From Artemia franciscana (Eukaryota; Arthropoda; Branchiopoda; Anostraca; Artemiidae): 64,000 nucleotides of DNA. Every line of letters starts with the position of its first letter. Positions within the stretch are counted from its first letter, which is position 1. Positions 1-64,000 of the stretch are shown here, piece by piece. Both the position numbers and the translations under genes were made by a program. The DNA is taken from the NCBI RefSeq assembly GCF_032884065.1, contig NW_027063627.1, forward strand, positions 606,001-670,000, read 5' to 3'. The notes under the pieces are model-generated. The model had not been told where the DNA came from and ran no database searches. It saw nothing but the letters and a program-made list of their open reading frames with translations.

Positions 1-655
1 AACCTTAAAACGAATAGAAATTATTACGCATATGAGGGGCTCACCTCCTCCTAATACCTCGTTCTTTACGCTAAAGAGTTTTTAGTGATTTCAACTATTT
101 ATTCTACGGCTTTTGTGATTCAGGGATCATTCTGAATGAATTGGGACAAAATTTAATCTTTAGTGTAAAGAGTGAGGTACTGACGAGGGGGTGGACCCCT
201 CATATATGTAATAAAAATATGAGATTACAAAAGTTCGTTACGTAAGCTAATTTATAAGTTACGTTTATCTTTTACTAATAAAAACATTCGTAAAAAATTA
301 AAAGTTCTAGTTGCTTTTTAAGTAACCAAAAAATCGCAGGGCAGCTAGGCTTCCTCCACCGTTCCTTTTTTTCTCAAAATCATTCGATCAAAACTATGAG
401 AAAGCCATTTAGGCAAAAAAAAAAGTTGCAATTTTTTTTTGCCTAAGTGGCTTTCTCATAGTTTTGATCGAACAGAAATTACTTCGTATATGAAAGAGGC
501 TGCTTCCTCATCAACGCCCCGCTCTTTACGCTAAATTTTTTTACTGTTTTAAAAAGCAGAGTTGAGAGAAAGAGTCAAACTTTAGCGCAAAGAGCGGGGC
601 GTTGATGAGGAAACAGCCCCTTTCATATACGAAGTAATTTCTGTTCGTTTTAATG
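1..655. repeat. Foldback (FB) repeat, partial copy entering from the left
   Basis: Two hairpin modules are joined by a linker. Module H1 (about 1-215) has arms around GAGGGG and CTCGTTCTTTACGCTAAAG at its left and their inverse at its right. Module H2 (469-646) reads GAACAGAAATTACTTCG at the left and its inverse at the right, centred near 557. Between them, 384-421 is the inverse of 433-470, making a small palindrome centred at 427. The same modules recur at 1.6-3.6, 14.6-19.0, 41.3-42.9, 51.4 and 63.2 kb. Open frames inside it are by-products of the palindromes. Confidence 0.8.
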
Positions 656-1559
656 TCGCTTCTTACTTTCAGCTAAAAAAACGTGTTTTTTTATTTAATT
701 ACTATTATAAGCCGATTCTTTTGATGTATCTATTCTGTTTCGTTTTTTTAGAAACGAATAGATACATTTCGTTTTTTTATGAAACCAAATAGTATGTATT
801 CCTCTTTTTAGTGTGGCAAAACAGTTACATGAGAGAAAAGTAACTGGTGTGATCCTGGGGGTTTTGTTGCTAGATTATTGATGAAAGCCACCGAATCACT
901 GAGCGTGAAATTTTGGTTATAATTTGTTTGATTCTCTTTTTGCGGCAAATTATCTGATTGGCCGATTTCTGTACTGGCCAATGGTCGGATGAGAATGCCA
1001 GAGGCTAAATCTGATCTGGTGTGAGAAGTAAAAAAAAGAAGGTGGGATTTTTTTTTTTTATTCCAACTAATTAATAGCAAGGTCATCTTTTAAGGAAATA
1101 CATCTCAGAGATAAACTAGATGAAAATCAGTATTAATGCAAAGTAGTTTGAGATTTAACACAACATCTGAAACTGGCATAGAATTGGTGCAGGAATATGG
1201 AACATTTCATTTTAATTATTGCAGGTGACTTTTTTAAATATTTCGTCAATCTTTTTCATTTTGTAGTCGTATAAATGTCTATTTGTACTCATGCCATTTA
1301 TGTATAATCTGGCATTCTGTAACTTATTTTGCAGTAAGAAAGGAGAGATTCATCGAAACTGCCGAAGAAAAAATATCATAAGATTCCCTAGAATAATTAA
1401 CTAAGAAATTAAACCAACAAAATGACCTTGTACCATCAAATATGCTCATATGTAGCTACTCGAGAAAACTCATATCCTCGAAAAAAAAAATCCTCAGAAG
1501 CGAGCACAAAGCTAATTTCTGAAAAAAGATAGTAATTTACCCCTCTCCGGGTGGCCAGT
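656..1559. other. Non-coding stretch with one small hairpin
   Basis: 724-769 is a short inverted repeat (TGTATCTATTCTGTTTCG against its near inverse) around a T-rich loop. A 92-codon open frame lies at 808-1086 on the minus strand, but its predicted peptide resembles no family I know and starts in a poly-A context. I see no gene. Confidence 0.4.
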
Positions 1560-3604
1560 AGAGCCCCTCTCCTCTTTACGACAAATCTATTGTCGTCTAC
1601 ATTTTAATGCTGATTTTGAATATATAAGTTTCGTCAAGATCAGTCTTACCCGTCAAAAGTTACGATCCTGAGAAGATTTGCCTCATTTTAGAAAATAGGG
1701 AGAAATACCCCCTAATAGTCATACGATCTTAACGAAAATCACACCATCAGATTCAGCGTATCAGAGAATCTTACTGTAGAAGTTTCAAGCCCCTATCTAC
1801 AAAAATGTGGAATTTAGCATGTTTTGCCAGAAGACAAATCACGGATGCGTGTTTATTTGTTTTGTTTTGTTTTTTTCCCCCAGGGGTTATCTTGTCGACT
1901 CAGTGGTCCTAGAATGTCGCAAAAGGGCTCGTTCTAACGGAAATTAAAAGTTCTAGTGCCCTTTTTAAGTGACCAAAAAAATTGGAGGGCACCTAGGCCC
2001 CCTCCCACGCTCATTTTTCCCCCAAAGTCACCGGATCAAAATTCTGAGAAAACCATTTTATTCACCATAGTCGAATAACCTAATAACTATGTCTTTGGGG
2101 ACAACTTACTCCCCCACAGTTGCCGTGGGAGGGGCTGCAAGTTACAAACTTTGACCTGTGTTTACATATAGTAATGGTTACTGGGAAGTGTACAGACGTT
2201 TTCAGGAGGATTTTTTTGGTTTGGGGAGAGAGTTGAAGGGGGGTTACGTGGGATGATCTTTCAATGGGGGAATGTTTTATTGGGGAAGAGACTTTCAATG
2301 GAGGGGGTGCAGGATTGTCTAGCATTATTTAAAAAAACTACTGAAAAAATAAATATGAAAAGTTTTTCTACTGAAAGTGAGGAGCAGCATTAAAACTTAA
2401 AACGAACAGAAATTATTACGCATATGAGGGGTTTACCTCCTCGTAATACCTCGCTCTTTACGCTAAAGTATTTTTAGTAATTTCAACTATTCTACGGCCT
2501 TTGTGATTCAGGGGTCATTCTTAAGGAAATGGGACAAAAATTAAGCTTTAATGTAAAGAGCGAGGTATCGATGAGGGGTGAGCCCCCTCATATACGCAAT
2601 AAAAACATACGAATAAAGAATTTCGCTACGTAAGTTAATTCGTAAGTTACGTATATTTTTTACTTTTGAAAACCTTCGTAAAAAATTAAAAGTTATAGTT
2701 GCCTTTTTAAGTAATCAAAAAATTGGAGGGCAACTAGGCCTCCTCTGTCGCTCCTTTTTTTTTCAAAATCTTCCGATTAAAACTATGAAAAAGCCATTTA
2801 GCCCAAAAAAATTAGTATGCAAATTTCGTTTTAATTATTTATGCGTGGAGAGCCAAGATAAAAAAAATGCATTAATTAAAAAACGTCCTGAAATTAAACA
2901 AAAAAAAACAAGTTTTTTTTTTTAAATGAAAGTAAGGAGCGACATTAAAACTTAAAACGAACAAAAATTACTCCGTATATGAAAGGGGCTTTTCCTCCTC
3001 AACGCCCCGCTCTTTACGCTAAAGTTTGACTTTTTCTCTTAACTCTAAATTTTAAAACAGTAAAAAACTTTAGCGTAAAGAGCGGGGCGTTGAGGAGGAA
3101 AAGCCCCTTTCATATACGGAGTAATTTTTGTTCGTTTTAAGTTTTAATGTCGCTCCTTACTTTCATTTAAAAAAAAAACTTGTTTTTTTGTTTAATTTCA
3201 GGACGTTTTTTAATTAATGCATTTTTTTTTTTATCTTGGCTCTCCACGCATAAATAATTAAAACGAAATTTGCATACTAATTTTTTTGGGCTAAATGGCT
3301 TTTTCATAGTTTTAATCGGAAGATTTTGAAAAAAAAGGAGCGAGAGAGGAGGCCTAGTTGCCCTCCAATTTTTTGATTACTTAAAAAGGCAACTATAACT
3401 TTTAATTTTTTACGAACGTTTTCAAAAGTAAAAAATATACGTAACTTACGAACGCCCCGCTCTTTACGCTAAAGTTTTTTACTGTTTTAAAATTTAGAGT
3501 TAAGAGAAAAAGTCAAACTTTAGCGTAAAGAGCGAGGCGTTGAGGAGGAAAAGCCCCTTTCATATACGGAGTAATTTTTGTTCGTTTAAAGTTTTAATGT
3601 CGTA
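1560..3604. repeat. FB repeat copy containing an 0.8 kb palindrome
   Basis: Order: outer segment B (about 1590-2390, with GATCCTGAGAAGATTTGCC and the CAAATCACGGATGCGTG motif), hairpin H1 (2395-2605), linker C (2606-2940), central hairpin H2 (2950-3150), inverted linker C' (3150-3453), then a second H2-like hairpin (3450-3600). Segment B and H1 match the copy at 17.6-18.4 kb module for module. The right outer arm is missing and is replaced by the extra hairpin, so this copy is rearranged. Confidence 0.8.
2639..3453. repeat. Near-perfect inverted repeat (about 390 bp arms)
   Basis: The two arms are reverse complements about centre 3046. For example TTATTTATGCGTGGAGAGCC at 2835-2854 faces its exact inverse at 3238-3257. 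Pairing continues outward to the ACGTAACTTACGAA block near 3440-3453, facing the TTCGTAAGTTACGT block near 2639. Only a few dozen bases at the centre are unpaired. Single-stranded DNA or RNA from here would fold into a very long hairpin. Confidence 0.85.
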
Positions 3605-5590
3605 AAATTTTAATGTGTATAGCTGTGTCCCCCGGTTTAAAAGGTTGTCTGTGTGACTTAGGTCTCTTATTATCAGAACGAATTGCCTGTACGGGAATTC
3701 TTAATGTAATTATAAATTACATTAATTAATGTAATTATAATTGCCTGTATGGGTAAAGGCAGTTATAATTTTAAAATGGTAGAAAATATTAGCTGAAATA
3801 AAATTAAATTAGTTTTGTGAACTGTTAAGGACAGAAAGGGCTGCAAGCAGGATTGACAAAGAATAACTAAAATAATACAACTGAATTGCCGATAAAAATG
3901 AGGGCAATGTTAGCCAGCAGACAAAAAAGAGCGAAAATGACAGAGGTGGATATATCGTCAGGAATTTCCGCCCAGCCGTCTTCAGCTCTAAAAAAAAGAA
4001 AGACCTTTTGACCTTTTGAATCTACTCTAACTTAGCAGAAGAAAGACTGAATCAAGCAAACATAGCCAGAATAAATGAAAGACTACTCACCAATTGGATT
4101 GGGCAATAATTCTCTGCTTAGTGATTGACTCAGCTTGTCTACCGACCTGATTTTATTAAAAGTACGGTCAGATGATCTTAAACTGAACTGAACAAAAATA
4201 TTATTTAAACATTTTAATATTAAGCTATTGTAAACTGAGTTTATAGGAATATCTACAGCATATCGATTTAAAGCAAGGTATATTTATGGATTTTTCTTTA
4301 TTTCAATTACCTTCCTAGAAGAGTGTGGGAAGCCATTCGCTTCATATATTAAGGTTGCCTCATCAAAGAGAACTACATCATCTGGATGTTCAACGATAAG
4401 GAGGGCCAAAACAGAATGAATATCCTCGTTTTTATTTTAAATTTCACATCTCAGAGAAATCTTGTAATTATCATGTCTTTTCCCCGGAAACCGGCATTAA
4501 CCATACACCCCCCATCCTGGAAAATATCCACCTCCCCCATGGACAAGTGCCCTCTGTTTTTCCCTTGGAAAATTTCAGATTTTCATTCGAAGGGAAATGG
4601 AAATTTCTGCTCTCCTTTTTAAGTCAGGGGCAATCGCATTGCATTACCTATGGCAATAACCCATAAGGGTTCAATGTATTAATATTTGTTCATTTATTTT
4701 TTCCCAGAGGCACTTCATGGGAAAGAGGTGGTCAAAAAACTTCGGAGGGTGATCAGTAAATTGGAAATTGGAAGTACTAGTTGTCTTTTCTAAGATTTAG
4801 CCGGCCTTTCAACCAATTGCTACCTAGTGAGTTGCTACTGACTACAGTGTCTAGAAGAAATTTTATTCTAATTTAACGGCCAATGCGTTTCAGAAGCGTT
4901 TTGAAAAAAAAATCTTCAGGTAGATACAGATTAGCTCTAAGGAAGAGACGATGGGAGGGTGGAGGTAGAAATTGATATATAATCATCAGGACCATATCCA
5001 GGAGGGGGGCTTCGAGACAGGCACGGTCAAATAAATCAGAATCTAATTCTGAAGGTGAAAAGTTAGATTTGCAAGTGAATCCTGTTTAAGACAGTCTTAA
5101 TGACTGAATGTGAATGAATATTCCGCTCAAATGATCTATTGCTCTGTTAATCAAAGTCATCAAAGTGTTACAAACCCCTTTTATTAATAAATGAAAAAAT
5201 CATGTATATGATATGAAAAATGTGACTGAACATGACTATTCAAATATGCAAGACGGTTAGGGTAACATTTCTTAAGTTTAAATCTTGAGAATATAACCAA
5301 TATGATTTTACTCGCAAATAATGGTAAATTTAATTTATTTATTGAATTTTTTATTAATTTTTATTTTTAGAAAATGGACATTGGATTTTTTAAGCACAGA
5401 AAAATCAGAATAAATGAAAAATTTTCATTAAAAGCTGTATGTGATGCTTAAAAAGAAATGCTCAACTGGTCTTGTAGCTAGAGGGCAAATTCAAAACACC
5501 GATTATACCCTTTATTTCCTAGACGGTACCTTATTTTACCAATTTATCTTACCGATTTTCCATTTTATGGTAAAATTAGAACACTAACTC
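3605..5590. other. AT-rich region without a recognisable gene
   Basis: A short direct or inverted duplication of ATTAATGTAATTATAA lies near 3700-3740. A 78-codon frame at 4386-4622 shows no domain and is rich in Phe, Pro and Ser as expected by chance here. GGAAATTGGAAGTACTAG near 4765 resembles the 280 bp repeat family seen at 50 and 59 kb, so part may be a decayed repeat. Confidence 0.4.
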
Positions 5591-6060
5591 CACAACTCTA
5601 CTTTTTAAGGATATAAAAAACTCTAGCGTAAACAGCATGGCGTTGATGACGGGACAGCCCCTTTCATATACAGAATAATTTCTGTTCGTTTTAAGTTTTA
5701 ATGTCACTGCTTACTTTCAGTTAAAAAAAATATATTTTTTCATTTAATTTCTGAACGTTTTTCAATTAATGCAGGTTCGAACTTGGATCACTGTACAAGA
5801 AAAATTAAAACAAAGTTTGTATATTAATGTTGGCAGATTTATTCCGTATATAAAGGGTTGTCCCTCCTCAATACCTTGCTCTTTATGCTATAGATGTTAT
5901 TACTTTTAAAAAAAGATTCTTATTCTAATTAATCCGCCCCCCGTGTTTCAGTTGCCGCTCATAAAAAATTGGGACAAACAGTCAAACTTTATTGTAAAAA
6001 GCAAGGTATTGAGGAGGGAACAGCCCCTTATATATGGAATAATTTCTGTCTATTTTTCAA
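5590..6060. repeat. Degenerate FB hairpin modules
   Basis: 5620-5770 is one half of an H2 module (CTAGCGTAAACAGCATGGCG, then CCCCTTTCATATAC and TTCTGTTCGTTTTAAG). 5840-6060 is a second, diverged hairpin with inverse arms TTATTCCGTATATAAAGGG and CCCCTTATATATGGAATAA. The overlapping 80-codon frame is repeat-derived. Confidence 0.65.
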
Positions 6061-6367
6061 ATAATATCAGTAAGTCTGGCTCACCTTCTATGAAATATAC
6101 CCCTCCCTCTCACTCGCTTTCATCCAACGTAAAGTGTACTTCTCCCTACGTCAAAATTCCCTTCAGACAGTTCCATCGTCGCTGAGAATCTCCCTCCCTG
6201 TAAAATTCCTTGTGGAGGATTCAGCCTGAAAATCTTTCATTTGAATAGGACTTTAATCTCTAATTGGTTTCTCAATCACTCAAGAAATCTCTGCCGTGAA
6301 AATGATTTCCCGAAAATCAAAACACGCGTAAAATGTAAAATAGTACCTGGATAATTTGCGCTTTTCT

Positions 6368-6393
6368 AAAAAAAAAAAAAAAAAAAAAAAAAA
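6368..6393 (+). repeat. Poly(A) tract, 26 bp
   Basis: An uninterrupted run of A follows CTTTTCT. It may be the tail of a retroposed sequence or simple slippage. No element was recognised immediately upstream. Confidence 0.8.
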
Positions 6394-6519
6394 GAGCAAA
6401 GAGCTCATATGGCACTTGTGACGAGGCGAGAAGAGCTAAGAGCCAAGAGATCATACGGTATGAGCTCTAACAAAATTCTATGAATCAATAGATTGATTTA
6501 AAAAGGAAAATAAGAGGCT

Positions 6520-7800
6520 TAATGCCGGTCAGGATTTAAAATAAGCGCTCTGAGTCACGATGTCCTTCTAAATATCAAAATTCGTTAAGATCCGATCACC
6601 CACTCGTAAGTTATAAATACCTAATTTTTTCTAATTTTTCCTCTCCCTTTAGCCCCCCCCCCCCAGATGGTCGAATCTGGGAAAACGACTTTATCAAGTC
6701 AAATTGTGCAGCTCCCTGACACGCCTACCAATTTTCATCGTCCTAGCACGTCCAGAAGCACCAAACTCGCCAAATCACTGAACCCTTCTCCCCAACTCCC
6801 CCAAAGAGAGCGAATCCAGTACGATTCTGTCAATCACGTATCAAGGACATTTGTTTATTCTATCCACCAAGTTTCATCCCGATTCCTCCACTCCAAGTGT
6901 TTTTCCAAGATTTCCCCTCCAACTCCCCCCAGTGTCAAACGATCTGGTCGGGATTTGAAATAAGTGCTCTGAGACATGAATTCCTTCTAAAAATCAAATT
7001 TCATTAAGATCCGATCATCTATTCGTAAGATAAAAATACCCCAATTTTCACGTTTTCCAAGAATTCCGGTTTTCCCCTCCAACTCCTCCCTATGTCTCAG
7101 GATCTGGTCAGAATTTAAAATTAGAACTTTAAAGCACAAGATCCTTCTAAATATCGAATTTCATTAAGATCTGGTCACCCTTTCGTAAGTTACAAATACA
7201 TCAATTTTCAAAATTACCCCCCCCCCAACTCAACCAAAGAGAGCAGATCCGGTCCGGTTATGTCAGTCACGTATCTTAGAAAGGTTTTTATTCTTCCCAT
7301 CCAGTTTCATTCTGATCTCACCGCTTTAAGTATTTTCTAAGATTTCCGGTCCCTCCAACTGCCCCCCCCCCAATTACGCTTGATCCGGTTGAGATTTAAA
7401 ATCAGAGAGCTGAGTTACGAGGTCCTTCTAAATATGAAGTTTCATGAAGATCCGATCACTCCTTCGTAAGTTAAAAATACGTCATTTTTTCTTTTTTTCA
7501 GAATTACCCCCCCCCCCCAATCGAGCGGATCCGTTCCAATTATGTAAATCACGTATGTAAGACTTCTGCTTATTTTTCCCACCAAGTTTCATCCCGATCC
7601 CTCCAATCTAAGCGTTTTCCATGATTTTAGGTTCCCCCACCCCAAACTTCCCCCAATGTCACCAGATCCGGTCAGGATTTAAAATAAGAGCTTTGAGACA
7701 CGATATCCTTCTAAATATAAAATTTCATTGAGATTCGATCAACCATTCGTAAGTTAAAAATACCTCATTTTTTCTAATTTTTCAGAATTAACTCCTCCAC
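6520..7800 (+). repeat. Tandem array of about 285 bp units, left arm
   Basis: The phrase GATCCGATCACCCATTCGTAAG (with variants) followed by AAAAATACCTCATTTTTTC recurs near 6591, 7012, 7170, 7449 and 7733. The last spacings are 279 and 284 bp, and the earlier ones are irregular (421, 158). Each unit also carries a C-run and a phrase like TTTCATCCCGATCCCTCCA. The array is the inverse of the one at 8240-9270. The 98-codon frame at 6667-6963 lies in it and is not a gene. Confidence 0.8.
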
Positions 7801-8239
7801 TGGAAATTTCATCCAAAGTAAAGTGTACTTCTGTTATTTGTGGTAACTTTACGACTGGAAGATTATTTGACTTGATTACTGCTCATTTTGGGCTTATTTT
7901 TGCTCATTTGGACTTTTCTTTGAAAAACTTGTTTTGTGAAAAAAGTTTTGTAAGCTAATTCCTGCTTGTTTTTTATTGAAAAACTTTTTCATGGAAAAAA
8001 AATTAATACTTCATATCTTTTCGTTTTTTTTATGGTACTTGGTATTAACCAAGTGACATGTAGCAATCGCAAATTCTGTCGGTCTGTCTTTCTGTCGGTC
8101 CCGGTTTTGCTACTTTAGGCACTTCCAGGTAAGCTAGGACGATGAAATTTGGCAGGCATATCAGGGACCGTTACAGATAGAATTAGAAATAGTCTTTTTA
8201 CCGATTTGACTATCTGCGGGGGGAATGGGGGGCCGGTTA
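7801..8239. repeat. Spacer at the centre of the head-to-head arrays
   Basis: The spacer is largely unique between the two inverted arrays. It contains GATTATTTGACTTGATTACTG-like sequence related to a repeat at 51.96-52.2 kb. It also holds TGGTACTTGGTATTAACCAA, which includes an imperfect palindrome (TTGGTATTAACCAA), and duplicated CTGTCGGTC pieces near 8078-8100. The right side (8100-8239) leads directly into the inverted array. Confidence 0.6.
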
Positions 8240-9270
8240 ATTCGGAAAAAATAGAAAAAATGAAGTATTCTTAACTTACGAACGGTTGATCAAATCTTAA
8301 TAAAATTTGATGTTTGGAAGGATATCGTGTCTCAAAGCTCTTATTTTTAATCCCGACCGGATCTGGTGACATTGGGGGGAGTTGGGAGGGGAAAACCTAA
8401 AATCTTGGCAAAAACTTAGAGTGGAGGGGTCGAGATGAAACTTGGTGGGAAAATATGCACAAGTCCTAGATACATGATTGACATAACCGGAAAGGATCTG
8501 ATCTTTTTGGGGTAGTTTTTAATTCTGAAAAATTAGAAAAAATGAGGTATTTTTAGCTTACGAACGGGTTATCGGATCTCAATGAAATTTGATATTTAGA
8601 AGGAAATCGTGTCTCGAAGCTCTTTTTTAAATCCAGATCGGATCTGGTGACATTGGGAGAAGTTTGGGGGGAGGGACCTAAAATCATGGAAAACGCTTTA
8701 GAGTGGAGGGATCGGGATGAAACTTGGTGGGAAAAATGAGCAAACGTCTTTACGTGATTGACATAATTGGAACGGATTCGCTTTATTTGGGGGGGGATTG
8801 GGGTGGGGGGTAATTCTGAAAAATTAGAAAAAATGACTATTTTCAACTTAAGAAGGAGTGATCGGATCTTCATGATACTTCTTATTCAGAAAGAACCTCG
8901 TAACTCAGATCTCTTATTTTAAATCTCAACCGGATCCAGTATCATTGGGGGTGGGGGCAGTTTGGGGGGACCGGAAATCTTAGAAAATACTTTAAGCGGA
9001 GAGACCAGGATGAAACTGGATGGGAAGAATAAAAACAAGTCTAAGATACGTGACTGACATAACCGGATCAGATCTGATCTCTTTGGTGAAGTTGGGGGGA
9101 TCAGATCTTAATGAAATTTGATATTTAGAAGGATCTTGTGCTTTAAAGCTCTTGTTTTAAATTCCGACCTGATCCTGTGACATTCGGGGAGTTGGATGGG
9201 GAAACCGGAGTTCTTGGAAAACGTGAAAATTGAGGTATCTTTATCTTACGAATGTGTGATCGGATCTTTA
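8240..9270 (-). repeat. Tandem array of about 285 bp units, right arm (inverted)
   Basis: GAAAAAATGAGGTATTTTTA followed by CTTACGAACGGGTGATCGGATC variants recurs near 8246, 8524, 8815 and 9219, with a shortened unit near 9100. This is the reverse complement of the phrases in 6520-7800. Full units are about 280-290 bp. The 106-codon minus-strand frame at 8553-8873 is repeat-derived. Confidence 0.8.
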
Positions 9271-9924
9271 TGAAACTTCCTATACAATTTCATATTGTCT
9301 CTTCAAAACCTGAGTAAAATTTCCGTATCTCTCACAAGTTTTTGGGAAATGACATCGCAAATCGTAATTTCTAAACTGAAGTTCCGATTTTTTAAATTTT
9401 TACTAAAATTACGCTTTGTGATATTTATTATGTTTTTGGTGTTTACTGCCATGTAAAGCAGGCAAGGAGATATTTACTTTTCTATGTCAAATGATTTGTA
9501 CACTAAGAAATACTTTCTAAATTTGTCATCCCGCATCGAATTCCTTACAATCGAAGAGGTAGTTTTTTTTTTTTTTTTGACAAGGTAGAATTGTTTCCTC
9601 TATATCAATATGCAGATCTTGATCTTCTAAGAAGTGTAGCTTGTATTAAGTGTCCATCAATAAGCTTCCTTTTCTTGCTTTTTCTTTCTAATGATTTCCT
9701 ATATTCCGTCCAAGTAAAATACCCTAGCTTCGAAGCATAGCTTTTTTTTTTAGAAATTAAATGTTATTGAATACTTTTAGAACTTCAACAATCTAAGCAA
9801 AATTTCCATATCTCATAAGTTTTAGGAAATAATATCAGAAATCCTGAATTCAAAAATGAAGTTGTGTTGTTAAATTAAATTTTGAATAGTAAACAAAAAG
9901 ACAAGCACTATTCTATATCAACCC
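9271..9924. other. AT-rich, no gene seen
   Basis: Contains two related phrases (near 9300-9375 and 9775-9850, both with AAAATTTCCATATCTC-like text and GGAAAT), suggesting a decayed direct duplication of about 480 bp period, and a T-run near 9560. No open frame of interest. Confidence 0.4.
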
Positions 9925-10775
9925 AGTGGTCCGAGAATATCAGGAGAGGGCTCATTCAAACGGAAATTAAAAGTTCTAATGCCCTTTTAAGTGACCAAAA
10001 AGATTGAAGGGCAACTATGCCCCCTTCCACGCCTATTTGTCTCAAAGTCGTTCGATCAAAATTTTGAGAAAGCCGTTTTGTTCAGCTTAGTCGAAAGGCC
10101 GAATAACTATGCCTTTGGAGATATCATGAACCCCCATAGCCTTTGGGGAAAGGTTTAAAATTATAAATTTTGCCCATTATTTATGTATAGCATTTGTTAT
10201 TGGGAAATATTCATACATTATTCGAGAGAGGGGGACGAATTTTCTGCTGGGGAGATTTTTCCCTGGGAAAATTTTTCATGGGAAGGGAAGTTTCATGGGG
10301 GTGAATTTTTTAGAGGAAATTTTACACTGGGGGACTGCCAGAATTCCTATATGAAATTTTTTTATGTCTTGCTTTCTTTTTGCTGGCACAATTTTACGCG
10401 TGGAGATGTTAGGGGTAATTGTCCGGGGTCAATTTTCACCAGGATCGAATTGCCTAGAGAATATATTCATGGGGAGGAGGGATTTTTACGTGGAGGTGTA
10501 GCCAGATTTCCTGGCGTTATTTAGAAAACGATCAGAAATTAAGTGCTCCTCCTAAACACCTCGCTCTTTGCGCTAAATTTTGAATTTTGTCCCAAGTCCT
10601 TAGGAACGACACCGAAACACAAGGTTTGTTTGATTAGAACAATAAGAAGTTTTTTTTTAATATTACTGAAAACTTTAACGTAAAGAGCGAGGTGTTGTTG
10701 AGTAGTAACCCCCTAAAATACGTAATAATTTCTGTTCGTTTTAAGTTTTAATATTGCTCCTTACTTGCAGTTGAA
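9925..10775. repeat. FB subfamily copy
   Basis: Matches the copy at 63.6-64.0 kb in order: CAGTGGTCCGAGAATATC, then GGAAATTAAAAGTTCTAATG, then GCCCATTATTTATGTATAG, then GGGAAATTTT-rich runs. It ends in a hairpin (about 10541-10740) with CTCGCTCTTTGCGCTAAA and its inverse TAACGTAAAGAGCGAG. The long frame at 10183-10524, rich in Gly, Phe and Glu, is an artefact of GGGGAATTTT-type repeats. Confidence 0.7.
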
Positions 10776-12694
10776 AAAATCGGTTTTCTATTTAATATAT
10801 ACTAAATTTCGAAGCTTCAACTAATTACTGCCATGTCATTCAGCCGATCTGTTTCGTGGCAAACTAGCTAATTAATTAAGTAGAGCCGTTTTGCGCTAAT
10901 TTCTGCATACAAACTTTGATTTTGCTAATTTTTCTAGAAGAAGTGAGTCGAGGAAAATTTTCGCAGGATAAAACTTGAACAGGTTAAGGGTGAAATGGGA
11001 TTAATGCCAAAATGTGACAGAAAAATTCAGATTACACCAAAAATATTACAAATGTACCACTTTGTACCAAGATCCCTTAATAGTACCAAAAACGGTAGAA
11101 CTGTAGAGCGTTTGCAACGTTGTGCGGAGTGATGGTTTAAAGATTCAAATTGGCTAGACACCTATAAGCATTATGGACTCAATTAAAAAGACTTTCCGGC
11201 CCCATTTGTGCCGGAAAAGCAGCTCCAGACCAAAGTTCTAACAAATTTATTTATAAACTGCACTAATTTTTTACTAGAATTTGAACCTTATATCTGACTA
11301 TGAAGCATTAATTATTGTTTAAGTCTGGAATGAATAGTCCTTGCCAAATTTATTTATTTTCTAAGACTGACTAAATATAAAGTTAAGTCTTTACAGGCAC
11401 TTACTTAGGAATTGTTTTAGGGGGGATATAAAAGTTTAACAAAGCGAAAATTTGGACAATTGCATTTTAATTATAAGAAATGATGTACGCAACCCATAGC
11501 CTTCTCCTAAATGCGCACATGGATGTCTCCATATGCTGTGTACGGCCCGTGCGCCATCCCAAGCAATGACCAACCAGGGTGAACTGTGGTGGTTCTGGGC
11601 CAGCCCCTAGCTATGTCGGTCCATCTTGAAGTACCATTGGCTTACATTGTACTTGTCGCCATAAAGATTTAATTGATGTCCTGAAGTACGCTGTAGTTCA
11701 AATAAGAATGAAGTCAACTAAACTGAACTCGTACAACGAAAATCGTAGTTGTGTAACATACCGGCAGACAGGATGGGTGTCCATACGGTACAGCTCTTAA
11801 AGCTGAGAATGGTTGGAAAAGTTAACTTCTTCATTCTTGATCACCTTCCCCTGAGGCAAAGGTGATCAAGATTTAACAAAGTTAATTTGCCTCTTAGCTC
11901 TTTGGTGGGAGGGTGATCGGCTCCCATCAAAGAGTGATATTATCCATCTCCACCTTTGTTTGAAGCTGGGAAAGGAGATTGGGACTCCCAAAACTTCTTT
12001 GTGTCTCCAGTCATAAAATAGGAGAGGTCGGGGTTGCCCAAGAACACAGGGTTGATGAAGACACTCAAGTATGAACTCCTAGTAGCTAAGCCAAAATTTT
12101 CAAAAAACCAAAAGGCGCACCTTCTATTACCCTATTATCGTGCTAGTTTGGATCTATATACGCGTAGCCATTCGTATCCTATTTTGCAAAAAGTGTTTTT
12201 TACCGTTTTTTTTTGCAAGGATTTTTGTTTGGAATTTAATAGAGTACCTTCGGTCGCTGGATTAGCAAATAGTATTTTTTTTCAAAAAAAAGGAGCTCAC
12301 ACAGAAAAATTTTAAACTAGACGATTGGATGTCATGTATTTAAAAAAAAGTCACTTTAATGTCGCGGGATGACTGATGGAGTTGGGAAATTGCTTATGGC
12401 AATTGGGAGTTGGTTTGGACATTTTAAAGTAAATCTGAACGAACCCTGTCTGTAAAAGTTAGGTATTTAAGATTAAAACACACTGATAAATCCTTGACAT
12501 TAAGTATTTTCTACTCTGTAAAAATGAAATGCGTTTGCTTTTAACAAGATTACAGCTATAGCATTTTCGCACTGGGTCGTAATTGCAGATTTGAGGAGTG
12601 AGCATAATTTGAGCCCTAATATAAAATTTTTGGTGTATCTAGCTTTGACATGATTTTACAGCTACGCAATTTTCATTTCCTTCGTCATTTCTAG
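10776..12694. other. Region upstream of the chitin-binding gene
   Basis: Mostly AT-rich unique sequence. 11480-12060 is more GC-rich than its surroundings and may be an unclassified dispersed repeat, with inverted GATCACCTTCCCC/GGTGATCAAG text near 11838-11870. No signal-peptide exon or promoter for the downstream gene could be fixed here, although its first exon should lie in or beyond this stretch. The 93-codon frame at 12034-12315 looks random. Confidence 0.35.
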
Positions 12695-28212
<15,518 letters not shown>

Positions 28213-28274
28213 GAGTTCATTATTTTTAATATAGAATTAATCATAGTCTATTTTTATACTTTATTTTATACACT

Positions 28275-28280
28275 AATAAA
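28275..28280 (+). terminator. Poly(A) signal AATAAA for the chitin-binding gene
   Basis: AATAAA lies 63 bp after the stop codon in an AT-rich 3' UTR, just before the 3' end of the minus-strand LINE. No better signal lies closer to the stop. Confidence 0.6.
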
Positions 28281-28554
28281 ATACGTAAGTTTTTGTTCAG
28301 TTCAGTTTACAGTCATAACATACTTAATCTCTCGTCTCTATGCAAAAAGTGCATGCTGAGTCCCATATAACCTCAAAAATAAATACGCACTATGGCTCTC
28401 CCTCCACTTCTCAATACAACCATGGCCCCTACAAAAAAAAAACATCCTTACAAGTCCCCACCTCTTCATCCAGGAGCAAACCACTCCAACCCCCACAAAA
28501 AACTCAATAATAGCTAAAATCACTTTTCTAATTAGATTCTTTATTCAAATTAAA

Positions 28555-31500
28555 CTAATTCAAAACAAGATGATTTTTTATTCTCTTTTTGAAAGAACCA
28601 AAGGAGCTCCTATCTCTCAGGTCAAGCGGTAGGGTATTGTAAGCCTTAGCACAGACGATGTCAGGCGAAAAATCCGACCTCACTGTTGGCGTATTTCGAA
28701 TATGGATCTGTGCAGATAGTCTTGTAATTGGAAGACGCTGTTCGGATACCAAACGGAATAGATTCCTAAAAGGCGGTGGAAGCAAGCCGGAGAGAAATCT
28801 GAAAGCAAAAACCAAGCAGGAAATCTCAAACAGCGATTTCAGCGAGAGATAATCTTCTGTGTGTTTGATGATCTTCAAGGCATTCTTGTGGATGGAATCC
28901 AGTTTTTTCAGATGGGATTTGAATGTTGATTGCCATACCATTGCGCAATACTGTAAGTGGGGTCTAATGAGTGCATTGTAGAGAAGGGTAAGGATTTTAT
29001 GTGGGAATGTTTGCTTCAGTTTCTTCATGATACCCAGATTCCTTGAAAGCTTTAATTCTACAGCATGGATGTGAGGAAGGAAAGAAAGGTTTTCATCTAC
29101 TATTACTCCTAAATATTTTGCACATCCATTTACTGGTCGTTGAACCTTTCCACGAGACGTCACAATTCCTGTCATTTCTGGGTGAAGGGTTCCTACCCTA
29201 GAAAATAGCAGGATGCAAGATTTTTCTACATTGATGACAAGTTTGTTGGCATCCATCCACAGATAGGTCTCTTCTATGATGTTTTCAAGCTTCCGCTGGA
29301 GTGAAGGCATATCAAGTCCGCAGCAGGTAATTGTAGTGTCGTCAGCGAATGCTATAAGTTCATCTTGCTCGTTAGTAATGTCCTCAGATGTTTGATCAAG
29401 GCATAGGTTACAGCATTTTTGGTCGTCATGATTCGGATTAAGGATACGAGTTAGGTCATTTACATGGACTAAAAACAAAAGAGGACCGAGGATTGATCCT
29501 TGAGGCACACCGAATTTCACAGTAGTGTCGTTTCTTGGGTCGTCACCAATGTAGATGCACGTATTTTGAAGGTAAGATTCAAACCATTGAAGGGCTATCC
29601 CTCTCACTCCAATATGTTGCAGCTTTCCCAGTAAGATTGTATGATCCATGCTGTTAAATGCTTTCTTGATGTCAATCAATATAGCAGCTGGCAGAAGACC
29701 TGAGTCAAGTGCTCTGTTGATGAATAAGCTTAAGGATGCCAGAGCATCTTCTGTTGAATGACCAGGTCTGAAGCCGAACTGACGACTATTAAAAAATCCT
29801 TTTTTTTTCGAGAAACTGGTAAAGTAGTCTTTGTAAGGGTTTTTCAAAAACTTTTGAAAAAACAGATAATATGGATATGGGTCGGAAGTTTGATGGATCG
29901 TCATGAGGGTCACCTTTATGCAGAGGGATTATTCTTGCTTTTTTTAGTATCGAAGGAAAAACACCACTTCTTAGAGACAGGTTTATCAAATAAGTTAATG
30001 GCTCTAGGATAGAAGGGAGGACTGCTTTCAGGGCTTTCGTTGTATCCGGTCAAATCCAGATGCTGATGTGCCTTTCAAGGTCTTCACAATTAGCTCTACT
30101 TCAGTTGATGTCACAGGAATTATTGCCATTGATTTGGTGCATGCTGAGCCAAGGTAATGCTTGTAGGGTTTGTGGGGACTTTTCGCAGAATTAGATGTAA
30201 TTCCTCCTATCCTTGCGAAAAATGTACTGAGTTCTTCTGCAACCTGAGTGGGTTCCGTAACAGCCTCCCCGTTGACAAAAAGTCTGGAAGGCAATTCTAC
30301 TTTCTTATCATTTGGTCGCAAAACCGAATTAATGACCTTCCAGACTTTTCGTCCATCCTTCCCACTTTCAGATATTTTATTATTCACATAAATTCTTTTT
30401 GCTTTCCTCAGAACTGAATGAAGGCATTTCTTATACGTCTCATATCTCTCTAGGTTTTCTCGGTTTGGGTGGTTTCTGTAATTTGCCCATAACTTATTTT
30501 TCCTATTTATGCATATGAGTAAGCTTTCGTTAACCCATGGACATATTGGGGTATTTTTTCTTCCACGGTTTCTTGGTTTCTCTTTAAAACAGCATGCTTT
30601 ATATGCAACTACAAACGCATTGTGGAAAATTTCAAAACCTTCGTTCACATCTTCATTTGCTAGGACACTGTCCCAAGAAACTTTTTTAACTCATCATTTA
30701 ACAGTTTAAGATTCTCCTCTTTAGGATTAATTACTTGTAGACCCTGGTTAGTTCTTACGAGTGGAGTTGGCATCCTCGCCGTGTTGAAGGCATTGTGTAT
30801 AGGAAAATGATCAGATGTGTTGCTGGTGATGACTGATACCTTCGCCGGACATAATGTAGAAAAAATGTTGTCAATCAGTGAGTGTGTACTTTCTGTTACT
30901 CTGGTTGGAATTGTAATTGAAGGGTAAAGATTAGACCCTGACATAATAGTGAGAAGATCCACTGAGCTATTTCTTAGAGGAAAGGCTAGATTAATGTTAA
31001 AATCACCCATGATGATCACATCTTGGTTCTGGTTTCCTATCAGCTGTAAAATCTGAGTTAGTATATCCATAAAAGCAGAAACAGAACCAGAGGGTGAGCG
31101 ATATTTTCTCCAATCAATATCTTTTTCTTAGAAGGCCCATATAGCTCAAGGAAAAGTGATTCAAAAATGCCTTCAACATTCCGGCTCAGTTGATTGTTAA
31201 TATGCACAGCATATTCATTCCTCGCATAAATAGCCAATCCTCCTCTGCGAGCTTCTTTTCTATGTAGAAAATTTGATTTATAGCCTGGGATATCTAGGAG
31301 GCTATCTGTTTGTCCTGTAAGGAATGTCTCACATAATCCAATTATGTTGGGTTGCAGTTGGTGGCACATTGAAGTTATTTCCATAAACGACGAACATAAT
31401 CCTTGACAGTTAAGGTGGAGCACAGAGAACTGAGATTCAGAGTGCCCCTTGGTTAAATCTATTAAATCAACATATTTACTTCTAGGATAATTACTTTCAC

Positions 31501-31648
31501 TAAATAACGGCAAATCATCTTCATTACTTATTTTTTCATCAAAAATTTTCTCTAAGCCCAAAAAAGAATTCTCTAACTTTTTTAACCGGTTATAATTTTT
31601 TGGCAATGACGAAGTGATTAGCCCCCGGGATGAAGGATAGGAACTCAT
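28555..31648 (-). pseudogene. LINE ORF2: endonuclease plus reverse transcriptase, frameshifted
   Basis: The endonuclease starts near 31440 (VLHLNCQGL), has GLCETFL and GDFNIN (near 31000), and SDHFP (near 30810), the expected metal- and DNA-binding landmarks. The linker region (30648-30028) is the usual Lys/Arg-rich segment. The reverse transcriptase follows with RPISILSVFSKVFE, QFGFRPGHST, LIDIKKAFNSMDH (catalytic Asp), GVPQGSILGP and FADDT (29338-29361). It ends with the C-terminal AYNTLPLDLRDRSSFGSFKK common in CR1/L2 elements. Reading-frame breaks occur near 31060, 30650, 30020 and 29800-29900, so no intact protein is made. The element reads against the chitin-binding gene, whose poly(A) site lies just beyond it. 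Confidence 0.85.
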
Positions 31649-32026
31649 TACTTACCTAGTAGTTTGCAGGGGACAAGGCCATATCTCGAAGTGAAGCAAA
31701 AGCCATGAGACATACACACACCCGTAGGAACTTTATTTGAACTCTGAAAGAGAAAAACAAAACAAAGAAAATGGAATATCATGGATAAAAAAAAAGCACT
31801 GAAATACACGTTTTAGACAGAAAAATGTAAGCAAGCGGCAATCAACTTGTAATGACAACTACATATAAAGGAGAAAAATATAAAATATATAGAAAAATTA
31901 AGGAATGTTCAAGAACTTAATCAACATCCGACCGTGGCAAGGATGGGGGAAAATCAACATAGAAATCTAATCAATTGGCAATCAACTTATACTGACAAAA
32001 CTTATGAATGAAAGGAACACACACAA

Positions 32027-32738
32027 TTATGACTCTGAGTCTAATTCCTCGGGTTGGATAGTTGGCACTTTAACTGGGTCAAAGCATTCATCTAGATATT
32101 TCGCCCACTGTGAAGTTTTAGACTTTTTAACATCCAACCACATTCTGACGCCTCGTTGGACAAGACGAGTTTCTGCAACTTTCTCAGCTGTCACCTTAGA
32201 TGTTTTTAGCTTATACCCTAATGACAAAAGTTCCTTTCTTCTTTTACCAAGCTCCGCTGGTAGGTCCGTCGATATACTGAACCCCGTTTTCTTAAATTTT
32301 CCACACTCCTTCATGATCATCGACCGGTCAAAGCCATCTAGGCTTACACAAATAGGCTCTACAACCTTTTTTCGCTGTGTCCCATTTCAGAGGCTCAGAA
32401 CACTCTCTGGGTTCTGGTCGACTAGATTTCTTTGAAATATGATAAATGGCACTCATACGTATTTGGTTAGCGTTGGATATTCCAAGCTTAGCCTCAAAAA
32501 ATGAGGCTACAGTCTGCCGAAGATTTTCTGAGCCTTGCGGCGCTTCAATTCCGTGTATAATGATATTATTTTTTCTTATATATAGTTCTGTTCGTAAGGT
32601 AGAAGTCTTCACTTGGACGAGCTCAGTCTTGAGCAATTTATTTTCTGCTCTGAGTAGTTTATTTTCAGTCTGTAACTGCGAAATTAACTGTAGCATTTCG
32701 TCCATCCTCCGGTCAAAATGCTCTTTTGTCACTGCCAT
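32027..32738 (-). pseudogene. LINE ORF1 with coiled coil, frameshifted
   Basis: The first part (32738-32328) begins with MAVTKEHFDRRM and has a leucine-zipper-like stretch (LLRAENKLLKTEL), followed by a domain with NNIIIHGIEAPQGSENLR, similar in plan to the RNA-binding domain of LINE ORF1 proteins. After a frameshift near 32325 the frame continues to 32027 with SISTDLPAELGKRRKELLSL, the conserved C-terminal domain. It probably bound LINE RNA as a trimer in its intact form. That is family knowledge, not seen here. Confidence 0.7.
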
Positions 32739-32760
32739 TACTAATTTCTGACGACAATGT

Positions 32761-33424
32761 CGCTTTGCCTATCTAATATACTAAAATATCATCGAGTGAA
32801 ACTTATTCGCAAGGGCCCCGTTTTGTAATAAAGCCAGTTATTACTAGGGCCCGCTTTCATCAAATGCAAATCTGAAATCCTATTCAATCGAGCTTGTTCT
32901 CAGTGAAAAAACACTGTATCTTAGGGGCGTGGCTATAGCAAATTCACTTTGCACAGCGGAGAACCACACTGCTGCGGGGCACCTGGGAGAATGACCTTAA
33001 ATAAAATAAAGAATCAGCTAGACTTACGTTGCATAACCAAAGTGAAGTGTTGCAGCACCCTTTGTCGGCTTCAAGTGTTGCAGGAGCAACACTCTGGTCA
33101 GGAATATAAGGAAGGAATCTATAAATTCTCATATTGATTTTTTAGCCAATTGAACATTAAGTGTAAATGTTACCGTGAATGTCCGGAATCTGGTTAATGT
33201 CCAGATTCAGCAGTGACTGTCCGAAATTTCTTTTTCTCCAATTTTATTAGTTTTCAATTTGTTTTGCGAGTCAGCTTTTTCAGTCATATGCAAGCTATGA
33301 TGGTAAAATTTAAAGTTAGATTAGATGATTCTTGTTTAGGTTAGATTTGTTTCTAAATATCGGAAATGGGTTAAAAACGTAACCTAAGCTAACCTAACCA
33401 AAGGTTAGCCAAGTGGCCATATAC
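32761..33424. other. No gene recognised
   Basis: May include the LINE 5' UTR to about 32950. Otherwise AT-rich unique sequence with two small antiparallel frames (32944-33137) that look random. A local AACCTAA/TTAGGTT inverted pair lies near 33335-33400. Confidence 0.4.
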
Positions 33425-33905
33425 ATTTCAGAGGTGGCTCAATCAATTGGAAATCGGAAGTTCTAAGCCCTTTTTAAGAGTCAAAAGTGTTCAGAGGGCA
33501 ACTAGCCCTCCTCATGCCCTCTTTTCCCTAAATACATCCAATTGAAATTTTGGGATAGCCATTTCGTTGAAATTAATCAATAATTCAAATTGTTCAAATT
33601 AAGAATATATCCGGATTGACATAACACCCCCTCTTTTCCCAAATGCATCCGATCGAATATATCCATTTTGTTCAAAATAGTCCGAAGATCATATAACAAT
33701 GAGTTCGCGGTTGAGATAATCCTCCAAAGCCCGAGGCAAGGCTTATAAGTTAAACCCCAGGGACATGTAAGGTTTTTATGGAAGGGATGGCATAATAAAC
33801 TTTGGAGTAGCTTCGCTTGATTGGAAATAGACAGTTCTAGTTTCATTATTGCAACTAGAAGTTCTAACGCCAATTTTAGAGTGAAAAGAGATTGGACGGC
33901 CACCT
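33425..33905 (+). repeat. Degenerate copy of the ~280 bp repeat family
   Basis: Contains GGAAATCGGAAGTTCTAAGC, AGAGGGCAACTAGCCC and CCAATTGAAATTTTGGGATAGCC, the diagnostic phrases of the arrays at 50.3-51.3 and 58.9-60.2 kb, in the same order. The minus-strand frame at 33577-33903 is repeat-derived. Confidence 0.65.
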
Positions 33906-33999
33906 CAAGCAGGGCTGTAAGTTGGGCGATTCGTTCATTGCTTCCAAATACTATATGTCGATGAGAAAGATGGGCGTGTTTGACCTTTACTTTCGAAAC

Positions 34000-35600
34000 T
34001 GACGAAGGGCATTCAGGTGAGCTTTTCAGAGTATGACAAGGGGAGCGCTGAACTAAATCAGAACACGTTATTCACATACGGGTTGTCAAAAGGGCTTAGC
34101 TCAGGAATGATTGAGTATTTTAATATGGAAGTTTCAGGAAATGATAAGGGTGATGATCACTACTACTACTACTAGTAGGACTATTGCCACTACTACAACA
34201 GCTACCACTAATACCACTGCTACCAGTACTACTATTACTACTACTACCACTATTACCACTAAAACTACTGCTTCTTTCGAAAGTACTACCAAGGCTGATG
34301 ACATTGAAATAGACATCTGAGGAAATGTTGAGGGGAAAGTTGAACTAAATCAAAACGTATTATTTGCATACAGATTGTCAAAACGACATATCACCAATAT
34401 TTTTGGAACGAATTATCCAATAAAGGTAAAACTTACGGGGCATCACGAGGGGGATGTTCAACTCTCCAAAAGGCAGCATATTGATGCTATTATTGCTGTT
34501 AATACTGCTGCTTATATTGTTACTACTACCACTAGTACAACACTGTTACTGCTACTACTTCTCATACAATTTCTCCTACTAGTATGATTCTAGTACTATT
34601 CGTATGAAGCTGAAATTTGAGAGAATATTGAGGAGGAAATTGAACTAAATCAAAACACACTATGTGCATTCAAAGCGTGCGTAGCTGTGTTGGCCTCAGA
34701 CGGCTTGGTGCTGCAGTGAGTTGTTGGCAGTAGTAGTAGTACCATGTGGAAGCAGATCGCCAAAATGGAGAATATCAAGAATGGATTTGAGTGATAAGTT
34801 GGAACTTTCAGATAATGCTTAAAGGGGACAATTAATTGACCAAAATACAATAGGCGCACGCTACTACTAATAATACTATCATTGCTACTTTTACTACTAC
34901 TACTACCACTATAATTACTACTTCTATTGCAACTACTTGTAAGACTAAAAGTATTAAGAGGAAAATTTCAGGAAGAATATGTATATACAGTCGATCCAAC
35001 GGGAATATCGGCAGTGGCTTAGCAATGGTTAATTGTATCAGGTTGAAACTTCAAGGACTTGATGAGAGGGATGTTCAACTGACCAAAAGCAATGTGGTAA
35101 TATTACTGCTGCAACTAGAACTAGTAGTATTACTGTTGTTACTACTAATAGTATTAATACTACAGATGGGGAGTGAACAGAATCACAATACGCCGTCTAT
35201 ATGAAGGTTATCGAAAGGGCGTATCAGCAATATCTTAGGAACGGTTTGGTGTGTGAAGTTGAAACTTGCACATCTTTTTGTAGGGGACATTGAACTAACC
35301 AAAAGAACATATTTGCATCCTAAAACTACAGCTTCCACTCGTACTACTACTGCTAATACTATTACTACTTCTACTACTACAGTACTGGTATTAAAGCTAA
35401 GACTACTATTATTAATTCTACTGCTACTACTTCTACTATTACTACTAAAACTAAGGGTATTAAAGACAAAAATTTGAGAAATTTCGAAATAGTATTGACC
35501 TAAATCAAAACGCAATATGCATATACAGGTTGTCAAGAGGATGTATCAGCAATGATTCAGGAACGTTTTATGGTATTAATCTGAGACTTTCAGAGTGTGT
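34000..35600 (+). repeat. Tandem array of about 300 bp units with ACT-trinucleotide cores
   Basis: TGAACTAAATCAAAAC or a close variant starts at 34049, 34341, 34641, 35174 and 35496 (spacings 292, 300, 533, 322). Each unit also has a CATACAGGTTGTCAAA phrase, a GGAACG phrase and a run of imperfect ACT/CTA triplets (34158-34270, 34490-34570, 34860-34930, 35100-35165, 35335-35460). Frames here encode Thr- or Leu-rich peptides from the triplets and are not genes. A LINE 3' end is inserted at 34675. Confidence 0.75.
34675..34741 (+). mobile_element. 3' end of the RTE-like LINE family (very short copy)
   Basis: 67 bp matching the last bases of the copies at 57.3 and 49.0 kb: GCGTGC, TAGCTGTGTTGGCCTCAG, GGCTTGGTGCTGCAGTGAG, then a TAG triplet tail. 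It interrupts a unit of the 300 bp array after GTGCATTCAAA. Confidence 0.8.
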
Positions 35601-35659
35601 TGAGTATTATAGGCCACGCAGCAATATCATAGATATTAATATGATAGAAACTTTTAAAG

Positions 35660-36010
35660 GAGCAAATTCTATTGGAATTTAAGTTCTAGTGTCCTTTTCA
35701 ATAGCTAAAAGTGATTGGAGGACAAGCAGCCCTCCTCCAAAGCACATTAATTTTACAAACACACGCTATCAAAACTTTGATTTAACCATTTTGTTCAGCA
35801 TAGTTGAGCGATCCACTAACTGGGTCTCAAGGGATAGTGAGTATGTCAACCCTGCACTCTTACGCAATTTGCCCATTATGCTTTAAAACTAATTGTTGCT
35901 TTAAAATTAAATTAAAAGGCTCTGTGTGTATTTTGGTTGCTAATAAGACATCTCAGCAATATCCCATGAACGACTCAGTATTAAGTTGAAATTTTTAGGA
36001 CTACTACTAT
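35660..36010 (+). repeat. Mixed remnants of the 280 bp and 300 bp families
   Basis: 35670-35830 has GGAATTTAAGTTCTAGTGTCC and AACCATTTTGTTCAGCATAG of the 280 bp family. 35930-36010 has GGTTGCTAATAAGACATCTCAGCAATATC and ACTACTACT of the 300 bp array. Two small frames are incidental. Confidence 0.55.
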
Positions 36011-38170
36011 TACTACTTATGCTCTTACAGTGTAAGCAAATCAAAAGAATTTAAGTGTATATAGGTTGCCAAAGAGCACAGATACAATTTTTTTTGGAAT
36101 ATTATTAAGTTTTCTGGTCAACTTGAGGAGGTAAATACTGAATTAAGCAATACTATGCGTGTCCAGATTTTATAATGGGTATATGTTGTTAAAAACTTTT
36201 TGAAAAATTTCCTAAAACGAACAAATAGTAAGCCCAACTTTGGAGTCTTATAACAAAAAAAAAAAAAAAAAAAAAGATTAAAAATATTATTTTATTTTTC
36301 CATGAAAGAGACTATGTCTATAGAAAACGAATAGAAATTAATTTTCAAGGAGCAATAAGTTATTCAAGGAAAAGTGAAGGGGTTCCATTAAACCCAAAAT
36401 GAGGAAAAATAAATTCAAATAATCTTCCAAGCATAAAACTACCACAAATCCTCAGAAATGAATTAATGAAACCTAAAACGAACAGAGATTACAATAAACA
36501 ACCGAGTTCACTCAAAACGAGATGAAATTAACATGAGTAAGACTGACATCCCCCATGACTTCTGAAGACAAGAACAAAATTTGCAATTTAATAATAAAAA
36601 AAATGAATGGGGTTGAAAGTTTAATAAACATTTAGTGATATTTATTCCTTAAAGTCTTAATATCTTTTTATTTATTTAAATTAAAAAGTGAAAAAATTTG
36701 AAACATATTTTGTTTTCAGTCTTCTATCGTTTTTCATGGGCTTGTTTTTCTTTTTTAATAATTTTTTTTTTTACAGAAATATCATCGACTTTTGAAAATT
36801 CTAGTATAAGCCGTAGTTTTCTTGTGTGACACCGAACCAGTATTTTGACTCAAAAAGTACTAAACAAAATTCTAAACACGCTAATATTCTACATAAAACA
36901 ACATTGACCAGTGTTTACTCTGTGTGGCGCATGACACCCACGAACGAGTATGACATACAGTAAGCAGATATCACTTATAAATTGGGCATAACTAAATGAG
37001 TAGGGGATCAGTTTAAAACTTCTTATGAAATTTCACCACTCTATGATGAGTAATAGTTAAGTTATAGTTCACAGCTCAGTCCCCATCTGAAATTTCGATT
37101 GTTCTATTTATTTTTATTTTTTTCATTTGGAGCTATGCTCTTCTAAAACCTGCATGGTATATTTACCAATATTGCCGCATCTCTTACCCGTCCTGGTACT
37201 GGATACAGGGAAATACACTGGAATTTTAAATCTTGGGTCACTGATAAAATAAATCTAAAAGGTTTATAATTTATTATTAAAAGGGGTTAGGCGAAAAGCC
37301 CGCAGGACTTTTCCAAAAATTAATTACATAAAATTATCCGAAAAAGAAGTTTTTTAAAGAAAAGTCAGGCCCATATTAAGCCACCAGCAGAAATAAATTC
37401 CTATTTAAGAATAAAGGAAACCCAAAACGAACAGGAATTGAAATAAACCATCATAGAATACAGAGATAGAAGGTCTTAATATAGATGCTTAAATAAGTCT
37501 TAAAAACTAGTGAAAATTAAATTGAATGTTCAAGTCAAGCTTAAAAAAAAAAAAATATTACAAAAGGGATTTTGGATACTGCCCTATTGCCCCCTTCCCT
37601 AACCGTAAAAGTCTAGAGTTTATTGCATCGTTTTCGTTTTATTGAAAACTATATGCATCTTGAACATTATGCTTTTGTTTTTCATAGCATCACCGACAAA
37701 TAAATATAAAATCACAGTATCAATCAAGATGACTAGAAAGAAGTAACAAAAATAAACTGAATTCTTAACATATAATAATATTAGTTCCTGGAAACTGAGC
37801 AATTCAAAATTTTATTTCGCAGTCATTTCCACTTTTATTTTCCAATGTTTTAAATATAAAAGAAAATATTTGTGATATATTTCGTTTCAGAAAAGCGCAA
37901 ATGACGCAACCAGCTTTAGACTTTTACGGTAAGGGAAAGAGGGAAAAAGCAGTAGCCAAACTCGTGTTTGTAGCGATTTTTGTTCGTTTTAAGTTTGACC
38001 TGAAAATTCAATTTAATTTTTTCTCATTTTCAGATTCGTTTATTAATCTATCTCGAGAGACATGGCTATTAGATCTTGTGACTATTCTGAATCAAATGAT
38101 TTTTTTTTTAGATTTCATTCAATGCAAAGGAGGACATCCAAAAACGGAGGAGGGATGCTTGTTGCTCTAC
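36010..38170. other. AT-rich region with a dispersed repeat, no gene
   Basis: Contains a 21 bp poly(A) run (36255-36275). 36330-36600 is a repeat (AAACCTAAAACGAACAGAG, ACTCAAAACGAGATGAAATT, ATTAACATGAGTA) that appears inverted at 51.96-52.2 kb, with a weak second copy near 37420-37460. The 99-codon frame at 37901-38200 has no domain. Confidence 0.5.
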
Positions 38171-39560
38171 GTTACTTTTTCAACTTCCCTTAAAATGTGA
38201 TGTTAAAGTTCCAACTTAATACCCTTAGACATTCCTTAGATATTGCTATTGTAGTCTTTTGACAACTCTTCCGTAGATAGTGTGTTTTGATTTTGTACGA
38301 CATCCTCCTCAATAATTGCTAAAGGTTTTTATCTTAATACCTTTAGTCTTTTTAGAAAGACTAGTCTTTCTTAGACTAGTCTTAGTAAGTCTTAGAAAGA
38401 CTTAGTCTTTTCATCCATGGACATAGTTATTCCAATGTTCGACTAATTTGAACAGAACCAATTTGAAAAATTTTGAATATTCAAAAATTTTGTTCAGATT
38501 TTTTTGGGTTGATTGCAGCTAAAAAAGGCATGAGTAAGGACTGGTTACCCTCAGATCATTTTTCGACTTTCCCCTCAGCATGCCCTGAAACTTTGAACTT
38601 AATACCCTCAGCAGTTCTGGAGCAGTTTTTACTAACGATAATTCCTGTAATTAAAAAGGATAAATTGTATAATTTACATTCATTGCCCTTGGGTTTTGGG
38701 AGGCATTGCATCCCCAGAGGCATAGTTACTAGACCGTTTGAACAAAATCACTTCTTCAGAATTTTTATCAGTATTGAGAGGAGGGAGCATGTAAAAAGGG
38801 CAACGGGGCTTGTGAACCTCTAACCACTGTTCAACATCCCCTGTAAGTGTCAACTTAATATCCTCAGCCGTTCTTAGACATTGCTGATACACCCTTTTGA
38901 CAGCCAGCAGGCACATAGTATGTTTTGATTGAGTTCGGTATTCCTTTCCAAAGCTGTGGAGGGTTATATCATCCTCATAGACATAATTACTTTACCTTTA
39001 GACTTTTTTTTCAACAAGATTGTTATTTCAAAACTTTAATCGAATGTATTTAGAGACAGATCAGCTAAAAAGGACACGAGAGGAGGCTGGCAAGCCTTCA
39101 ACCACTTTAAACATCCCCCTAGACACGTCCTAAAAGTTTCAACTCAATACCCTCAGCCGTTCATAAGATATTGTAGATCCGCCTTTGAGACAAAACTGGA
39201 TGAACACAGTGGCTTTTGATTTAGTTTAAGATACCCCTCAAAATTCTCTTAAGTTTTGGAAGTTTCATTTTAATACACTTGACCTTTTCAGATACATCCA
39301 GAATAAAAACGTCCTTGTTTTCTTAACGATAAATCCTGCATGTAAATAATAGATACATTGCATAGCTTAAAATACTTGCCCCAGACTATGGAGGTGAGGC
39401 ATCCCTGGAGGTATAGCTATTAGACTGTAGCAAGAGGGGGCACATAAAAAGGGGTAAGGACGGGGAGGAGCTGTTCACCCTCTAATTTCTCTTTAACATC
39501 CCCTCAACATACCTTGAGAGTTTCAACTTAACACTCTCAGCCTTTTTTTTAGATATTGCT
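38170..39560 (+). repeat. Degenerate tandem repeat, units 260-380 bp
   Basis: AGTTTCAACTTAATACCCTC followed by AGCCGTTCTTAGACATTGC recurs in variant form near 38207, 38588, 38846, 39136 and 39510. Units also share GGTTTTGGGAGGCATTGCATCC-type text. A small local inverted or direct cluster of CTTAGAAAGACT lies at 38350-38410. The 116-codon frame at 38473-38823 follows the repeat and shows no domain. Confidence 0.65.
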
Positions 39561-39689
39561 CATATTCTCCTTTCACAACCAGCAAGGACAAAGCGTGTTT
39601 GACATCCCTCTCAACATTTCATTGAGATAGTACCTCTAACATACCCTCTTTTAATAAAAGCTTATTTGTTATTAATTAAAAGCTTATTT

Positions 39690-40400
39690 GTTTGCCATAG
39701 ACAACTTGCATAACTTACAGCCCTTGAACCGGTGGCAGGAGAAGGAGGGGGATTGTGAACAGCAGAGGTATACTTTTTTTCTTTGGACTATTTTGAAAAA
39801 AGGACTATTTTAAAATTTTGATCGGATGCAATTGGGGAAAAAAAGGGCGTGGAACAGTTGCCTTCTGATCACTTAGACTCTTAAAAAGGGCACGGGAGCT
39901 TTCAATTTCCGATCGAATGAGCTCCCTCAAAAATTCCGAAGTCTATACGACCACTCTTCTATAGAACTTTATATATTAACAATGGTTAACTTGCAAAACA
40001 TACAGCTTTTGCCCAGGGGTTGATAACCTCAGAGGCATGGTTATTTGAGCTTTGGACTATTTCAAACAAAAGGCAATCTTGAAATTTTGACCGGATGTAT
40101 TTGGATAAAAGGGAGAATACAGAGAGGGGGGGGGGCTGGTTGCCCTCCAGCCATTTTTGATTCTTAAAAAGGGAAATAGAACTTTCGATCTCCTCCGAAG
40201 TTTTCTCCGAGATTTATACAATCACCCTTTCCATTAAAACGTTGTACGTTGACAATGGGCAACTTTAATATCTTACAACCCTTTCCCCGGTGACTGTGGT
40301 GTTTTTTCAGCCCTGGAGACAAAGTCTTTTGTCCTTTGGACTATTCTGAACAAGACACCTCTCAAAACTTTGACCTGATTCTTTTGGGGAATATATTGCT
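39690..40400 (-). repeat. ~280 bp repeat family, inverted orientation
   Basis: Phrases near 39890 (GGGCACGGGAGCTTTCAATT) and 40165 are the reverse complement of the AATTGAAAGTTCTAGTGCCC motif of the arrays at 50 and 59 kb, 275 bp apart. Includes a G-run near 40120-40130. Confidence 0.55.
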
Positions 40401-40429
40401 AGGTATATACTGCATCAATTGTCGGCACA

Positions 40430-41346
40430 TTTCGGCAAAAATTATTTACGTGCCTTCTTAATTAGCTTTGGTCGAATATTGCTTCTTCTTAAAAACAATT
40501 GTGTAAAAAACTCGGCAGTTGATTAATATAATCCCACAGGAAAATCATACAAAAGATAAATTTTATTTTCAAATCATACTTAAAATGACCTATTGTAAAA
40601 TGATAAAATACCAAAAATTATTAACGTGCCTTAATTAGCCCTGGTCGAATATTGCTTCTTCCTAAAAACTTTTTTGTAAAAAACCCGGCAGTTGATTAAG
40701 ATAATTCCACAGGAAAATTATACAAAAGTTAAACTTTATTTTCAAATCATACTTAAATGACAAAACGGCAAAAATAATTTACGTGCCTTAATAGCTTTGG
40801 TCGAATATTGCTTCTTCCTAAAAACATTTGTGTAAAAAATTCGGCAGTTGATAAAGATAATCCCAAAGGAAAATTATACAAAAGATAAACTTTACTTTCA
40901 AATCATACTTAAATGACAAATTGTAAAATGACCAAACGGCAAAAATAATTTACGTGTCTTAATTAGCTTTGGTCGAATATTGCTACTTCCTAAAAAACAT
41001 TTAAAATCATACTTAAAATGACAAAAACATTTTCAAATCATACTTAAAATGACAAATTGAAAAATGACAAATTATCAAAATCTATTTACGTGCCTTATTT
41101 ATTTAGAGATTATTTAGGAAGAATATTGCTTCTTCCTAAGAACATTTGCGTAAAAAACTTGGCAATTGACAAAGATAATTCCACAGGAAAATTATATAAA
41201 AGCTAAAATTTATTTTCAGATCGTACTTAAAATGACAAATTGTAAAATGACACAATATACAAGAATTATTTACGTGCCTTAATTAGCTTTGGTCGAATAT
41301 TGCTTCTTCCTAAAAACATTTGTGTAAAAAATTCGGCAGTTGATTA
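40430..41346 (+). repeat. Satellite-like tandem array, about 150-180 bp units (left part)
   Basis: GGTCGAATATTGCTTCTTCC followed by AAAACATTTGTGTAAAAAA, TCGGCAGTTGATTAAGATAA and TTATTTTCAAATCATACTTAA recurs near 40466, 40642, 40795, 40971, 41110 and 41289. Spacings near 153 and 176 bp alternate, depending on whether AAATTGTAAAATGAC is present. The array stops at CAGTTGATTA (41346) and resumes at 42897. Confidence 0.85.
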
Positions 41347-42896
41347 CAGTAAAAACTTTAGCGTAAAGAGTGGGGCGTTGAGGAGGAAAAGCCCCTTTCA
41401 TATATGGAGTAATTTCTGTTCATTTTAAGTTTTAATGTCGCTTCTTACTTTCATTTAAAAAAACTTGTTTTTTTTGTTTAATTTCTGGACGTTTTTGAAT
41501 TAATGCATGTTTTGATCTTGGCTCTCCGCACATAAATAATTAAAACGAAATTTGCATATTAATTTTTTTTTTGGCTAAATGGCTTTTTCATAGTTTTAAT
41601 TGGAAGATTTTGAGAAAAAAGGAGCAAGGGAGGAGGCATAGTTGCCCTCCAATTTTTTGATTACTTAAAAAGGCATTAACTTTAAATTTTTTACGAACGT
41701 TTTCATAAGTAAAAAATATACGTAACTTACGAATTAACTTACGTAGCGAACTAGCGTATTCGTATGTTTTTATTGCGTATATGAGGGGGCTCGCCTCTCG
41801 TCGATACCTCGCTCTTTACACTAAAGCTTAAATTTTGTCCCAATTCCTTAAGAATGACCCCTGAATCTCAAAGGCCGTAAAATAAGTAGTTGTAATTACT
41901 AAAAACGCTTTAGCGTAAAGAGCGAGGTATTACGAAGAGGTAAACCCCTCATATGCGTTATAATGTCTGTTCGTTTTCAGTTTTAATGCTGCTCCTCACT
42001 TTCAGTAGAAAAAAACTTTTCATATTTATTTTTTCATTGTTTTTTTTAAATGATGCTAGAAAATCCTGCGCCCCCTCCATTGAAAGTCTCTTCCCCATGA
42101 GAAGTTCCTCCATGGAAAGATCCTCCCACGTAACCCCTCCCCTCAAATCCCCCCCAACCAAAAAATCCCCCTGAAAACGTCTGTACACTTCCCAGTAACC
42201 ATTACTATATGTAAACACTGGTCAAAGTTTGTAACTTTCAGCCCCTCCCACGGGGACTGCGGAGGAGTAAGTCGTCCCTAAAGACATAGTTATTAGGTTT
42301 TTCGACTATAGTGAATAAAATGGCTATCTCAGAATTTTGATCCGGTGACTTTGGGGAAAAAATGAGCGTGGGAGGGAGCCTAGGTGCCCTCCAATTTTTT
42401 TGGTTACTTAAAAAGGCACTAGAACTTTTAGTTTCCGTTAGAATGAGCCCTTTCGCGACATTCTAGGGCCACTGAGTCGATACGATCACCCCCTAAAAAA
42501 AAAACAAAAAAAAAACATGCATCCGTGGTTTGTCTTCTGGCAAAAAATGCGAAATTCCACATTTTTGTAGATAGGGGCTTGAAACTCCTACAACAGGGTT
42601 CTCTGATACGCTGAATCTGATGGTGTGATTTTCGTTAAGATCGTATAACTTTTAGGGGGTGTTTCCCCCTATTCTCTAAAATGGGGCAAATTTTCTCAGG
42701 CCGTTAACTTTTGATGGGTAAGACTAATCTTGATGAAACTTATATATTTAAAATCAGCATTAAAATGCGATTCTTTTGATGTAACTATTGGTATCAAAAT
42801 TTCATTTTTTAGAGTTTCGGTTACTATTAAGCCGGGTCGCTACCTATTACTATTACTACCTTACTATTAAGCCGGGTCGTTACCACGAACTGTTTG
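41347..42896. mobile_element. Half FB element inserted in the satellite array
   Basis: Starts inside the H2 loop (CAGTAAAAACTTTAGCG), then linker C' (41460-41750), H1 (41760-41965), segment B (41970-42830) and the outer terminus CGAACTGTTTG ending at 42896. A short duplication of ACTATTAAGCCGGGTCG lies just before the terminus. The opposite arm is absent, and about 50 bp of the satellite unit are missing at the junction, so this looks like insertion followed by deletion. Confidence 0.8.
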
Positions 42897-43255
42897 ATCA
42901 TACTTAATATGACAAATTAGCAAAAATTATCTACGTGCTTTATTTATTTCGGGATTATTTAGGAAGAATATTGCTTCTTCCTAAAGACATTTGTGCAAAA
43001 AACTCGGCAGTTGATTAAGATAATTCCACAGAAAATTATACAAATAATAAACTTTATTTTCAAATCATACTTAAAATGACAAATTGTAAAATGACAAAAT
43101 AGCAAAAATTATTTACGTGGATTAATTAGCTTTGGTCGAATATTGCTTCTTCCTAAAGACATTTGTGTAAAAAACTCGGCAGTTGATTAAGATAATTCCA
43201 CAGGAAAATTATGCAAAAGATAGATTTTATTTCCAAATCATACTTAAAATGTAAA
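42897..43255 (+). repeat. Satellite-like tandem array (right part)
   Basis: Two further units (key phrases near 42960 and 43131, 171 bp apart) continue the array at 40430-41346 in the same orientation after the FB insertion. Confidence 0.85.
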
Positions 43256-45169
43256 ATTGTATATCCAGTATATAAACAGGTGGCGACAAAAATCCGTCAC
43301 CATTAGTCAGGTTCGTTGAGGCCAAAACCTGCTTTATCATCGATATTTATCAATATTGTGTCTTAGCATCGGTGTTTAGGGTCTTAAGGCATTACTTGTG
43401 TGAATACCTGACAATTCCCATAGTTTATAGCCCCCCAAAAAATCCTGACATAAACTCCGGTGACATCCATGCCCAAACATGACGTCAAATCAAAATAAAA
43501 TGTAGAACATTGAAATTACCCTAGTTTAAGACCCTTCACAGAGACTTGCAGTCCCCCTCTTGACAAACAAGGGACAGCACATTGATGGATGCCCAGCACT
43601 GATTTTTTTGCTTTTTCCCCCTAGCTCCAACAAACTACAGTAAGGTGTTACAGGGACGACAAAGGATTCGAATGAAAATTAATGTTAATTCCCACGTATT
43701 TGAATAGACTGACACTAATGATACCCCGTTTGAGGATCATATGCCAATCGCAGAATAGAGAGTTAGGCAATTCTTCTTGAGAAAACTGTTATTAATAGAA
43801 ATTGCTTAAATAAATGCAAATTCTATTGGTCCCTGGGTAATTTTTTTCTAAATATTATAATAGAATGATTAAAGAAATAATATTTCAGCCTGGATGGCAG
43901 AATAAAATTCAAAACGCATTCGATAGGTAAGGGCAATCCTCATCTCCACTTTTTTCTAAAAAGAAGAATGCGAAACTCAAACATTTACGTTGATAGATAT
44001 TAAAAGATCTTGTTTTAATCATTTTGATGGAAATTGATAATTTTCCTTTTCTCATTAAAAGAATTTTAATAGTCATTCGCAACGGTTTAACTTTATCCAT
44101 AATATGCCGCGTAGACATTAGAGCATATTTCATTTTAGGACGTTTGGATTGCAACAAACAGTTTAACGGAGTAGAATATAGGCTATATCACACGAAAGAA
44201 AAACGTTTAAAATGCCAGCAAAGAGGCGAAAAGTTTAATTCTGTGTATTATGCCACTTCTCACAAAGGATCTCTTATAATATGCCGCTAATCCCACGGAA
44301 TTCTTACGCGTAATCTCTATGAAATTCTTATCTATAATAGCTGAGGCACATTCATTTTTAGGAAAGCTGGAACAAGGTCAAAAGCGTAAAGTTAAAAAAG
44401 AACTTCCTAAATGGGTTATCGTTTATTAAAAAAAAATGTAAAGACTAAAATTGAAACTTAAAACCCCATAAAATCATGGACTGTAGAATTATTTTCTTAT
44501 TCGTTTCTACTTAAACCAAACATTTTACTAATTTAAGCAAAAAAAAAAAGGTGCAATTAGGCACCTACTGTAATACACAAGACAGAGGCGTAAAATTACA
44601 TTTCTAAAATTGACACATACCACCAGTCATCACTGATAATCACTGTTTGTGATAAGAGTCAGGTTTCATATAGATTATAATCTCTTTTAAATTCATAGAA
44701 GCCCCCATCCCCTTAAAACAACAAACCAATAGTTTCAATTCTGCAATGCTATCTCTCATAGAGTCTATTAAAGAAAAATACGCCTCGATTTCTACTTCTG
44801 AAGTGAAAGTGAAGTAAAATTTTACAAAGATGTCTCTGATATACATTTGCGGTAAGAGGTTCACCCCTGGTTTTCATTTATGCCAAGATTGAGCCTCTAA
44901 GTCAACAAAATCCACAAATCTCTATTCTCCAAGCTACTGCTACACCCACCATACTAAATACCATGTAATCTTATTTGGAAAAATAACAGGAACAGCACTG
45001 GTTTTAACAAACTCCGGCAAACTGAGCCCTTAGTGCGAAATTATTAGTGCTTCTCAGATTGTCAGTGATGATTCTTTACTACAGCCTGCCTACTATCAAG
45101 TTTCTTCAGACTATACCGTCTACTCACAAAAAGAAAGAAAGAAAGGCTTGTATGAAAATAAGTACTATT
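43256..45169. other. Mostly unique DNA downstream of the hydrolase gene
   Basis: AT-rich. Includes the 3' flank of the minus-strand hydrolase gene, with no clear poly(A) signal picked. Three frames of 74-88 codons (43909-44864) show no motif, splice context or composition that would mark a gene. Confidence 0.4.
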
Positions 45170-46017
45170 TCAGAAATCTAGTAAACTATTCAAAAACTCG
45201 TTTATATACGGTGCAACTCTCTCTGGGTGCTCAAGATGAACCCAGTGTCCCCCATCTACTTCTAAATAATTAAAACTTTTGCAATATTTAGGGTAAAGGT
45301 CTCTAAATTCACGGTAAACTTCGTCTGGTTCATAACTTGGCGCATTTTTTGACTTAATTAGCAATAACTCACATCTGATATTCTTCAGTAGTTTCTGTTG
45401 TTCTGCTATAGAAAACCTTTGGATACTTGCGGTATTTTGCCGCAAGTCTCTAGTAAAATAATATCCTTTTCCATTGGGCGCCTTAGCTGCGCCTCTTTTC
45501 AATAAAACTCTAGCACCCTCAGATGATAAATTACCAAGGGTTCCTTCAACGTATCTTTTAACCAAAGTTTCCATAGGTACAGCTTGAGGTTTAGAATTGA
45601 GCATTTTATGCTCGGCTAATAAATTTTCTTCAATTGCTTCTCCGATATCTTGCGTGTGCCACGCAAGCGGCACTGTTACTGGCTTTACCATATCTAAACT
45701 CACTAGCTTTTCAACTTTCGCTGGAAATACAGAAGCGTAAACAAGACCAAAACCACCTCCCATACTGTGTCCTATCATCGAGAATTTGTCTAAATTAAAA
45801 TATTGAGCTATTCGGTGGTATTGAACTACTAAATCCCAAACGTTGTACAACATTCCTGGTGGATAAGGTGTAGAAAATCCATGTCCTGCAACGTCAAGAG
45901 CGATGTATCGGAATTTCTTGTTGAGAAGTGGAATAAGTCGATCGAAAGTTCCAGCATTGTCCTGCCATCCATGGTAGCACAGAATGGGATTTCCCAACGG
46001 ATTGCCCCATTCTTTAG
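45170..46017 (-). CDS. SERHL: Catalytic exon of the SERHL-like hydrolase
   Basis: Begins after a minus-strand acceptor (TTTTGTTATAG) at 46017 with CT completing an Ala codon, then KEWGNP and the whole alpha/beta-hydrolase core, ending at TGA (45172-45170). The core is a single uninterrupted exon of 282 codons. Blocks in order: oxyanion HGWQDNAG, LDVAGHGFS, nucleophile elbow IGHSMGGG, a helical cap region (residues about 155-245 of the full protein), LLLIKSKNAPS, and the histidine loop GGHWVHLEHPE. All catalytic positions that I can check are present, so the exon looks functional. Confidence 0.9.
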
Positions 46018-46999
46018 CTATAACAAAAGATACCAGTAAATAAATATAACTGACACGCTGTTTTTAAATGATCATTGCTAGTGTATTGTTAATAATCTAA
46101 AAACCATACGACGCAAAACTAGAAGCTATAAAAAAAAACAGACAAAATTTTTAAAAACAGAAAATAAAAACGTTTTACTATAGATTGAGATTTTACCATA
46201 TAAACAGTTGACTCTCAAAATGCAATTCAGAGTAGCCCCCATTCAAATTAAGACAGTTAATACGGTGCACCAGCTTACCAATACCCCATAAATAAAGCTT
46301 TGTCGCCTAACACTTCAACCATTTCTCTTAAAATGGATGTTAAGTCAAGCACATACGCAGGTAGGAGGCTGGATTCAGACCCATACACCCTCCCAAATTC
46401 CAAGATTCCTGTAATTTCTTGTATTTTCCCATATCATTTACCAATTGTTTGTATTTTCAAATATCTTTCAAACTCTCTCGAAAGTCCTGTACCCCCATTT
46501 TGTCTAAGCGTTCTCCCACTCAGTGCCTATTTAACTACGGTGGCTAAAAGCTCTCTTTGTTTGCATAGAAAAAATACAACGGAAAAAAGACCTTCTTAAA
46601 AACTACCCACCGAAAAACTTGTTCCTGGAAAAGTAGGACCAGGAAAAGTCATTCCCACTGAAATATAATACATGGACAACTGACCACAAGAAAAACTTCT
46701 ACTACAAAGGCTGTCTCCATGGAAAAATAACCCTTGCAAAACTTATACAAAAAAAGGTCTATTTGGATACATACTCTGATTAAAGAAGATACCTTTTTGC
46801 CAAAGCAAAATTGTTTTCCTTTGCCAATCAATTATTTTTCAGGTAAGATAAGATTCATTCGTCATGAAATACACATACAATATTACATTTTACTATTCCC
46901 CCAAAGGTTCTTTGGCCTGTAAAGAAGGGGGAAGACAAACAAGTCACTTACTCAGAGAAGAAAAACATTAAAATAATCACTTACTCACAGAGAGAAGAG

Positions 47000-47093
<94 letters not shown>

Positions 47094-50000
47094 TATGAGT
47101 GATAGGTCGTATGAAAACAAAAGGAATGTAAAGAAAGTGGAGAAAGCATTAAAATATGAACTAAGGAGATGTGAAGTGGAGGCCATGGATAAAATTGCTA
47201 AGGATCTGGAAGATGCGGCTAGACAGCATAATAGTAAAATATTATACTGGCATGTTAATAAATTGAAAGGGAGTAGTCAATCCTGACTAGTCCCAGTTAA
47301 AGATAGAAATAGGGCCACAATTAGTGATAAAGAAAAAGTTAAAGAAAAATGGGTGGAACATTTTGAGAATGTGCTAAACCGAGATACAGTTGCAGGAAAA
47401 GATATAGATGAAAATGAAAAAGTTTGTGATACCTTGGATGTGAAGGAAGATTTGTTTAGTGAGGAAGAATTAGCGACGGTACTAATAGGATTAAAAAATA
47501 ATAAGGCTCCAGGTGCTGATAGTGTGATAAATCAGTTTCTTAAATATTGTGGCTCTGAGGTTAGGAACAAGCTACTGAAGATTATGACCATGATTTTTGA
47601 AAAAGGGGAAATACCTAATGATTTTAGGAAAACCTTAATTAAACCACTGTATAAGAAAGGCGACAGGAGTGAGTGTCGTAATTATCGAGGCATTAGTCTG
47701 GTCTCTGTAGGTAGCAAATTACTGAGTAATATGATACTTTTTAGACTGAGAGATGCTGTAGACAAAGCTTTAAGGGAAGAACAGTGCGGTTTTAGAAAAG
47801 GTAGAAGGTGTGTCGACCAAGTTTTCACTCTTAGGTTAATAATTGAGAAGTCCCTTCGTTGTCAAACACCTTTGGTCCTTAGTTTTATCGATTAAGCTTT
47901 CGATTCTGTTGACAGAAGAGCGTTAGCAAAGGTCTTATCCTTATATGGTATACGAGAAAAATACATTAAAGTGATTTGTGCTATGTACGAGAAAAATACT
48001 GCTGCGGTTAAGGTAGGAAATGAGGTTAGCAACTGGTTTTGTATTAAATCAGGAGTTAAGCAGGGTTGTGTTTTATCCCCCTTTACATGGATTATTTTGA
48101 TGGACTTCGTCTTAAGGAGCACAGGAAAGGCAATTGGAGACCACGGAATCAAATAGGGAGGAGAAACGCTCCTGGACTTAGATTATCCTGATGATTTAAG
48201 CATATTAGATGAAAGTTTGAGCAAAATGGATGAAATTTTAGAGGTTTTGCGAGTTCAGGGTGCTAGAATACGCTTGAAAATTAATGTGAAGAAGACTAAG
48301 TCACTAAGGCTAGGAATAAGTGAAGATGAAAAGGTGACGTTGGGTAACGAAAAGATTGATTAGGTTGGCAGCTTCACTTACCTTGGTAGTATTATTAGTA
48401 AGGACGGTGAGAGCAGTGAAAATGTTAAAAGTAGAATAGCTACTAAATTTCTGACACCCCATATGACACCTACTAAAATTTCTGACACCCCATATTACGA
48501 GACTAGAGTGGATCAGTTTTTATTCGAAATATAGACTCTATTAAATGTCTGTAGAGCAGCAATAAATTCAACAGCTGGCTAAGCATGTTTGGCATTGAAT
48601 ACTAAAACTTCGGCATTTGAACCCCACAAACTATCTTGATTCTGTTGTGGCTGAATCCCAGTGACTGTCACAATACTTGCATCTACTGATACAGATTGAG
48701 AAGGCAGCATGGCCATGTCCATATCTCAGGATATTGGATATCGTCAGGGGAGACATATATTCTTTTCAATCGTAGTTCATGGTATGTGGCAATCCTGACG
48801 GGCGTGACCCGACTAAGGCCTACAAACCTATAGGATACTTTAGCCAAAAATGGTATTCATAGTTCTTCAGCAATATTTTAGAACCCACCCTGACTAAAAG
48901 TAATTTTAGCTTGAGTTTGAGAGCAGGCTGTCCCAATTTATAGATAAAGGTATGCACACTATGTATTAATATGTGTGATTCAATCGATTGAATACGTTAT
49001 TCTTCTTCATCTCAGCCATTTTCTAAAAAAATTGTATACTACTACTACTACTAACAATTCACTGCAGCACCAAGTCGCCTGAGGTCAACATTTCTAGGGA
49101 CGTTCCTCCTCCATCTCAATAAAAGCCTCCTACTTTACACCCTCTCAAGAAGATCTGATTTTTATAAATCTTTCTTTGCGACATCCTTCATCCGGGTTAC
49201 AGTGTCAGCTAGCAATCCGGGTCGCAGCGGTAGCTAGCAATCTAGTAAGAGACGATCACGTCCCATGCTAAAAAATACAATAGCCCATAACTCCTAAAAA
49301 GAAAACCAGATCGAAACACAAATTATGGGATTAGAATCACCTTCTTCGAAATCCCTAAGTATGAAACTTACAGGTCCCTGGCTTGAATAAGAGGAAAATC
49401 CATAGGCTTGAAAAACAAGACAAGTTGCATGAACTACGATATTCAACATCGACGGTACCTCTTTTTTATTCTTCCCTCACGATGGCTGGGCATTGGAACA
49501 TGATAGAGAGCTGTTTAATGGATCATTTGAAAAAAAACTGCCTTAAAATACTTTTTTACTAAAAAAAAAACTGCATTTGCATGTACAAGCTTGATGAACG
49601 ACATCATAATCGTAGGCTGTAACCATATATAACGTTCATAATCGTAGGCTGTAACCATATATAACGTAGTAAGTAAATGCAATATTTATAGACGCTTATC
49701 TTTCGACAAGCTAATATAAGAAATAAATTAAAGATTGGAATAGTTCATTGTAAATGGGGACTATGTAAATTTCATCGGATATAGCTGAAACCTAGTAAGA
49801 ACAAACCACGGCACATAGTAACTAAAAGTTCAGATAGTAAAAACATGTCTGGATTATAGTGTCATACTGAAAATCGTCTATTACTATTCCAACTAAGATC
49901 ACGCCATAGGCTTTTTCCTGCTTATAATCCAGGTTGCAGCGGTAGCTAGCAACCTAGTAATTATAGTAAAGAGCGAACTCTACCACCCGTAACTGGAATA

Positions 50001-53000
50001 TCAAATTAAAATACAATCGAGGAACTGTTTAAGCCCTTATCAGTAAAATTCTGGTTGTAACGGTAGCTGCAACCTAGCAAGACACGGAACACGTCCCATA
50101 ATAGTTACATAAAAGATCGATATAGTTCTTTATAAATTGGGACTATGTAAGTTTCGTCGGATATAGCTGAAACCTAGTAAAGATCAAGTCACGTCATATA
50201 GTAGCTTAAGTAAAAAACGATGCTTTGATAGAAACGATAAGGTTTTGATAGAAAGGGTTGTTGTATTGGCTATACAATTTAAAATTCTAGTTCTTTTTTA
50301 AGCGTCAAATGTGACGGAAGGCATTTTACCCCCCTCCCTTACAACCCCTATTTTCACCAAACAAATCTGTTTGAAATTATGATATAGCAATTAAATTAAA
50401 GGTAGTTCAAAGAACATATAATAATGTCTCTAGGTGTAAAACAGCCCCCCTGCGCCCAAGGTTGTAAGTTAGGGTTGTAAGTTATACCATGTGGGCATAT
50501 AAGGTTTTAATGGAATTGGCAGTCGCATAAACTTCAGATGGGGCATATTTGATTTTAAATTGGAAGTTAGAGTGACCTTCTTAAGAGTCAAAGTGATTTG
50601 AGAGCGACCAGCCCCCCCCTCTCCATGCTCATTATTTCCCGTAACACCTCCAAAGAAAATTTAGAGATAACAATTATAATCATAACTGTTTAAGGTTTCA
50701 GAAATTATTACTGTGAGGAGGATACCCCCCCTTCCCTACATCCCTCAGGGAGAGGTTCGTAAGTTATGCCCTGGGGAAATATAAGGTTCTTATAAAAAAG
50801 GGGGGCCGCATACACTTTGGACGGGAATCATTGGCTTGGTAATCAGAAGTTCTAGTGCCTTTTTTAAGAATCAAAGTAATCAGAGCAAAGCTACCCCCCC
50901 CTCACAAACACAAACACGTTGTTTTTTCCCGAGGTGTATTCAATAGATATTTTTAGACGGTCCTTTTATTCAAAAAAAAAGTCCAAATATCTTATAACAA
51001 GGCTTTTGATACAAACCACCAGAGCCTGAGGACGAGGGTTGTATGTTATGCACCTAGTGCATTTAAGGCTCTTATCGAAGGAGCCGTAGTATAAACTTTA
51101 CAGGTGGCTCAATTTTTTGAAATTGGAAGTTCTAGTTCTCTTTTAAGAGCCAATAGTGATAGAGGTGAAGTAGCCCCCCTGACCCAACTACCCCTCTTTT
51201 CACCAAAGCATCTGATTGAAATTGTGTGATGGCAATTTTGTTTAAATAGTCATAACAATACCTGCAGAGTTGGAAAAACCCCCCAAGAGCCCTGGGGCAT
51301 GGACCTGAAGTTATGCTCTGGAGGCATATAAGGTTTTAATGGAATGGGTGGTTTTTCCCTATTTTATTTTTCCCTGAAAAAGACTATCAAACAGTTCGTG
51401 GTGACGAACTGCAGTAAGGAGCGACCCGGCTCAATATTGATCAAAACTCTAAAAAAATGGAATTTTGATACCAATAGCTACATCAAAAGAATCGCATTTT
51501 AATGCTGATTTCAAATATATAAGTTTTATCAAGTTTAGTCTTACCCATCAAAAGTTTCGAGCCTGAGAAAATTTGCCTTATTTTAGAAAATAGGGGGAAA
51601 TCACGAGAATCACACCATCAGATTCAGTGTATCAGAGAACCCTGTTGTAAAAGTTTCAAGCTCCTATCTACAAAAATGTAGAATTTTTTATTTTTTGCCA
51701 GAAGGCAGATCACGGATGCGTGTTTATTTGTTTGTTTGTTTGTTTTTTTTTTCCCAGGGGTGATCGTGTCGACCCAGTGGTCCTAGAATGTTACGAGAGG
51801 GTTCATTCTAACAGAAATGAAAAGTTCAAGTGCCCTTTTTAAGCGACCAAAAAAATTGGAGGGCACCTAGGCCATCTCCCACGCTAATTATTTTCCCAAA
51901 GTCAACGGATCAATATTCTGAGACAGCCATTTTATTCAGCGTTCAGTAAAAGTAAAAGTTTTCAGTAAAGTGCAAATTATATTCTGGCTTTTACAAAGTA
52001 TAGGGGGTTTTAAACCCTACTCATGTTAATTTCTGCTCGTTTTGAGTTCGGCTCGGTTATTTATTGTAATTCCTGTCCGTTTTGGTTTTGATTTATTTAT
52101 TGATGCTGATTTGTGGTATTTGTATGCTTGGTAGATTATTTGATTCTTTTCTGTTCATTTTTGGTTTAATGGAGTTTTTTGGTTTTTTGAAAAACTTATT
52201 TTGTGGAATTTTTTTTTAATTAATTTACATAAAGGATCGACATAGTTCATTACAAATGGGGAGTACGCAAGTTTAATTGGAGATAGTTGAAACCTAGTAA
52301 GGAAAAAACCACTTCACATAGTGACTAAAAACTAACCACGGTTACAGGGGTAGCTAGAAACCAAGCAAGGAACGATCACATCACGTCCCATAGTAAAAAA
52401 TAAAATAGCCCAAAGCTCCTAAAAAATGGTGTTAGATCCCAACATAGTGTACCTTACAAGAATCGCCAAAGAAAAGTGGGTGACGCCAAGATATTCTGCA
52501 TTAACTATCTTTTTTTGTTTTTTTCCTCTGCAGCTATTGGGGCACTGAAATATCATAGAGATCTGTTTAATGGCTCATTATAAAAAAATCGATGGATTTA
52601 AAACCATCCATAATTAACAAAAATAATTTTTAAAATAGAGTCAATTACATAATCAAAAAAATTAGCTGATTTCGTTGTACTCAAACGTATTTTTTTATAC
52701 TCAGTCAGCAGCTAAATCACTTGGAATTGATCAACTAGCTGGTTTTGTTTTATTCAAAAGTGCTTTTATTAAATTTTTAGACCCAGTCGGTAACTAAGAC
52801 AAGCGGAATTTATCAACTAGCTGAATTTGTTGTACTCAAAAGTGCTTTCATTAAATTTTGTTAGTCAGTCAGCAACTAAAACACTCAGAACTTACCAACA
52901 AGCTGTGTTTGTTGTGCTCAAAAGTGCTTTCAATAAAATTTTAATATCCAGTCAGCAACTAAATTAATGGGAAGTAACCAACTAGTTGAGTTTGTTGCAC

Positions 53001-55987
53001 TCAAAGGTGCTTTCTTTAAGTTTTTTGGTACTCAGACAGAAACCAAAACAGTAAGAATTCATCAAATAGCTGAGTTTGTTGTACTCATAAGTGCTTTTAT
53101 TAAATTTTTTGATATCCAGTCGGTAACTATAGCACTCGGAATTGACCAACTACCTGAGTTTGTTGTAATCAAGAGGGCTTTTGTTAAATTTTTTTACCGA
53201 GTCGGTAACTAAAACACATGGAATTTATCAACTAGCTGAGATTGTTGTACTCAAAGTGCTTTTATTAAATTTTTGATGCTCAGCCTGTTTGTTGTACTGA
53301 AGAGTGCTTACATTAATTTGTTTACTCAATGAGCAACTAAAACACTCGGAATATAACAACTAGCTGAGTTTGTTGTACCAACTCAGCTAGTTTGTTGTCT
53401 AAGACTTTTACCAATTTAACAACCAATTGACATATGTCCCCCTTCCAAAAATATTCACTTGACAGAACCATTTGCTAATAACCTCTCAAATTTAAGTATC
53501 AATCATTTCAAATTGTTTATTTCAACCTCATTGCCAGCATATCTGGTCCAACTCCGAAATGAACATCTTACGATGCCACTTTAAGACATGAAAAAAAGCT
53601 GAAAAACTACTGAGTTACAAAAATGGGGCGAAAAGTGGGGGTGGGGGCGCTGGAGGCCCTTAGAGGTGGTACATGGATGACAATAAGTTCCCTTAAGAAA
53701 ATGCCATAATAATTGATTCATTGGTGACAAAGGTTCGCTGGTTTACTTTATCAAAGCGCGCGTCATAAGAAAAAGGGGTAGCACACATGACGCTTTTGAT
53801 TCATTAAACTTCTGTTCTTATTGTAAAATGCATTTAAAATCCCGCCAAAATATATTTAAAATCCAGAAAACAGAATATTAAGTATATCTGTACCTATGCT
53901 AATATAAGTGGTGAAGTAAAGTTCAATACTATATCATAAATTCTAGTAGTCCATTTAAAATCAAATAAAACAGATCAATCCAAATTTTCCAAAAGGCTTA
54001 TGGTGGATATGCAATCAGTCAAACAAGTGCTTAAGACTATCCGTCAACATTTCCCCTGGAAAAGACCTAACATGTCTTCCTCAGTCTTTTGATACACCTA
54101 CTATTCAGCGCCATTCTTGTCAGTTCGGTGGCTTCCAATTTTCTAGTCTTAGTCTATAAACCTATCTTACAATGCTTTCAAACTTTTTCGTACAGGAAAA
54201 AAAAACACCCAGTGCCTCTTTTATTTACATCTTCACTGTTTTTTTTCCAGACCTTAACTGCATCTGCAATCTTTGTTTAAAAATAAAGTGACCAGGTGAG
54301 TGAAACTATCTTCTTGATCTATTTTGTTGGTAATTAACAATCACTTCTTTGTCCTATATTACTTGTAATTTGAGCAGCTTAGCTTGACGAATATTATCTT
54401 TCAAACCTAATGAGCCCTCAAACTTAAAAAAAGGTCATTTGATCAACTAGCATTTTATCAAGGACACTCAAATCATGTGCCTAATCTAAGTCTAGGAGAG
54501 TCTTACCCTCCTATTTGGTACCATATTTTCCCAAAGCCTTTATTTTGTTTTTGAGGGCAAAGTGTACAAAATAATCCACAAGAAACATTGACAGGACTCC
54601 GCCCAGCTTAACATCTACTTCCTTACTGAATGAACTATCAACCTCACTATCTACCTTGACTATAGCAATATTATTATAATACATAGCTTAGCACTAATAA
54701 ATTGTACGTACTTATCTGGTATACCGTACAAAGGTATGCCATTTGATGGATAGCCATCACAAAGAGTGTGTGAGCTTTGGAGTCTAAAATAAAATGAGGA
54801 ATGTTGGAAACATGGTCAAACCCAGGTTCACACACTCGCAATTTTATGCAACAATAAAAATTAAAGTTCTTTTTGATGATTATCATAGTTCTGATCAAAT
54901 TTTATAGTTAATTTTGATGATAGTTCAAAAATATGGCTAAGTTGAGTAACTTTTTATTCAATGATAAATTGTAGGTTCAAGCTCAAAAGAAAAATTATAT
55001 AAAAGTATTTACAATAAAGATGAACATTGGAGTATTAATAAAGACTGTAAGATAACATACACTAATTTAGTTAAAGAATCAGAAGCAGCATAAAAGCATA
55101 TTCATATCCAAGAAAGCTGGGAGGAGGGAATAGGTAAAGTAGAAGTGTGTTGGAATGTCAGCTATGTGATTTGGATTAATAAGCAACACGAAAACAATCT
55201 TTTTCCTAATTTGCTTATTAAAAGGGTAACTTCTTTATAATAGCCTAACTTATGCTCTTCAGTCTGAAGCTTTTGTTAGGTTCCATAGGATTAAAGTAGA
55301 TCCTAATCTTAAGAATTCAATCTTTTTGGCTACAGTTCAAAAGTGCTACAACAATAGTTGGATGTGAATTTAAAATACTTTCTTGCGAAATGCCATGATT
55401 TATGTCAAAGTCAAACGAATAATAATCGCCAAAAGAAATTGCAGAAGAGTGAAAGCGGGGCTAAACCACATTCATAAGTGTAGCAATCAGAATATTTGGA
55501 AAACCCAAAAACTTATGTAAAACAGACATACAACTATATTGATCAATTTGGTATTTGCACCTGGCTATCCTCAGTTACGAAAATGTTTTCAGTACGTGTT
55601 GCTTAGTCCAATCAGGGCTATTGAAATACTCATCATTATAATAGAAGTTCAAAATATTAATGTGGATAATATCAATTTCAATCCTATCACCATTTAAGCA
55701 AATATTGAAAATTTACATGATAAGGGCAAAGTATCATTTACTTTCCGTCTGTCATTTGGCATCTGCGCTAAAAGACATATCTGTCGGCAAATTCCTTTCT
55801 TAGCAAGTGCAGTTATTTGAATATGGACAAATTCACCCAATAAAGAAAAAGTTAAAAAGGGTTTTAACTTACCAGCTATATATCCCCAAGGCATAGGTAT
55901 CCGAATTTCTTTTGGAGCATCTGAAAATAGACGCACAAACCCATTGACTTTTCTAGAATATTTTATCTGTGGTCGTATAACATACAT
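45170..55987 (-). CDS. SERHL: Serine hydrolase-like protein (alpha/beta hydrolase, SERHL/kraken type)
   Basis: Two exons on the minus strand (55987-55873 and 46017-45170) join in phase across a 9.86 kb intron (G|CT, Ala) to about 320 residues, against roughly 310-330 in the family. The junction recreates the family stretch PWGYIAAKEWG, followed by the oxyanion loop HGWQDNAGTFDR. The nucleophile is Ser123 in GHSMGGG, the probable catalytic His is in DGGHWVHLEHPER (about residue 296), and the acid is probably one of the Asp residues near 270. Substrates of this family are not firmly known. Members are reported in peroxisomes or vesicles, or linked to digestion in flies. The proposed N-terminus is basic and could be a mitochondrial presequence. 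It lies head-to-head with a mitochondrial carrier gene. Confidence 0.85.
46018..47002 (-). other. Intron of the hydrolase gene, near the catalytic exon
   Basis: Unique-looking AT-rich DNA. 46600-46760 has GGAAAA/CCATGGAAA phrases reminiscent of FB segment B but too diverged to place. Frames at 46300-46922 are not convincing. Confidence 0.4.
47003..47096. repeat. (AT)n microsatellite
   Basis: About 94 bp of AT, ending with ACATATATATGAG. It directly adjoins the 5' boundary of an RTE-like LINE copy. Confidence 0.95.
47097..48450 (+). pseudogene. RTE-like LINE, reverse transcriptase region, with stop codons
   Basis: A single reading frame runs from 47095 to about 48450, broken only by stop codons at 47284, 47893, 48154 and 48361. 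It shows the LINE linker (EKVKEKWVEHFENVLNR), then reverse transcriptase blocks: NNKAPGADS, LIKPLYKKGDRSECRNYRGI, EEQCGFRKGRRCVDQVF, FID (followed by a stop) AFDSVDRRAL, SGVKQGCVLSP. The catalytic box reads YPDD instead of the usual YADD. It ends abruptly at KSRIA before the thumb and 3' tail. No active enzyme is possible. The same family occurs at 34.7, 49.0, 54.0-54.7 and 57.3-58.8 kb. Confidence 0.85.
48451..49035. other. Junction of the LINE and unclassified sequence
   Basis: CTACTAAATTTCTGACACCC and its near copy CTACTAAAATTTCTGACACC form an imperfect 30 bp tandem duplication at the LINE break point (48438-48495). A 47-codon minus-strand frame at 48722-48579 has protein-like composition (Gln, Ser, Val) but no domain I know. 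Confidence 0.4.
49036..49192 (-). mobile_element. 3' end of the RTE-like LINE family
   Basis: Reverse complement of the 3' terminus: ACTACTACTACT tail, CACTGCAGCACCAAG, CGCCTGAGG, ACACCCTCTCAAGAAG, matching 57300-57470. It is truncated at the 5' side near 49192, where the CGGTAGCTAGCAA repeat begins. Confidence 0.8.
49193..50230 (+). repeat. Dispersed repeat with a GGTTGC-N11-GCAACC hairpin
   Basis: The hairpin phrase (arms GGTTGC and GCAACC around AGCGGTAGCTA) is exact at 49932-49954 and varied at 49195, 49219 and 50053. Each is followed by CTAGTAA and, at a distance, by CGTCCCAT or ACATAGTA. TATAGCTGAAACCTAGTAA with TGGGGACTATGTAA upstream occurs at 49755-49805 and 50130-50185. A 32 bp exact tandem duplication lies at 49604-49667. 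No protein coding was found. Confidence 0.7.
50270..51345 (+). repeat. Tandem array of about 280 bp units (four units)
   Basis: The AGTTCTAGTGCC-type phrase recurs near 50283, 50560, 50838 and 51119 (277, 278, 281 bp). Every unit then has a C-rich run with CATGC or CAACC, a TTTGTTCAAA-type phrase, GGTTGTAAGTTATG and GGCATATAAGGTT. The same unit occurs at 33.4, 35.7, 39.7-40.4 (inverted) and 58.9-60.2 kb. Confidence 0.8.
51388..51955 (+). repeat. FB element terminus and segment B
   Basis: Begins with the terminal hairpin CAAACAGTTCGTGGTGACG, then AAGGAGCGACCCGGC and segment B through CACGGATGCGTG to TCAACGGATCAATATTCTG, and stops near 51955. H1 and all inner modules are absent. Confidence 0.8.
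51956..52640. repeat. Two dispersed repeats back to back
   Basis: 51956-52215 carries ACTCATGTTAATTTCTGCTCG and TGTTCATTTTTGGTTTAATG, the inverse of 36330-36600. 52220-52440 is another copy of the GGTTAC...TAGCTAG family (hairpin variant at 52340) with TAGTTGAAACCTAGTAAG. No gene. Confidence 0.6.
52640..53400 (+). repeat. Tandem array of 82-84 bp units
   Basis: GGAATTGATCAACTAGCTG followed by GTTGTACTCAAAAGTGC and TTTATTAAATTTTT recurs with its GGAATT (or variant) start at 52723, 52805, 52887, 52970, 53054, 53138 and 53220, with a last, disturbed unit at 53348. Where units are 84 bp (28 codons) the frame stays open, giving an 81-codon frame (52967-53212) of three related peptides with EFVVLISAFIKFF-type cores. 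Unit lengths of 82 and 83 break the frame elsewhere, so coding is unlikely. Confidence 0.85.
53400..53970. other. Unique sequence within the hydrolase intron
   Basis: AT-rich with a G-run near 53638-53650. No repeat, motif or frame worth naming. Confidence 0.4.
53970..54700 (-). pseudogene. Old RTE-like LINE copy, heavily decayed
   Basis: On the minus strand, 54690-54400 reads as the same reverse transcriptase region as 47971-48230: MYYNNIAIVKV, then SMFLVDYFVHFALK, KALGKYGTK, a stop, EGKTLLDLD, a stop in place of the catalytic Tyr, AHDLSVLD. Text near 54040-54060 corresponds to the LGLFQGKC segment of the thumb. Changes, stops and frameshifts are far more numerous than in the copy at 47 kb, so this insertion is older. 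Confidence 0.7.
54700..55872. other. Hydrolase intron next to exon 1
   Basis: AT-rich. Might include more 5' LINE sequence, but I could not align it. The minus-strand donor GTAAG lies at 55872-55868. The small frames are not convincing. Confidence 0.4.
55873..55987 (-). CDS. SERHL: First visible exon of the SERHL-like hydrolase
   Basis: ATG at 55987, 38 codons and one extra base, then the donor G|GTAAG. The end, KEIRIPMPWGYIA, is the family's conserved N-terminal strand. The first 22 residues are basic, lack acids and end RLFS, which fits a mitochondrial presequence. A stop codon precedes the ATG in frame (55996-55994). An alternative is that TCTATTTTCAG (ending at 55921) is a true acceptor. 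The exon would then begin at 55920 and the N-terminus would come from an unseen upstream exon. The conserved part is secure; the start is not. Confidence 0.75.
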
Positions 55988-56002
55988 TCCAAATTACAAT
56001 AA
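55988..56002. promoter_or_regulatory. 15 bp between divergent start codons (candidate shared 5' region)
   Basis: The hydrolase ATG reads leftward from 55987 and the carrier ATG rightward from 56003. Only TTCCAAATTACAATA separates them. There is no room for a promoter between them, so each 5' UTR would have to be antisense to the other's first exon unless an unseen upstream exon exists on one side. No TATA box is assigned. Confidence 0.45.
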
Positions 56003-56167
56003 ATGGAATTTTTGACTGGGGGTGTTTCTGCTTGTGGGGCCTGCTTATTCACAAATCCTCTAGAAGTAGTGAAGATCCGAATGCAATTACAAGGCGAACT
56101 TGCAAGCCAAGGTGTATATCAGATTCACTACAAAAACCCTTTTCATGCTATTTTCCAAATTGCTAAG
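56003..56167 (+). CDS. SLC25A35: Exon 1 of the SLC25A35-type carrier
   Basis: 55 codons from the ATG to AAG before the donor GTAACT. It covers transmembrane helix 1 and the start of the first matrix loop. The start matches the usual family start (Met-hydrophobic-Phe-Leu), so it is well placed even though it lies only 15 bp from the opposite gene's ATG. Confidence 0.9.
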
Positions 56168-59100
56168 GTAACTTTTCTCATTTTCATCGCAGGGCAAAAT
56201 GTTTGAATATGCCGGACATGATATTCTTTCTATCTTAGGAAGTGATTAAGTTAGGATAAAATTTCAGGAATCAATTAAATGCTCTAAAATATACACTAGG
56301 AAGGTATTGCCAACCCACCATATCCACCCTTTCCTTCTTTATAGGGCAGTAAAGATAGCATGCATAGTAGATCTGTACCCATCTATATTGTGGTAAAAAC
56401 AATGTTTTACAATAGATTGAATTTTCAATGTGTTTTTATTTGCTCTTTTCAAAAATTTAATTTCATAGAATTAAGGTATTATTTTAAGCATTATCAAGGG
56501 TTTTTCTCCTAATATAAGAGTATGTTCAGAAATTTGTGAAATTTTATAAGTTGAGATTGAGTGAAGCTATGGTGCTTAAAATGCTCTCTATTGTCTCATT
56601 TGAGCAAAAGATAATTTATCTACCACAAAGATTATAGAAGGTTTCCAAAGATGAGGACCCTTTGGAGAGAAAGCAGATGAAAAAGATTTCAAAATGGCTT
56701 CCCATGGAATATCTTAGACTGTGGATTTATTAATGAAACTTACATTGATCTAACTCCAGTACTTTTCAAGACAGCAAGAAGCTTCAAATCTAGCATTCTC
56801 CCCTTAGCAAATTTCTAGTTAAGAGTCATCTTATAAACTTGGAAAGCAGCTTTCAGTGATGAATCCAGGGTCAAAATTTATTCCTTGGAAGATGTTATTA
56901 TGCTGATATCTCTACCCTTTTTATGCTAGGCTATGTCTTAAGAGATTAGCCTTAGTAGGCTAGATTTCAAGTTTAGGTAAAATTCTGCATGAGTTACTTC
57001 TTGCTATCTTGGGAAGGGGTTTGGTTAGGAAAATAAAACTTTCAAATGAATCCAGGGCCAAAAACATGTAAATATAGTTCATACAAAACATAGTTCATGA
57101 ATATAGTTCATTTTATTGACCTACAAATAAAGTGAACATACCACTAGATAGCCTTTTTTACACTCTTTCTGAATATTATAATTGCTTTCCTTGCAAATTC
57201 AATTTTAAGCACTCTTAGCTGTTCAGCACCTGATGGTACTGAACAACTTTAAGTAAGTTTGGACCCTTAAAAAATAATCCATTCAATATATTTTGAATAT
57301 ACTACTACTACTACTACTAATAACTCACTGCAGCACCAAGCCGCCTGAGGCCAACACAGCTATGCACGCTCCTACTCCAACCTAATCTATTTAAAGCCTC
57401 CCTCTTTACACCCTCCCAGGAAGTTCCCATTTCCTTTAAATCTTTATTTATGACGTCCTCCCAACCCAGACAAGGGCAACCTGCTTTCTGTGTAGCCCCA
57501 GATGGTTGGCCAAAAAGGACAATCTTTGGTAATCTGTCATCCTTCATCCATAGAATGTGGCCTAGCTGTCTCAACCTTTCTTTCATTGTAGCCCCAGAAA
57601 GCAGGATTGAACCACACTTTTTGTACAACCTAGTGTTTGAAAATGGTCAGTCAGCTGGGTACCCAGAACAATCCATAGGCAATTTCCCTGGAAAACATCT
57701 AGTAAATTTTCATCTGCTTTTTGGAGTGCCCATGCTTCAGAGCCATATTTGACCACTGTCATCACTATAGCTTCCAATATTCTAATCTTGGTTTGTGGAC
57801 TTATCTTTCTATTCATCCAAACTTTTTTTAACTGTGAAAAAACACCCTGAGCCTTAGCTATTCTACTTTTAACATCTTCACTGCTCCCACCATCTTTACT
57901 AATAATACTACCAAGGTAACTAAAGCTCCCAACCTGATCAATCTTTTTGTTACCTAATCCAAATTGTTATTTTAGCTTTAGAGATAACATAATCATCATT
58001 GGTAGCAACTTTCATACCAACACATTACCTAGCATATATATTTTTGACACTTGAACAACTGATCAATGATTTTGCTGCTGCACACTATAAAATAAATGAG
58101 ATTGTGGACCAGAGTTGAAAGTATAAAATGCTGAAACCCTATAAGCAAGTGTGTATTCTCCTTGCAAGCCCTTGTGTTTGGTTGTTGCCTCTGAATTGTT
58201 TGTCCTTTTTTTTTACTGTTTTTAATATTTGGTAAATGACAACTTATACTTACTTACAACACGACTGCCTGTCCATGGATTATTCTTTATGGTTGATTGT
58301 GTATGGCTATGCTGTTTGACCTATGTAATTGTATGGATGAGTAGGGCTAAGGCCTCATTCAAGTACAGATCTATATTAATTACTAATGTAGGAAAACAGT
58401 CTTCTTTTTCTCTTTCTGTCTTTTTTTTATGTGTTTGTGCTGTTGCATTGGTGATTTCTTTTTTCATTATAATAAACATTGGGAGCTGCAAGAATAAAAT
58501 ACTCTACACTCCTCCTTGTATCAATCAGAATATCAGTAATAAAAATTACTTTATTTTGCTAAAACTTTCATCTATATGCTTAAATCATCAGCATAAATTA
58601 GGTCTTGGAGAGTTTTACTTCCCAAATTGATTCTCTGTTCTCCCATTGACTTTGCTGTTTTCCTTAGGACTAAGTCCATCAAAATTATCCATGTAAATAA
58701 GAATAGAATGCAACCCTGTTTAACTTGGGACCATAGGCAGCATAATAGCATTGCCTAAGTAGGCTAAAGAGCAATTTGGCACAATGTATCATTTTTTGTT
58801 TTAATTTTTGTTTTAGACCAGGGCACTGTGTGTCAAAGGAGCTGTCTTTTAAGCTTTGAAAAGGACTCATTCAATTGGAAATTGAAGAAGCTAGTGCCCT
58901 TTTTAATAGTCGGAATTGATCAGGGGGTAACTAACCCCCCTTCCATGCCCACCACTTTCCCAAACATATCCAATCAAAATTTTGAGATAGCCATTTTGTT
59001 CAATATTGTTGAAAGGTCTGGAAACTATGTATTTCAGGATAACAACCCTCAGAGCAAGGGTTGTAAGTTATGCCCATGGGGACAAATAAGGTATATATAT

Positions 59101-59896
59101 ATAGAAATGGTAATTGTATAAACTTTGGAAGGGGCTCATTTGATTGCTATCAGAAGTTCTAGTGTGATTTCTAAGATTCAGAGTGATCAGAGGGTGTATA
59201 CCCCTCCACACCACATATTTTCCAGAAATGCATCTGATAGAAATTTTGAGTTGGCCATTTGTTGTCTTAGAAACTCCAAAAAGAGCTCCTTTGATTGAAA
59301 ACTGAAAGGACTTATGTCCTTTTTAATAGTCAAAAGTAATTGCAGGGTAACTAATCTCCCTTCAACACCCACCATTTCTCTAAACACATCCAATCAAAAT
59401 TTCAAGATAGTGTTCAACATAATTGAAAGATCCAGAAACTATGTCTTTGAGTATGACAACCCCCCAGAGCCCTCAGGACAAGGGTTAAGTTATGCCCTGG
59501 GGGCATATAAGGTACATGTATAAATTTTAGAGGGGGTCATTGGGCTGGTAATCAGAAGTTCTAGTGCAATCAAAAGAGTCAGTGATTGGAGGGCAGATAC
59601 CCCACATTCCTTGTACTTTCCCGAAATGCATCTTATAGAAATTTTGAGATAAACATTTGTTGCCCTAGTGAACTCGAAAACAGCTCATTTGGTTAGAAAT
59701 TGTAAGAGCTAGTGCCCTTTTTAATAGTTGAAAGTGATTAGAGGGCAACTAACCCCCTCCCATACCTATCACTTCCCCAAACACATCCAATAAAAATCTA
59801 GAGATAGCCATTTGTTCAGCTTAATTGAAAGATCCTGATATTTTGTCTTTGAGGAAAAAGACCCAACATAGCCATCAGGGCAAGGCTATATACTAC

Positions 59897-59975
<79 letters not shown>

Positions 59976-61210
59976 AGGCGATTGTATAAACTTTGAAGGG
60001 GGTTTATTAGATTGGTAATCAGGAGTTCTAGTGCCCTTTGAAAGATTCAGAGTAATTGGAGAGTGGATATCGCCCCTCACACATCATATTTTTCAAAATA
60101 CATCTGAGAGAAATTTTGAGATGTAATTTGTTGTCTTAGAAATTTTGAAAAAGGCTCATTTGATTGGAAATTGAAAGGACTAGTGCTCTTTTTATTAGTC
60201 AAAAGTGGTTACAGGTACTGATTAGAAAGATACTAACTAGGTGTTGAGACAATCCAATTTCATGCTGTGGAGTTTCAGTGACAAAAACTGGTTTTTGTCA
60301 CTGCAGATTTTAGAATAAAGTGACATACATGAACTGCCAAAAAGTAAAAGGCATAAGGTGCTTTTGAGTAACCACTAGTTTTAGAAGAGGGGATTTTAGA
60401 GGAAATCCCTTGCAAAATAAAGAGAAATATAGTTGTCGTCTGTAGATTTGCCATTGTTCTTAGAAACATTTATTGAAAATATAACTTCAGATCCATCATA
60501 AAGAGAATATTCTTGTTAATCGTCTCTTAACCCATGAAAAATAGGTAATTTTATTCCCGATTTGGACTTGCGTTGTCTCTGTGAATGGCAATAATCCCAG
60601 GTAGCTGAAGACCATTCTTTGGCGACAAAAATAATGAGGACCAGACACAGATGCCTTTTCTCAAAATAGTCTAGTCAATTCTCTGTAAAAACGAAAAAAA
60701 TCTTTTATCACTGGTAACCAGCCTAGTGACTGTGCTGCTCGCCATTTTTCAATTTATAGGCAAGTGGCTTGTTTGTGGATCTGCTTATTTCTGTTTTGTG
60801 TTTATAGAAATGATGATCAGGCAGGTCATATTATACTGATCCAGCAGTTTAGCTCGCCAGTCAGAGTGCTGTGAAAGCAAATTCTTTCAAAATGTGGATG
60901 CTCTTTTAGACTGCTAAATTAACTACGCTCAGACACATTAGCCAACTGTTAAATCAAATGATGCCTATTCTCTGTAACTTTTTTCTACTGTTTGTTTAAG
61001 GTTGAGGGCATTTTGGCGCTACAAAAAGGCCTAGTCCCTGCTCTTTGGTATCAGTTATGCATGAATGGCTCGAGACTTGGAACATTCCATTTCTTTGAAG
61101 ACAAAGGCTTTGTAAGAAGACCAGATGGAACAGCAAGTCCAGCAAAAACTATTTTGGCTGGATTAGTGGCAGGATGCGTTGGTGCCTTCTTTGGTAGTCC
61201 ATTGTATTTG
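56003..61210 (+). CDS. SLC25A35: Mitochondrial carrier, SLC25A35-type (first two exons; gene continues past the window)
   Basis: Exons 56003-56167 and 61001-61210 join in phase 0 to the first 125 residues of a carrier that is normally about 300 residues. It opens [20 protein letters not shown], as SLC25A35/34 proteins do, with the mitochondrial carrier signature PLEVVKIRM in helix 1, then LQGEL and [13 protein letters not shown]. Exon 2 gives [15 protein letters not shown] (matrix helix and helix 2, with Gln where the signature has an aromatic) and then helix 3 up to GSPLYL, the second signature. The family sits in the inner mitochondrial membrane. The transported substrate is not established. 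Exons for helices 4-6 are not found by 64000. Confidence 0.85.
56168..57299 (+). other. Carrier intron 1, first part
   Basis: Donor GTAACT at 56168. AT-rich with no clear repeat. ATATAGTTCAT text is duplicated near 57070-57110. Confidence 0.45.
57300..58800 (-). pseudogene. RTE-like LINE copy with intact 3' end, interrupted
   Basis: On the minus strand, 58800-58530 holds the reverse transcriptase part ([15 protein letters not shown] in shifting frames, then a YADD-like box). 57970-57317 holds the thumb and C-terminus: [84 protein letters not shown]. It ends in a TAG triplet tail at 57300-57321. In the 47 kb copy only about 145 bp separate the two parts. Here about 560 bp do, so foreign sequence (about 57980-58500) has been inserted. 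Two overlapping frames (57628-57317 and 57816-57583) show a frameshift near 57600. Confidence 0.8.
58855..60200 (+). repeat. Higher-order tandem array in the carrier intron (280 bp family)
   Basis: Two alternating subunits. Type a (GGAAATTGAAAGGACTAGTGC, TTTTTAATAGTC) starts near 58862, 59283, 59681 and 60153. Type b (GGTAATCAGAAGTTCTAGTG) starts near 59133, 59531 and 60000. The a+b period is about 400-420 bp, longer in the third unit because of a TA expansion. The units share the phrases of the arrays at 50 and 33 kb. Small frames are incidental. Confidence 0.8.
59901..59970. repeat. (TA)35 microsatellite inside the array
   Basis: 70 bp of TA at the position where the first unit has only (TA)6 (59092-59103) and the second has GGTACATGTATAA. 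Confidence 0.95.
60201..61000 (+). other. Carrier intron 1, last part
   Basis: Unique AT-rich sequence. CAAAAACTGG/CCAGTTTTTG-like text near 60280-60300 can form a small hairpin. The intron ends with the acceptor TTTGTTTAAG at 61000. Confidence 0.45.
61001..61210 (+). CDS. SLC25A35: Exon 2 of the SLC25A35-type carrier
   Basis: 70 codons in phase 0 between the acceptor TTTAAG and the donor GTATGT. Begins [10 protein letters not shown] and ends GSPLYL, exactly where the second carrier signature (Pro-x-x-x-Val-Lys) would continue in the next exon. It covers helix 2, the MNGSRLGTF stretch and helix 3 ([20 protein letters not shown]). It is free of stops and conserved at glycines, so the gene looks alive. 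Confidence 0.9.
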
Positions 61211-63192
61211 GTATGTGTTTAGCAGTTAAAAAAAAAAAAAAAAAAAAACATAAAAAAACAGGTAACATGTCTGCTTTTTATGAATGAAATATTTTCTTTG
61301 AAAAGAAAATCATCGTTTTCTTTTTGAACTTCTTAATAATAACTTTTGTAAATATTCTTTTCTAATTTTTTTCCATTTATTTTGCTTTAAACTATTTTTT
61401 TGGTTATACTTTTTAAATTAACTGGCATCACCCCTTTTTTAAACTTTTAAACATGAAAAATGTCAATTAATACAAAATTCTTTAAAACATGCTATTAGCC
61501 ATGGATTTGTTACATGACTCAGAAAAGACATTGTATAGAATTGTTTTCTGAAAATATAAAAAATCCGAACAAACAGTGCCCTACACGCTGCTTTTACTGC
61601 TTCACCTGGGAAAAAACCTGAAAGGAGACCTTGGAGACCTGGTGGTAAAGGAGAAATAGCCCAGGGCAATCCCAAAAACGTTTTCTGTCTGTTGTCTTTT
61701 GTAAATTAATATTCTATGCTAATAACCTTCATTACTATACATGGCTGAGCATGTGTCTCTGAAGACTTATTAGCGAATGTGGCCCCGCAAACTAGAAGAC
61801 AATAAAAACAAGAATTATATATGCTGCATTAAGCAGCTCCATTTTCTAAATATTTTTTAAAATTTTCTGGAAGACCCATGAGAAACTTTGGAGACTCCTG
61901 GTGCAAAATATTATGTTTCTGTTGCTTCAGGAGTCCTTTGTGAGAAAAAAAATATCTAACATCCTCCCCCTCTAAATTTTGGCCGAGTTTATATACAAGG
62001 GACGTGGCGCTGTTTTATTCCTAAGAGTGCCTTAGCTTGGGGGAGGGGGAGTCTAATTCGTCTAATGTGCAAAGACAGGCTGTGTGCCTGTAAATCTAGA
62101 AAGAATACAATCTTAGAGTGGGAAAGGCCTCCCTTGGGTATGTAACTTGCTATTATGCTAACGTCTTTGTATTTTGTGTTCCCCAGAGTAGCCTATTTGT
62201 TTTTTCTGTGTGTTTATTCGGTTCCATAGCGTGATTTGTTCAAAGAAGCACTTGGTTATAAAATGTCCTCCTATGATCACATTCAGTAAGCGCTCTCAAT
62301 TCTGATACATAAAATGTGGAGAGGAACTTCAGATCAGTCATAAGAGAGACCTAAATGGCCGGTAAAGGTGAGAGAACAATAAGGATGTATTCATAGTAGC
62401 ATAGCTATTTTAAATGATCAATACCATTGTGGATAAAAGATATCCTGTATTTTTCTCTTGGAATAACTGGGAGTCCATTCTGCGATTTCATTTTTATTTG
62501 ATTTCTCTATGATTGCTAGCCAGATTTCTCCCTGTCTAAAACAAGTGAACAAAAACTTCAGGATGTCTGAAGGAAACAACTTTTATGGGGCGCTCCCAAC
62601 CACCTATTGAACTCTTGTTATTAGTCATCCGTCACCGATAGTACCCTAAGCAATGTTGTCGATTTCCATACACAGTACCATCTATAAAACATACAGATAA
62701 TGAATTTATGTAGGCTAGTGGTAAGCAAATCGATTTTTGTTTTACTAATCACTCACCTGATCATAGAACTAGAATTCATAACGAACTTAAAGATATTTGG
62801 TGGCATTACTAGCGGTGACAGAGCAAGAGCATTTCAACGGAATTTTTGGGTCATTTCGTGTCTTGCTTGCGTTGAGATAAGCTATTTCATGCAGGAATTT
62901 TGGGGGGGAAACAAACTCGGGACTAGCAAACCACACAAGAAGAGTGGGCTCTCAGTTCATAAACGGAATCACGAAGATACATTGTCTGTGGAATCGAAAA
63001 GGTGCTGTGCGAATCTTAGGTTCAAGTGGTTTTTACAATTCACCCTATTAAACAAAACGCTCTATATTGATTTGTTTACTATGGATTAATCTGCGTTTCT
63101 ATTTCATATTTTCCCTAAAACATGTTATCACCATTTTTAAGTTGCACTAGTTTTTGGCATTCGGAACTAAATAACTTGGTATTATCTGTTGT
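61211..63192 (+). other. Carrier intron 2 (no further exon found)
   Basis: Starts with GTATGT and a 21 bp poly(A) run (61228-61248). No frame encodes the expected next carrier block (Val-Lys-Thr-x-Leu-Gln). A 129-codon frame at 62700-63089 has no carrier or other domain. Two GATTTCT-rich stretches near 62500 are unremarkable. Confidence 0.5.
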
Positions 63193-64000
63193 TAAACAGT
63201 TTGTGGTAATGAACTGTAGGTAAGGAGAGGCCCGGCTCAATAGTGACCGGAACTCTAAAAAACGGAATTTTGATACCAATAGATATATCGAAGAATCGGC
63301 TTATTATGCTGATTCCAAATATGAAAGTTTCATTAAGTTTAGTCTTACCCATCAAAGGCAACGAGCCATAGAAAATTTGCCTGACTTTCGAAAAAAAAGA
63401 AAAAAACTCCTAAAAGTCAAAGAATCTTAATGAAAATCACACCATCAGATTAAGAGCATCAGAGAATCCTACTGTAGAGCTTTCAAGCTCCTATCATAAA
63501 AAATGGGGAATTTGCATTTTTAGCTTGAAGAAAGATCACGGATGCAAGTTTATTCGATTGTTTCTTTTCTTTCTTTTTTTTTTCAAGGGGTGATCTAATC
63601 GACCAAGAGTTCCTAGAATATCTGGAAAAGGCTCGTTATAACGGAGATTAAAAGTTTTAGAACCCTTTTGACGTGACCAAAATATTAGAGGATAATTAGG
63701 CCCCCTCCCACGCCTCTTTTTTCTCAAAATCATTCGATAAAATTTTGATATAACCATTTTGTTTAGCGTAGTTGAAAGGACGAATAACTATATCTTTGGA
63801 GATAACATGACTCCCAAAGCCCCTGGGGAAAGGTATTAAATTTATAAAATTTGCCCATTGTTAACGTAAAGTATTTGTTATTGGGTAGTATGCATACATT
63901 TTTCAGGTGGGCGGTGGAGCTTCTGTTGTGGGAATTTCCCACGATGAAAATTTTCCTTTGGGAGGGAAATTTCAGGGGAAATTTTAAGCTGGTGGAATTT
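63193..64000 (+). repeat. FB subfamily copy, running off the window
   Basis: Starts with a mutated terminal hairpin (TAAACAGTTTGTGGTAATG), then AAGGAGAGGCCCGGC and segment B. From about 63600 it matches the 9.9 kb subfamily, including GGGAAATTTC-rich runs at the end. Confidence 0.75.

Follow-up and report, generated by a model that had tools for sequence, protein, structure and literature searches.

How can two genes be transcribed away from each other when their start codons are almost adjacent, and where do their promoters and mRNA leaders then lie? The locus studied here, part of a 64,000-nucleotide stretch of Artemia franciscana DNA that is referred to as the window and that contains no Ns, raises this question for a hydrolase gene on the minus strand and a mitochondrial carrier gene on the plus strand.

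Structure of the gene pair

The original prediction placed two first exons facing apart, with ATG codons at 55987 (minus) and 56003 (plus). We found both ATGs and both donors at these positions (Table 1), and the spacing of 15 bp between the start codons is read directly from the sequence. Each first exon joins, in phase, further exons of the gene on its own strand, and both proteins are uninterrupted: splicing of the two hydrolase exons yields a protein of 320 amino acids (PWGYIAAKEWGN), and the five carrier exons yield one of 307 amino acids. A longer coding start inside either first exon is ruled out because in-frame stop codons are located directly upstream, a TAA at 55994-55996 (minus) for the hydrolase and a TAA at 56000-56002, immediately before the ATG, for the carrier.

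Table 1 Features of the hydrolase/carrier locus in window coordinates. Slashes mark splice boundaries.
Feature	Position	Strand	Details
Gap separating the start codons	55988..56002	.	15 bp
Hydrolase first coding exon	55873..55987	-	ATG 55987; donor CTG/GTAAGT after 55873
Hydrolase second and last coding exon	45170..46017	-	acceptor TTATAG/CT; stop codon 45170-45172 included
Putative mitochondrial presequence MYVIRPQIKYSRKVNGFVRLFS	55922..55987	-	net charge +5, no acidic residue
AG of candidate alternative acceptor (CTATTTTCAG/AT)	55921..55922	-	if used, the exon would lose its N-terminal part
First upstream ATG for an unspliced hydrolase leader	56087..56146	-	19-codon uORF, antisense in carrier exon
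Carrier first coding exon	56003..56167	+	55 codons, phase 0; donor AAG/GTAACT after 56167
Carrier second coding exon	61001..61210	+	
Carrier exons 3-5	67683-67901, 70234-70348, 76110-76324	+	window coordinates extended beyond 64000
First upstream ATG for an unspliced carrier leader	55823..55843	+	6-codon uORF

The hydrolase and the carrier are adjacent genes on opposite strands with transcription pointing apart, and they would probably form a divergent pair according to the definition of such pairs as genes on opposite strands whose transcription start sites (TSSs) are less than 1,000 bp (under 1 kb) apart. When the 401-bp junction was compared with the 1.27-Gb assembly in a DNA search that skips very common words, the only match was the junction itself. 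If 26,923 genes (PMC11492255) were placed at random, the whole genome would be expected to contain approximately 2.3 divergent pairs with so small a gap, a rate of 1.7e-4 per gene; the spacing is therefore rare for a named gene, yet within chance somewhere in the genome. No tRNAs and no RNA families above the gathering threshold were detected in the window.

Both protein folds named in the original prediction were borne out. The hydrolase matches Abhydrolase_1 in a domain search (E 3.9e-27) and aligns with the solved protein 7al5 (E 8.2e-36), and the nucleophile motif GHSMGG (GxSxG elbow) is read in its second exon. We take the hydrolase to be SERHL/Kraken-like. With the SERHL/SERHL2/Kraken family of serine hydrolase-like proteins it has in common the alpha/beta hydrolase fold, the GHSMGG nucleophile elbow and a PWG motif at the N-terminus, which we assume to be a mark of this family. 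In contrast, it has a presequence-like N-terminal extension and ends in LLDF, which under the PTS1 rule as we understand it is not a PTS1 peroxisomal signal. The carrier contains three Mito_carr stretches (E 1.6e-55), as do the SLC25A34 and SLC25A35 carriers, and is presumably SLC25A34/35-like (SLC25A35 in the original prediction); its N-terminus begins, as far as we can judge, at the same point as that of human SLC25A35.

The N-terminus of the hydrolase

The alignment of the hydrolase to 7al5 begins only at query residue 26 (chain residue 6), and about the first 20 residues are therefore extra. In addition to the charge given in Table 1, the putative presequence has a hydrophobic moment of 0.567 and contains the sequence R-L-F/S, which we take to be a cleavage motif of the R-3 type. 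A net charge of at least +5, the lack of acidic residues and a moment of at least 0.5 were jointly present in just 6 of 1143 distinct control ORFs, and the same features plus the R-3 motif in 2 of 1143. These counts support the earlier suggestion of a basic, mitochondrial-type N-terminus, and the hydrolase and the carrier probably both act in mitochondria.

The same N-terminus bears on an unlikely alternative, in which the hydrolase coding exon is entered by splicing at the acceptor that ends at 55921, the ATG lies in another exon and the 15-bp distance is an artefact of an open frame. Such a start would strip 22 N-terminal residues, a stretch including MYVIRPQIKYSR, and precisely these residues resemble a mitochondrial presequence to an extent reached by only the 6 control ORFs mentioned above. 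By the pyrimidine measure used, CTATTTTCAG is a plausible acceptor with 7 of 10 pyrimidines, compared to 6-9 in six acceptors taken as true; sites scoring at least 7/10 occur 4.9 times per kb per strand and those scoring at least 8/10 occur 2.4 times. Also in favour of this alternative, 7.4% of the random frame points sampled (n = 6846) had an in-frame ATG at least 22 codons upstream with no stop in between, and 1158 ATGs out of 4118 were open for 22 codons. A further point against this alternative comes from a paralogue of the hydrolase, the N-terminal frame of which is contiguous within its own exon 1. Overall, an exon start near 55920, at the candidate acceptor, looks weaker than a start at ATG 55987.

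The paralogue is located at C1:29931142-29931975, has 39-40% identity and is the sole one among the matches listed (at least three candidates scored). The intron position of the hydrolase is kept in this gene. The open frame that precedes the conserved KEVSIP there spans 75 codons, or 72 counted from the first ATG; the chance of 75 open codons is 0.029. Its first 22 residues have a net charge of just +3 and a moment of 0.294 and lack the R-3 motif, and its start is itself uncertain because later in-frame ATGs occur there.

Proposed location of promoters and leaders

With both ATGs in place, leaders that run antisense through the opposite first exon would be a matter of geometry, as long as these leaders have an appreciable length and are not acquired by splicing from another site. 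The explanation that we favour, and that we regard as fairly probable, is a very tight divergent pair of nuclear genes in which each promoter is located in or near the first exon of the other gene and the leaders overlap. The hydrolase promoter would lie in or near the first coding exon of the carrier (roughly 56003-56145) and the carrier promoter in or near that of the hydrolase (roughly 55824-55987), so that the mRNA leaders would overlap by about the length of these exons. An open promoter region would be common to both genes, as in ordinary divergent pairs and with no dedicated antisense mechanism, and the two genes might be co-expressed. A more elaborate proposal, in which the core promoter of each gene is embedded in the first coding exon of the other and the leaders pair as dsRNA and thereby balance expression, appears improbable to us. 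Under that proposal, the same ~100-160 bp would be coding on one strand and promoter plus leader on the other, with the presequence on one side and the first carrier repeat on the other side, and two mitochondrial proteins would be coupled.

We scanned the leader strands (plus 55800-56010 and minus 55980-56200) with 13 promoter patterns. The only matches were TATAWA at 55877 (plus), CCAAT at 55837 (plus) and DPE-like elements at 55811 and 55971 (plus) and 56078 (minus), whereas Inr, DRE, Ohler-1, GC-box and NRF1 had none in these ranges. Background rates are 5.5 (TATAWA), 1.1 (CCAAT) and 5.0 (DPE-like) per kb per strand; every match is of a kind common in the window. The 13-pattern scan gave no bidirectional-promoter signature, and missing motifs are compatible with a promoter.

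Unspliced leaders would be free of ATGs up to 158 nt for the hydrolase and up to 179 nt for the carrier (see Table 1 for the first upstream ATGs). Compared to synonymous-codon shuffles, this lack of ATGs had a P of 0.15 (first 135 bases of the carrier exon) or 0.19 (whole exon) for the hydrolase leader and of 0.27 (hydrolase-exon part) for the carrier leader. Being no more than expected by chance given the encoded proteins, the ATG-free leaders were discarded as evidence of overlap.

Acceptor-like sites are found at 55921 and 56060 (minus) and at 55803, 55875 and 55956 (plus), where a spliced leader might join or an exon be shortened. Those at 55956 (plus, 7/10 pyrimidines) and 56060 (minus, 8/10) lie shortly upstream of the ATGs and score within 6-9, as the six presumed true acceptors do. 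They would suit a situation in which both ATGs are right and one of the mRNAs, or each of them, has a non-coding leader exon spliced in from further off, for example from the first intron of the other gene; the primary transcripts would then overlap deeply, but the mature leaders little. As such sites are common, however (4.9 per kb per strand at 7/10 or more, 2.4 at 8/10 or more), we consider this arrangement not very likely. It is highly unlikely, in our view, that both mRNAs begin a few bases from their ATGs, with almost no leader and little or no overlap. Some genes for mitochondrial proteins do have short leaders and the geometry allows them, but a 15-bp gap would leave little room for two core promoters, and the context of the carrier ATG, CAATAAATGGAA, mismatches what we take to be the short-leader TISU consensus.

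Comparison with known divergent pairs

The hydrolase/carrier pair is probably a new example of a tight divergent arrangement of an already known kind, with 5' ends that probably overlap. In D. melanogaster, 5' overlap is seen in 114 divergent pairs out of 2,199, and 94.8% have none (PMC2670823); for human, one or more of 73 libraries show it in 582 pairs (PMC8076222). The pair described here resembles these cases in its opposite strands, transcription apart, near-adjacent starts and leaders expected to be mutually antisense. It differs from them in its 1.27-Gb host genome and in being known from its sequence rather than from TSSs. Judging by titles, none of the papers returned for Artemia together with bidirectional promoters deals with Artemia promoters, a search joining spliced leader, trans-splicing, crustacean and Artemia returned no paper, and the only one returned for SLC25A35 with SERHL was a mouse implantation study. 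For divergent pairs and adjacent starts, the papers listed (15 of 44 in the larger search) were general ones.

If the starts are true and the leaders unspliced, the locus would provide a clean case from a large genome of two promoters forced into coding exons. It would allow one to ask how promoter and coding constraints coexist on the same bases, and whether a 5' overlap affects either mRNA. Otherwise, its use lies in annotation, with exon boundaries exactly defined for two intact genes.

We also considered a duplicated hydrolase-carrier pair on C1 and rejected it. A carrier match at C1:30068231-30068542 (34% identity), which we presume to be closest to the oxoglutarate carrier, is ~136 kb away from the hydrolase paralogue and on the same strand. 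The 60 kb around the paralogue gave one 11-residue match to the carrier query (E 0.90), and no SLC25A34/35-like carrier was found in this region. At least 15 candidates were scored when the assembly was searched with the carrier; the fourth match, at C16:34761138-34761293, has 37% identity and one internal stop.

Gene structures and start codons

The original prediction that two first exons lie head to head, with their ATG codons 15 bp apart, was confirmed at the sequence level, as both exons join intact genes in phase (see table). On the minus strand, two exons encode a protein of 320 amino acids that matches the Abhydrolase_1 domain (E 3.9e-27) and that we take to be a SERHL/Kraken hydrolase. 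Among the best 60 of 113 matches to solved sequences, the top one was 7al5, a "Probable hydrolase" (E 8.2e-36), with the alignment starting at residue 26 of the hydrolase and residue 6 of 7al5. On the plus strand, five exons yield a carrier of 307 amino acids without internal stop; it contains three Mito_carr stretches (E 1.6e-55) and presumably belongs to the A34/A35 subfamily. A TAA stands in frame immediately upstream of the carrier ATG and another at 55994-55996 upstream of the hydrolase ATG, so that neither first exon holds an upstream coding extension.

Gene features and promoter pattern matches at the hydrolase/carrier locus
Feature	Position	Strand	Remark
Hydrolase exon 1	55987 (ATG) to 55873	-	donor CTG|GTAAGT
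Hydrolase exon 2	45170-46017	-	in-phase join with exon 1; ends in stop codon
Carrier exon 1	56003-56167	+	
Carrier exon 2	61001-61210	+	
Carrier exon 3	67683-67901	+	beyond window, numbering continued
Carrier exon 4	70234-70348	+	beyond window, numbering continued
Carrier exon 5	76110-76324	+	beyond window, numbering continued
TATAWA	55877	+	promoter pattern scan
CCAAT	55837	+	promoter pattern scan
DPE-like	55811 and 55971	+	promoter pattern scan
DPE-like	56078	-	promoter pattern scan

We searched the assembly (1,270,528,402 bases in 6468 contigs), in which the window covers bases 606001-670000 of the 2.06-Mb contig C1041, with both genes. Carrier exons 1 and 2 gave four listed matches, namely both own exons and two weaker ones on the contigs C1 (34%) and C16 (37%). 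Three were listed for the hydrolase, two being its exons and the third a relative at C1:29931142-29931975 (39-40% identical).

N-terminus of the hydrolase

Alternatively, the hydrolase exon could begin after a candidate acceptor ending at 55921 on the minus strand, which would remove the N-terminal 22 residues, MYVIRPQIKYSRKVNGFVRLFS, from exon 1. With 7 of 10 pyrimidines, this site falls within the 6 to 9 of six acceptors taken as true and could thus serve by strength; sites as good occur at 4.9 per kb per strand. The residues themselves would count against such a start, carrying a net charge of +5 with zero acidic residues; their maximal helical moment is 0.567. As a control, 1143 distinct open stretches of 22 codons, each starting with ATG, were taken from seven retrieved loci and from three regions of the window that exclude the hydrolase and carrier exons. 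This set is mostly non-coding, impure through carrier exon 5 in one locus and part of the C1 carrier in another, and may contain unannotated exons. Of the 1143, 49 had a net charge of +5 or more without acid, and ten attained the moment of MYVIRPQIKYSRKVNGFVRLFS. Net +5, no acid and a moment of at least 0.5 occurred jointly in 6 of the 1143, and together with the R-3 motif in 2; all these control figures are somewhat flattering, because we had already seen the sequence when picking the features, setting the thresholds and placing the cut at residue 22. An in-frame ATG at least 22 codons upstream, before any stop, was found for 7.4% of 6846 random frame points.

The relative on C1 is a second hydrolase gene from the same family, spanning C1:29931142 to about 29947964 (minus strand), with its intron at the same position when the sequence is read by eye. 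Upstream of the motif KEVSIPVPWG, its exon 1 keeps an open frame over 75 codons (chance 0.029); the earliest ATG lies 72 codons before this motif, and the 45 residues from that ATG on are acid-free with a net charge of +9. This paralogue would favour an N-terminus contiguous with exon 1 more than a presequence, for which it is weaker because the helical moment of its first 22 residues is low (0.294), their net charge is +3, they lack the R-3 motif, and further in-frame ATGs follow the first. Another SLC25 carrier lies at C1:30068231-30068542 (minus strand), about 136 kb from the paralogue; since it probably belongs to a different subfamily, this closeness looks like coincidence.

Carriers of the SLC25 type are mitochondrial. 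Human SERHL2 is handled as a MitoCarta3.0 gene in a passage of PMC10334674, and a table in PMC7477296 gives Drosophila Kraken as not localising to peroxisomes; passages of PMC11732562 name no localisation. Together, these points make the shared mitochondrial role guessed for the two products reasonable.

Leaders, promoter and comparable gene pairs

If unspliced, the hydrolase leader, i.e. the mRNA upstream of the ATG, would be free of ATG for up to 158 nt, spanning most of carrier exon 1; for the carrier, the ATG-free part would reach up to 179 nt and span all of hydrolase exon 1. These stretches are no evidence for a leader function, since among 5000 synonymous-codon shuffles with the codon usage of the two genes themselves, the first 135 bases of carrier exon 1 lacked an antisense ATG in 15%, the whole exon had at most one in 19%, and hydrolase exon 1 had none in 27%. 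Thirteen promoter patterns were scanned on the plus strand within 55800-56010 and on the minus strand within 55980-56200; TATAWA, CCAAT and DPE-like matches were found, all of kinds frequent across the window, and the remaining patterns had no match in these ranges. As only such common patterns matched, a bidirectional promoter has no visible motif signature, yet the sequence would be compatible with one. Judged by geometry, an antisense overlap of both leaders with the opposite first coding exons is the likeliest reading, in which we place moderate confidence.

Random placement of the 26,923 genes predicted in Artemia franciscana (a count from a passage of PMC11492255) would yield about 2.3 divergent pairs genome-wide whose ATGs lie as close together as here, or 1.7e-4 per gene. 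According to a passage of PMC2670823, divergent pairs hold 31.6% of D. melanogaster genes, and 114 of 2,199 such pairs overlap at their 5' ends. For human cells, a section of PMC8076222 reports 582 pairs that overlap in one or more of the 73 libraries, the majority overlapping in some libraries only; a lowering of expression by overlap was not confirmed by the authors in that section. Divergent pairs can thus be numerous in genomes, and the hydrolase/carrier arrangement is a fresh instance of an already known one.

Both first introns contain repeats. In the carrier intron, two minus-strand ORFs appear by eye to be non-LTR retroelement pieces, one (57583-57966) with a sub-threshold DUF6451 match (E 0.00012) and one (58572-58754) without a match in the domain search; a long AT/TA dinucleotide microsatellite lies at 59901-59970. 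The long hydrolase intron holds a reverse transcriptase fragment (47896-48153, plus strand; RVT_1, E 1.2e-08), about seven tandem copies of an 82-bp unit (52692-53274, 75% matches) and another long AT/TA microsatellite (47003-47096).
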